DNA of 49,465 nucleotides from contig DATKAN010000049.1 in assembly GCA_035498035.1 (NCBI GenBank), forward strand, positions 1 to 49,465, given 5' to 3'. The position numbers and the translations under genes are program-made. This DNA is from Nitrospiria bacterium (lineage in GTDB: Bacteria; Nitrospirota; Nitrospiria; JACQBZ01). Positions within the stretch are counted from its first letter, which is position 1. The number at the start of each line of letters is the position of its first letter. Positions 1 to 49,465 of the stretch are shown in pieces. The notes under the pieces were generated by a model. It saw only the letters and a program-made list of their open reading frames with translations. It was not told the origin of the DNA and searched no databases.

Positions 1-745
<745 letters not shown>

Positions 746-783
746 ATCCGGCGCGTCCTTTCTATGATTAATAGTCTCACACA

Positions 784-815
784 AACAAAAAACCGCACCA
801 GAATCGGGTGCGGTT
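784..815 (-). terminator. Intrinsic terminator of the thiC leader
   Basis: On the minus strand the arms AACCGCACC and GGTGCGGTT form a 9-bp stem around a short loop, followed by TTTTTTGTTTGT. It lies between the TPP aptamer and the thiC start. It is therefore the likely expression platform: TPP binding would favour this hairpin and stop transcription. An alternative anti-terminator pairing was not worked out. Confidence 0.85.
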
Positions 816-829
816 CTAAGGAATCAAGC

Positions 830-921
830 CATTTCGCTTCCCTTCGCTGGCATTATCCAGAGCAGGTTCAAAGGGTCGCCGCCGATGCGGTCTCTCAGCC
901 CTTCCGGGCGCCCCTCGCGTA
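830..921 (-). promoter_or_regulatory. TPP riboswitch (THI element) upstream of thiC
   Basis: The minus strand carries the conserved THI-box segments in order: GGGGCGCCC, then GGCTGAGA, then ACCCTTTGAACCTG, TCTGGATAATGCCAGCG and AAGGGAA. These match the thiamine pyrophosphate aptamer. It is followed by an intrinsic terminator and thiC, the classical arrangement. The rest of the stretch up to the next gene at 1057 shows no further clear feature. Confidence 0.97.
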
Positions 922-1056
922 TATGGTAGGATTATAGGATGGTGATCAAAGCTTAGTCAATCGAAACTTTTTAAGCCTATTTTTTCTCCTTCACGGCGTA
1001 ACCGTAATGATAGTCCGAAGCCACTCGTGCCTTGATCCCTCTGGCCTCCTCTCGCC

Positions 1057-4002
1057 CTACGGCACGGTGATCTGGGAGCCGGAGCAGAGCGTGTTGTTCC
1101 CCTCATCTGTCTCGACCACCTGATTTAACGAATCAGCGATCGTGCACACGTAGTAATCTCCTGACGGGGTTGTGCCGGGAACTGTCAGACTGGTGGTACC
1201 CGGACTTGAAGCCCCCGTCCCCAGCGAACTCACCACCGGCGTTGTTGTGATCGCCACATCCTGGGTACTCCCGTCGGCGTTGACCGAAAGGTAAAAGCCG
1301 ATCCGAAACGCCCCGCTTGCAGCCCCCGAGTTGTTCACCGTGGTCGTTACCGACAGCGTCCCACCTTTAGTCGCCGTCCCCGAATTCGGCGTCACGTCGG
1401 TCATGCTCAGATCCGGAAGGGTCACCTGGATCGTCCCACCCGTGCACAGGCTGTTGTTCCCCTCATCCCCCTCGGGTAAAGTATGTCCGCTATCGGCCTC
1501 CGCACAGACATAGTACGTTCCTAATGCCGTGGTGGAAGGTATTGTTAACGTGGTCGAGGCGGCACTGGTGGCGCCGGCTCCCAAGGAGCTCAACGTCCGC
1601 GTGGCCGTGATCGCCACATCGTGGCTCACCCCGTCCGTGGAAAGGTAAAAGCCGATCTTAAAGCTGCCGGCCGAGAAGCCGCCTTGGTTCTTCACGCTGT
1701 TGGATAGGGATAGCATCTTGTCCGGGGCGATCACGGTCGTAGCAGTCGACACGGCCGTCATGACCAAATCAGCCTTCGGCAGCGTGACCGTACCCGTACT
1801 GCACAGGGCGTTGTTCGCCTCATTTGTCTCAGCCACCTGATTGACCGAATCGGCCATGGCGCAAAGATTATAGGTACCGCCCGGTACAATTGATGGAATC
1901 GGAAGGTTGGTTGTTGCGGTATTGGAAGCCCCCGCTCCAAGCGATATCACCACACGAATCGTCGGGATCACGACATCGTCCCCGTTCCCATAGATATTAT
2001 CGGTGGAAAGATGATAGGCAATCCTAAAGACTCCGCTCGATGTCCCTTGGTTGCTCACCGTGTCGGTCACCGACAGAGTGCCCCCTTGGTTAGCAATCGA
2101 AGCATTGGGCGATATTGACGTCATCGTCAGGTCAGGCTGGTTCGGCACCGTTATCACCACCACGTCATCGGGACTGCCGGCGAGTCCCTTTGCATCGGTC
2201 ACGACCAGGCGGACCATGTAAATGCCGGGAAGATCGGCCGGGAACGACGGATTCACCGCGGTCGGATTGGTCAGGGTGGGCGCGCTGCCGACCGGTTTCG
2301 AGATGATGGTCCAGGCGTAGGTGAGCGGATAATTGCCGTCTGGGTCCGTGCTGCCGCTGCCATCCAGCGTGACCGTGTTGCCCGGGTACACGGATTGGTC
2401 GGGCCCGGCATTCGCCACGGGTATCAAATTGGTCCAGGCAAGATTGGAGGTGTAGGTTATATTGCAGCGGCGATCATTCAAGGTGAGATACACATACTCC
2501 GGGGGCGCCACGCCCTTCGGCTCCGCAAACCACAGGGCATCTTTCAGCAAGGATGCGGAATTGAGCGAGCAGAATCCATAGACATACGTTTTCTCCTGGC
2601 TGTAGATATTCGCCCAGGTGCGCGAAGCGTTGGTATTCAGGCCGCAGGCGGGAAGATCCGGCGCGGCCGCAAACAAGTCATCCGGGAACGCCGACCAGTT
2701 GGCTACCCCCAACTGATAGCGGCTGAATTCCGCTCCGTCGACCGTCACATCTTCCTTGCCCGTCACGCTGAGATCCGGGGGCGGCAAAGCGGGATAGCAG
2801 CCAGCGGCCTCACAGGCATCGCCCACTCCGTCGCCGTCAGCGTCGGCTTGGTCCGGATTGGCAACCATCGGACAGTTGTCGACGGCGGTGCACACGGTGT
2901 CGCCGTCGACGTCCCCGCCGAGCGCGGCGCAGGGGTCCGGCGGGACGAAGACGAGGTCCGTGACGTAGATGTCCTCGTTGCCTCCGCGCGTGTCGACGTA
3001 GGCCACCGACGCGCCGAACACGTCGTCGAGGTACTGGTCGGCCGGGTCGGTGGTCACCTGGAAGGTCTCGCCGGTGGAGAGCCGGTAGACGAAGATGTCG
3101 AGGTTGCCGGTGAGGTTCGACTCGTAGGCGATGAGGTCACCGTCGATGGTCGGGTGGTAGTTCCCGGCGCCGTTGTCCGCGATGACGCGCTCCTCGGCGG
3201 TGTCCATGTTGCGGGCCACGATGCGGGTGCTCGCGACGCCCTTGTCCTGGGCCATCCAGACCACCCAGGGGCCGCTCGTGGAGATCTCCGTCTCATTAGT
3301 GTTCGGCGAGGCCGTCAAGGTGACGGGAACCCCCGCGGTGAGGTCGTAGGCCGCGGCCTCATAGGACGTCGTTCCTCGCTCCGACCAGACGACGAACCGG
3401 TCGCCGATCTCGACGTTGTAGGTCGGCGGGGTGGGGCCGCCGATGACCTCGGCGGTCTTGCTCGTTCCCAGCCAGGTCAGGTCGAACAGCATGACCTGCG
3501 TCGCGCTGGCACCGCCCTCACGCCACACCACCTTGGTGCCACTGATGCGCGGCTCCAGGATGATGGTCGCGCTCCCCAGCGGCCACCGGAGCGTGGTCGA
3601 GATCTGGTACACCATGATGCGTCCGGAGACCGAGGTCGTGCTGACGTACTCGGTGTAGACGATGTAGTCGCCGCTCACGTCGTTGAGCTGGTTGTCCTGC
3701 GCGCCGCTCGTGACCTGCACGGGCGCGCCGAACGGCGCGCCGCCCGCTAGCCGCTGGTACCAGATGTCGCCCTTGCCGAAGGAGTTGTCGGGCAGCCGCT
3801 CTCTCTTCGTGTAGACGACGAGCTCACCGAGCCCGTCGAGGCCGAGCCGGGGCGTCGTCTCCCAGCTCGTGCCGGGCGTCACCGCGTACTCGTGCGTCTG
3901 CAGCGTGTCCGCGAATGCGAGACCGGCAACTGCGAACCCAAAGGTGAAGCTACACAAAAATGAGAAGAAAAAGAGCCTGATCATACCGTCGCGCAGCTTC
4001 AT
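1057..4002 (-). CDS. Large secreted protein: beta-propeller, TSP3, PKD and three CARDB domains
   Basis: Start chosen at the ATG at 4002 (MKLRDGMIRLF) because AAGGAGG lies five bases upstream; this gives 981 residues. A signal peptide covers about 1-32, ending AFA. Residues 33-355 form TolB/WD40-like propeller blades (repeats of the type GDLIAYESNLTGNLDIFVY). Residues about 359-395 carry a calcium-binding thrombospondin type 3 repeat (DVDGDTVCTAVDNCP, DADGDGVGDACE). A Cys-containing segment follows, then a PKD domain at about 525-617 (ANAGPDQSVYPG, LDGSGSTDPDG). Three CARDB domains follow from 620 (PDLTMTSIS, ADLVMTAVS, PDLSMTDVT), encoded by diverged DNA repeats of about 355 bp. CARDB and PKD domains are common in extracellular adhesion or matrix proteins, so a cell-surface or secreted role is inferred. 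The propeller part has strikingly GC-rich third positions unlike the rest. No enzymatic motif is seen. Confidence 0.85.
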   Translation of the reverse strand: MKLRDGMIRLFFFSFLCSFTFGFAVAGLAFADTLQTHEYAVTPGTSWETTPRLGLDGLGELVVYTKRERLPDNSFGKGDIWYQRLAGGAPFGAPVQVTSGAQDNQLNDVSGDYIVYTEYVSTTSVSGRIMVYQISTTLRWPLGSATIILEPRISGTKVVWREGGASATQVMLFDLTWLGTSKTAEVIGGPTPPTYNVEIGDRFVVWSERGTTSYEAAAYDLTAGVPVTLTASPNTNETEISTSGPWVVWMAQDKGVASTRIVARNMDTAEERVIADNGAGNYHPTIDGDLIAYESNLTGNLDIFVYRLSTGETFQVTTDPADQYLDDVFGASVAYVDTRGGNEDIYVTDLVFVPPDPCAALGGDVDGDTVCTAVDNCPMVANPDQADADGDGVGDACEAAGCYPALPPPDLSVTGKEDVTVDGAEFSRYQLGVANWSAFPDDLFAAAPDLPACGLNTNASRTWANIYSQEKTYVYGFCSLNSASLLKDALWFAEPKGVAPPEYVYLTLNDRRCNITYTSNLAWTNLIPVANAGPDQSVYPGNTVTLDGSGSTDPDGNYPLTYAWTIISKPVGSAPTLTNPTAVNPSFPADLPGIYMVRLVVTDAKGLAGSPDDVVVITVPNQPDLTMTSISPNASIANQGGTLSVTDTVSNQGTSSGVFRIAYHLSTDNIYGNGDDVVIPTIRVVISLGAGASNTATTNLPIPSIVPGGTYNLCAMADSVNQVAETNEANNALCSTGTVTLPKADLVMTAVSTATTVIAPDKMLSLSNSVKNQGGFSAGSFKIGFYLSTDGVSHDVAITATRTLSSLGAGATSAASTTLTIPSTTALGTYYVCAEADSGHTLPEGDEGNNSLCTGGTIQVTLPDLSMTDVTPNSGTATKGGTLSVTTTVNNSGAASGAFRIGFYLSVNADGSTQDVAITTTPVVSSLGTGASSPGTTSLTVPGTTPSGDYYVCTIADSLNQVVETDEGNNTLCSGSQITVP

Positions 4003-4120
4003 GGGAGCCTCCTTATCAAGGTTGGATAGCAATGGGGTAATCGTGTCGTAACGAAATGGTTCCCGCCTTCATTTAACTATGTTGAGGCGCCATGTCCCGA
4101 TCTGCTCGTAAAACATTGCC

Positions 4121-4166
4121 AAAAATACAAAAGCCTTCCTCCGAACCCCAGCTCAGAAGAAGGCTT
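4121..4166 (-). terminator. Strong intrinsic terminator between two secreted-protein genes
   Basis: On the minus strand AAGCCTTCTTCTG pairs with CGGAGGAAGGCTT (13 bp allowing G-U) around a 10-nt loop, then TTGTATTTTT follows. It stands about 290 bases after the stop of the gene ending at 4455 and about 120 bases before the start at 4002. It could end the upstream transcript or act as an attenuator for the downstream gene. Confidence 0.75.
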
Positions 4167-4330
4167 GCTTTGTTAAACCGATTACCGACCCGCCATGGAG
4201 CGTACACGGATTCCGCCGCTAGAGAAGTCTAAACACCGCATCATGGCTAATCACAGGTGGCCCAATGAAACCTGTGCGGGGTGCTTGGCTTCTAAGATAA
4301 GCGTTCTTTTCAGCTTATGGAGAAAATTTG
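4167..4330 (-). ncRNA. Candidate structured RNA or leader of unknown type
   Basis: The 452-base stretch 4003-4454 holds no convincing gene. On the minus strand it contains, in order: a TAAGC/GCTTA hairpin (4298-4317 region); an outer pair AGAAG/CTTCT; a stem CACC-CGCA/TGCGGTG; and inside it an ACAGGT/ACCTGT hairpin. Single-stranded segments and the strong terminator at 4121-4166 follow. The arrangement resembles an aptamer plus terminator in front of the secreted CARDB gene, but I could not match it to cyclic-di-GMP, cobalamin, 6S or other families I know. The pairing was done by eye and covariation is untested. Confidence 0.3.
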
Positions 4331-4454
4331 AGAACTGAACGGACTGACTTCAACATATTTTATGGAGAATGTCAACTACCCAAAAGTGGCATATATTGGG
4401 GTCTTTGGCGTATTCATGTACGATGGAACGGCATCAACGGAGGTCGTTTCTTTG

Positions 4455-5216
4455 TCACTGCACCAAGATCCATGTAAGCCGCTCGCCGTAGAACTCGGCC
4501 TGGATCTTATCGCCTTTTTTAAGATCCGACTTGGTCAGGACCTTGTCGCCCTTCATAATCATGCTGCCCTCGTCCAGAATGATCTGGATCGGCCCCTGCT
4601 CCTTGGTGTTCAGCGAGACGAGGTTCAAGGTGGGATGAACTCCGGTCACGGTTCCGTTCAGGCGTTGACTTCCGTTGGTCGTACCCCGCCAGATGGCGCT
4701 CAGGTTGATTTCGCGGATCGGATTTCCGTCCTTGGGCGTCTCCCCGGATGTTTTGAAGAATAGACGGTTTCCGAGGCGGGGGCACGGGACGCCTTCGACG
4801 GAAATATATTTATAGACCCATACCACGTACTGGGTACCCGGTTCCAGGGGATCCTCCGGCGTAATGACCATCTGAGCTCCGTGCCACTGCACTGTCCCCC
4901 CTACGCCCGATTCGCTGGTGAGCAGCCGGCCGAGCTTGTAGCGGCCTCCGGCGATATTGACCGCGTTCAGAAAGGGCCTGAAATCGTAAGGGGCCGTCGA
5001 GGGCTTGCCGGTTTTGGGATCGGTATAAGGGATCATATCGACGGCGCGATCGAGCGCCAGCACGATGGGCGCCTTGGGATCGTGCGCCGCCACATTCATA
5101 TTCGCGCCGACCATGATGATCGGGGGCGTTGGACAGCCCGTCGCCGCCCAGGCCGTATCCAGAACGGACAACAGGAACATTCCGATTAAAAATCCTCGTA
5201 TCAGGAACTGCTTCAT
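4455..5216 (-). CDS. Secreted protein with bacterial Ig-like domain and C-terminal small beta domain
   Basis: The start at 5216 (MKQFLIRGFLIG) follows AAAGGAGG and gives 253 residues. The signal peptide MKQFLIRGFLIGMFLLSVL ends near AWA at residue 24. The middle (about 40-160) resembles SbsA-type Ig-like domains: it has IVLALDRAVDMI early and MVITPEDPLEPGTQYVVWV later. The last about 65 residues (GTVTGVHPTLNLVSLN, LKKGDKIQAEFYGERLTWIL) look like a small beta-barrel, similar in feel to DUF5666-type domains. It is expected in the periplasm or outside the cell. No catalytic motif is seen and its function is unknown. The ABC exporter genes lie upstream on the same strand, but no link is shown. 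Confidence 0.7.
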   Translation of the reverse strand: MKQFLIRGFLIGMFLLSVLDTAWAATGCPTPPIIMVGANMNVAAHDPKAPIVLALDRAVDMIPYTDPKTGKPSTAPYDFRPFLNAVNIAGGRYKLGRLLTSESGVGGTVQWHGAQMVITPEDPLEPGTQYVVWVYKYISVEGVPCPRLGNRLFFKTSGETPKDGNPIREINLSAIWRGTTNGSQRLNGTVTGVHPTLNLVSLNTKEQGPIQIILDEGSMIMKGDKVLTKSDLKKGDKIQAEFYGERLTWILVQ

Positions 5217-5278
5217 CGATGGCACCTCCTTTAGGGCGGATAATTTAGCACAACGCACCGAAGCGTCTAAAACAAAAT

Positions 5279-6070
5279 TTACTCCCCCGCCCGGACCAGA
5301 AGCCCCTTCATCTTGACCACCCGAAACATCCCGTTAAAAAACAGGACGGCGGCCGTAATGTAAACGACATTGAGACCGGTGGCCCACACCAACTCATGGA
5401 CCGGGAAGGTCTTTGTTTCGATCACCGCCCTCATTCCCTCGAACACATGGGAGGCCGGGATGCCGGTCGCGATCGTCTGAAGGAAAGGCGGAAGGACCGT
5501 TACGGGATAGAAAACAGCCGAGACCGGCTGGAACAAGAACGCCAAGCCCCACGCGAGGACTTCGGCCTCCTGTCCGAAACGAAGGATGATCGCCGTGGTG
5601 AAGATTCCGATCGCCCAACCTGTCGCGACCAGATTGATCGCAAAGGGAATCAGCGAAACGCCAATCATGAAAAGGTTGAACGAATAGAGCAGGTAGGCCA
5701 GTCCGACCGTCACAAAAGCAGCCCCGAGGACCTTGATGACGCTGACCAGCATCGTGGCCGACAGGAATTCCCCCACCCGCAGCGGGCTGACGAAAAGGTT
5801 GAGGAGATTCCGGGACCAGATCTCCTCGAGGAACGAGATGCAGATACCCTGCTGGGCGCGGAACAGGATGTCCCAGAGAATGAGCGCGCCGAGAAAAAAG
5901 GCGACGAAGGCCGGAAGCCCTTCTTTGTATCGGGCGAGGTACAACGTGATGAAGCCCCAGACCAACAGATCCAGCAGCGGCCAGTAGACGATCTCCATGA
6001 TCCGCTGCGGGCTGCGTTTGTACAGCATGAGGTGGCGGTTCACGACGGCCAGGATGCGATGCAGCTTCAT
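5279..6070 (-). CDS. ABC-2 type transporter permease
   Basis: 263 residues with about six hydrophobic helices. After an amphipathic N-terminus (MKLHRILAVVNRHLMLYKRS) the helices include WPLLDLLVWGFITLYLA, AFVAFFLGALILWDILF, VLGAAFVTVGLAYLLYSF, VATGWAIGIFTTAIILRFG and the late ITAAVLFFNGMF. The motif GIPASHVFEGMRAV before the last helix is typical of ABC-2 permeases. It would form the inner-membrane half of an exporter with the ATPase encoded 189 bases upstream. Substrate (polysaccharide, drug or other) cannot be told from sequence. The spacer between the two genes contains a strong hairpin but no gene. Confidence 0.92.
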   Translation of the reverse strand: MKLHRILAVVNRHLMLYKRSPQRIMEIVYWPLLDLLVWGFITLYLARYKEGLPAFVAFFLGALILWDILFRAQQGICISFLEEIWSRNLLNLFVSPLRVGEFLSATMLVSVIKVLGAAFVTVGLAYLLYSFNLFMIGVSLIPFAINLVATGWAIGIFTTAIILRFGQEAEVLAWGLAFLFQPVSAVFYPVTVLPPFLQTIATGIPASHVFEGMRAVIETKTFPVHELVWATGLNVVYITAAVLFFNGMFRVVKMKGLLVRAGE

Positions 6071-6134
6071 AGGTCATCCCTTAAGAAGGCCCGAAGCGGA
6101 GGTGTGGAAGAATGGGTCATGCGCCCGAAATTGA

Positions 6135-6184
6135 TAAAAAGGAAAATCCACCGGCCGGCATGTCGTAACGGCGACCTGCCGGCC
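6135..6184 (-). terminator. Hairpin with T-rich tail between ABC ATPase and permease genes
   Basis: GGCCGGCA (6153-6160) pairs with TGCCGGCC (6177-6184), and GTCG/CGAC extends the stem. On the minus strand a T-rich segment (ATTTTCCTTTTTATC) starts a few bases after the stem. It may partly terminate or stabilise the transcript between the two ABC genes, lowering permease relative to ATPase. It could also simply be a REP-like palindrome. Confidence 0.4.
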
Positions 6185-6259
6185 CAAGGAGAATCTGTGC
6201 TAATCCCAAAACCGCTCATCGCATAGGACCCATTCTGGAATCCCTCCGCGAAGGCCTTT

Positions 6260-6997
6260 TCACAGACCCGCTTTACCACGGGCCACCTTCAGAAATACCT
6301 CTTCGAGATCCTCGCCCTGGAAACGATTCAGGATCTCGGCGGGCGTACCGGTCGAGATGATCCGGCCCTTGTTCAGGAAAATGATCCGGTCCGACATCTC
6401 CTCCATCTCTTTCATGTTGTGCGACGTATAGAGAATCGTCAGGCCCGACTCGGCGCGGATGGACTTGAGCAGGGAACGCGTCTTGTCCGCGATATCGGGA
6501 TCCAGGCTGGCCGTCGGCTCATCCAGGAAAAGGATCTTCGGATCGTTCAGGAGCGCTTTGACGAGGGAGACCCGGGTGAGCTGTCCCGTCGACAATTTCC
6601 GGGTCACGGTATCCCGAAGGTGGGAGATCTCGAATACCGACAGTAGATGTTCGATCTTCTCGCGGGCGTTCCGGACCTGATAGAGCTGGGCGAATACCCG
6701 GAGATTCTCCCCGACGGTCAGGGATTGGGGCAGAGAAACATAGGTCGAAGAAAAATTAACCCGGCCCAGGATCTCTTCGCGGTGGCGGCCCAGTTCGAGA
6801 CCGAAGATCCGGATCTGGCCGCCGGTCGGCGTCGTTACGCCCAGGAGCATCTGGATGGTCGTGGTCTTTCCGGCGCCGTTGGGGCCGAGGATCCCGAGGA
6901 TCTCGCCCTGGTAAATTTCGAAGGAGATTCCGTCAACCGCGGTGACGCGTTCGAATCGCTTGGTGAGGTTCCGGACTTCTACGACGGTTTGCGGCAT
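6260..6997 (-). CDS. ABC transporter ATP-binding protein
   Basis: 245 residues with a complete nucleotide-binding domain. Walker A is GPNGAGKT (38-45) and the signature is LSTGQ, a mild variant of LSGGQ. Walker B is ILFLDEPTASLDP and the H-loop is YTSHNMKEMEEM. The fold matches the DrrA/NodI-like ATPases that pair with ABC-2 permeases. It is cytosolic, bound to the permease encoded next on the same strand, and powers export of an unknown substrate. The start at 6997 (MPQTVVEVRNLTKRF) fits family length; its ribosome site is weak. Confidence 0.94.
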   Translation of the reverse strand: MPQTVVEVRNLTKRFERVTAVDGISFEIYQGEILGILGPNGAGKTTTIQMLLGVTTPTGGQIRIFGLELGRHREEILGRVNFSSTYVSLPQSLTVGENLRVFAQLYQVRNAREKIEHLLSVFEISHLRDTVTRKLSTGQLTRVSLVKALLNDPKILFLDEPTASLDPDIADKTRSLLKSIRAESGLTILYTSHNMKEMEEMSDRIIFLNKGRIISTGTPAEILNRFQGEDLEEVFLKVARGKAGL

Positions 6998-7018
6998 GGA
7001 GTGTGATCGAGCCGGGGC

Positions 7019-7489
7019 TTATTTCTTTCGTCCGAAGATCTTGGCGTTCTCCCGCTCGTCATCCGAGAGAATCCGCTGCCAGTCCCTTTTCTTCCGCGGC
7101 GCCTTCCGGAAGGCCTCAAAAATCCCTTTGGCCAGTTCGACGCGGTCGACCCCGGGCGGCGCCACCTGGATATCCATTTGCGCCATGGTCAGGTCGAAAT
7201 CGGTGTCGAGCATCGTCTCCGGGTCCATGCCGTACTCCTGAAGGGTCTGCCGGATCACGCCCGCGTCGACGCCGAAGCGCCGCGCCACGTCGTGTATATT
7301 GGCCGGCCGGTAGGACTTATCCGGCGCAATGGCCAGATGATAGGCGCAAAACAGATCAAAGGGATCGATCCCCGACTTGGGTCCGGAGGGTCGCTGCGCG
7401 GGTCCTCCGCCGCGTTCGGGTCTTCCGCGATCCACCGAAGGCCGACGGCCCCCGCGCTCCCGATACGATCCGTCCTGACGATGTCTCAA
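7019..7489 (-). CDS. Conserved-looking hypothetical protein with HTH-like segment
   Basis: I choose the TTG at 7489 (LRHRQDGSYRERGG), which follows AGAAGGGGG. An upstream ATG at 7540 would have to read through a degenerate copy of repeat R1. The protein has 156 residues. The first about 40 are basic, Gly/Arg-rich and probably disordered. Residues about 45-110 are ordered (DPFDLFCAYHLAIAPDK) and include NIHDVARRFGVDAGVIRQTL, shaped like a helix-turn-helix. The tail is charged (PRKKRDWQRILSDDEREN). It lacks a signal peptide, so it is cytosolic. It sits directly before the ABC ATPase gene; no function is assigned. Confidence 0.7.
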   Translation of the reverse strand: MRHRQDGSYRERGGRRPSVDRGRPERGGGPAQRPSGPKSGIDPFDLFCAYHLAIAPDKSYRPANIHDVARRFGVDAGVIRQTLQEYGMDPETMLDTDFDLTMAQMDIQVAPPGVDRVELAKGIFEAFRKAPRKKRDWQRILSDDERENAKIFGRKK

Positions 7490-7500
7490 GAAACCCCCTT

Positions 7501-7534
7501 CTGTGTTCCAGGGACTCGCATCCCCCCGCCGTTC
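7501..7534 (-). repeat. Degenerate copy of intergenic repeat R1 (copy E)
   Basis: On the minus strand it reads GGCGGGGGGATGCGAGTCCC, resembling the R1 core GGGGGCGACGCGAGCCCCT with several changes. It lies 12 bases before the proposed TTG start at 7489, the same position relative to a gene as the better copies. Confidence 0.4.
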
Positions 7535-7607
7535 ACACATTCGAACGTTCCGGTTTTGCCACTCACGATTTATGTTTCCCGATCCGCTTGCATGGTCCCC
7601 CGGGAAT

Positions 7608-7922
7608 CTACTGGAAGCATCCTAGGATGCTCTCCTCCCGGACCAGGACGAACTCTTCACCGTCCACGTCCACCTTGGTCACACCGTACTTCTCGTACAG
7701 GACATGATCCCCCGGTTTGACCACCGTGGGCACAAATTTCTTCTCGATCACTTTTCCCTTTTTGTCCCGTTCCTCTTTAAAATGACCACTGCCGACGGCC
7801 AGCACCTCCCCTTCCTGGGGTTTTTCCTTGGCCACGTCCGGGATGATGATCCCGCCGGCGGTCTTCTCCTTTTCCGATTTGGGTCGTATCAAGGCCCAGT
7901 CATTCAACGGTCGTATCTTCAT
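7608..7922 (-). CDS. groES: Co-chaperonin GroES (Cpn10)
   Basis: 104 residues starting MKIRPLNDWALIRPKS with AAAGGAGA upstream. Family marks are KTAGGIIIPD (the mobile-loop region that contacts GroEL), GEVLAVGSG and VKPGDHVLYEKYG. The segment after GSG (HFKEERDKKGKVIEKKF) is longer than in Escherichia coli GroES, and the C-terminus ends ILGCFQ. GroES caps the GroEL folding chamber in the cytosol. No groEL is adjacent, which is unusual, since the two usually form one operon. The partner may lie elsewhere, or this could be a second copy. Confidence 0.95.
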   Translation of the reverse strand: MKIRPLNDWALIRPKSEKEKTAGGIIIPDVAKEKPQEGEVLAVGSGHFKEERDKKGKVIEKKFVPTVVKPGDHVLYEKYGVTKVDVDGEEFVLVREESILGCFQ

Positions 7923-7993
7923 TGGAGTCTCCTTTTAATCGCCTTTTTACAGGGGAGATAAGCCTCGCGCCTGCCTAATCAACGGGCACGAGA

Positions 7994-8440
7994 TCAATTC
8001 ACCGGGGCCTCGCGCACCTCCAAGGTCCCCACCATTCCTTTTTCCTTATGGCTCTCGAAAAACAGGAGCTTCTTGTCGCAATAGAATTCCGTTTTCCCGG
8101 CGCCCGTGGGAGTGAATTGGACCGTCACGGTCTTGCCCGCCGGGACCTCCTGGCTCACATTGATGCCCAGCTCCGGAGCTTTGATCACAAAATTATGCGG
8201 AACGATGATCGTCACGCTCTTCAGCGTGAGCTCTACCGAATGGCCCACAGGGACAATCAAACGGTCCGGTTTATAGGAATACGAATCCACCACGATCTCC
8301 GCGCGCGCAACCCCATCGGCGCCGATGGGAATAACCTCCGCGGGGGGCGACGGTTGATTGACCGACGTTTCCGCAGCGGCGCCCGGCGATACGGCCGCCA
8401 GAAAATAGATTCCTATCACCGCGCAGGTCGCTCTTCGCAT
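7994..8440 (-). CDS. Periplasmic cupredoxin-like copper protein
   Basis: 148 residues with a signal peptide (1 to about 22, ending GAAA). A cupredoxin domain follows, with likely type-1 copper ligands His82 (in PHNF), Cys121 (in EFYCDKK), His131 and Met136. The Cys-to-His gap of nine residues is wider than in plastocyanin, so the copper-site geometry may differ. Beta-strand motifs KPDRLIVPVGHSVELTL and VPAGKTVTVQFTPTGAGKTE fit the fold. It probably acts as a periplasmic electron carrier or copper protein. A sigma-70-like promoter lies just upstream, so it may be transcribed alone. The ribosome site is not obvious. Confidence 0.82.
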   Translation of the reverse strand: MRRATCAVIGIYFLAAVSPGAAAETSVNQPSPPAEVIPIGADGVARAEIVVDSYSYKPDRLIVPVGHSVELTLKSVTIIVPHNFVIKAPELGINVSQEVPAGKTVTVQFTPTGAGKTEFYCDKKLLFFESHKEKGMVGTLEVREAPVN

Positions 8441-8479
8441 GAGACCGCAACATTGAAGGTTCGAAGTCGGGTTGGCTTA

Positions 8480-8509
8480 ATTTTATTCCCAACGGCGATG
8501 ATCTGTCAA
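8480..8509 (-). promoter_or_regulatory. Sigma-70-type promoter for the cupredoxin gene
   Basis: Minus strand: TTGACA (8504-8509), an 18-base spacer, then TAAAAT (8480-8485). It lies about 40 bases before the cupredoxin start at 8440 and just after the end of the preceding gene. Confidence 0.6.
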
Positions 8510-8538
8510 TCGCGCATCTATTCTTCTCAAAAATCGCC

Positions 8539-9000
8539 TCACCGTTTGTACGTCCCCATTACCTGGGCCTCGACAAGAATGTGGTTCTTCATGGCGTCGA
8601 GGATTTGCGGTTTGGTCGCCCGAGGCGGCAACCCGATCTTTTTGTCCAGGGCGTACAACTTGAAAAAATAGCGGTGGGGCTTTCCCGGAGGCGGACACGG
8701 ACCGCCGTAGCCGACACGCCGGAAATCGTTCAGTCCCTGCCGGGTCCCGTCCGGAAGGGTCTCCTGCTTAGGAAACCCTTCGGGCAAACCGCGCGCCTCG
8801 GCCGGAAGGTCGTACACCACCCAGTGGACCCAGGTCCCCATCGGGGCGTCCGGATCGTCGGCGATCAGGGCGAAGCTCTTCGTCCCCGCTGGCGGATCGG
8901 TCCATGCCAGGGCCACGGAGAGGTCCGACCCCTCGCAGGTATATTTCTTCGGAATGGGCTGACCCGGTTCAAACGCGGAGCTCTTGATCTCGAAAGCCAT
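8539..9000 (-). CDS. YbhB/YbcL-family PEBP (Raf-kinase-inhibitor-like) protein
   Basis: The start at 9000 (MAFEIKSSAFEPGQPIPKKY) has GGAGGAGGGGAG just upstream and gives 153 residues, the usual length for bacterial YbhB. An in-frame upstream ATG at 9072 would add a hydrophobic stretch that could be a signal peptide, but it overlaps the preceding gene. Ligand-pocket motifs are present: DDPDAPMGTWVHWVVYDLP and GYGGPCPPPGKPHRYFFKLY. Bacterial family members bind small anionic ligands, and their role is poorly known. Confidence 0.92.
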   Translation of the reverse strand: MAFEIKSSAFEPGQPIPKKYTCEGSDLSVALAWTDPPAGTKSFALIADDPDAPMGTWVHWVVYDLPAEARGLPEGFPKQETLPDGTRQGLNDFRRVGYGGPCPPPGKPHRYFFKLYALDKKIGLPPRATKPQILDAMKNHILVEAQVMGTYKR

Positions 9001-9068
9001 GGTCTCCCCTCCTCCGTTCATCCCCAAAATGGGGACGAGACACAGCCACCCGGCGGCGATTCCGGGCC

Positions 9069-9437
9069 TCAAGGCTTTGCGCCTTTGTAATAGATGCTGA
9101 ATACGAGGTCGTCCCCGTCCTCCTTGGCCGTGACCTGCGCTTCTCCGAACTGTTTTTTGGCCGGGATATCGCGCACGAACTGGTCCCGGTCGGCCTGGGT
9201 GAAATAGCCCTTCGGGGTCGCAATCTCCCAGGTTTTTTCCAATCCCTTGGGCCCGTACAGCTCGGCGTACACCTTGCTCCAGGTTTTTTCACGCGTCTCC
9301 GAAGATTCGGCGGCGGGTGGCCGGGCTTCCTCCGCCGGGTGACGGTACTTGGAGCGCTGGGGGTTGGTGTAAAGGGTCAGATAGGCCATCACCGCCAAGA
9401 GGCAGAACATCAGGATCCAAAAACCGGCCGCTTTCAT
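9069..9437 (-). CDS. Hypothetical single-span membrane or secreted protein
   Basis: 122 residues. Residues 5-24 (GFWILMFCLLAVMAYLTLYT) form a membrane anchor or uncleaved signal. The rest is a polar domain with the segments KTWSKVYAELYGPKGLEKTW, YFTQADRDQFVRDIPAKKQF and a final strand pair DDLVFSIYYKG. No known family was recognised. It lies eight bases after the next gene upstream and close before the PEBP gene, so the three may be one transcript. Confidence 0.65.
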   Translation of the reverse strand: MKAAGFWILMFCLLAVMAYLTLYTNPQRSKYRHPAEEARPPAAESSETREKTWSKVYAELYGPKGLEKTWEIATPKGYFTQADRDQFVRDIPAKKQFGEAQVTAKEDGDDLVFSIYYKGAKP

Positions 9438-9444
9438 CTAAGAC

Positions 9445-9867
9445 TCACCTTCCGCAGTGGACCTTTAAATAGTCCCGGGCGTGCTCGGCCTTGGTCGGCT
9501 CGATCGCATCCGGCGGGGCGATCTCTAAAAAACGTTGAAACTCACCGCAAGCCTCCGTCACGCGTCCGAGCTTCTCGTTGGCCCAGGCCGTCATGAAGAC
9601 CGGGGTGTAAATCAGCGACCGGTCCCGGATCTGGTAGTCCTTGGCCAGCGCGGCCGCCTTCCGGAACTCCACGATCGCCTCATCGAATTCGGCCTCGGAC
9701 ATCGCGATCATCCCCTGACGGTTGTGTTCGTAAGCCTCCTCTTCGGATTGGGCCATCACGCAGGGTCCGGGGCTCGTGATGGCCAGGAAGAGGACCAGGG
9801 CCGCAAGGGGTATTTTATTTTTTCCCAATGGACTCACAAAGGGCTTTTTGGGCAAACCGGGGACCAT
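9445..9867 (-). CDS. Exported TPR-like protein
   Basis: 140 residues from the ATG at 9867; no ribosome site is visible there and a hairpin abuts it, so the start is uncertain. A GTG about 11 codons in (VSPLGKNKIPL) is an alternative. A hydrophobic segment (PLAALVLFLAITSPGPCVMA) acts as signal peptide. The mature part has helix-turn-helix repeats like tetratricopeptides: EEAYEHNRQGMIAMSEAEF and the pair AWANEKLGRVTEACGEFQRF. It is probably periplasmic and binds protein partners; none are identifiable. Confidence 0.7.
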   Translation of the reverse strand: MVPGLPKKPFVSPLGKNKIPLAALVLFLAITSPGPCVMAQSEEEAYEHNRQGMIAMSEAEFDEAIVEFRKAAALAKDYQIRDRSLIYTPVFMTAWANEKLGRVTEACGEFQRFLEIAPPDAIEPTKAEHARDYLKVHCGR

Positions 9868-9869
9868 TG

Positions 9870-9890
9870 AGGCAACGTACCAAGTTGCCT
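9870..9890 (-). other. Hairpin abutting a start codon
   Basis: AGGCAAC and GTTGCCT form a 7-bp stem with a 7-nt loop ending two bases before the ATG at 9867. No Shine-Dalgarno site fits between. It may hide the start, or it argues for a downstream start. Confidence 0.45.
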
Positions 9891-9929
9891 GAAAAATGTC
9901 AAGAAAGTCTGCCGGGGCAAACTATTTTA

Positions 9930-9958
9930 TTCAATTAAACCGGTGCGTTTAGTATAAT
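9930..9958 (+). promoter_or_regulatory. Promoter for the J-domain gene
   Basis: Perfect -10 TATAAT at 9953-9958 with a weak -35 TTCAAT at 9930-9935 and a 17-base spacer. Transcription would begin near 9965. The ATG at 9962 therefore cannot be the start, and the true start at 10124 lies behind a leader of about 160 bases. Confidence 0.6.
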
Positions 9959-9992
9959 GTAATGGCCGATCGGGAAACCCGCGGGTCTCTAC

Positions 9993-10095
9993 GAATCAGC
10001 GGGCAACGCGAGCGAGAGGGGGAGGACTTCGGCGAGCTCAGTCGAGCCGCTCCATGCGGCTCTGCCAATGGAGGGGGCGACGCGAGCCCCTGCAA
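9993..10095 (+). repeat. Intergenic repeat R1 (copy A) in the leader of the J-domain gene
   Basis: It runs from AATCAGCGGGCAACGCGAG through GCGAGAGGGGGAGG to the core GAGGGGGCGACGCGAGCCCC. It matches copy B before nadE over both ends; the middle stem differs. It lies between the promoter and the start codon, in the same orientation to the gene as the other copies. Confidence 0.75.
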
Positions 10096-10123
10096 ACAGC
10101 GTCATCTACGCGGACGGTGTTCG

Positions 10124-10723
10124 ATGGGCCAAGACTACGACCATTTAAAAGCCATGGAGCTCCGTAAAAAGCTCCGGGACCGCTTGGGAGACCTGCAAAG
10201 CCGCGTCGAGAAAAGCTCGTCCGAGGCCTTTGAACAGGTGTTCCACGAGCGGATGGACACGTACTTTGCCCAACAGGAACGCCTTGAAGAGATGGAACTG
10301 CTGCTGGCCCAGCTCATCGGCGAAATCGATCAGGCGTGCGTCTTGGACGATCTTAAAAAACTTTCGGCACGACTCAACTTCCTGGAAGAACATTTCGAAG
10401 AGATCGACAGCCAGTTATACAACCGGCCGATGCGCCGCCGGAACCGTTTCAACCTGTTTGACTTCCTCCGTCAGTGGGAAACCAACAACTCGCCGGACGC
10501 CCGACCCGAGATCGGAAGCGAGGCCGAAGCCTATCGGGAGCTGGGCATGGAGCCGGGTTCGAGCATGAGGTCGATCACGGCCGCCTTCCGCCGTCTGGTG
10601 AAAGAGCTTCACCCCGACCGGCGGGGCGGGGACCGCAGCACCGAACCGAAATTAAGAAGACTGGTCGCGGCCTACGAGCTCATCAAAAAAAAGTCGGCCG
10701 ACCGTCAGCCCTTTTCCCGGTAG
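10124..10723 (+). CDS. Protein with N-terminal helical region and C-terminal J domain
   Basis: The start at 10124 (MGQDYDHLKAMELRKKL) gives 199 residues. A longer frame from 9962 is rejected because it begins inside the promoter and translates repeat DNA. Residues about 10-115 are rich in Leu/Glu/Lys heptads (RLEEMELLLAQLIGEIDQ) and are probably coiled coil. The last about 60 residues are a J domain: YRELGMEPGSS, then VKELHPDRRGGD with the HPD motif that stimulates DnaK-type Hsp70, then LVAAYELIKKK. This puts the J domain at the C-terminus, unlike DnaJ. It is probably a specialised Hsp70 co-chaperone in the cytosol. It is one of only three convincing plus-strand genes here. Confidence 0.85.
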   Translation: MGQDYDHLKAMELRKKLRDRLGDLQSRVEKSSSEAFEQVFHERMDTYFAQQERLEEMELLLAQLIGEIDQACVLDDLKKLSARLNFLEEHFEEIDSQLYNRPMRRRNRFNLFDFLRQWETNNSPDARPEIGSEAEAYRELGMEPGSSMRSITAAFRRLVKELHPDRRGGDRSTEPKLRRLVAAYELIKKKSADRQPFSR

Positions 10724-10747
10724 GGGCGAGGCATGCCTCGCCCCTAC
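10720..10747. terminator. Perfect 28-bp palindrome, likely bidirectional terminator or REP element
   Basis: GTAGGGGCGAGGCA is followed directly by its exact complement, making a 28-base perfect palindrome. It includes the stop codon of the J-domain gene (10721-10723) and lies 12 bases before the convergent gene ending at 10760. No T-run follows on either strand. Its place between convergent genes suits termination or transcript-end stabilisation; similar short palindromes occur widely as repeats. Confidence 0.6.
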
Positions 10748-10759
10748 CTACCGGATCAA

Positions 10760-11164
10760 TCATAGATGCTTCTTTAAAATTTCATTATCGGCGATCTTGG
10801 GATTATTCGGCGCCAATTCCTTGGCCGTCTTGAACTGTTCGGCCGCCTCCTGATGGTTTCCCATCTGATCCAGAACCAGGCCGAGATTAAAATGCGCCTC
10901 GGCCATGTTCGACGACAGGGCAATGGCGTCTCGGAAAGAACCGGCCGCTATATCCCAGTGTTCCTGCTTTAAATGCCCGACGCCTTCGTCATTCTTCGCG
11001 GCCGCTTCTTTATTCGGGAAATCCTTCGGGGCATCGAGGGCCATACCAACCACCGGACTTTGCTGCGTTCCGCCTCCCGGGGGAGAACCATAGCAGGATG
11101 CCATTCCGAATAATAAGACCACACCGAGCCAGACGTTTAAATACCTGCGACATTCTCTTTTCAT
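10760..11164 (-). CDS. TPR lipoprotein
   Basis: The start at 11164 (MKRECRRYLNVWLGVVLLF) follows AAGGGAGG and gives 134 residues. A lipoprotein signal ends GMASC, with Cys26 as the likely lipidated residue. The mature part has two to three TPR units: KNDEGVGHLKQEHWDIAAGS, MAEAHFNLGLVLDQMGNHQE and AAEQFKTAKELAPNNPKI. It is expected to be anchored in the outer or inner membrane, facing the periplasm. TPR lipoproteins often serve assembly of envelope machines; no specific partner is indicated here. Confidence 0.85.
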   Translation of the reverse strand: MKRECRRYLNVWLGVVLLFGMASCYGSPPGGGTQQSPVVGMALDAPKDFPNKEAAAKNDEGVGHLKQEHWDIAAGSFRDAIALSSNMAEAHFNLGLVLDQMGNHQEAAEQFKTAKELAPNNPKIADNEILKKHL

Positions 11165-11331
11165 GGGCCACCTCCCTTCTGTCATCCTTATACTCCTCAT
11201 TCGGCCTTTTATGCAAGCAACCCTCGAAAACGGCATTTATTCTCATCCGGCCTGACTTTCTGTTATAATAGGTTCGTCATGAGATACCAGCTTCGAGAAG
11301 CCGATTTCCCCCGCCGGAGGAGGATTCTTCC

Positions 11332-11601
11332 ATGAAGGGTCTTCAGTTTGAATGGATCGGGAACCGGCATTATAGCGCGATTTTTCATTTTGGAGAAAGT
11401 TTTGTGCCGGTGGAGGATGAAATTCTGAGGCACCTTTCGAAACAATCCGAGGCCGCATCCGAAACGTTTCTGGAGGAGGTCGTCGAACGAATCGGAAGAA
11501 ATCCCTATCTGAAAAAACGAATCCGCGCGGCGGCCGCCGAAGGCGATCCCCACACTCAGGTCGCGGCCATGAAGGCGTTTTTACTTAAACATAAATTTTA
11601 A
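11332..11601 (+). CDS. Small hypothetical cytosolic protein
   Basis: 89 residues, ATG at 11332 preceded by GGAGGAGG. A perfect -10 hexamer TATAAT lies at 11264-11269, with no good -35. The N-terminal half looks like a beta hairpin (GLQFEWIGNRHYSAIFHFG). The rest is helical and charged (EILRHLSKQSEAASETFLEE, RIRAAAAEGDPHTQ). No family was recognised. The clear ribosome site and promoter support a real gene. Confidence 0.7.
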   Translation: MKGLQFEWIGNRHYSAIFHFGESFVPVEDEILRHLSKQSEAASETFLEEVVERIGRNPYLKKRIRAAAAEGDPHTQVAAMKAFLLKHKF

Positions 11602-11623
11602 GATAATTATATATCTTATTTTT
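11600..11623 (+). terminator. AT-rich terminator-like hairpin
   Basis: AAGATA pairs with TATCTT around a 6-nt loop, followed by ATTTTT. It overlaps the stop of the 89-residue gene. The stem is weak (A-T rich), so termination is possible rather than certain. Confidence 0.35.
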
Positions 11624-11669
11624 AAATAATAACTTATTTATTATTAGGATCGAGGACAAGGAGGTGGCG

Positions 11670-11861
11670 ATGAGTAAAAATCCAAAACCGCACAAAGCCG
11701 CGGACGAAACGAAAAAGAAAACTCCGAATAAAAAACCGATCGCCATCCCTCTCCCCATCGTTGCCAATGATGAAACGACCATGGATGAGGAGATGAGCGA
11801 TCTGTTCAATGAGGACAAGGTAAAGCACGAACACGGACATTCAGAGCCGGAGAGAGATTAA
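11670..11861 (+). CDS. Small highly charged protein, probably disordered
   Basis: The start at 11670 (MSKNPKPHKAADETKKKTP) follows AAGGAGG at ideal spacing and gives 63 residues. The first third is Lys/Pro rich, the middle hydrophobic and Pro rich (KPIAIPLPIVANDE), and the end acidic with His (EHGHSEPERD). No fold or family was recognised. The strong ribosome site and AT-rich leader support expression. Confidence 0.55.
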   Translation: MSKNPKPHKAADETKKKTPNKKPIAIPLPIVANDETTMDEEMSDLFNEDKVKHEHGHSEPERD

Positions 11862-11866
11862 GGGCT

Positions 11867-12001
11867 TCAGTAGCCGGAACCCCGTTTCATGAGGCCGTAC
11901 AGGGCCACCAGAATAATCGCCACCGTCCCTACGGCCAGGATGATCCGTATAATAAAATTCACCTTCTCCATTCGGCTGGGCTTTTCGGACGGATCGTCCA
12001 T
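11867..12001 (-). CDS. Tiny single-span membrane protein
   Basis: The start at 12001 (MDDPSEKPSRMEKVNF) follows AAAGGAGG and gives 44 residues. One transmembrane helix is predicted by eye (IIRIILAVGTVAIILVALYG), with a short basic tail (LMKRGSGY). A longer frame to 12076 would read through a repeat R1 copy and into the DsbA-like gene. Function is unknown. It follows the DsbA-like gene on the same strand and may be co-transcribed. Confidence 0.6.
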   Translation of the reverse strand: MDDPSEKPSRMEKVNFIIRIILAVGTVAIILVALYGLMKRGSGY

Positions 12002-12016
12002 GAAGACCTCCTTTCC

Positions 12017-12050
12017 ATAAGGGGCTCGCGTCGCCCCCATCCCGCTCGTC
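12017..12050 (-). repeat. Intergenic repeat R1 (copy D), short form
   Basis: On the minus strand: GAGCGGGATGGGGGCGACGC followed by GAGCCCCTTAT. The core is identical to copies A and B, but the upstream stem region is missing. It ends a few bases before the ribosome site of the 44-residue gene. Confidence 0.7.
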
Positions 12051-12065
12051 CCGGTCGCGGACGAT

Positions 12066-13025
12066 CTATTTTGCATTCAGATATTGTTCGAGGCTTTCGA
12101 GGGACTGCACCCCGGCTACAAACTCCCCATTGAGCAGAAAAGTCGGCGTAGAGCTCACCCCGATCTTTCGGGCATCCGCCATATCCTTCTGGACTCGGGG
12201 AGCCTGCTCCGCATTATCATAACAGGTCAAGAACCGCTTTTTTTCGAGCCCTTGTTGCTGGGCCAACTGTCCGATTTGTTCCCGAAGTTGGGCGGCGTCC
12301 CGAATCGGCGGGTCCGAGAAGAAACGGTCATGGAAAGACCAGAAAGCCTCGGCTTTTTGAACGCGGGCGCACTCGGAGGCCACGGCCATCCGGTAGGAGA
12401 GCGGATGGATTTGGGTTATCGGCATGTGTTTATAATAGATCACGACGTCTTGAGGATATTTTTTAAGCAACTCCCCGATCGGTAATGTGGCCTGCTTACA
12501 ATACGGACATTGAAAATCGGAAAACTCGACGATCACCAACTTCCCTCCCGGATGGCCACGGGGAACCCGGTCCGCCATATCAAGATCCTTGATATCGTAA
12601 TGGACCGGTTTGGGCTCTCCAACCTGCTTTTCGGTCAGGTTCTCCCGCGTCGACAGGTCGAAGACCTGCCCGAGGAATATTTTATTGCCGGACAGGTAGA
12701 CCAGCCCGTTCTGACGCTTGCCGTTCATCTCCAGTACGAAGCGGACCTGTTGCAGCCCCGGAACGGGCGAGGGCTCGGCCTCGTGTATGACCGTCAGGGA
12801 GACGACCGGTTGCTTGGCCGTCAATGTCTTTAAAAATGTTTCGATGGCATCGTAGTCCACGGCCGGGGCGCCTTGGCCGGAGGCCTCGGCGATCCCGAAC
12901 CCGTTCAGACGGACCGGCGCGAGGGATCCGAACGGCGCAACGGCCAGACACAAGGCGGCGATCAGGAAACCGCCGAAGGAAAGGCCGATCGTCATTCTAC
13001 AGGAGATATTTCTTGATCGCGGCAT
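12066..13025 (-). CDS. Exported DsbA/DsbG-like thioredoxin-fold protein
   Basis: 319 residues with an N-terminal signal (IGLSFGGFLIAALCLAVAPF). A middle dimerisation-like or unassigned region follows, to about residue 160. The C-terminal thioredoxin_4-type domain starts VIVEFSDFQCPYCKQATLPI, with the redox-active CPYC motif, and later has cis-Pro in VSSTPTFLLNGEFVAG. It probably oxidises, isomerises or reduces disulfides in the periplasm. The start at 13025 has GAGGAATTGG upstream and overlaps the thioredoxin-like gene by 29 bases; an alternative start is ten codons in. Confidence 0.9.
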   Translation of the reverse strand: MPRSRNISCRMTIGLSFGGFLIAALCLAVAPFGSLAPVRLNGFGIAEASGQGAPAVDYDAIETFLKTLTAKQPVVSLTVIHEAEPSPVPGLQQVRFVLEMNGKRQNGLVYLSGNKIFLGQVFDLSTRENLTEKQVGEPKPVHYDIKDLDMADRVPRGHPGGKLVIVEFSDFQCPYCKQATLPIGELLKKYPQDVVIYYKHMPITQIHPLSYRMAVASECARVQKAEAFWSFHDRFFSDPPIRDAAQLREQIGQLAQQQGLEKKRFLTCYDNAEQAPRVQKDMADARKIGVSSTPTFLLNGEFVAGVQSLESLEQYLNAK

Positions 13026-13335
13026 CCAATTCCTCGGAGCTCAGCTTGTGATCTTCCTCATGGACAAGCCGGCCGGCCTTGTAGAAATGGGTCGTGGGAA
13101 AGGTTTCGAAGCGGTATTTCCGTTTGATTTCCCGACAGGCTCCCGGAACGTGAAGCAAGGCGACCCCCCATCGAATCCGTCCCTCGTAGCGCTGCATCGC
13201 CTGGGCCACGATCGGCAGGAACTCCTCGCATTTCTCGCAATTCGCGATCTTGAAAAGGATGAGCGCGGCCGGGGCCGCGAGATAATCCGGATAATTTTCG
13301 TCCGTCACGCGTTCGGGTTGGAGCTCAATGGCCAT
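12997..13335 (-). CDS. Thioredoxin-like protein
   Basis: 112 residues, cytosolic (no signal peptide). The thioredoxin fold is recognised from ALILFKIANCEKCEEFLP with a CEKC redox motif in place of the usual CGPC, and from cis-Pro in RFETFPTTHFYKAGRLV. Family members reduce disulfides or carry specific redox functions. It overlaps the DsbA-like gene and is probably translated with it. A terminator separates it from the peroxiredoxin gene upstream. Confidence 0.85.
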   Translation of the reverse strand: MAIELQPERVTDENYPDYLAAPAALILFKIANCEKCEEFLPIVAQAMQRYEGRIRWGVALLHVPGACREIKRKYRFETFPTTHFYKAGRLVHEEDHKLSSEELDAAIKKYLL

Positions 13336-13351
13336 ATCGGTCTATTCCCCG

Positions 13352-13388
13352 TAATAAAATTGGGGTAGAGAAGACTCTCTACCCCAAT
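13352..13388 (-). terminator. Intrinsic terminator after the peroxiredoxin gene
   Basis: ATTGGGGTAGAG pairs perfectly with CTCTACCCCAAT (12 bp, 6-nt loop). On the minus strand it is followed by TTTATTA. It ends the peroxiredoxin transcript. Confidence 0.85.
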
Positions 13389-13408
13389 CATTATATCAGA
13401 ATCCGATC

Positions 13409-13870
13409 TTAGCTCAAAGATTTCAGCGCGGTCAGGATCTCGTTGTCGTCACGCGCCGTCAGGATTTCCTGGACCTTGACGAACTTCACCGTTCCCTGTT
13501 TGTCCACGACCACCGTCGCGCGTTTCGTGATGAACTTGTCGTCCAGCCACATGCCGTATTTCTTGGCCACGTCCCCGCTCATGTCCGAGAGCAGGCGGTG
13601 CTTGAGCCCGAGCGCCTCCTGCCAGGCCTTGTGCGAGTAGACGCTGTCGCGGCTGATGCCCAGAACTTCGGTGCTCGCCGACTGGAATTTCGGAAAATCG
13701 TCGTTCAGGCACTTGTTCTCCGTCGTGCAGACCGGACTCCAATCGAGAGGATAAAAGGCCAGCACCACGTTCTTCTTACCCTTGTAGTCGCTCAATTTGA
13801 CGTCTTTCTGATCCTGGTCCTTCAACGTAAAATCGGGCGCCGTCGCCCCCACTTTAATCTCTGCGGCCAT
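13409..13870 (-). CDS. Peroxiredoxin (AhpC/TSA or Bcp-like)
   Basis: 153 residues with the start at 13870 after GAGGAGGAGG. The fold is marked by [20 protein letters not shown] and [13 protein letters not shown]. The latter holds the peroxidatic Cys in the pattern P-x3-S-x2-C; family members usually have Thr in the Ser position. It reduces hydrogen peroxide and organic peroxides in the cytosol, using thiol donors. The transcript has its own promoter region and a clear terminator, so it is probably monocistronic. A thioredoxin-like protein encoded just downstream could supply electrons, but that is inference. Confidence 0.93.
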
Positions 13871-13957
13871 CGCGCTACCTCCTCCTCATGGGCTAATGGT
13901 AATAACGGCCCCGTGTCCCAAAACTCCTCGAGGCCGCCGGTTTAATTTTGTTTCAGA

Positions 13958-13984
13958 ATAATACAGCCGAAGAGGCTTGGTCAA
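13958..13984 (-). promoter_or_regulatory. Possible promoter for the peroxiredoxin gene
   Basis: Minus strand: TTGACC at 13979-13984, with TATTAT at 13958-13963 (15-base spacer) or TTATTC (17-base spacer). It lies about 90 bases before the start. The rest of the gap up to 14137 shows no gene. Confidence 0.4.
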
Positions 13985-14137
13985 CAGAAAACGCGATTGG
14001 GCTCATGACTTCAATGATACGGGACATCTGCCATGAACTGGGCGGCTTCAGTCCCACTACGCGGGTCGGTCAAACTGGGGGAGGATCCACTTGGCCCCTT
14101 TGCACAACCAGCCCTTAATATGTCCATTAGCTCATTA

Positions 14138-14860
14138 TTAAGGAACACTGTCGTACACATAAGCGACACCTTTTATAAATTGTATAGTGGGAATTTGTAC
14201 TGTCCTACCTGCCACTTTAATCCCATTAACGGTAAGGGAAAACTCGGTCTCTGGAGGCGGAGGAGCTGCATCAAAGCTCAGCCAGATACACGCCATCTCT
14301 CCTTGGACAATTTGAATCGTATGGATCGGCCGAGCCATTTCTTGAAGCGGGAAATTGTTTTTCCGAACACAGCGCGTAATTCCTAATCTCGAAGCTCTTA
14401 TAGAACGAAGGTCTGAAGGCATAATCATGCGCTTCGGCGTGTAATCCTGTCCAGCTAAGTGAAGAGTTAATTGTGAGGGATCTACCAGAACCTCTCCGAT
14501 TGAACGACTTAAGGCTATTTCAATTAGAAATGGTGAGCTGGCTGACTGATCATTCTGGCCAAATCGTTCAGCTTCCGGGTATACCCGGTTGAATGGAACA
14601 GGGATAAAAAGAAACCAGGAGTTTATTTTGGACACTAGTCGGGCATTGAGTGGCTTAATTGAAAGCAGAAATTCTGGAAGGTCTATGAGATTAAGCTGCT
14701 GTTGTAAAGAACTATTTCTTGCAAAAGCAAGACCTGTCCCTTCAAGATTAGGGATGCTAGCATTGTACTTTTGAGAATACGTACATCCGCTCTCAAAGAA
14801 ACTTACCAGGGCCAGCAGTACAATTACGCCCTGCCGTATCAGCTCCTCACATCTATTCAT
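14138..14860 (-). CDS. Lone lipoprotein of unknown function in AT-richer DNA
   Basis: The ATG at 14860 (MNRCEELIRQGVIVLLALV) gives 240 residues. The signal ends FFESGC, a plausible lipobox, so the mature protein would start at Cys26. Segments include LVSKINSWFLFIPVPFNRVY, VDPSQLTLHLAGQDYTPKRM and TEFSLTVNGIKVAGR, suggesting a beta-rich envelope protein. No family was recognised. Base composition is lower in GC than the neighbours (25 of 60 in 14641-14700 by hand count), suggesting horizontal gain. An 8-bp inverted repeat (CCTTAATA/TATTAAGG, 14113-14143) overlaps the stop. The 196 bases upstream hold no gene. Confidence 0.65.
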   Translation of the reverse strand: MNRCEELIRQGVIVLLALVSFFESGCTYSQKYNASIPNLEGTGLAFARNSSLQQQLNLIDLPEFLLSIKPLNARLVSKINSWFLFIPVPFNRVYPEAERFGQNDQSASSPFLIEIALSRSIGEVLVDPSQLTLHLAGQDYTPKRMIMPSDLRSIRASRLGITRCVRKNNFPLQEMARPIHTIQIVQGEMACIWLSFDAAPPPPETEFSLTVNGIKVAGRTVQIPTIQFIKGVAYVYDSVP

Positions 14861-15056
14861 CCCGAAGAATGTGCAGTCATCGATATCTGCCCTGGTCAAC
14901 AGCTAATGGTGCAGAAGGGAATTCATGAACCGATGCCCCAATAGTCACCAATGCTGCTGGGAAATAGTTTGGAGCATTTCCCTGTGATGGGGTCAAGTCT
15001 GCTCTTGGCTCATCTTTGGTGATGATTACTGATCTATTCAAATCGTCGAGCCAACG

Positions 15057-16805
15057 TTATTTCCCCTGGATTTCCTTGTACTGGTTCGTGATCGGGATGC
15101 GGCGGTCGCGGCCGAAGGCGCGGGGGGTGATCTTGATGCCGATCGGGGCCTGGCGGCGCTTGTACTCGCTCGCGTCCACCATTTTTATCACTTTCTCGAC
15201 GGTTCGCCGGTCGTGGCCCATCGAGACCAGTTCCTCGAACCCGATATCCTCCTCGACATAGGCCAGGACGATCGGGTCCAGGACGGGATAAGGCGGCAGT
15301 GTGTCCTGGTCCGTCTGGCCGGGCTTCAGCTCGGCGGTGGGCGGACGCTTGAAGATCCGGAGCGGAATGATCGCCCGCTTCTCCAGGGAGTTGCGATGGT
15401 TGGCCAGCTCGTAGACCAGGGTTTTAGGAACGTCCTTGATCACGGCAAACCCCCCGGCCATGTCGCCGTAGAGCGTCGCGTACCCGACGCTCATCTCGCT
15501 CTTGTTGCCGGTGGTCAGGACCAGCCAGCCGAACTTGTTCGAGAAGGCCATCAGGATGTTTCCCCGGATCCGGGCCTGAAGGTTCTCTTCCGTGGTATCG
15601 GTCGCACGGCCCTTGAACTCTTTCGCAAACAGCTTGAGATAGGCTTGAAACACCTCCTTGATGGAGACGACCAGGAGCTTGATCCCCAGCGCCTTCGCGA
15701 GGAGTTGGCTGTCCTCCAGGCTCATGGCGGAAGTATACTGGGACGGCATCAAGACCCCGACCACGTTGTCCTTTCCGAGCGCGTCCACCGCGATCAGGGC
15801 GGTCAGGGCGGAATCGATCCCCCCGCTGATTCCGATCACCACCTTCGTGAAGCCGTTTTTCGCCACATAATCCTTGACGCCCAGCGTAAGGGCCCGGTAG
15901 ATTTCCATCAACGGATGGATCGGCTCATAGGGCCTCGGATGAAGCGGCCGTTTCCGGGTCGCTTCAACGCGACCCGGCAGGATAAACCGTTTGACGGACG
16001 GCTTCTCGGCCATGTAGGCCAGCTTCTTCTGCCGCCGGCGCGGATCGTGGAGGCGCGATCGAAACACCCCGTCGATATTCAGGTCGGCCAGGATCAGCTC
16101 CTCCTCGAAGGGGCGGCCGTGGGCGATCCCCTGCCCGTTTTGGTCCAGGATCACGCTCTGACCGTCGAACACCAGCTCGTCCTGACCGCCGACCATGTTC
16201 GCGTACGCCACGATGACGCCGTAGTCCCGCGCCCGGGTGGCCAGCATCTCTTCCCGGAATTTCGTTTTCCCCCGGTGATACGGAGAGGCGTTGATGGTCA
16301 CGATCACCTCGGCGTCGCCGTTCAGCGCCTGTGTCAGCGCGGGGCCTTCCGGGTGCCAGAGGTCCTCGCAGATGTTGACGCCGACCGCCACGTTCCGGAG
16401 CACGATCACGGGACATTCCGTCCCGGCCTGAAAATACCGGTTTTCATCGAAGACGCCGTAATTGGGAAGGTGGATCTTGTGGTAGATCGTGACCAGGGCG
16501 CCGTCATGGATGAGGGCCGCCCCGTTGTAAATATCCTCCTGGCGGTCCACCATGCCCACGACCGCCGTGATGCCCTTGGTCTGCTTGATGACCCGTTGAA
16601 GGGCCTCGAGATTGTCCTGGGAAAACTGGGGTTTTAACAGGAGGTCTTCGGGAGGATATCCGGGGATGGCCATTTCGGGAAAGGCGACGAGATCGGCCTC
16701 CAGCGCCTTCGCCTTCTCGATATACTCGCAAATCTTCTCGGTATTGCCCTCCAGATCTCCGACGGTGCTGTTGATCTGGGCCAATGCAATACGTAATGTG
16801 CGCAT
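15057..16805 (-). CDS. nadE: Glutamine-dependent NAD+ synthetase
   Basis: 582 residues in two domains. The N-terminal nitrilase-type glutaminase (about 1-260) has its triad regions AFPEMAIPGY, YHKIHLPNYG and VGVNICEDLW. The C-terminal synthetase carries the PP-loop ISGGIDSALTALIA near residue 322. It makes NAD+ from deamido-NAD+ using ATP and glutamine in the cytosol. Length fits the two-domain family. Repeat R1 copy B lies directly before the start. Confidence 0.97.
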   Translation of the reverse strand: MRTLRIALAQINSTVGDLEGNTEKICEYIEKAKALEADLVAFPEMAIPGYPPEDLLLKPQFSQDNLEALQRVIKQTKGITAVVGMVDRQEDIYNGAALIHDGALVTIYHKIHLPNYGVFDENRYFQAGTECPVIVLRNVAVGVNICEDLWHPEGPALTQALNGDAEVIVTINASPYHRGKTKFREEMLATRARDYGVIVAYANMVGGQDELVFDGQSVILDQNGQGIAHGRPFEEELILADLNIDGVFRSRLHDPRRRQKKLAYMAEKPSVKRFILPGRVEATRKRPLHPRPYEPIHPLMEIYRALTLGVKDYVAKNGFTKVVIGISGGIDSALTALIAVDALGKDNVVGVLMPSQYTSAMSLEDSQLLAKALGIKLLVVSIKEVFQAYLKLFAKEFKGRATDTTEENLQARIRGNILMAFSNKFGWLVLTTGNKSEMSVGYATLYGDMAGGFAVIKDVPKTLVYELANHRNSLEKRAIIPLRIFKRPPTAELKPGQTDQDTLPPYPVLDPIVLAYVEEDIGFEELVSMGHDRRTVEKVIKMVDASEYKRRQAPIGIKITPRAFGRDRRIPITNQYKEIQGK

Positions 16806-16820
16806 CTTCCCCCCTTTTTT

Positions 16821-16912
16821 ATAGGGGCTCGCGTCGCCCCCTCCGCCGGCAAAGCCGGACGGAGCCTCCCCCTCTCGCTCGCCGTGCTCGCTGGGTTGAT
16901 TTTCGCAGGCGG
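16821..16912 (-). repeat. Intergenic repeat R1 (copy B) before nadE
   Basis: On the minus strand the element begins AAATCAACCCAGCGAGCAC, passes GCGAGCGAGAGGGGGAGG and a stem CCGTCCGGC/GCCGGCGG, and ends GGGGGCGACGCGAGCCCCT. This is the most complete R1 copy here. It fills most of the gap between the ANTAR gene and nadE. Confidence 0.75.
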
Positions 16913-16954
16913 CACGATCCGGTGGTGCGTTTGATTACTCCGCCCATATCAAAC

Positions 16955-18214
16955 TCATCTTATTTCACTGGCCAGAATGATGGCCTCGGCGATCTCCTTC
17001 ATGCTTTTTCGGGTGTTCATGCTCTGGCGCTGGATGATGCGAAAGGCTTCCTCCTCGGCGATCCGCTTCTCCCGCATCAGGACGCCCTTGGCGCGCTCCA
17101 CGACCTTGCGGTTTTCAAGCGCCTCCTGCATTTCGTTCGACCGGCGAAGGAGCTTCGTGTTCTCGATGGCCACGGCCGACTGGTTGGCGACGGCCTGGAG
17201 GATTTTGATCTCCTCGTCGTAAAACTTGTGTTCATGAGAGGTGTAGCTGTTGATCACCCCCACCGCGCGGTCCCTGATCATCATCGGGACCGAGAGCAGC
17301 GACCGGAGCCCTTCCTTGCGGGCCAGATCGCCGTACATGTAGCCCGGCTCGCGTGTGACGTCCGGGACGGCGATCGGCCGCCGCTCCTGCACCGCCCGGC
17401 CGCTGATGCTTTGACCCACCTTCAGATTCGGCTTCTTCCGGTACTCCTCGCTCAGGCTCTGGGTCGCGACGATCTCCAGCTCCTGCTTGTCTTCATCCAG
17501 AAGCATGATCGAGCAGATGGTCGAATTCATCATTTCGGCCGTCATGGCGACGATCAACTGGAGGATCTCCTTCAAATAGCGGTTGGAGGCGATCGTCTTG
17601 CTCACCTGCGAGAGGGTCTCGATCTGCATCGCCTTTTTTTTCATCTCCTCGTACAGCCGGGCGTTCTCGATCGCCCCGCCGACCTGATGGCCGATCGTCG
17701 TCAGAAGGGCCAGCTCGCTCGCCGAGTGATGATGCGGCCGCTTGTGCTGGACGTTGATCACGCCGATCACCTCATTCTTGGAGATCACCGGGATTGAAAG
17801 AAAGGCATGGAAGCGATCCTCGGGAAGATGCTGAAAAACTCTGAACCGGGGGTCGTCGCTCGCGTTCCTGGCGATCGCCACGAGTTTGCGCTCCCGCGCC
17901 ACCCATCCGGTGATCCCCTCCCCCAGCTCAAGCCGGATGCGGCCGATCAGTTTTGGATGCGGGTTCTTGGTCGCGCGGAGGATCAGTTCCTTATTCCGGT
18001 CGTCATAGAGATACAACAGGCAGGCGTCCGCTTGCGTCACCTGGACTACAATATCGATGATCTGCTTCAACACATCATCCAGATCCAGATTGCAGCTGAT
18101 CGATTCGCTGATCTGCCGCAGAAGGTCCAGCTCGCGTGTCTTCTCGGCCAGGGACCCTTTGAGCTGGGCGATCCTTTCTTTTTCAGTCTTCGGTCGGCTT
18201 GATTTTGTAATCAT
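16955..18214 (-). CDS. GAF-GAF-ANTAR transcription antitermination regulator
   Basis: 419 residues. After a short coiled coil (EKTRELDLLRQISESIS) come two GAF sensory domains at about 43-190 (VTQADACLLYLYDDRNKELI, SIPVISKNEVIGVINV) and about 211-350 (STICSIMLLDEDKQELEIV, SVPMMIRDRAVGVINSY). A C-terminal ANTAR domain follows, about 360-415 (VVERAKGVLMREKRIAEEEA, MNTRKSMKEIAEAIILA). ANTAR domains bind paired hairpins in nascent RNA and block termination. The GAF domains would sense a small ligand or redox state. No kinase partner is next to it. Targets are unknown. Confidence 0.93.
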   Translation of the reverse strand: MITKSSRPKTEKERIAQLKGSLAEKTRELDLLRQISESISCNLDLDDVLKQIIDIVVQVTQADACLLYLYDDRNKELILRATKNPHPKLIGRIRLELGEGITGWVARERKLVAIARNASDDPRFRVFQHLPEDRFHAFLSIPVISKNEVIGVINVQHKRPHHHSASELALLTTIGHQVGGAIENARLYEEMKKKAMQIETLSQVSKTIASNRYLKEILQLIVAMTAEMMNSTICSIMLLDEDKQELEIVATQSLSEEYRKKPNLKVGQSISGRAVQERRPIAVPDVTREPGYMYGDLARKEGLRSLLSVPMMIRDRAVGVINSYTSHEHKFYDEEIKILQAVANQSAVAIENTKLLRRSNEMQEALENRKVVERAKGVLMREKRIAEEEAFRIIQRQSMNTRKSMKEIAEAIILASEIR

Positions 18215-18247
18215 TGGTTTAGTCGAGAACGGCTATATTGAGGAGTG

Positions 18248-18276
18248 AATATACCACAAATCGGGATTAAATCCAA
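18248..18276 (-). promoter_or_regulatory. Promoter of the GAF-ANTAR gene
   Basis: Minus strand: TTGGAT (18271-18276), 17-base spacer, TATATT (18248-18253). It lies about 34 bases before the start at 18214. Confidence 0.6.
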
Positions 18277-18290
18277 GGAGGATAAACGCA

Positions 18291-18358
18291 AAACTATAAC
18301 TATATAAATATTAAATATTACAATATGTTATAATAAATATCTAATCTTTAACATAAGT
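18291..18358. other. Extremely AT-rich intergenic island
   Basis: By hand count only 7 of 60 bases in 18301-18360 are G or C, in an otherwise GC-rich window. It lies just upstream of the -35 of the GAF-ANTAR promoter. It could serve as an UP element, a binding site for nucleoid proteins, or an easily melted region. The gap 18215-18499 holds no gene; a 7-bp ACGGAAT/ATTCCGT hairpin lies near 18460-18480. Confidence 0.7.
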
Positions 18359-18499
18359 CATTAGGAAACTGGAGGGCAGCGGGGACTCGGGGATGTCCAG
18401 GAAAATGCGGACCGGGAAAAGGGAGATTTGGGGTCTGATAGAATTAAATCCGGGAGGTAGAACGGAATATCGGATTCCGTCTTGGCGCTCCCGTAGGCT

Positions 18500-19042
18500 T
18501 TAAGGACAATTGTCGGGTGGATTTTGTGTCCCGCCTTTAACGGTAATGTTCACAGTCCATACCTTCGATGCGCTTCCGATTGATGCAGTGACCGTTCCGG
18601 TGTAATCTTCGTCTGGACCGGCCTTGGTAGGGGTACCGGTGAGATCTGAACGGCACGGTGGAACAAACCAAACGGCATACACATCCTTGGGTGAAAGCCC
18701 TCGTTCATCCGTATTGGTATTAAAAGAAAATGGGTCGGAAGAGCTAAGGGGGTTTCCACTTCTATCCGTGAGCATGAATACCTGACCTCCCGCAAAGAAT
18801 GAGATGTGCACGTTCGGAACCGGAGTTTTTCCATCGGGAGCGAGGACTTGAAATCCAAGGGGACCGGAGGTGATATCATTAAACCCCGGACTTGCAACGT
18901 AGGTAACCGTCGTGTCATCCGGACCCACAACCGTGGCCCCTTGAATCGCGTCATCCGCTCCGCAACTTAGCAGGAGGAATGCAAGCCCGCCGAACCCTAT
19001 GCAGGCTGCCATCATTCTGACCATTGGTTTGATCCCGAACAC
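18500..19042 (-). CDS. Ig-like lipoprotein
   Basis: 180 residues starting with GTG at 19042; GGAGG lies upstream. The signal ends FLLLSC, a good lipobox, with mature Cys27. The mature part resembles an invasin-type Ig (Big_1-like) domain: LGFQVLAPDGKTPVPNVHIS, then strands with TDRSGN and TDERGL, then TVTASIGSASKVWTVNI at the end. It is likely an envelope-anchored structural protein of unknown role. It is separated by 26 bases from the aroKB stop on the same strand. Confidence 0.72.
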   Translation of the reverse strand: MFGIKPMVRMMAACIGFGGLAFLLLSCGADDAIQGATVVGPDDTTVTYVASPGFNDITSGPLGFQVLAPDGKTPVPNVHISFFAGGQVFMLTDRSGNPLSSSDPFSFNTNTDERGLSPKDVYAVWFVPPCRSDLTGTPTKAGPDEDYTGTVTASIGSASKVWTVNITVKGGTQNPPDNCP

Positions 19043-19068
19043 CTTCGACCTCCTTTGGTAGACTCCGC

Positions 19069-20667
19069 CTAACCGATGAATTCCCCGCCTTCTTCCAGGC
19101 TTTTCAATGCTTGAGCGACTATTTTCTCCTCGGCCGGTCGAACGACAACCTGCCCGATCTTTACGGGCAACACAAAATGCATCCTGCCGCCGGAAACCTT
19201 CTTGTCCAGCTTCATTATCTTAATTATATCGGCCGGCTTGATTTTGGGCAAGGCGACCGGAAGCCCCGCCCTTTTGAGGAGCTCGATCTGACGCCGCGCG
19301 CTCGGGACATCCATTAGGCCGAGCCGGACGGAAAGCTGAGCGGCGAAGGCGATCCCGATCGAGACGGCCTCGCCGTGAAGATAGGTCCTGTAGTTCGTGG
19401 CGGTTTCCAGCGCGTGTCCAAGTGTATGCCCGTAGTTGAGGATCTTTCTCAATCCGCCTTCCCGCTCGTCTTTCTGAACCACCTCCGCCTTGATGGCGCA
19501 GGATCGTCGAATGGCATGGGTCAGGGCCGCCGGCTCCAATTTCAGGATCTTGTCGATATTGTCTTCCAGATAGGAAAAGAATCCTTCATCCTGGATCACG
19601 CCGTACTTGATCACTTCGGCAAGACCCGAGACGAATTCGCGCCGGTTGAGCGTTTTTAATACCCCGGTATCGATCCAGACCAGTTTCGGTTGATAAAAGG
19701 CGCCGATCAGATTTTTCCCGTGGGCGTGATCCACCCCGGTTTTTCCACCGATGCTGGCATCCACCTGCGCCGCCAGCGTGGTCGGAACCTGGATGAACCC
19801 GATGCCGCGCAGGAATGTCGCGGCCGCAAACCCGGCCAGATCGCCGATCACGCCGCCGCCCAGGGCCAGAAGGGTCGAGCTCCGCTCAAACGATCTTCGG
19901 ATCAGCTCATCGTATACGCGGGAAACCGACCGGAGATTCTTGTGTTGTTCGCCGTCGGGCAGGGTGACCACGGCGACTTCAAAGCCGGCCTTTCGCAGGC
20001 TTCGCGTCACGACGGACCCGTAGAGGCGGCCCACCCGTGGATTCGTAATCACCCCGACTTTCCCCTTGAGCCCCAGCGAGACCAAGCGCTCGCCGATCCG
20101 GGGCAGGATCCCGTCTCCGATCTCGATCGAATAGCTTCGCTCGGCGAGATCGACCCGGATCGGACCCGTCTCCGAGACGATATCCCGGATCATTCTCGCC
20201 ACCTGGTCCGGAGTCTTGTGGGTGGTGTCGATCCGGTAGTCGGAAAGGAGATAATACGGCCGTCGGGTTTTCAACAGTTGCCGGACGCGCTCCGAGCGCC
20301 GCCCGTGCTGTAGCAGCGGACGCTCCGACCCCGCCGTCCGGGCAAGGATCGCATCGGGGGTGGCCTCCAGACCGATCAGGACGCCGTTGCGCTGCAGACG
20401 TCGGAGGTTTACAGGGTCCGTCACAACCCCGCCTCCGGTCGCGATCACGCAGGATTTCCTGTTGGCCAACTCCGCCACGACTTCTCTCTCCCGTTTTCTG
20501 AAATGGGCCTCGCCGGACTCTTTAAAAATCTCCGGAATGGTCCGGCCCTCCCGTTCCTGTATCCGAAGATCGGTATCCTCGAAGTCCCAGCCGAGCTCCC
20601 CGGCCAGCCGTTTACCGACCTCGCTTTTGCCCGTGCCCATAAAACCCACCAGGATGATATTTCTCAT
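19069..20667 (-). CDS. aroKB: Fused shikimate kinase and 3-dehydroquinate synthase
   Basis: 532 residues in one frame. Residues 1 to about 168 are shikimate kinase: Walker A GFMGTGKSE, substrate residues in FEDTDLRIQ, ATGGGVV and SERPLLQ. Residues about 171-532 are 3-dehydroquinate synthase: TLPDGEQHKN, ALGGGVIGDLAGFAAATF, IGGKTGVDHAHGKNLIGAFY and the metal-binding LNYGHTLGHALE. The enzymes catalyse steps 5 and 2 of the shikimate pathway. Similar AroKB fusions are known, for example in Thermotoga. It lies behind aroC and the pil genes. Repeat R2 fills the space just before its start. Confidence 0.96.
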   Translation of the reverse strand: MRNIILVGFMGTGKSEVGKRLAGELGWDFEDTDLRIQEREGRTIPEIFKESGEAHFRKREREVVAELANRKSCVIATGGGVVTDPVNLRRLQRNGVLIGLEATPDAILARTAGSERPLLQHGRRSERVRQLLKTRRPYYLLSDYRIDTTHKTPDQVARMIRDIVSETGPIRVDLAERSYSIEIGDGILPRIGERLVSLGLKGKVGVITNPRVGRLYGSVVTRSLRKAGFEVAVVTLPDGEQHKNLRSVSRVYDELIRRSFERSSTLLALGGGVIGDLAGFAAATFLRGIGFIQVPTTLAAQVDASIGGKTGVDHAHGKNLIGAFYQPKLVWIDTGVLKTLNRREFVSGLAEVIKYGVIQDEGFFSYLEDNIDKILKLEPAALTHAIRRSCAIKAEVVQKDEREGGLRKILNYGHTLGHALETATNYRTYLHGEAVSIGIAFAAQLSVRLGLMDVPSARRQIELLKRAGLPVALPKIKPADIIKIMKLDKKVSGGRMHFVLPVKIGQVVVRPAEEKIVAQALKSLEEGGEFIG

Positions 20668-20674
20668 TCATCTT

Positions 20675-20832
20675 TTATCAGTGGGGGCCCGTGCGGGTTA
20701 CACTGAGGAATCCGGCCGCCTCACCGACTCGGCGGCGTTCGTCCCCGGCGCTCCTTACCCGTCGCGCCACGAACCCTCCGATGCCCCCACACCCCGCGCT
20801 CGGACGGGCGGAGCCCGATCCTCGCTTATTAT
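20675..20832 (-). repeat. Intergenic repeat R2 (copy F), long form, before aroKB
   Basis: On the minus strand it starts AAGCGAGGATCGGGCTCCG with hairpin CGGGC/GCCCG and continues GTGGGGGCATCGGAGGG. A long variable hairpin region follows, ending CCCGCACGGGCCCCCACTG. TGGGGGC and GCCCCCA can pair to close a large stem. It lies between aroC and aroKB and ends eight bases before the start. Confidence 0.75.
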
Positions 20833-20843
20833 TTACTTTTCGT

Positions 20844-22007
20844 TCACCATTCCTTGACATACTGCTGGTAGCCGTCGAAATTTCGTTTCATCTCAAGGAG
20901 GCTGTCGCCCCCGAATTTCTCGATCATGGCGGAGGCCAGCTCAAATGCCACCACCGCCTCGCCGATGACGCCCGCGGCCGGCACGGTGCAGATATCGGAT
21001 CGCTCCACCGTCGCCTCAAATGGCTCCTTGCTCTTGATGTCGACGCTTTTCAAGGGCGAATAGAGCGTGGAGATCGGCTTCATCGCCACGCGGAGCACGA
21101 TGGGTTGGCCATTGGTCACCCCCCCTTCGAGTCCGCCCGCATTGTTGGTTTTTCGGTAAAATCCCCCGGCGGCCTCGTCATAAAAAATTTCATCGTGAAC
21201 TTCCGATCCGAAGCGCCGGGCGGCCTCAAACCCCATGCCGATCTCGACCCCTTTCATGGCCTGTATGCTCATCAACGCGAAGGCCAGCCGGGCGCTCAGC
21301 CGCCGGTCCCACTGAGCGTAGCTTCCGAGACCGATCGGGATATTGTCGGCGATCACCTCGAACACCCCGCCCAAGGTATCCCCTTTTTCCTTGGCCTCGC
21401 GGATCTTCTCGATCATCATCCCCGCCGCGGAGGCATCGGCGCAGCGGACCTCGGACTCCTCCGCCGCCTTCCGGATCTGCTCGAGGCTCAAGCGGCTCGT
21501 TTCGGCCTGAACGCCTCCGATTTCCCGAACATGGCTCACCAGGGTGATCCGGAACTGACTCAGCAGGGCCTTGGCCACCGCGCCGATCGCAACCCGGATG
21601 GCCGTCTCTCGGGCGCTGGCCTTCTCGAGCACATTCCGGATATCGGTATGGGCATATTTGATCGCCCCGACCAGATCGGCATGACCCGGTCTCGGTTTCG
21701 TCACCACGCGCTGGGTCGCCGGATCGCCCGGTTCGACCGCCATGATCTCCTGCCAATTCTTCCAGTCCTTATTGGCGATCTGCAGGCCGACCGGGCTGCC
21801 CAAGGTCAGGCCCTTGCGGACGCCCGAGACAAATTCAACCTGATCCTGCTCGATCTTCATCCTTCCACCCCGGCCGTATCCTTTCTGACGACGGGCAAGA
21901 TCCAGATTGACAACCGCTTCGCTCAAGGGAACACCCGACGGCATCCCTTCCACGATGGCCAAAAGGAGTTTGCCGTGCGATTCGCCACCGTTGAGATATC
22001 GGAGCAT
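20844..22007 (-). CDS. aroC: Chorismate synthase
   Basis: 387 residues beginning [20 protein letters not shown]. Signatures include [48 protein letters not shown] and GGVTNGQPI. It converts EPSP to chorismate with reduced FMN in the cytosol, the last common step to aromatic compounds. The long C-terminal region ([20 protein letters not shown]) is intact. It follows pilQ by 34 bases and is co-oriented with aroKB. Confidence 0.97.
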
Positions 22008-22041
22008 CAGTCCATACGCCGCTGAAACCAGGCGCGTCCTT

Positions 22042-24450
22042 CTAATCCTTCACAATTCTGGGTGTGAGGAAGATCAACAATTCGTTCTTTGTATCCGTGT
22101 TCGACGTATTCTTGAACAGCCATCCGACGATCGGAATTTTTGAAAGAAACGGAATGCCGGTTTCCGTTTCATTTTTCTCGTCCACAAAGATCCCGCCGAT
22201 CACGGTCGTCTCCCCGTCCCGAACCAGCACTTCCGTGGTCGCCTGACGTTTCGCGATGCTGGGGCCGGCGGGGCCGCTGAAGCTGCCGAGGGAATCCCGG
22301 GCCGCCTTCACCTTCATGATGATGCTCTGATCCGGAGTAATATGGGGTGTGACCTCCAGGACCAGATTGGCGTCGACAAAGGTCGTCGTCGGTCCCGTGT
22401 TGGCCGAGGACGTCTGGAAGGGGATGGACTCACCCTGCTCGATCTTGGCCTTGACGTTGTTCAAGGTCGTCACCTTCGGACTCGAGATCGTTTTTGTCAA
22501 TCCGTTCAACTCGCCCGCGGAAAGGCGAAGGTCGAGATTAATCGGGTTGTTCGTAAACCGGCCGAAGTTAAAACCGGCCGAGGGAACCGCATTCATACCC
22601 GAAACACTGGCCGGCAAATTCACCGCGAAATCGGGCGCAATTACCCCGAAGGCGGGCGGGGTGACGCCGGCGGCCGTATTGATCCCCTGGATCGAGAACA
22701 CGCTGTTTGAATTGACGGTGCCGTAGGCCACGCCCCATTGAATGCCGAGCGATCGGGCAAAGCTGGTATCGGCCTGGACGATCCGGGCCTCGATCTGGAC
22801 CTCCGGCGTTCGCTCATCGAGCGTCTTGGCCAACGCCGCGGCCTCGTTGACCTCCTTATCAATATCCTTGATGACCAGGGTGTTTGTCCGCTCGTCGACC
22901 GTGATTTCCCCTCTCGGACTCAGGTACTTTTTCAGCGTCTTGGACAGATCATCGACCTTGGCATAGTTAATGTAGATGACCTTCGTAACGAGGTCCTCGG
23001 CCTTGACCCTGGCGTCCTTCGCATGGGCTTCTTCATCCTGCTGTTTGGCGAGGTCCGAAAGGGTGGCCACGCGAATGATGGTCCCCTCGCGAACCTGCCC
23101 CAGATTGCTCATCTTCAGGACGATATCCAGGGCCTGGTCCCAGGGCACATTGATCAACTTGAGCGTCACTTTGCCTTTCACATTTTCTCCGATCACGATG
23201 TTCATCCCGCTCACATCGGCCAGCAATCGAAGCACGTTGCTGAGATCGGCATCCTGGAAATCAAGGGAAACTTTTCGGCCGATATACCTTTTTTGAGCCG
23301 TGATCTCCCCTCGTTTCGCCGATGCGGGAACAGGCGTCGGCATTATTTCCTCGGGTGGAGGCGACGGGGAAACCTTTTCCGGGACGGTCGGCTTTTCTTC
23401 CGTTGTCTGGGGCGGGGTTTCCTTGGTCGCTTCCTGTGCGGCGACCGGCGGCTTCTCCGGCTGTTGTTTCGGAGCGGGTTCCGCCGCCGGGGGTTTTTCT
23501 GCCGGCTCCTCTTTGGGCTTGGCTTCAGCCTCCGCGGGCGCCGCCGGGGTTTCCGCTTCCGCCGCGTGCAAGGTGACCGCGACTTCCTTTCCGGACGGCT
23601 CGACGGCAAACGCAACTTTCGAATTCAGATCAAATACCACACGGACCTTCTGGGGTTTGACGTGTTGGCCGATTCGGATATCCTTCAGGAGCTTGGCCTT
23701 CACGGAAATGGTGTTGGGTCGGATGTGGCTGGTCACATCCGGCAAATCGACCACCAGACGGTTACCGGAAGCCATGAAGGCATTCGGGTTCAGGACCCCA
23801 TCCCCCGTGATATGAACGGCGACCGTGTCGTCATTCCGATCAACGGTCAGTTTTGAAACCGTCTTCGCCGCCGGCAGGGTCGGCTCGCTGGGAAGCGCTT
23901 TTTCTTCCGTCGCCGGGGCCGGCGGAACCGTCGTTTCCTGGGCCGCCTCCGTCATCGGAGCCGGCGCGACCGAACCGGCGGGGGCCGCCGCCTCGGCGGT
24001 GGCGGAAGCCGCCGGTTTGTCGATATCGATCATCAACTTCTCCCCATCCGCGCGCACATGGGATAGAACGGCTTCCGTCAGCGTGATCTCCAAGCGGACC
24101 ACATTACTCGGTTTTTCTCCTTCGATGGGGAGGAGGTCCGTCACGGCCCCTTGACCGATGGGCATTCGATCCTTGAATTTTCCAACCGAGGCCCCGGCCA
24201 CGTCCACGATCAGTCTCGCGGGGTCCGTTAATTGGTAGGAGGTGTAAACGAGGGGTTTCTGACCGACGACAACGATCTCCGTTTTGTCCGGCTGATCGGT
24301 CACCGATATATCCTGAATGGTATTGAGTTCGTCCCCGGCCCCGGGCTGGGTTTCTTCAAAAAGGGAAGCGCACGATGCCATTCCCAGAATCAGGAACGGC
24401 ACGAAGAATCCGTTCAGCACCCGCCGAGCAAAATGCATCTTGAGTTTCAT
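22042..24450 (-). CDS. pilQ: Type IV pilus secretin PilQ
   Basis: 802 residues. The signal peptide ends LGMASC, so the protein may be lipidated at Cys27. Two AMIN domains follow (about 40-120 and 195-280; [37 protein letters not shown]), which bind peptidoglycan. A Pro/Ala/Glu/Lys-rich linker of about 80 residues comes next. Then come the secretin short N-domain ([20 protein letters not shown]), a secretin N1 domain, and the secretin barrel ([60 protein letters not shown]). It forms the outer-membrane gate for the pilus. It overlaps pilP by 4 bases (ATGA). Confidence 0.96.
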
Positions 24451-25076
24451 TCGCTCCCCTCCTTTTGGGGATGAAGATCCAGCCTGACTTCCCTCACCTT
24501 CTTTTCACCGAATATGTCGGTATATTTCTCCTCGATGGTCAAATACTGTTCCGTGATTTTTCGAACCGCTCCATTGTTGGGTCCGACCGGAGTTCCCACA
24601 CGAATGGTATATCCCTTGCCGTCCGGGGTCTGGACCATGGCGGAATAACCATACCCGCCCCAGACAATCCCGATCAGACGGAGCTCTCCGATTTCCGTGC
24701 GCAACAGCGGGGGGAGGCGTCTCAAGCTCTTCGCCGATTCCGCCGAGACCAGGATCGATAGAAACGGATCCCGACGCCCCTCGGGATTATAGACGTACGG
24801 AGCGGGGGGGGGACTCGAGACCTCGGCCTTTTGTTCACCCGCCACGGCCGGCGGTGAGGCCGGGGCTGAGGCCGAGGCCGGGGCTTCCGGATGTTTGACC
24901 GCGGCCGGCTTTCCGGCCGGCGGCGCGGGAGGCGATGAACCTCCGACACACCCAACGGCCAAGACCGCAAACATCCCGAACCCCAACACGATGATCAACC
25001 GTCGAACGATGCGACGGAAACCATCCGCCTGTCCACGCTTATCCGTTCTTCCCCGCCTTATGAATGGATGAATCAT
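24447..25076 (-). CDS. pilP: Type IV pilus inner-membrane lipoprotein PilP
   Basis: Start set at the ATG at 25076, four bases after the pilO stop; the longer frame would overlap pilO. This gives 209 residues. The signal ends FAVLAVGC (lipobox, Cys43), with a long basic N-region, so a later start is possible. After a Pro/Ala-rich linker comes the PilP HR domain: GRRDPFLSILV, GELRLIGIVWGGYGYSAMVQ, KGYTIRVGTPVGPNNGAV and ITEQYLTIEEKYTDIFGE. It links PilNO in the inner membrane to PilQ. Confidence 0.9.
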   Translation of the reverse strand: MIHPFIRRGRTDKRGQADGFRRIVRRLIIVLGFGMFAVLAVGCVGGSSPPAPPAGKPAAVKHPEAPASASAPASPPAVAGEQKAEVSSPPPAPYVYNPEGRRDPFLSILVSAESAKSLRRLPPLLRTEIGELRLIGIVWGGYGYSAMVQTPDGKGYTIRVGTPVGPNNGAVRKITEQYLTIEEKYTDIFGEKKVREVRLDLHPQKEGSE

Positions 25077-25080
25077 TTGC

Positions 25081-25743
25081 CTATTCAACCCCCGTCGACC
25101 CGGCTTTCGCGCCCTTGGCCGGGGCCGGTCCGCCCTTGGTTCCGGCCTGAGGTTTTTTCTTTTCTTCAACCGGCTTGCCTTCGGAGGCCGCGAAGGCGGT
25201 GGCTACAAAAGTGGTCTGCACGACCAAGCGACCTCTTTCAACCTTGGGGGTTCCCATTTTAATATTGGTAATATTTACGATTCGCGGGAGCTTGCTCACG
25301 CTGTCAAAAAACGAGGCGATCGTGTGATATCCGCCGCCGACTTCGACATCCACGGGAATCGCCGCATACAAACCGCTGGGATCTTCTTTCTTGGCGGAAG
25401 GCTTCCACAACTTGAAATCAAGGCCCACCCGAAGCCCCAGGTCGGAAACCTGCTTAAGCAGGCTGGCCACTTCCGCTTCCGGGGGAAGCTGCTGTTTTTT
25501 CTCCGCCAGCTGTTTCTCAAGTTCGGCATTTTCTTTTTTCAATTGCTCCAGTTTTTCAGCCTTGGCACGCTGGATTCCGATCTCGCTATCCAATTTCACA
25601 AGGTCGGATTGCAGTCCGGCAATGACGTTGTGTTGCGGAAGGTAAAACAACCAGGAAAACATCGCCACGATGAGAATATTGAACAGGAAAAGGCCCAGGA
25701 GCTTCTGGTACGTCGGAAGATTTTTAATAAAATCCAGGTTCAT
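25081..25743 (-). CDS. pilO: Type IV pilus alignment protein PilO
   Basis: 220 residues. A membrane helix lies at about 15-35 (KLLGLFLFNILIVAMFSWLF) and a coiled coil at about 45-85 (EKLEQLKKENAELEKQLAEK). A periplasmic ferredoxin-like domain follows (VDVEVGGGYHTIASFFDSVS, LPRIVNITNIKMGTPKVERG). The last about 25 residues are a Lys/Gly/Ala tail. It forms heterodimers with PilN and binds PilP. The start follows the pilN stop directly. Confidence 0.93.
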   Translation of the reverse strand: MNLDFIKNLPTYQKLLGLFLFNILIVAMFSWLFYLPQHNVIAGLQSDLVKLDSEIGIQRAKAEKLEQLKKENAELEKQLAEKKQQLPPEAEVASLLKQVSDLGLRVGLDFKLWKPSAKKEDPSGLYAAIPVDVEVGGGYHTIASFFDSVSKLPRIVNITNIKMGTPKVERGRLVVQTTFVATAFAASEGKPVEEKKKPQAGTKGGPAPAKGAKAGSTGVE

Positions 25744-26295
25744 TCAGATCACCATGGTGCATTTAAGCTTGAAACTGTAAATCGGAACATTTAACTCAAT
25801 GGCCTGACGGGACTCGATCAATTGAATATCGCTGAAAAATTTTGTGGTCTTAAGGTTGTTGATAAATTGAACAATGTCGGCGTTGGTCACGGCCTTGCCG
25901 TCCACTTCGACCTGAGAGCCTTCTTCCTTGACGGTGGTCAACCAAATTTTCAGAGGCTCCATGCTCTTGCTGATTTCGTCGAGCAAACGGACCGGGGCGC
26001 CTTGATTTTTCTTTAACTGTTCGATGATCTTATTTTTCTCTTCGAGGACCTTCTTGTTGCCTTCATAGTTTTCAACTTCCTTGACCTTTTCCTTCAATAC
26101 CGTCAATTCGGCATTGGCCTTGGTTTTTTCGTTTCTGAGGCGGTCGATCCGAGAATTCATTAAATACCAAAAATAGGTGCAGGCCACCACAACAAAACCG
26201 ATCAACACCCCGGCGAGAATCAATTCGTACTGAATCTCCATCTGTTTCTTGACTTTTCTCGCCTTGGGAATTGAAAGTAGGTTGATCTTGATCAT
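25744..26295 (-). CDS. pilN: Type IV pilus assembly protein PilN
   Basis: 183 residues. The N-terminal motif IKINLLSIPKARKVKK lies on the cytosolic side and binds PilM. A membrane helix (LILAGVLIGFVVVACTYFWY) is followed by a coiled coil (KVKEVENYEGNKKVLEEKNK). A periplasmic domain follows (ISKSMEPLKIWLTTVKEEGS, FINNLKTTKFFSDIQLIES). It pairs with PilO in the inner membrane. Its start overlaps the pilM stop by 4 bases. Confidence 0.94.
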   Translation of the reverse strand: MIKINLLSIPKARKVKKQMEIQYELILAGVLIGFVVVACTYFWYLMNSRIDRLRNEKTKANAELTVLKEKVKEVENYEGNKKVLEEKNKIIEQLKKNQGAPVRLLDEISKSMEPLKIWLTTVKEEGSQVEVDGKAVTNADIVQFINNLKTTKFFSDIQLIESRQAIELNVPIYSFKLKCTMVI

Positions 26296-27362
26296 CGATC
26301 ACCCATCTTTCGAATCGCCAAGCCGACGCCTACGGCGGCCTGCGGGGCCATCTCCCGGACCTCTTCGACATTGAATGTTTTCTTGTCGATTTCGACTTGA
26401 TGGAAGGGGTCGGCCAGCTCGACCGGCACCCCCAAACGTTCCCCCATCAAGGCAATCAGTCCCCTCGTTCGGGCCGCCCCTCCGCATAAAACCACCTTGT
26501 CGATGTTTTCCTGCGCGGAAGCCGTTTTAAAATAATCGATGGAGCGGGTCACCTCGCCGGCGACTTCGGTATTCACGGCGTTGATGACCGCGGCCAGGGA
26601 CTCCGCATTCACGCCTTCCGGATGTTCCAGCCGCTTGGCCTGTTCCGCGTCCGGATAGCTCAGGTTCAATTCTTTTTGAATGGTCTCCGTATACCGATTT
26701 CCGCCGATGGAAATATCGCGCGTAAAGGAAGACATCGTATTCTTCAGGATATTGATATTCATCACGCTGGCACCGATATTCACCAGGGCGACGACCTCAC
26801 CCTCCTGAACACCGTAGTTCATCCCGTACATGTTTTCAATCGCAAAGGAGTCCACATCCACCACCCGCGGGTTCAGGCCCGCATCGGCCACCAACGAAGT
26901 GTACTCGTTCAGCTTGTCTTTTTTCGCCGCCACCAGGAGGACATTCATGTGGGGTTGTCCGTCCTGCCCTTCGACCGTTCCCAATATATGAAAATCGATA
27001 TTGACGTCATTGATGTCGAACGGGATATACTGTTCGGCCTCCCACTTGATGGACTCCTCCAATTCATCCTCGGTCATCGCCGGAAGGTTAATCTTCTTCA
27101 CGATCACGGAATGGCCGGAAATGGAAATGGCCACATCCTTCAGCTTGATCTTCTGCTCGGCCAGCAATTCCTTTATGACCCCCCCGACGCTGGTCGCATC
27201 CATCACGGTACCGTCGACGATCATTTCGGGCGCCAAGGGTTTGATGCCGAATTTCTCCAGAGCGTAACCCGATTTCTTCTCTTTAAGTTGAACGACCTTG
27301 ATCGCGCTGGAGCCGATATCCAGCCCGAACAGGGGAACGGCTTTTGAAAACGAAAAAAACAT
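26292..27362 (-). CDS. pilM: Type IV pilus actin-like protein PilM
   Basis: 356 residues of the actin/FtsA fold. Phosphate 1 loop is LFGLDIGSSAIKVVQLK, phosphate 2 region is GEVVALVNIGASVMNINIL, and the adenosine loop is VVLCGGAARTRGLIALMGER. It is a cytosolic ATP-binding protein that docks on the PilN tail. TAGGAG precedes the start. It is the first gene of the pilMNOPQ set; the small MerR-type gene lies 27 bases upstream on the same strand. Confidence 0.96.
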   Translation of the reverse strand: MFFSFSKAVPLFGLDIGSSAIKVVQLKEKKSGYALEKFGIKPLAPEMIVDGTVMDATSVGGVIKELLAEQKIKLKDVAISISGHSVIVKKINLPAMTEDELEESIKWEAEQYIPFDINDVNIDFHILGTVEGQDGQPHMNVLLVAAKKDKLNEYTSLVADAGLNPRVVDVDSFAIENMYGMNYGVQEGEVVALVNIGASVMNINILKNTMSSFTRDISIGGNRYTETIQKELNLSYPDAEQAKRLEHPEGVNAESLAAVINAVNTEVAGEVTRSIDYFKTASAQENIDKVVLCGGAARTRGLIALMGERLGVPVELADPFHQVEIDKKTFNVEEVREMAPQAAVGVGLAIRKMGDR

Positions 27363-27389
27363 CGACGGACTCCTACCTTATTGGAACAA

Positions 27390-27593
27390 CTATAGCCGAT
27401 TGTTCCTGCTTTGCATGATTTTTCGGATTTCCTTTATGTTTTGCTTGGAGTAGAGGCGCCAATTACGCCAATCCCGGCCGACATTGGAGATTAGTCCCTC
27501 CTTCTCCCAACGAAAGAGGGTGGCCTTTGAGATATCGAATATTTTGCAGATCTCTCTGGTTTTGTACCGTTTTACCCTGATATTTGGAGCCAT
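27390..27593 (-). CDS. Small MerR-type helix-turn-helix regulator
   Basis: 67 residues made almost only of a winged HTH: YKTREICKIFDISKATLFRW, EKEGLISNVGRDWRNWRLYS, KQNIKEIRKIMQS. There is no ligand or dimerisation domain, so it resembles the isolated MerR DNA-binding domains used by small regulators or excisionases. A strong promoter with a near-palindromic site over its -10 suggests self-control. It stands first in the same direction as the pil genes and may control them; that is inference. Confidence 0.82.
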   Translation of the reverse strand: MAPNIRVKRYKTREICKIFDISKATLFRWEKEGLISNVGRDWRNWRLYSKQNIKEIRKIMQSRNNRL

Positions 27594-27642
27594 CCCTTGA
27601 CCTTGGAGATGAGAGATATTTCCAATCTAAGCTGGCTAATAA

Positions 27643-27660
27643 TAGCAAGTATACTTACTA
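27643..27660. promoter_or_regulatory. Candidate operator over the -10 of the MerR/pil promoter
   Basis: TAGCAAGTATACTTACTA is a palindrome except for one mismatched pair, centred on the -10 hexamer. Its position would let a bound dimer block or remodel the promoter. The small MerR-type protein encoded next is the natural candidate to bind it. Confidence 0.5.
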
Positions 27661-27675
27661 TAATCAGCTTGTCAA
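27648..27675 (-). promoter_or_regulatory. Strong sigma-70 promoter before the MerR-type gene and pil operon
   Basis: Minus strand: TTGACA (27670-27675), 16-base spacer, TATACT (27648-27653). This is one of the best consensus promoters in the window and could drive the MerR-type gene, pilMNOPQ, aroC and aroKB. Confidence 0.75.
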
Positions 27676-27781
27676 GGGATTTTCTCGTCCAAAACCCATG
27701 TTTTCAGAAAAAAACCCGGCGGATGGCACATAAATGGACAGGAGCCCCCCAAGGATAGGGGTTTACCGGAGGAAAAGATAA

Positions 27782-28552
27782 TCAGCCCTGTTTCTGCTTG
27801 GCGTGCAATAGACGTTGCGCTCCGGCTCGAATGGCCTCGGGGATGTTCCGATTTTTGACAAGGAGGCCCAGATCCTTTACCCGTACCGAGGCCAGAAGCG
27901 GGACGGAAACCCCGATCGGAGTCTTTGGATTGGCGACCAGCGCGTATAGAATGGAGTAGTTCTTCAGCCAGTCTTTATTTTTACCGACGCTCCTTAAAAT
28001 ATCATCCGAAACGTTTCGCGATTGAGCAATGAGAAGAATCTCATCCTCGGTAATTTTGGGACTGTTCAGGACCGCCTGAGACACCTGACGATTGGGATCC
28101 TTGAGCAGGAGGCTCCGCGCATCCTTCCCGGCGCGGAGTGCGAATTGCACTTTTTCAGCCACCGGCATCTTTTGTATGCGCTGATACAGCGTCTCTTTAT
28201 CGGCCGGCTGATTTTCTTCATGAATGTCCTCTTTCGTTGAGACCGTTCCAAGATCGCCCCTCTGAAACGGTACCAACCCTTTCTCGGCCGCGGACTCGGC
28301 CCCGTCCTTTATCGCCTGCATCCGCTTTTTAAAATCGGACGAGGCATGGCTGTAAAGAAAGAGAAAGGTTTGTGGCATGACCTTGGGGTGGATGACCAGC
28401 AATTCCATGAGCGATAGGTCTCGATGCCGAAGTTTGGCGATTTGATCGAGAATGGCCCCCTCCGTCGAACCGTCCTTGAGCAGCCCGATCACGGTCTCGA
28501 GAGCGCAGTGCTCCAGATTCAGCGTCAACAGCCGGGGAGTTTTCGATTTCAT
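27782..28552 (-). CDS. Helical-repeat protein of unknown function
   Basis: 256 residues, cytosolic. The N-terminal part (about 1-70) and the C-terminal part (about 155-250) consist of short helix pairs that recall leucine-rich repeat variant or HEAT-like units: SQAVLNSPKITEDEILLIAQ, SRNVSDDILRSVGKNKDWLK and NPKTPIGVSVPLLASVRVKD. A charged linker separates them. Such proteins often act as scaffolds or adaptors. No catalytic residues were seen. It starts seven bases after the rapZ stop, so it probably belongs to the rpoN-hpf-rapZ transcript. Confidence 0.75.
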   Translation of the reverse strand: MKSKTPRLLTLNLEHCALETVIGLLKDGSTEGAILDQIAKLRHRDLSLMELLVIHPKVMPQTFLFLYSHASSDFKKRMQAIKDGAESAAEKGLVPFQRGDLGTVSTKEDIHEENQPADKETLYQRIQKMPVAEKVQFALRAGKDARSLLLKDPNRQVSQAVLNSPKITEDEILLIAQSRNVSDDILRSVGKNKDWLKNYSILYALVANPKTPIGVSVPLLASVRVKDLGLLVKNRNIPEAIRAGAQRLLHAKQKQG

Positions 28553-28558
28553 AATCGT

Positions 28559-29425
28559 TCAGCGCTCCCGATTGACATCACGATGACGAAGCACCACTTG
28601 ATAATGGGCGGCCTTGAGGTCATCATGAAGCCGTCGAGCCATGGCCACGGAGCGATGACGCCCTCCCGTACAGCCAATCGCCATGGTTAAATAAGGACGG
28701 CCCTCTTTTTCATAAAATGGAACCAGGAAGGCCAGGAACGATTTGACCAGTTCGATGAAACGATCCGCCTCCGGCTTCCGAAAGACATATTCCTGAACCG
28801 ACGGATCCTCCCCGGAGAGGGGCTTTAGCTCGGACACGAAATTCGGGTTCTGTAGGAATCGAACATCGAAGAGCAGATCGGTTTCGTAGGGAATGCCGTA
28901 TTTATAGCCAAAGGAAATAACGGAGATACTGGGTTTTCGTATTTCCCCTTGGTCTAAATAATACTGGGCGATGACGTCTTTGAGCTGCTGGATGGTAAAG
29001 GCGGAGGTATCGATGATCCGATCCGACCGTTTCTTCAGTTCGGCCAACTGCTCTCTCTCCTTTTGAATCCCTTCGAGAATCGGCATATTCTTGGCCAGAG
29101 GATGGGGCCTTCTCGTTTCGGAAAAGCGTCGGACAAGCACTTCGTCGTTGGCCTCAAAAAAAATCAGTTCGCAGTGGTATCCGTCTCTTTTAAGTCGCTC
29201 CGCAATCGTCAGAAAATCTCGCAAAAAATCCCTTTCCCGGATATCGATGCCGACGGCGACTTTCGTGATTCCGGCGCTCGATTGGGTACACAGGTCGGCA
29301 AAGACGGGCAATAACGGCGGCGGGAGGTTGTCGACGCAGAAAAAGCCGAGGTCCTCAAAACATTTCAACGCGTTGGTTTTTCCGGAACCGGATAATCCGC
29401 TGACGATGACCAACCGCAGATCCAT
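28559..29425 (-). CDS. rapZ: RNase adapter / nucleotide-binding protein RapZ
   Basis: The ATG at 29425 (MDLRLVIVSGLSGSGKT) gives 288 residues and fits the family start; an in-frame TTG at 29452 would overlap hpf. Walker A is GLSGSGKT (10-17), followed by ALKCFEDLGFFCVDNLPPPL. The C-terminal domain has VISFGYKYGIPYETDLLFDV and the conserved IGCTGGRHRSVAMARRL. In enterobacteria RapZ delivers a small RNA to RNase E to tune GlmS; in other bacteria the role is less clear. It is commonly linked to rpoN, as here. Confidence 0.96.
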   Translation of the reverse strand: MDLRLVIVSGLSGSGKTNALKCFEDLGFFCVDNLPPPLLPVFADLCTQSSAGITKVAVGIDIRERDFLRDFLTIAERLKRDGYHCELIFFEANDEVLVRRFSETRRPHPLAKNMPILEGIQKEREQLAELKKRSDRIIDTSAFTIQQLKDVIAQYYLDQGEIRKPSISVISFGYKYGIPYETDLLFDVRFLQNPNFVSELKPLSGEDPSVQEYVFRKPEADRFIELVKSFLAFLVPFYEKEGRPYLTMAIGCTGGRHRSVAMARRLHDDLKAAHYQVVLRHRDVNRER

Positions 29426-29444
29426 GGAAGCGTTTCCGTTCGGT

Positions 29445-29960
29445 TCAATCAATGATGAGTTCGGTCAGTTCAACATGCCCGTTTTTTCCCCGCATCAACA
29501 ATTTCAGCTGCTCATCCGTATCATCAAAGAAAACCACGTGATCGGTCTTCACCGAGGCCAAACGGGACAGGGCGTCGTCCAGCGACAGCGTGGCCACGAT
29601 ATGGGCCTCCCGTGTGAGCACCGGGGTCTTCTTCGCCGGTCTCGGGACCGGCGGCTTCCGGGCCGACGGCGGCTTGTGTCGGGACAGTTTCTCCTTGTAC
29701 CTCCTTAACCGCTGTTCGATCTTGTCCATCGCCATGTCGATGGACCGGTACATTTCGTCCGTCTCTTCCTCGGCCAGGATTCGATTTCCATCGACCCATA
29801 AGGTGATTTCGGCCGTATGGCGATATTTCTCAACGGACAACCTCACGGCCGCCTCGATCGGCTTAAAGGAATAGCGAGAAAGTTTCTTTAAGCGCAGCTT
29901 GGTGTAGTCGCGCAACGCCTGGGTAACTTCGATGTGTCGACCGGCAATCGTCAATTGCAT
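29445..29960 (-). CDS. hpf: Ribosome hibernation promoting factor, long form
   Basis: The start at 29960 (MQLTIAGRHIEVTQALRDY) has AAGGAG upstream and gives 171 residues. The N-terminal RaiA/YfiA domain covers about 1-100 (KKLSRYSFKPIEAAVRLSVE, DEMYRSIDMAMDKIEQRLRR). A basic linker (KLSRHKPPSARKPPVPRPA) leads to the C-terminal dimerisation domain (LSRLASVKTDHVVFFDDTDE). Long HPF alone forms inactive 100S ribosome dimers. It lies between rpoN and rapZ, the usual place. Confidence 0.95.
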   Translation of the reverse strand: MQLTIAGRHIEVTQALRDYTKLRLKKLSRYSFKPIEAAVRLSVEKYRHTAEITLWVDGNRILAEEETDEMYRSIDMAMDKIEQRLRRYKEKLSRHKPPSARKPPVPRPAKKTPVLTREAHIVATLSLDDALSRLASVKTDHVVFFDDTDEQLKLLMRGKNGHVELTELIID

Positions 29961-30049
29961 CACAAACTCCTTCAGCAAAAGCAGCGCGGACCCTTAAGGA
30001 AAACGAACGGGCGTTCCGTCGAATACCCCCCATGAATTCAAACACATTT

Positions 30050-31468
30050 TCAGGATAGATACCGTCGGCGGCTGGCCTGCGGTATTTTGAGCTCCACCCT
30101 GTATTTCGCCACCGTCCTGCGTGCGATTTCGATATGTCGATTCCGGAGGCGTTCAACGATCTCCTGGTCTTTAAGGGGTTTCTGGGGATCTTCTTCCGAC
30201 ACCATCTGGCGAATGATCTCCCGCACCGTGACGGAGGAGACTTCGCCGCCGAACTCGTTGCTTCGTGAAAGACTGCTATTGAAAAAATACTTCAACTCGA
30301 ATATGCCCTGAGGGGTATGCATGTACTTGTTCGTCGTCACGCGACTGATGGTCGACTCATGCATGGAGATATCGTCGGCGACTTGTCGCAGAACCAGGGG
30401 TTTCAAGTAATCCACCCCCTTGTCCAGGAACTCCCGCTGGAATTTGACGATGCTCTCCGCCACTTTGCAGATCGTGCGGTTACGCTGTTCAATGCTGCGA
30501 ACCAACCATACGGCCGAACGAAACCGTCCTTCAAGGTAACTGCGGGTCGCGTCGGGCACCTGCGTTTTTTCCGACAGCAACTTCTGATAATACGGACTGA
30601 TGCGAAGTTTCGGCAGACCGTCGTCGTTGAGGACGACGACGTAGTCTTCATCGGACTTGGCGACAAAAATATCCGGGAAAATAATTTGGGCCTCATCGGT
30701 TAAGAACGGCCGCCCGGGTTTGGGTTCAAGGTTTTGAATAATTTTCACAACCGCCAGGATCTCTTCCAAGGAAACTCCCAAGGTCTTGACGATATCCTGA
30801 AACCTCCGTGTCTCGATTTCTTTCAGATGGTTTGATACAATCACCTCGGCCAACGAGCCTTTCAATCCCAGTTGTTCCAGCTGGATCAATAAACATTCCC
30901 TCAGGTCGCGTGCGCCGACCCCCATCGGGTCGAAACTCTGAACGAGCTTGAGCGCCCGTTCGACTTCCTCGTTTTTGACTTCGGCCAAGGTCGCGGCTTC
31001 CTCAACCGTGATCCGGAGGTATCCGTCGTCATCGATGTTGCCAATAATGACCTTTCCGATCTCGACTTCATGAGGGGTGGCGACCGACAGCCTTAACTGC
31101 CACAGGAGATGATCCTGAAGCGACTGAGGCTTGGTCAGGGTCTGTTCGTAAGAAGGCGGCTCGTCCCCTCCTCCCAAAGGAAACTCGGTTTCCTTATTTT
31201 CGCGCTGGATATCCCCGATATATTCTTCCCATTGGGACGACAGTTCGGCCTCCGAGGTATCGGGCGTGGCCTCCTCTTCATCGGTCTTTTTCTCCTCGAC
31301 CGGTTCCTCCACATCCGTGACCTCGTCCAGCAACGGGTTCTCCAGAAGCTCCTGCGAAACCATTTGGGAAAGTTCCAGGCGGGAAAGCTGCAGCAACTTG
31401 ATCGCCTGCTGCAACTGCGGCGTCATGATCAGTTTTTGAGTCAGTCTTAAATCGAGTCGGGTTTTCAT
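30050..31468 (-). CDS. rpoN: RNA polymerase sigma-54 factor RpoN
   Basis: 472 residues with all regions. The activator-interacting region I is LRLTQKLIMTPQLQQAIKLL, and an acidic region II lies at about 50-115. The core-binding domain begins about 120 (LQDHLLWQLRLSVATPHEVE). The HTH is DDISMHESTISRVTTNKYMH, and the C-terminal RpoN box is ARRTVAKYR. It directs polymerase to -24/-12 promoters with enhancer-binding activators. lptB lies upstream by 72 bases and hpf downstream. Confidence 0.97.
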   Translation of the reverse strand: MKTRLDLRLTQKLIMTPQLQQAIKLLQLSRLELSQMVSQELLENPLLDEVTDVEEPVEEKKTDEEEATPDTSEAELSSQWEEYIGDIQRENKETEFPLGGGDEPPSYEQTLTKPQSLQDHLLWQLRLSVATPHEVEIGKVIIGNIDDDGYLRITVEEAATLAEVKNEEVERALKLVQSFDPMGVGARDLRECLLIQLEQLGLKGSLAEVIVSNHLKEIETRRFQDIVKTLGVSLEEILAVVKIIQNLEPKPGRPFLTDEAQIIFPDIFVAKSDEDYVVVLNDDGLPKLRISPYYQKLLSEKTQVPDATRSYLEGRFRSAVWLVRSIEQRNRTICKVAESIVKFQREFLDKGVDYLKPLVLRQVADDISMHESTISRVTTNKYMHTPQGIFELKYFFNSSLSRSNEFGGEVSSVTVREIIRQMVSEEDPQKPLKDQEIVERLRNRHIEIARRTVAKYRVELKIPQASRRRYLS

Positions 31469-31540
31469 AATACCGTTGTCATGACCTCGTCCCAGCCTCC
31501 ATTCCCGGGCGGGGCGGCCCGCCGGGATGCCGTCGCCGGT

Positions 31541-32272
31541 CTATCCGAGAAAGCGAAATTTTTCCCCCAGATAAATCGCCTTGGCCTTGGAGCTGTTCGC
31601 GATATCTTGGGAGGTGCCCGATTCCAGGATTTCCCCTTCGCTAATTATATAAGAACGATCCGTAATTTCAAGCGTTTCCTGAACATTATGATCCGTGATC
31701 AGAATTCCGATTCCCTTGGCCTTCAATTGGCCGATAATTTTCTGGATATCGATAATGGCAATGGGATCGATGCCGGCAAAGGGTTCGTCCAGGAGAAGAA
31801 AGTGAGGCGACGTCACCAGGGAACGGGTAATTTCAACCCGCCGACGTTCCCCTCCCGATAAGGCATAGGCCTTGCTGTTTGAAAGATGCGAAATGTTCAG
31901 TTCCTTGAGGAGGGAATGGAGGCGTTCCTGCCGTCCCGAGGGGGAAAGATCCAGCGTCTCAAGAATGGCGAGGAGATTTTCCTCAACGGTCAGTTTTCGA
32001 AAAACCGAGGGTTCTTGCGGGAGATAACCGATCCCCTGCCGGGCCCGTCGGTACATAGGCAGGTGCGTTATGTTCCGATCATCGAGAAAAATCTCTCCAT
32101 GGTCCGCCGCAATCAGGCCCACTATCATATAGAAAACGGTCGTTTTACCGGCGCCATTCGGGCCCAACAATCCCACCACTTCGCCGGTCTTGACTTCCAC
32201 GCTGATATCTTTAACGACCTTGCGTTTTCGAAAACTTTTCTCTAGATGTTTCGCACTCAGGAGCATCGTCAC
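31541..32272 (-). CDS. lptB: LPS export ABC transporter ATPase LptB
   Basis: 243 residues: Walker [11 protein letters not shown]-loop [18 protein letters not shown], signature [11 protein letters not shown], Walker [15 protein letters not shown], and switch [17 protein letters not shown], all typical of LptB. It drives LPS extraction from the inner membrane together with LptFG, whose genes are not in the window. It lies 21 bases after lptA. Confidence 0.96.
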
Positions 32273-32293
32273 CCTGGATTCGTCCGGCTCAAT

Positions 32294-32835
32294 TTACTTT
32301 TGTGCCGGCTCTTTGGGATGGATCAGAACTTTGCTTCCTTCAATGACACTGCGATCCTCTTTCAAGTAAATCGTCATCTTGGTGCCTGTAACCCTGTAGT
32401 CTTTTTCCCAAGCGACCGGTTCCCCCAGGAGAACGACCTTATCTTCTTTCTGATAATAATAGGCTTCGTTGGATTTGGCCCTTTTTTCCCCCTGCTTCAG
32501 GACGACATCCCCTGTTGCATGAATGAGCGTGACCTCATTATCGTCGAAATGCGCCTGCGGAGAGATAAGCCCCGGGGTTGATTTTGAAGTTTGGCCCGGG
32601 GTTTCCTTGGATGCAAACGTGACCTCCGCATGGTTGGCGGTAATGGTCATGTCCTCCTTGCTCATGACCACATCCCCCTCAAAAATAGCCAGATGTTCCA
32701 GGTTTTTCACGGTCATGCTTTTAGAACTGATGGAGAGCGTCTGGGAATGGGTCGCCGTTTCCGTTGCTAAAAGGGGCGTGGCGCTTAAAAAAAAACACCG
32801 GCCGTCAATATATTTCTAAGGCTCGGTTGTAACAT
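32294..32835 (-). pseudogene. lptA: LptA, LPS transport periplasmic protein, with reading-frame break near the 5' end
   Basis: From the ATG at 32835 the minus strand reads MLQPSLRNILTAGVFF, then meets a run of nine T (32787-32795) and a TAA. One more T would continue LSATPLLATETATHSQTLSI, a full signal peptide joined to an intact LptA/OstA domain. That domain includes MTVKNLEHLAIFEGDVVMSK, PQAHFDDNEVTLIHATGDVV and KVVLLGEPVAWEKDYRVTG. Without it the domain has only an internal ATG at 32716 and no signal. LptA bridges LPS from LptC to the outer membrane and is essential in most diderms. A sequencing or assembly error, or slippage on the homopolymer, is therefore more likely than true loss. The start overlaps the end of lptC. 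Confidence 0.85.
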
Positions 32836-33355
32836 GAACATCCCCGTCGACCATGATTTGCTGATTTTCCAATTTCACGATCAGTTGATTGCCGCGAATA
32901 CGGAGTCTCTGGGCGGTTATTTGAACCGGGTTCGCGGACACAATCTCACGCTCTTTATCATTCCAGTTCAACGAGGGAGCCCGGATCGTGAAACCGTTAT
33001 TCATCGATACATCCAGATCCCCATCATTATTCTTAATCTCAAAATCATGGGTCTCCGTATTGAGCAGGCCTTGATCGCCCGAAAAACTCACCTGAAGCCC
33101 TTCGGGTGTTTGCAGGATCGCCTGCGTTTCGTTGAGCGACACCTCATTCCGATCCTCAAACAGCTCGGCCCGCTTGGCCTTGATGTCCCATTCCACCGCG
33201 CCGTTACGAATCTGTTTGAGCGTAAACCCTTCCATTTCGATGTCCGCTTTCGAGATCAGTGTTCTCGATGGAGGCAGGACTTGAGGATGTTCGATGCCCA
33301 CGGACAGCACCCAAGCCAACAAGGCCAGAAGCATTCCAATAAATATCAGGAGCAT
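32816..33355 (-). CDS. lptC: LPS export protein LptC
   Basis: The ATG at 33355 (MLLIFIGMLLALLAWVLSV) follows CGAGGATC and gives 179 residues; an upstream ATG at 33379 adds eight. One membrane helix is followed by a periplasmic LptC/OstA-type beta-jellyroll: ISKADIEMEGFTLKQIRNGA, KAKRAELFEDRNEVSLNET, EIKNNDGDLDVSMNNGFTI. It receives LPS from LptBFG and passes it to LptA. Its own promoter lies just upstream, separating it from the ribosomal operon. Confidence 0.92.
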   Translation of the reverse strand: MLLIFIGMLLALLAWVLSVGIEHPQVLPPSRTLISKADIEMEGFTLKQIRNGAVEWDIKAKRAELFEDRNEVSLNETQAILQTPEGLQVSFSGDQGLLNTETHDFEIKNNDGDLDVSMNNGFTIRAPSLNWNDKEREIVSANPVQITAQRLRIRGNQLIVKLENQQIMVDGDVHVTTEP

Positions 33356-33388
33356 GATCCTCGGAACACGCAATGGCATGGTACAGAC

Positions 33389-33417
33389 ACTATAACATAC
33401 GTCAGGATTTGAGTAAA
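33389..33417 (-). promoter_or_regulatory. Promoter of the lptCAB-rpoN cluster
   Basis: Minus strand: TTTACT (33412-33417), 17-base spacer, TATAGT (33389-33394). The start site would lie near 33382, giving a very short leader to the ATG at 33355. A palindrome GTGTAATTTACAC at about 33518-33531 lies upstream and could bind a regulator. Confidence 0.6.
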
Positions 33418-33549
33418 GCGCGGGACGATCTCGGAACCCGCTGGAAATATTCCAATATTCTGGAAGGTTAAGGGTTCTTTTTACCCGGGCGGATTCGGAA
33501 AGGTCGAGGGGAAAGGGTGTAATTTACACTCGGGCTCGGCCGATCCTTA

Positions 33550-33966
33550 TTAAGGATTGGATTCCGGACCCGTTTTGGTTTTTTCCGGTTTGACGGGTTT
33601 GGCCGGCTGACCCTGGACAACCAATTCGACCACCGCCATGCGCGCCCCGTCTCCGAAGCGGACGCGTGTTTTTATCAACCGGGTATATCCCCCGGGCCGT
33701 GTCGCAAATCGAGGGGCGATCTCGGCGAACAACTTTGAGAGGACTTTCGGGTTCGTCAAATACGACCCCGCCCGCCTCCGGGCGGCAAGATTCCCCTGCT
33801 TTCCCAAGGAAACGATCCGGTCGGCAATTCCGCGAATCTCCTTGGCCTTGGCCTCCGTGGTTTCAATTCGTTCATGCTCGAACAACGAGGTCACCAAATT
33901 TCGGAACAGAGCCCGACGGTGATTGGTGTCCCGACCCAGTTGTCGTCCGCGCTTTTTGTGACGCAT
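33550..33966 (-). CDS. rplQ: 50S ribosomal protein L17
   Basis: 138 residues: MRHKKRGRQLGRDTNHRRAL, FRNLVTSLFEHERIETTEAK and RPGGYTRLIKTRVRFGDGA mark bL17. The last about 20 residues are a Lys/Pro tail. It is the last gene of the alpha operon; its stop lies within the palindrome ATCCTTATTAAGGAT. No T-tailed terminator was found after it. Confidence 0.97.
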   Translation of the reverse strand: MRHKKRGRQLGRDTNHRRALFRNLVTSLFEHERIETTEAKAKEIRGIADRIVSLGKQGNLAARRRAGSYLTNPKVLSKLFAEIAPRFATRPGGYTRLIKTRVRFGDGARMAVVELVVQGQPAKPVKPEKTKTGPESNP

Positions 33967-33973
33967 AACGGCT

Positions 33974-34972
33974 TCAATCCCCTTTCTCGGTTCCCTCGCC
34001 GGCCGGCTGATAATCCACCTTCATCCCCAGCGACAGCCCCATTCCGGACAGGATTTCCTTGATCTCGTTCAGCGATTTTCGACCGAAATTCTTTGTCCGA
34101 AGCATCTCGGATTCCGTCTTCTGAACCAGATCGCCGATCGTCTTGATGCTCGCGTTTTTCAAACAGTTGGCCGCGCGGACGGAAAGCTCAAGCTCGTGCA
34201 CGCTGCGAAGAAGGTTTTTGTTGAAGTCCGTCTTTTTGTCGTCCACCGGCTCGTGGACCGGCTCGACGGATTCGTCGAAATTAATAAAAATCGCAAGGTG
34301 ATCCTTGAGGATCTTTGCGGCATAGGCCAACGCATCGTCGGGTTTGACGCCGCCGTCCGTCCAGATTTCCATGATCAATTTGTCATAGTCGGTAATCCGG
34401 CCCACGCGCGCGTTCTCGACCGTAAAATTGACTTTCTTGATCGGCGAAAAGATGGAATCCACGGGAATCACACCGATCGGCATCCCTTCTTCCTTATTTC
34501 GGTCGGCCGGCACATATCCGCTTCCGATCCGGATCACAAACTCCATATCCAGATTGGCTTCCTTGTCCAGGGTCGCGATATGAAGCTCGGGATTGAGAAC
34601 TTCGACATCCGCGTCATGGATAATATCCTTGGCGCGGGCTTCTCCGGGTCCCTTCTTTTTCAGTCGAACGGTTTTCGGCCGGTCCGTGTAGAGCTTGAAG
34701 CGAAGATTTTTCACGTTCAGGATAATGTCCGTCACGTCCTCCTTGACTCCGGGAATGGTTGAAAATTCATGCAGGACCCCCTCGATCTTGACGGAGGTCA
34801 CGGCCGCTCCGGCGATGGAGGAAAGGAGAATTCGCCTGAGGGAATTCCCGATAGTCGTGCCGAACCCGCGTTCGAAAGGCTCGGCGAAAAATTTTCCGTA
34901 TGTGCCTGTGAGTGTCTCGGTTTCGATTTCCATCTTTTTGGGAATCTGGAAATCCTTTGTTCGAATAATCAT
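33974..34972 (-). CDS. rpoA: RNA polymerase alpha subunit
   Basis: 332 residues. The N-terminal assembly domain has [40 protein letters not shown] and [20 protein letters not shown]. The C-terminal DNA-binding domain has [39 protein letters not shown]. It scaffolds RNA polymerase and contacts UP elements and activators. It lies in the alpha operon between rpsD and rplQ. Confidence 0.98.
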
Positions 34973-34990
34973 ACGTCCTCCTTACTTACC

Positions 34991-35007
34991 TAGCCGCCTT
35001 TCGCGGC
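34991..35007. other. Short hairpin between rpsD and rpoA
   Basis: AGCCGC and GCGGCT form a 6-bp stem with a 5-nt loop within the 107-base gap between the two genes. No T-run follows, so it is probably an RNA stability or spacing element. Nothing else is visible in the gap. Confidence 0.4.
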
Positions 35008-35079
35008 TGCATCCTGGCACCGAAGCCGATGAATGAGATAAACCTTCCCGGAATTAAACCGTCGCTGAATCAGAACCCG

Positions 35080-35706
35080 TCATCGGGAATAGAGCTCCAC
35101 AACGAGTTGTTCATTGACCGGTATGGTCAGATCTTCCTTGGTCGGCATGGTTTTAACCCGACCCTTGAAATTCCCCTTGTCCAACTCCAACCATTGAGGA
35201 GTCCCTCTCCCCTCCGCGGCGGTGAGAGACGCCTGGACCTGCGGCAACTGACGGCTGGCCTGTTTCAGTTCGACGACATCCCCGTCTTTTACAAGAAACG
35301 AGGCCACATCCACCTTTCGGCCGTTGACCCGAAAATGGCCGTGGTTCACCATCTGCCGCGCTTCTTTACGGGACGAACAGAAACCCATCCGATAGACGAC
35401 ATTATCGATCCTCCTCTCGAGCAACTGGAGGAGGTTTTCCCCCGTGACGCCCTTCTTTCTGGCGGCTTTCTTGAAATACCCGCTGAACTGGCGTTCCAGC
35501 AATCCGTACATCCTTTTCAGCTTCTGCTTCTCCCGTAACTGGATCTGATATTCGGAGATTCGGGGGCGGGCCTGCCCGTGCTGGCCGGGAGAATAGCTTC
35601 GCCGCTCAATGGCGCACTTCTCCGTAAAGCACCGGCTCCCCTTCAGAAAAAGTTTGTTTCCTTCCCGCCGGCACAGCCGACAAACCGATCCGATATATCG
35701 TCCCAC
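35080..35706 (-). CDS. rpsD: 30S ribosomal protein S4
   Basis: 208 residues. The N-terminus has four Cys (GSVCRLCRREG and SRCFTEKC), the zinc-binding form of uS4. The S4 RNA-binding domain follows (LERRIDNVVYRMGFCSSRKE, ARQMVNHGHFRVNGRKVDVA). It nucleates 30S assembly on 16S rRNA. In many bacteria S4 represses the alpha operon; no matching pseudoknot was confirmed here. Confidence 0.98.
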   Translation of the reverse strand: MGRYIGSVCRLCRREGNKLFLKGSRCFTEKCAIERRSYSPGQHGQARPRISEYQIQLREKQKLKRMYGLLERQFSGYFKKAARKKGVTGENLLQLLERRIDNVVYRMGFCSSRKEARQMVNHGHFRVNGRKVDVASFLVKDGDVVELKQASRQLPQVQASLTAAEGRGTPQWLELDKGNFKGRVKTMPTKEDLTIPVNEQLVVELYSR

Positions 35707-35735
35707 GTTTTGATTTCCTCCTTAATTTATTTTTT

Positions 35736-36119
35736 TCATACCCGTCGTCGCTTGGGCGGCCGACATCCGTTATGAGGAACCGGCGTCACGTCCTTGATGA
35801 GATTGATCTTCAACCCCGCCGCCTGCAAGGCCCGGATCGCCGATTCCCGACCCGATCCCGGTCCCTTGACATATACATCGATCTGCCGCATTCCATGTTC
35901 AATGGCCTTCTTGGCCGCCACTTCGGCGGCCCGCTGCGCGGCGAACGGGGTGCTCTTTCTCGAACCCTTGAAACCCTGATTCCCCGCGCTGGACCACACC
36001 ACGACGTTTCCGCTCATGTCGGTCACGGTCACAATCGTGTTGTTGAAAGACGCCTGGATGTGCGCGACGCCCACCTGAACAATCTTCTTCTCGCGTTTCT
36101 TGCCTTTTTTACTTCCCAT
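35736..36119 (-). CDS. rpsK: 30S ribosomal protein S11
   Basis: 127 residues: [60 protein letters not shown] and the C-terminal [12 protein letters not shown] are diagnostic of uS11. The N-terminus has a Lys-rich [13 protein letters not shown] repeat R2 copy fills the gap upstream to rpsM. Confidence 0.98.
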
Positions 36120-36131
36120 GCATTACCTCAT

Positions 36132-36221
36132 TGTTAGTGGGGGCCCGTGCGGCCAAAATGAATCAAGGTCCTCCGAGGCCCCCGAACCCCGCGCTTGCGA
36201 CCCCAGAGCCCGTCGCTCCCT
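36132..36221 (-). repeat. Intergenic repeat R2 (copy G) between rpsM and rpsK
   Basis: On the minus strand: AGGGAGCGACGGGCTCTGGG, then GCGCGGGGTTCGGGGGCCTC, GGAGGACC, and finally CCGCACGGGCCCCCACTAAC. Both ends match copy F and the rplE copy; the 5' hairpin is more diverged. It ends shortly before the rpsK start, inside the alpha operon. Confidence 0.65.
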
Positions 36222-36605
36222 TTACGCGGTGGCTTCCGATTTCAGCTTGATGCCGATCGATTTCTTGGGGCCCTTCCGGGTCCGCGCGTTGGTCTTCGTC
36301 CGCTGCCCTCGTAGCGGGAGTCCCTTGCGATGTCGCAACCCGCGGTAGCTTCCGATATCCATCAGCCGTTTGATGTTCATCGAGACTTCTTTGCGGAGAT
36401 CCCCTTCCACTTTATAATCCCGCTCGATGGAATCTCGAAGCGTGACGATTTCGTCTTCCTTGAGATCCTTCACCCGTTTTTCCGGATTCACCCCCGCCGC
36501 CTTCAGGATCCTCATCGATGTCGATCGGCCGATTCCGTATATGTAGGTCAAGCCCACGGCGACCGTTTTGTCTCTCGGAAGGTCCACTCCCGCAATTCTG
36601 GCCAC
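36222..36605 (-). CDS. rpsM: 30S ribosomal protein S13
   Basis: 127 residues: [60 protein letters not shown] and [20 protein letters not shown] are uS13. It contacts the P-site tRNA and 50S subunit. It follows rpmJ, separated by a gap with a palindromic hairpin. Confidence 0.98.
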
Positions 36606-36629
36606 GTTGCCTCCTGTGATTGGGGAAAG

Positions 36630-36645
36630 GCGCGACCGGTCGCGC
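36630..36645. other. Perfect palindrome between rpmJ and rpsM
   Basis: GCGCGACCGGTCGCGC is a 16-base perfect palindrome, flanked by partly complementary GGGGAAA and TTCTCCC so the stem can be extended. It lies inside the alpha operon before rpsM. It has no T-tail and might be an RNA processing or attenuation element. Confidence 0.5.
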
Positions 36646-36658
36646 TTCTCCCGTGTCT

Positions 36659-36772
36659 CTATCCCTGACGCTGTTTATGACGGCGATTGGTGCAAATGAC
36701 CCGGACGACGCCTTTTCGGCGGATCACCTTGCATTTGGCACAGATCGCTTTGACCGAGGATCGCACTTTCAC
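36659..36772 (-). CDS. rpmJ: 50S ribosomal protein L36
   Basis: 37 residues starting with GTG at 36772, after AGGTGAA. The sequence begins [19 protein letters not shown], continues [18 protein letters not shown] and ends at TAG. Three Cys and one His form the zinc ribbon of the C+ form. It lies between infA and rpsM, the standard place. Confidence 0.97.
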
Positions 36773-36804
36773 GGTTTCACCTGTATGTGGAGTGTATCGG
36801 GCAT

Positions 36805-37023
36805 CTACTTAAACCGGTACGTGATTCTCCCCCGCGTCAGATCATACGGCGAAAGCTCCACCGTCACCTTGTCGCCCGGGAGAATCTTGATGAAATGCAT
36901 TCTCATCTTTCCGGAGATATGCGCCAAAACCCGGTGCCCGTTCTCCAGTTCCACCCGAAACATTGCATTCGGGAGTGTCTCAACAATCGTCCCCTGAACC
37001 TCAACCACGTCTTCCTTCGACAT
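36805..37023 (-). CDS. infA: Translation initiation factor IF-1
   Basis: 72 residues, all OB-fold: [60 protein letters not shown] and [12 protein letters not shown]. It binds the 30S A site during initiation. It lies seven bases after map. Confidence 0.98.
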
Positions 37024-37029
37024 GCCCGA

Positions 37030-37791
37030 TCAGACTCTCTCGTGATCATTGGATGTTAATATGACCGGCCCCGCTTCGGTAATGGCCACGGTATGCTCGA
37101 AATGGGCCGAAAGGCTCCCGTCTTGGGTCACGGCCGTCCAATGATCGCTGAGGATGCGAACACCCTCTTTTCCCATATTCACCATCGGCTCGATCGCGAG
37201 GACCATCCCCTCCTTGAGTCGCGGCCCTTGACCGGGCTCTCCGAAGTTGGGCAACTGGGGCTCTTCATGCAGCGATTGACCGATTCCGTGCCCCACAAAA
37301 TCCTTAACCACCGAAAAACCGGCCGCCTCGACATGCGATTGAACGGCGTGAGAAATATCGGACAGCCGATTTCCCACCCTCATTTGCTCGATCCCACGAT
37401 ACAGCGACTCCTCCGTCACCCGAACCAAGCGTTGAACGGCCGGCTCAATTTCATTGACCCCCACCGTGACGGCCGCATCCCCGTAATACCCATCGACAAT
37501 CGCGCCCAGATCCAAACCGATGATGTCTCCGGGCTGAAGGACCCGTTTGGATGGGATCCCGTGCACGATTTCATCGTTGACCGAGGCACACAGCGTCGCG
37601 GGAAATCCCCGGTATCCCTTGAACGCCGGGCGCCCTCCCCGTTTTAGAATTCCCGCTTCGGCCGTTCGATCCAGTTCCAGTGTCGTCACCCCGGGTTTCA
37701 CCTGTTTTTTTAATTCCTGCAGCACCTCCGCCACAATCCGTCCTGCTTTTTCGATCTTACGGACTTCCTCCGGGGATTTTAAAATAATCAT
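37030..37791 (-). CDS. map: Methionine aminopeptidase, type I
   Basis: Start at the ATG at 37791 (MIILKSPEEVRKIEKAGRI), whose ATGA overlaps the adk stop; the longer frame reads antisense-like adk sequence. It has 253 residues. Metal ligands are expected in IGLDLGAIVDGYYGDAAVTV (two Asp), GHGIGQSLHEEPQLPNFG (His), MVLAIEPMVNMG (Glu) and the C-terminal HFEHTVAITEAG (Glu). It removes initiator Met from new proteins. Confidence 0.97.
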   Translation of the reverse strand: MIILKSPEEVRKIEKAGRIVAEVLQELKKQVKPGVTTLELDRTAEAGILKRGGRPAFKGYRGFPATLCASVNDEIVHGIPSKRVLQPGDIIGLDLGAIVDGYYGDAAVTVGVNEIEPAVQRLVRVTEESLYRGIEQMRVGNRLSDISHAVQSHVEAAGFSVVKDFVGHGIGQSLHEEPQLPNFGEPGQGPRLKEGMVLAIEPMVNMGKEGVRILSDHWTAVTQDGSLSAHFEHTVAITEAGPVILTSNDHERV

Positions 37792-38438
37792 GGGGATCTT
37801 CCGATGGCCGCGTTGACCCTTTGAAAAACCGTATCCGGAGATCCCGCCCCTTCGATTCGCGCGAGAACACCTTGGTCCTCGTAAAACCGGATTAACGGCC
37901 ATGTCTGGGACCGGTAAACCTCCAAGCGTTTGCGAATCGTCTCCGGCCGATCGTCGCTTCGTTGAGAGAGCTTTCCGCCGCAGCGATCGCACAGGTCGGG
38001 TTTCTTCGGAGGACAGAATTCCAGATGATACACCGCCTGGCAATTCGGACAACTCCATCGGCCCGCCAGACGCCGGATCAATTCGTCATCCGCCAGCTCG
38101 AAATTCAGGACCCGGTCTATGCTCCGCTGGTCCTGACGAAGCATCGAAATCAGCGCCTCGGCCTGCGGCACCGTTCTTGGAAAACCGTCCAGGATAAAAC
38201 CCTCCTTCGCATCCGATTCCTTCAACCGCTCCCGGATGATGCCGATGACCACCTCGTCGGGAACAAGCTGGCCGCCATCCATAAACGATTTGGCCTGAAC
38301 ACCGAGGGACGTTTTTCTCTGCACCGCCTCGCGCAGGATATCCCCGGTCGATATTTTCGGAATACCCCGTTGAGCCGATAGCCGCTCCGCTTGAGTTCCT
38401 TTTCCCACGCCCGGTGGACCGAGAAAAATCAATCGCAC
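37788..38438 (-). CDS. adk: Adenylate kinase
   Basis: 216 residues: P-loop FLGPPGVGKGTQAERL, IPKISTGDILREAV, GFILDGFPRTVPQAEAL. The LID domain has four Cys in two CxxC pairs (SCPNCQAVYHLEF, DLCDRCGGKL), so it binds zinc. It interconverts ATP, AMP and ADP. It lies between secY and map, as in many bacteria. Confidence 0.98.
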   Translation of the reverse strand: MRLIFLGPPGVGKGTQAERLSAQRGIPKISTGDILREAVQRKTSLGVQAKSFMDGGQLVPDEVVIGIIRERLKESDAKEGFILDGFPRTVPQAEALISMLRQDQRSIDRVLNFELADDELIRRLAGRWSCPNCQAVYHLEFCPPKKPDLCDRCGGKLSQRSDDRPETIRKRLEVYRSQTWPLIRFYEDQGVLARIEGAGSPDTVFQRVNAAIGRSP

Positions 38439-38450
38439 GCCGCGCCCCGC

Positions 38451-39764
38451 CTATCCCGCCCTTCCCCTTAGGCGGCCCTTCGAGAGAAAACCCTCGTAAT
38501 GCCGTGTCAACATATGGGACTCGATCTGCTGGGCCGTGTCCAGACCCACGCCGATCACGATCAACAGCGACGTCCCGCCGAAGAAAAACGGCACCCCCAT
38601 CTTATAAATTAGAATCTCCGGAATCACGCAGACGACCGCCAGGTAGATGGCGCCGACAAAGGTGATCCGGGTCAGCACCTGATAGATATAGTCGGCCGTC
38701 CGCTGGCCCGGCCGGATTCCGGGGATAAACCCGCCGTACTTTTTCATGTTATCCGCCATATCGACCGGGTTGAGGACGACCGCGGTATAAAAAAAACAGA
38801 AAAAAACGATCATCCCCACGTACAATACGGTATAAAGCATCGATCCCGGAGCGAGCTGCCGGGAGATGTCGTGGACCCAGGGAATCTGTATGAAGCCGGT
38901 GATCGTCGCCGGGAAGGCAATGATCGACGAGGCAAAGATCGGGGGGATCACGCCCGCGGTATTGATCTTCAACGGGATATGCGTGCTCTGTCCCCCGTAG
39001 ACCCGCCTCCCGACCACGCGCTTCGCATATTGAACCGGTATCTTCCGCCGGGCGCTCTCCAGAAAGACGATCGCCGACACGACCCCGATCATCAGGAGGG
39101 CCAGCACGACGAGGAAAAACAGATTCAACTGCCCCGTATCATACAGACGGTAGGTGTTGATCAAGGCCGACGGCATTCGAGCCACGATCCCAGAGAAAAT
39201 GATCAACGAGATCCCGTTCCCGATCCCCCGTTCGGTAATTTGCTCGCCCAGCCACATCAGAAACGCGGTCCCGGCCGTCAGGGTGATCATCGTCATGATG
39301 CGAAAGGACAGGCCCGGGTGCTGGACAAAGGTCCCGTTGTTCATCCCCTCCAGGCCGACGGAGATACCGAAGGACTGGATGAGTGAAATGACCACCGTTC
39401 CGTAACGCGTGTACTGGATGATCTTCTTGCGTCCGCGCTCGCCCTCCTTGGCCAGCTTTGAAAGCGTCGGAATGACGACCGTCAAAAGCTGAAGGATGAT
39501 GGAGGCGCTGATATACGGCATGATGCCCAGCGCGAAGATGGTCAGCCGGGACAGCGCCCCGCCCGAAAAAATGTCGAGGAATCCGAGAAGCGCTCCACCC
39601 TGGGCCGCCAGGAACTCACTGAGGGCTTCGTTGTTAATGCCCGGCGTCGGGATGTGGGCGCCGATTCGATATACGGCCAGCATCCCCAGGGTGAACAGGA
39701 TCCGATGGCGAAGTTCCGGGATATGAAATATGTTCTGGAGATTGGTAATAAAACGCTCAAACAC
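38451..39764 (-). CDS. secY: Protein translocase subunit SecY
   Basis: 437 residues with ten membrane helices. Characteristic pieces are [80 protein letters not shown] and [20 protein letters not shown]. It forms the inner-membrane channel for exported and membrane proteins, including the many secreted proteins encoded in this window. Confidence 0.98.
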
Positions 39765-39783
39765 CTTCGCCGCTCCTCAAAAC

Positions 39784-40269
39784 CTACCGCGCCTTCTCCG
39801 ACTGACTTGTTTTTCCAGAAGTCGTCTTTATCGTTTCGGCCCTCCCGCCCGCTTTCTGGATCTTCTCCGATGCGGATCGGCTGAATCGGTGGGCTTGAAT
39901 CGTCAGCGCTTTGCTCAACTCCCCCTGACCCAGGATTTTCACGGCGGTTGCGGATCGACGGACCAACCCGGCCTCTTTCAACTGGTCCGGAGTAACGGTC
40001 GATTTCCCATCGAACCGGTTCAGACTCTCCAAATTCACCACCGCGGCCTCGTCACGGAAACGGTTTGTAAAACCGCGCTTCGGGATGCGACGGATCAAGG
40101 GCATTTGGCCACCCTCAAACCCGGGCCCCTTTCCCCCGCCCCCGCTTCTCGCAAGGCCTCCCTTATGTCCCTTCGTGGATGTCTTGCCGTGTCCCGAGCC
40201 GATCCCTCTTCCGATCCGTTTCTCTTTTTTACGGGAACCGATTTGCGGTTGTAATTCGTGAAGCCTCAT
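39784..40269 (-). CDS. rplO: 50S ribosomal protein L15
   Basis: 161 residues: [60 protein letters not shown] are uL15. The C-terminal domain ([20 protein letters not shown]) is followed by a short basic tail. The start overlaps the rpmD stop by 4 bases. Confidence 0.98.
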
Positions 40270-40466
40270 GCCGGGACCTCTTTCACATCGATCAGGTGAA
40301 AAATTTGTGCGATCATACCCCGGGTCTGCGGGGTATCCGCCCGAATTACGGTGTGTCGAATGCGTCGTAGCCCGAGGGACCGGACCACGTCCCGCTTCTC
40401 CCGGGGATATCCGATGACGCTGCGTCGTAACGTAATGGCTAAATTACGCGGCCGGTTTGCCGACAT
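40266..40466 (-). CDS. rpmD: 50S ribosomal protein L30
   Basis: Start at 40466 ([20 protein letters not shown]), giving 66 residues; GAGGCGGG precedes it. The family pattern [20 protein letters not shown] then [18 protein letters not shown] is clear. The start lies 23 bases inside the end of rpsE, so the genes are probably translationally coupled. Confidence 0.95.
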
Positions 40467-40962
40467 GGCCCGCCTCTTCCGACAGATCCGAACGGCGCAT
40501 GTTCCTGATTTCATCCGGCGCCTGGAGTTTTTGAAGCCCGTTCAACGTGGCCCTGACCACGTTGTTCGGATTGCCGCTTCCCAGTGACTTGCTCACCACG
40601 TTATGAATTCCACAAACTTCCATTACGGCCCGCACGGCCCCTCCGGCTATCACGCCGACCCCTTCCGCTCCCGGCTTCAGCAGGACCTCCTCGGCCCCGT
40701 AATTTCCCGTAACGGTGTACGGAATCGTCGTGTTTTTTAACGGAACCTTGATCAGGTCTTTTTTGGCCCTCTCAACGGCTTTTCGGATCGCATCCGGGAC
40801 TTCCGCCGCCTTTCCCTTGCCCATTCCAACATAGCCGTGGCCATCGCCGACCACGACCAGCGCGCTGAAGCTGAAACGCTTGCCCCCTTTAACCACTTTG
40901 GCGACACGGTTGATAAAAACCACCTTGTCCTTCAGAGTCAGATCATTCGGATTGACTTTCAC
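40444..40962 (-). CDS. rpsE: 30S ribosomal protein S5
   Basis: 172 residues: [60 protein letters not shown] and [20 protein letters not shown] are uS5. It helps decoding accuracy and mRNA unwinding. It overlaps rpmD. Confidence 0.98.
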
Positions 40963-41036
40963 CGCAGCTCACTCCTTGTAGTAAAAAAAACACGGTCTTG
41001 CCTGGCTCGTCCGACAGGCGCCTCGAAGCGTCGGCC

Positions 41037-41405
41037 TTAAAATATCAATCCCCCCTGGCGCGCCGCATCCGCCAGGGCTTTCACCCGACCGTGAAACAGG
41101 TAACCGCCCCGATCAAACACCACCGTTTTGATATCTTGGGCCAGCGCCCGTTTTGCGATCAGCTGCCCCACCGCCTCGGCCGCTTTCCGGTTATTGCCGC
41201 GCGGCACACCCTTTTTGCATTCCGGATCCAAAGTCGATGCCGCCGCCACGGTCTTCCCCGCGGTATCGTCCACGATTTGTGCGTAGATGTGTTGATTGCT
41301 CCGAAAGACCACGAGACGGGGACGTTGTGGAAGGCCGAAGACCGTTTTTCGCACCCGTTGGTGGCGACGCATCCTCGATTCGAGTTTTGTGTGAACGTTT
41401 AACAT
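41037..41405 (-). CDS. rplR: 50S ribosomal protein L18
   Basis: 122 residues: [50 protein letters not shown] and [20 protein letters not shown] are uL18, the 5S rRNA-binding protein. A 74-base gap separates it from rpsE. Confidence 0.98.
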
Positions 41406-41428
41406 CGTCCTTTCTCTCCGCTTGTTCC

Positions 41429-41965
41429 CTACTTGCTCGTCTTTCCTTCTTTCCGCTCGATCACTTCACCCGAGTATTTAATCCCTTTTCCCTTGTAAGG
41501 TTCCGGCCGCTTCAGATCCCGAATCTCGGCCGCGACCTGCCCGACCAGGTACTTGTCGGCGCCCTTTATCGTGATGACGGTTTGTTTATCCACGCTCGCA
41601 TCAATTCCGGCGGGCAGAACAAAAACCGTCGGATGCGAAAAACCCAAGGCCAAGGTCAAGTTGCGGCCCTGAACCTGGGCACGAAAACCGACCCCGCTGA
41701 TTTCCAACGTCTTCTGGTAACCTTGAGAAACACCGTTCACCATGTTATTGAGATCGCTGCGGAACAGGCCGTGCTTGGCCCGCTGAAGGCGGTCGTCGCT
41801 TTGCCGTGTGACAACCACGCGACCGTCTTCCACCTTGGCCCCGATCCCGCTTTCCATCAAACGGGACAGCTCCCCTTTTGGGCCCTTGATATGAACCTTC
41901 TTTTCGTCCACCTTGACCTGGACGCCGGACGGAATCAAGATCGGCTTTTTACCCACACGAGACAT
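41429..41965 (-). CDS. rplF: 50S ribosomal protein L6
   Basis: Start at 41965 ([19 protein letters not shown]), six bases after AGGTGG; 178 residues. Motifs [34 protein letters not shown] and [20 protein letters not shown] are uL6. An ATG six bases earlier is less well placed. Confidence 0.98.
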
Positions 41966-41988
41966 CGTCATCCACCTGAATGTTTAAT

Positions 41989-42381
41989 TCACCAAATGTA
42001 GCAGATCACTTCGCCGCCGACCTGGCGTTTCCTCGATTCACGGTCGGTCATCATGCCTTGTTGGGTCGACATCACCGCCGTCCCCAAGCCCCCACGCACC
42101 TTGGGGATGCCGTCCTTTTTCACATAAACCCTGCGGCCCGGCCGGCTGATCCTTCTCAGGCCGTTGATGATCGGGACTTCGTTCACGTATTTCAGTTTGA
42201 TCCGAAGCACCGGGTGAGGACCTTCCGACACCGTCTCGAGGCCTCGGATGTAGCCCTCTTCCTTCAAGAGGCGGGCGATGTTTTGCTTGAGTTTTGAAGC
42301 CGGAATGTCGACGGACTCGTACTTGCGTCGAATGGCGTTTCGCATCCGGTTCAACATATCAGAAATAGGGTCGGTCATCAT
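41989..42381 (-). CDS. rpsH: 30S ribosomal protein S8
   Basis: 130 residues: [60 protein letters not shown] and [20 protein letters not shown] are uS8. Two ATG codons stand in tandem at the start. S8 binds 16S rRNA helix 21 and in some bacteria represses the spc operon. Confidence 0.98.
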
Positions 42382-42397
42382 CGACGGTGAATTCCTC

Positions 42398-42583
42398 CTA
42401 CCAGCTGGACTTGACTACGCCGGGGATATCCCCCCGAAGGCTCAAGTTCCGGAAACAGATCCGGCACATGCGGAACTTCCTTAAAAATCCCCGGGAGCGG
42501 CCGCAGACGGGGCAACGGTTGTATTTTCGAACCGCGAACTTCGGCTCCGCTTGTGCTTTGTGGATCAGTGCTTTTTTGGCCAC
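42398..42583 (-). CDS. rpsZ: 30S ribosomal protein S14, type Z
   Basis: 61 residues starting with GTG at 42583 after GGGGGAGGGG. The two CxxC pairs ([10 protein letters not shown] and [10 protein letters not shown]) mark the short zinc-binding form of uS14. It lies between rplE and rpsH. Confidence 0.97.
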
Positions 42584-42600
42584 GCCCCCTCCCCCTGGTT

Positions 42601-43260
42601 TTAAGTTCGAAACGGCAACCCCAATAACCCTAACAAGGCCTTGCCCTCATCGTTGGATCTCGCCGTGGTCCCGATCGTGATGTCCATCCCGTGCGTGGCC
42701 ACCACATCGTCATATCGGATCTCCGGAAAGAGGAGCTGCTCCTTGAGGCCCAGGCTGTAATTTCCGCGGCCGTCAAACGATTTCGGCGAAACGCCTTTAA
42801 AATCCCGAATCCGGGGAAGCGCCACATTAAAAAATCGGTCCAAAAATTCGTACATCCGTCCGCCGCGAAGCGTCACCTTGCACCCGATGGCCATTCCTTG
42901 CCGCAACTTAAACCCTGAAATCGATTTCTTGGCGCGGGTCACGACCGGTTTCTGGCCGGTAATGAGGGTGAGCTCATTGACGGCCGCCTCCAACAGTTTG
43001 GCGTTCTGGATGGCTTCCCCCATTCCAACGTTGATCACGACCTTCTCAAGACGAGGAACCTGCATGGGATTTTTGTAGGAAAATTGCTTCATCAAGTCGG
43101 GGACAACTCTTTCCCGGTATTTCTCCTTCAGGCGAGGCGGAAGGGACTGCTCCTGGGCCGGTTTTGTTTTTTCCTTGGCCTTCTCCTTGGCCTTTTCCCG
43201 GTTTTCCGTCTTGGGCGACTTCGCCTTTTCTGGTTTTGCTGTCTGTTTGGCCTTGGCCAT
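42601..43260 (-). CDS. rplE: 50S ribosomal protein L5 with Lys/Glu-rich N-terminal extension
   Basis: 219 residues; usual uL5 proteins have about 180. The first about 40 residues ([20 protein letters not shown], then [18 protein letters not shown]) are a charged, probably disordered extension. The uL5 fold follows: [89 protein letters not shown] precedes the ATG at 43260, so the extension is really encoded. The gene sits behind a nested R1/R2 repeat. Confidence 0.97.
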
Positions 43261-43277
43261 GCCTTCCTCCGACTGAA

Positions 43278-43422
43278 TTACAGGGGCTCGCGTCGCCGCT
43301 ATTATCTGTGGGGGCCCGTGCGGGCTCCGCTCCTCCGATGCCCCCCCGGCGCTCGGACGGGCATAGCCCGATCCTCGCTTTCACCGGCCAGGCCGGACGG
43401 AGCCTCCTCTTCTTGCTCGCGT
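43278..43422 (-). repeat. Nested repeats R2 inside R1 (copy C) between rplX and rplE
   Basis: On the minus strand the R1 5' part (CACGCGAGCAAGAAGAGGAG, GCTCCGTCCGGCCTGGCCGG, 43383-43422) is followed by an R2 copy at 43300-43381 (AGCGAGGATCGGGCTATGCC through CCCGCACGGGCCCCCACAG). The R1 3' core GGCGACGCGAGCCCCTGTAA (43278-43299) then follows, just before the rplE ribosome site. The order suggests that R2 was inserted into an existing R1 copy. Confidence 0.7.
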
Positions 43423-43435
43423 GTCCGGCCGTCCA

Positions 43436-43783
43436 CTACCCGCGATCGATGATTTCCCCGCATTTCTTGCAGTAACGGAGTTTTTGACCGTCATCGATGC
43501 GGCGCATCCCGACCCGCGCCGTCTTTCCGCAATTTTGACAGACGATCATGACATTCGAAAGCTGGATCGGGCCTTCCTTCTCAATGATCCCGCCCTGCCG
43601 GTGTTTCTGGCTCGGCTTCATATGCCGTTTGATGATATTCAGCTTCTCGACGAATACGCGGTGGGTCGAGCGATCCACTTCCAGGACCTTTCCGGTTTTT
43701 CCCTTGTCCTTTCCGGTCATGATCATCACGGTGTCCCCTTTTCGGACCCGGAATTTCGGAAGGACGATTCGCGATTCGCTCAT
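43436..43783 (-). CDS. rplX: 50S ribosomal protein L24
   Basis: Start at 43783 (MSESRIVLPKFRVRKGDTV), six bases after GGGAG; an ATG at 43795 is the alternative. 115 residues. The KOW motif (KGDTVMIMTGKDKGKTGKVL) and KRHMKPSQKHRQGGIIEKEG mark uL24. The C-terminus has two CxxC pairs (CQNCGK and CKKCGE), the zinc-finger form. Confidence 0.97.
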   Translation of the reverse strand: MSESRIVLPKFRVRKGDTVMIMTGKDKGKTGKVLEVDRSTHRVFVEKLNIIKRHMKPSQKHRQGGIIEKEGPIQLSNVMIVCQNCGKTARVGMRRIDDGQKLRYCKKCGEIIDRG

Positions 43784-43797
43784 CACGGCTCCCATGA

Positions 43798-44166
43798 TTA
43801 GAGCACCTCCGGCGCCAGGGAAATAATTTTCATGAACTTCTTTCCCCGGAGTTCCCGGGCGACCGGACCGAAGATCCGAGTCCCGATCGGTTCGCCCTGG
43901 GGATTGATCAGGACCGCGGCGTTCCGGTCGAAGCGGATATAGGAACCGTCTTCCCTCCGGATCTCCTTGACCGTCCTGACGACGACGGCCTTCGCCACAT
44001 CCCCTTTTTTCACAGCGGCCTGCGGAATGGCTTCTTTGACGGCCACGGTGATCACATCGCCGATGGTCGCGTAACGCCTCCCCGATCCGCCCATGACGTG
44101 AAAACACATGACTTTCTTGGCCCCCGAGTTATCGGCCACATCCAGCATGGTATAATCTTGAATCAT
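43798..44166 (-). CDS. rplN: 50S ribosomal protein L14
   Basis: 122 residues: [60 protein letters not shown] and [20 protein letters not shown] are uL14. Confidence 0.98.
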
Positions 44167-44194
44167 TCGACTGCCTCACTCCACAAGGCCGTTG

Positions 44195-44506
44195 TTACGA
44201 CAACGCGGCCGGGTTCTGCACTTCCGCGGGAGCGACGCCCCGGGACCGCTGAACAATTTCAATGACGCGCCAATGCTTCTCTTTGCTGATCGGCCGGCTT
44301 TCCAGGATTTTCACCGTATCGCCGACCTGACACTCGTTCTGTTCATCGTGGGCCTTCAATTTGGTGGTTTTGCGTACCACCTTTTTATAGGTCGGATGAA
44401 GAAAGACCCTTTCAATCATCACCACGACCGTCTTGTTCATGCGGTGGCTGATGACCTCCCCGATAAAAGTCCGGCGCCGTTTCTTCGGTCCTGCTTCTGC
44501 CGACAT
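44195..44506 (-). CDS. rpsQ: 30S ribosomal protein S17
   Basis: 103 residues. The uS17 OB fold is RTFIGEVISHRMNKTVVVMI, HPTYKKVVRKTTKLKAHDEQ, CQVGDTVKILESRPISKEKH. Short extensions at both ends (MSAEAGPKKRR and a final GVAPAEVQNPAALS) make it longer than usual. Confidence 0.97.
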   Translation of the reverse strand: MSAEAGPKKRRRTFIGEVISHRMNKTVVVMIERVFLHPTYKKVVRKTTKLKAHDEQNECQVGDTVKILESRPISKEKHWRVIEIVQRSRGVAPAEVQNPAALS

Positions 44507-44523
44507 AGATTAACGTCCTTTCA

Positions 44524-44736
44524 TCATGATGCCGTTTTACCCGCCCCACCCGACCGTTTTTCACGAACCACGGTCTGGATCCGCGCAATCTCTCGGCGCG
44601 AGTTCTTGATCTGTTGGGGATTCTCAATCCGTCCGCTCATCAATTGGTACCGCAGGTTGAATAGCTCTTTTCGAAGGTCCTTTTCCTTCAGGGTCAACTC
44701 ATCGATCGTTAAATTCCGCAATTCCTGGAGTTCCAT
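44524..44736 (-). CDS. rpmC: 50S ribosomal protein L29
   Basis: Start at 44736 ([20 protein letters not shown]), overlapping the rplP stop (TGATG); 70 residues. LRKELFNLRYQLMSGRIENP and SRREIARIQTVVREK are the uL29 helical hairpin. Confidence 0.96.
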   Translation of the reverse strand: MELQELRNLTIDELTLKEKDLRKELFNLRYQLMSGRIENPQQIKNSRREIARIQTVVREKRSGGAGKTAS

Positions 44737-45149
44737 CAGATCTTCCCTCTCGCAATCAGTTGGGTAGCCACCGGAAGCTTGTACGCGGCCAGCCGAAAGG
44801 CCTCCTCGGCCACGTCCCGGGTCACGCCGTCCATCTCGTAGATGATCCGGCCCGGTCGGACGGAGGCCACCCACAATTCCGGATTGCCTTTTCCTTTTCC
44901 CATCCGCGTCTCGGCGGGTTTCTTGGTGATGGGTTTGTCCGGAAACACCCGGATCCAAATTTTACCGCCACGCTTCACAAACCGGGTCATGGCGATACGC
45001 GCGGCTTCCAGCTGTCGCGCCGTAAGCCAGGCCGGGGCCAGAACCTTCAACCCGAACTCGCCAAAAGACAGTTCCGATCCCCGATAGGCCTTTCCGAATC
45101 GCCGGCCTTTATGCATTTTTCTGAATTTGACTTTCTTGGGACTCAGCAT
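44736..45149 (-). CDS. rplP: 50S ribosomal protein L16
   Basis: 137 residues: [80 protein letters not shown] are uL16. Its start overlaps the rpsC stop and its stop overlaps the rpmC start. Confidence 0.98.
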
Positions 45150-45826
45150 CAGCGTCGCTCCGACGACATATCCAAGCGGCCTTCCTGTTTTTCCGGCAGC
45201 ATCGGCATCATTTCACCCTTATAGATCAAAACCTTCACCCCGATCTGTCCGAAGGCGGTACGGGCTTCGGCCAACCCGAAATCGATGTCGGCCCTCAGGG
45301 TGTGCAGGGGCACGCGGCCCTCGCGGTACCATTCCGTCCTCGCGATTTCCGATCCGCCCAGCCTTCCCGCGCAGGTGATCTTGATTCCCTGGGCCCCCAA
45401 ACGCAACGCCGCCTGAACGCTTTTTTTCATGGCCCGTCGGAACGCCACCCGTTTTTCCAACTGCACCGCGATGTTTTCGGCCACCAACTGGGCGTCGATC
45501 TCCGGCTTGCGAATCTCTTTGATATTGATGTAGACCTGGCGACCCGTTTTGGATTCCAGTTCGGACTTCAGCTTGTCCACCTCGGCTCCCTTCCGTCCGA
45601 TGATGATTCCGGGGCGGGCGGTATGAATATTGATTTTGGCCTGATTGCCGGAGCGTTCGATCTCGATCTTTGAGACGCCGGCATGGGCCAGTTTTTCCTT
45701 GACCATACGCCGTATCTTGAGATCTTCGTGCAACAACTTGGCATAGTCCTTTTCCGCATACCAGCGCGAATTCCAGGTTTTGATGTACCCGAGTCGGTAC
45801 CCGATCGGATTGACTTTCTGTCCCAC
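45149..45826 (-). CDS. rpsC: 30S ribosomal protein S3
   Basis: 225 residues: [20 protein letters not shown], the KH domain with [20 protein letters not shown], and the C-terminal [20 protein letters not shown] are uS3. It forms part of the mRNA entry site. Confidence 0.98.
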
Positions 45827-45853
45827 GTCTTCCTCTCTTATCCGGTTGATTCG

Positions 45854-46255
45854 CTATTTCGCCGGGGCCGGTTTTCGCGCCTTCGCCGGTTCAGAAGGCG
45901 CTTTTCCATGGCCCGCGACCTTCGGCGACACCACCACCGTGATATGGCTGGTTCTTTTCTTAATCGGATTAGCCCGTCCCATCGAACGGGCATTGAACCG
46001 CTTCAGAATCGGCCCGCCGTCCACGTAGACCCGGCTCACCCAAAGATCATCCGGATCGCCGATCTCCAGATTCTCCGCGTTGGCCACCGCCGACTTGAGG
46101 ACTTTTTCCACCACGCGCGAGGCCGACCGGGGCGTGAACTTCAATATGTTGAACGCCTCCGCCACCTGCTGACCTCGAATGAGGTCGATTACCATTCTCG
46201 CCTTGCGCGGGGCCACCCTCACGAATCTCAGGATCGCCTTTGCTTCCGTCGCCAT
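45854..46255 (-). CDS. rplV: 50S ribosomal protein L22
   Basis: Start at the ATG at 46255 ([20 protein letters not shown]); an upstream TTG is less likely. 133 residues. [20 protein letters not shown] and [20 protein letters not shown] are uL22. The last about 25 residues form a Pro/Ala/Lys tail. Confidence 0.97.
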
Positions 46256-46296
46256 AAATATTTCCGCTCCCAATACAAGTCCAGGGTTGGACGGGC

Positions 46297-46584
46297 CTAC
46301 TTGAGCGCCGTCGCTTTTTCCGTTCTTGCCTGACCGTGTCCTTTGAAGAAGCGCGTGGGCGCAAATTCTCCCAGCTTGTGCCCGACCATATTTTCGGTCA
46401 CGTAGACCGGGATGAACTTTTTACCGTTGTGAACCGCCATCGTGTGGCCGATCATCTCCGGCACGATCGTCGACCGTCGGGCCCAGGTCTTTATGATCTT
46501 CTTGTCATTGGCCTCATTGAGGACCGCGATTTTTTCCATCAATTTCGCATCTACAAAAGGGCCTTTTTTAACCGACCGGGGCAC
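46297..46584 (-). CDS. rpsS: 30S ribosomal protein S19
   Basis: 95 residues: [60 protein letters not shown] and [16 protein letters not shown] are uS19. Confidence 0.98.
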
Positions 46585-46596
46585 GGACTCTCTCCT

Positions 46597-47421
46597 TTAA
46601 TTTCGTCGTTTGATGATAAATTGATTTGTGTTTTTCCTTTTACGAGTCTTGTATCCTTTCGTGGGCAATCCCCATGGTGATACGGGATGGGGATTTCCCT
46701 GTCCGGATTTACCTTCTCCCCCGCCGTGCGGGTGATCCACCGGATTCATGGCCAGTCCTCGAACGATCGGCCGACGGCCCATCCACCGTTTCCGCCCCGC
46801 CTTTCCGATCGAGATGTTTTCATGGTCAAGATTTCCGACCTGGCCCACCGTTGCAAGACAACGGCCATGGATCCGCCGCAATTCGCCGGACCCCAACCGC
46901 ACCTGGACATAGTCCGTCTCCCGCCCCATGATCTGCGCAAACGCGCCGGCGCTGCGGGCCAGCTGCGCGCCCTTGCCGGGCTTCAACTCGAGGTTGTGGA
47001 CTTGCGTACCGACCGGAATCACCGCTAACGGGAGCGCATTTCCGGGTTTTATCTCGGCATCGTTGCTGGAAAGAACGCGATCTCCGACGCCGATGCCCAC
47101 CGGGGCGATTATGTACCGTTTTTCACCATCGGCATATTGCAGGAGGGCGATCCGGGATGAGCGGTTCGGATCGTACTCGATCGCGATCACCTTGGCCGGG
47201 ATGTTAAATTTGTCCCGTTTAAAATCAATGATGCGATAGGCCCGTTTATGTCCGCCGCCCCGGTGGCGGACGGTCATCTTTCCGCGGTTGTTCCTTCCAC
47301 CGGACGGAACCCGAAACGTCACAAGACGCTTCTCGGGCTCCGTCTTGGTAATCTCCTCAAATGTAAAACCGGTCATGGCCCGACGGCCCGGGGAGGTCGG
47401 CTTATACTGTTTAATCGGCAT
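46597..47421 (-). CDS. rplB: 50S ribosomal protein L2
   Basis: 274 residues: [60 protein letters not shown] and the catalytic-centre-near loop [18 protein letters not shown] are uL2. It supports subunit joining and peptidyl transfer. Confidence 0.98.
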
Positions 47422-47453
47422 CGTTGATCCCTACTGTCTCTGGCTTAACTTCC

Positions 47454-47747
47454 CTATACTCCTTCAAACAATTCCAGCTTTTCACCTTTTTTAAGGGTCA
47501 GAATCGCTTTTTTCAGATCCGCCCGCTTTCCCTCAAAGCGGCCCAAGCGTTTGCGCTTCCCCTTCGTATTGATGATATGGACCGCCTCAACTTTGACTTT
47601 CAAAACCTCTTCGGCCGCCCGTTTGATCTCGATCTTGTTGGACCACGGATGCACAAGAAAGCAGACCTTGTTTTGTGCCTCCTTGAGCTCGGTCATCTTC
47701 TCGGTCAACAGCGGGCGGAGGAGAACCTGGTGCGGATCCCGGGTCAT
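47454..47747 (-). CDS. rplW: 50S ribosomal protein L23
   Basis: Start at 47747 (MTRDPHQVLLRPLLTEKMTE), ATGA overlap with rplD; 97 residues. NKVCFLVHPWSNKIEIKRAA and VEAVHIINTKGKRKRLGRFE are uL23, which lines the exit tunnel. Confidence 0.97.
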   Translation of the reverse strand: MTRDPHQVLLRPLLTEKMTELKEAQNKVCFLVHPWSNKIEIKRAAEEVLKVKVEAVHIINTKGKRKRLGRFEGKRADLKKAILTLKKGEKLELFEGV

Positions 47748-48367
47748 GACCAGACCTCCCGAATCCGTGAAAGGACCTCCTGAGGAATCAGCAAATGCCG
47801 GGCACAAACTAGATCGTAAACATTCAAACCTTGAACCGCCAGCAGTTTCAGCCCGGGAATGTTCCGGACCGCACGGGCCAATTTCTCGTCGATGGTTGAG
47901 GCCACAATAACGGTCCTTCCGGTCGCCTCGAGGTTTTTCAGAATCTGCGCCACCTGTTTCGTCTTCCCCTCGCCCAGTTCCAACCTCTCAACGACAAGCA
48001 CGGCTCCGTCGTTTAACTTGGCCGTTAAAACACCCCGCAGGGCCGCGCGGTATTTCTTCTTCGGAAAGGCATACCCATAGTCCCGCGGCGTCGGGCCGAA
48101 GGTCGTTCCCCCGCCCCGCCAGAGGGGAGAGCGAGTGGAACCGGCCCGGGCACGTCCCGTTCCTTTTTGGCGCCATGGTTTTTTTCCGCCGCCGCTGACC
48201 AGCCCCCGCGTCTTTGTCGCGGCCGTTCCCTGCCGCCGGGACGCCTGTTGCATGACTACGGCTTCATGTATCAGCGGTTTGTTAACCTTGGCCGCAAAAA
48301 GACGCTCGTCCAAGTCCACCGTGCCGACTTTTTCCTTGCTTAAATTGACCACATCAATCGTTGGCAT
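47744..48367 (-). CDS. rplD: 50S ribosomal protein L4
   Basis: Start at 48367 (MPTIDVVNLSKEKVGTVDLD); the longer frame overlaps rplC. 207 residues. GGKKPWRQKGTGRARAGSTR, RSPLWRGGGTTFGPTPRDYG and KKYRAALRGVLTAKL are uL4. In some bacteria L4 represses the S10 operon. Confidence 0.98.
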   Translation of the reverse strand: MPTIDVVNLSKEKVGTVDLDERLFAAKVNKPLIHEAVVMQQASRRQGTAATKTRGLVSGGGKKPWRQKGTGRARAGSTRSPLWRGGGTTFGPTPRDYGYAFPKKKYRAALRGVLTAKLNDGAVLVVERLELGEGKTKQVAQILKNLEATGRTVIVASTIDEKLARAVRNIPGLKLLAVQGLNVYDLVCARHLLIPQEVLSRIREVWS

Positions 48368-48380
48368 GTTTTTACTTCGC

Positions 48381-49010
48381 TTATGTTCGAGTCGAACGTT
48401 TAATGAGCACGATGGCACCCTTGAAACCCGGCACCGCCCCTCTTATAAATAGCAGGTTTTCATCCTTCCGCACCTCGACCACCTCCAGGCCCTGCACCGT
48501 CACCTGCTCGTTCCCCATGTGCGCCGGGAGCCGCTTATTTTTCCGGACACGGGACGGCCAGGAACTGCTGCCGATCGAGCCGGGTTGCCGGTGAAACATG
48601 GAACCGTGTGTCGCGGGGCCTCCGGCAAAATGATGCAGCTTCACGACGCCGGCGAAGCCTTTTCCCTTCGACGTCCCGATGACATCAACGAGCTCACCCT
48701 TCTGGAACTGATCCGCACCGATCACCGCACCGACTTCCAGGGCCTTGAGATCGCCCTTGAATTCGCGCAGGTGTTTTGCAAAAGGCACATTAGCTTTCTT
48801 TAAATGGCCCCGCTCCGCCTTGGGGAGCTTTTTTTCCGGGACCTCCAAGAACGAAAGCTGAACGGCTTCATAACCGTCCCGTTCCTTCGTCTTCTTAAGG
48901 ACGACACGGCATGGCCCCGCCGCAATCACGGTGACCGGAACGATTTTCCCGTTTTCGCCGTAGATCTGGCTCATCCCTAATTTTTGACCGATCAATCCTT
49001 GTACCGTCAT
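48381..49010 (-). CDS. rplC: 50S ribosomal protein L3
   Basis: 209 residues: [60 protein letters not shown] and [20 protein letters not shown] are uL3. It is one of the first proteins to bind 23S rRNA. Confidence 0.98.
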
Positions 49011-49315
49011 GTTTTGATCTCGACGTCGACTCCGGCCGACAAGTTCAACTTCATCAAGGCGTCCATGGTGTCCTGTGTCGGCTCCAGGATGTCGATGAGG
49101 CGCTTGTGCGTTCGAATTTCGAACTGTTCACGCGATTTCTTATCGACGTGAGGCGACCGCAATACCGTAAATTTGTTGATCACCGTCGGCAGCGGGATCG
49201 GTCCGGACACCTTGGCCCCGGTTCGCTTCACCGTCTCCACAATCTCCACGACGGACTGGTCCAGGACCCGGTAATCATACCCTTTAAGTCGTATTCGAAT
49301 TCTCTGATCAACCAT
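49007..49315 (-). CDS. rpsJ: 30S ribosomal protein S10
   Basis: 102 residues: [60 protein letters not shown] are uS10. It also acts in antitermination (NusE). Its stop overlaps the rplC start by 4 bases. Confidence 0.98.
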
Positions 49316-49329
49316 GGACCCGCCCTTTT

Positions 49330-49465
49330 TTACGCGATGACTTCACTGATGACCCCCGCACCGACCGTGCGGCCGCCTTCCCGGATCGCAAACCGCAACT
49401 CCTTCTCCATCGCGATCGGCGTGATCAACTCCACGTCCATCCGCACATTGTCCCCCGGCATCACC
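49330..49465 (-). CDS. tuf: Elongation factor Tu, C-terminal end (runs off right edge)
   Basis: The minus strand from the right edge to TAA at 49330 gives about 45 residues: [44 protein letters not shown]. This is the third domain of EF-Tu. It lies directly before rpsJ, the common str-S10 junction. Confidence 0.96.

Follow-up and report, generated by a model that had tools for sequence, protein, structure and literature searches.

A nested pair of short hairpin-rich repeats between rplX and rplE in a Nitrospiria genome: local insertion or ready-made arrival?

Introduction

How one short repeat comes to lie inside another within a ribosomal operon is the question raised by the rplX-rplE gap of G000, a draft genome of 2.67 Mb from an uncultured lineage whose nearest named rplE matches come from groundwater 'Nitrospirae bacterium' MAGs. 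The rplX stop and the rplE start are 175 nt apart, and a sequence-only reading of the window (the whole stretch of 49,465 nt analysed here) proposed that a repeat, R1, is split in this gap by a whole copy of a second repeat, R2, which had moved into it. In MAGs of the class Nitrospiria, R1 and R2 are short mobile repeats, approximately 70-100 bp long and rich in hairpins, similar in kind to REP, RPE or MITE elements. What follows shows that the nest is real and that the repeats are mobile and tolerated; a jump at the rplX-rplE site itself is, in our view, unlikely. All genomes compared are draft MAGs, and G000 was read as stretches around motif matches.

Results

The proposed split is borne out by the layout of the sequence. 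Between rplX (43436..43795, minus strand; an ORF, with tblastn matches in relatives) and rplE downstream of it (42601..43260, minus strand; an ORF found in relatives), the R1 head comes first, then a linker, an entire R2 and finally the central hairpin and tail of R1; all parts share one orientation, the reverse of that of both genes. On the plus strand the left part of R1 (43278..43297) comprises an AT-rich leader, TTACA (43278-43282), and the head GGGGCTCGCGTCGCC (43283-43297), an exact match to the head pattern. The linker GCTATTATCT follows (43298..43307, plus strand); a linker of about 10 nt is present in nearly all G000 composites, and this one includes an ATTAT leader that a logo of upstream bases places before solo R2 copies as well. 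The whole R2, GTGGGGGCCCGTGCGG...CCTCGCTT (43308..43380, plus strand), has the stem GTGGGGGC/GCCCCC, the conserved loops CCGTGCGG and TCCTCCGAT, and a second hairpin ending CTCGCTT. The right part of R1 (43381..43420, plus strand) was assigned by alignment to the plain R1 at 16824-16893 and to genome copies, and consists of the central hairpin CACCGGCCAGGCCGG...GGAGCCTCC, with its 3' arm GGCCGGACGGAG, and the tail CCTCCTCTTCTTGCTCGC, ending GCTCGC.

The general plan of R1 is an AT-rich leader (..TTATA), the head GGGGCTCGCGTCGCCCC, a central hairpin CTCCACCGGC-AAA-GCCGGATGGAG and the tail CCTCCCCCTCTCGCTCGCnnTGCTCGCTGG; that of R2 is an ATTATA leader, a stem N[T/C]GGGGG..CCCCC[A/G]N, the same two loops, constant between copies, and then the second hairpin ending CTCGCTT. 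With at most one mismatch allowed, G000 holds 81 matches to the R1 head and 24 to the R2 head, as against 0 for reversed control patterns of the two heads, so the copy numbers are far beyond chance. Head and tail are common to about 80 R1 copies and the interior is variable: R2, a third repeat R3, an extra hairpin or an AT-rich palindrome is located at the feet of the central hairpin or close to them. The window itself contains, besides the plain R1 (16824..16893, plus strand; head, central hairpin and tail), a truncated R1 of head only (12021..12038, plus), an R1 with an R3 module beside its central hairpin (9997..10090, minus; R3 at 10025-10048), a solo R2 that has a long additional loop and immediately precedes an aroK-like start on the minus strand (20681..20827, plus) and a solo R2 between rpsM and rpsK (36137..36222, plus). 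R3 (GGCTCGACTGAGCTCGCCGAAGTC) has 32 copies in G000, the one in the window included, often beside an R1 central hairpin, and the AT-rich palindrome (GATTTACCATTTTCGATTCACC...GTAAATCGTAAATTG) forms a fourth type of R1 interior at L016, L057, L094, L095, L096, L100 and L102.

By a simple coding-score gene caller, which gives approximate boundaries, some 90 copies lie mostly in intergenic regions, their heads no more than about 35 nt from the edge of a gene. In 59 of the 82 assignable copies the head side faces a reverse-strand start codon, often 5-30 nt away, and in the other 23 it faces a stop; copies also occur in coding sequence, between convergent genes and adjoining tRNA genes. For instance, R1 lies in frame in leuS, adding 33 residues relative to PDB 6q89 (G000 contig C26, L014, around 1400-1530), forms the first 28 residues of miaA relative to 2qgn, with an ATG overlapping the mutL stop (L007), and supplies a TamB-like gene with 27 residues that are absent in G002 (L062), the sister species of the same genus. 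R2 likewise lies in frame in genes for an ABC-2 permease (27 residues; L045) and a TetR regulator (about 32 residues; L046), in both cases absent in G002. In one further protein an R1 probably separates the signal peptide from the FGE-sulfatase domain, and the in-gene R1 copies share one reading frame (..EGAT[R/Q]AP..), which gives EGATRAPA in LeuRS and EGATRAPI in MiaA. That the elements are tolerated in transcripts and are not strong terminators, as had been suggested for the rplX-rplE site, is consistent with these coding copies and with the site itself, where no intrinsic terminator with a U-tract was called in the element and the Shine-Dalgarno sequence of rplE, GGAGGAAGG, is intact after it. 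No role of the composite at this site was detected.

Stem positions of R2 covary across 60 copies from several genomes: the outermost stem pair is Watson-Crick in 50 of 60 (30.6 in shuffles) and one pair of the second hairpin in 53 of 56 (17.1 in shuffles). Covarying stems, together with head sides that so often face start codons, are what might be expected of an RNA regulator under selection in the 5' UTR of the gene that follows. We consider this reading highly improbable, however: the element is absent from the same leader in the sister species, the downstream genes are unrelated, some copies are within coding regions, between convergent genes or beside tRNA genes, and wobble pairs show no strand preference, G-U pairs in the R2 stem being about equally rare on both strands (16 versus 14 cells). 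A known riboswitch or RNA family was rejected as well, since the element has no Rfam match at the gathering score and only weak matches, with E of about 3 or more. As the stems covary without strand-specific wobble, the alignment suggests that they act as DNA hairpins rather than as one-strand RNA. An H-type pseudoknot in R2, GTGCGG/CCGCGC, proved unsupported, GTGCGG being constant while its partner varies, and thermodynamic RNA folding of the window copy was unexceptional (z of -1.3 and -0.8). Elsewhere in the window a TPP riboswitch lies at 822-925 on the minus strand (71 bits).

The rplX-rplE nest is not a unique local event, an idea that we rejected on finding at least 17 R1::R2 composites in G000, in which R2 begins 24-26 nt past the start of the R1 head and the flanks are mostly unrelated. 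The window composite is up to 87% identical to others. A short R2 loop marks 14 of 25 composites, as compared to 2 of 35 solo copies (Fisher p 2e-5), and on an R2 tree, a weak one built on 80 columns, the composite and solo labels change 6 times, as compared to 19.4 when shuffled, with 0 of 500 shuffles as low. Two R2 copies beside tRNA 3' ends were excluded from the composites; these solo copies, in G000 (L049) and G003 (L186), sit right after the 3' CCA of apparently the same tRNA in two genera, possibly as a conserved insertion.

Both short-loop 'solo' exceptions are copies from G009 (family f4), and both are actually nested in R1, in opposite orientation and on that side of the central hairpin which faces the tail. 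G009 has 19 exact R2 copies, each lying in an R1 of the opposite orientation, with a single junction and unrelated flanks; this holds for the copies with enough surrounding sequence, and one that is cut upstream by a contig end matches on its other side. Identity among the G009 composites with full context (n=13) is 94% inside and 54% in the flanks. In both arrangements, read along R2, the 3' end of R2 adjoins the central hairpin of R1 on its 5' side. These junctions indicate that R2-in-R1 nesting arose at least twice in the class, in opposite orientations, and, because one junction recurs at loci with unrelated flanks, that the composites amplify as units.

The sequence-only reading had proposed a check of relatives for R1 without R2 in the same gap. 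The gap is empty in G002 (rplE 92% identical), measures 82 nt without an R1 or R2 core in G001, showed neither R1 nor R2 in G003, G004 and G006, and holds a plain intact R1 without R2, in the same orientation, in G005, which belongs to another genus. The plain R1 of G005 would fit a jump of R2 into an R1 already resident between rplX and rplE and since lost elsewhere, and entry of a module into an R1 is documented at a corA-like site (below). A local jump nevertheless calls for several losses, as G001-G004 and G006 have no R1 or R2 core in the gap, and would have to reproduce the junction of 16 other composites; we therefore hold it to be unlikely. Probably the rplX-rplE composite arrived ready-made, a join at this spot being the less likely course. 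The notion that R2 moved into R1 thus stands at the level of the families and at the corA-like locus, but is not the favoured reading at rplX-rplE, whose junction recurs at 17 loci.

At the 5' site of the corA-like gene, G002 and G006 have a plain R1; at the same position the R1 of G004 has an additional hairpin and that of G000 both R2 and R3, and G001 and G003 have no R1 there. As this R1 is common to four species and carries differing modules, modules do enter pre-existing R1s. Alternatively, homologous recombination or gene conversion might swap interiors among R1 copies, such that many composites arise without transposition of R2; the approximately 80 copies with common head and tail and varying interior would suit such exchange, as would the corA-site R1 being consensus-like in G002 and degenerate in G000. 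Swapping can neither make the first nest nor fill empty sites, however, and solo R2 copies turn over too (those at L045 and L046 are absent in G002). We regard it as a possible but rather doubtful general explanation, and homologous exchange of interiors may add to the variety. G000 has two corA-like regions, C22 (L064) and C31 (L077), one with an inverted plain R1 and the other with R1, R2 and R3, reflecting either a duplication or mixed strains in the MAG.

Other sites also differ between relatives. The R2 between rpsM and rpsK is common to G000 and G002, a remnant in G003 and absent in G001 and G005, and about nine further G000 copies are missing or partial in the matching G002 stretches. 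At least one family had been thought to be or to have been mobile; both are or were, given the empty rplX-rplE gap of G002, the plain R1 of G005 and the many other presence/absence differences. The target-site duplication that was to be sought at the junctions was not found: none was constant in about 10 filled/empty pairs, in which diverged flanks leave the exact ends uncertain. Because of this we infer transposition as such from the distribution of the copies.

Mobilisation of R1 and R2 would be in trans, by a putative hairpin-recognising enzyme. Of the 11 genomes searched, 10 have Y1 transposase genes; in none of 30 such loci from 10 genomes is the Y1 gene bracketed by R1 or R2, and an isolated R1-like motif occurs in only 2 of the 30. 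A RAYT-flanked REPtron was accordingly rejected, and a role for a RAYT in the mobilisation is a lead only. Carriage by a plasmid or phage was rejected too, since neither the plasmid nor the phage collection gave a match at E 0.01.

Discussion

The account that we think likely is one of ancestral nesting, amplification as a unit and ready-made arrival at rplX-rplE after the split from G002. On at least two occasions in the class, an ancestral R1 would have received an R2, and a putative enzyme that works in trans on hairpins of DNA would then have copied the chimera as a unit. One such unit would have come to rest in the rplX-rplE gap, past the stop codon of rplX and short of the RBS of rplE. 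It would be tolerated there because this RBS was spared and because the element does not act as an intrinsic terminator. More tentatively, we speculate that R1 serves as a landing pad: R2 (and R3) would home, either way round, to the foot of its central hairpin, and the chimera would become a new self-spreading element. If this were true, one parasite would be exploiting another by structure-specific targeting, in two independent cases.

Several known repeat systems are comparable. Rickettsia palindromic elements (RPE; PMC10969869, PMC3733652) resemble R1 and R2 in being palindromic, on a scale of about 100-150 bp, with several families per genome and with both intergenic copies and copies inserted in frame in protein genes of unrelated kinds (here leuS, miaA and the TamB-like, ABC-2 permease and TetR genes). 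The host phylum is unrelated, and the comparison concerns element type rather than homology; R1 and R2 differ, moreover, in that most copies are intergenic and that, where one family is nested in another, the nest is amplified as a unit. The GTAG/CGTC-tagged REPs and BIMEs (PMC3733652, PMC2817692) are likewise small dispersed hairpins near gene boundaries, some of them intragenic and some inserted within other palindromes as mosaics; nesting itself has precedent, since REP dimers inside other palindromes have been reported (PMC3733652). A REP is, however, a single palindrome of 20-40 bp, as compared to the three hairpins of R1, and the REPs described in these papers lie mostly at gene 3' ends (PMC3733652, PMC2817692). 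The GTAG-like tag is partial in R1: RTAG overall precedes the first stem, with TA in most copies and position -3 being G in 23% and A in 53%. Enterobacterial RU/ERIC repeats and bacterial MITEs (PMC2759123, PMC10969869) are similarly non-autonomous mobile repeats, about 100-170 bp long, carry open frames and are found in genes, but R1, unlike a MITE, has no terminal inverted repeats, head and tail not being complementary on inspection of copies.

No description of Nitrospirae repeats of this kind was found in the literature searched, most subscription journals lying outside it. With these elements the Nitrospirae join the few groups in which palindromic repeats interrupt essential genes, leuS among them, without breaking the reading frame. 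The sites compared here form a natural series, from empty site to plain element to nested element to amplified nest, of how tiny transposase-less repeats gain modules and re-amplify. They also hold a warning, in that ribosomal operons and repeat-broken contigs in such MAGs carry these inserts. At the G009 loci L335-L353, several R2 copies lie at contig ends, where the repeat seems to break the assembly.
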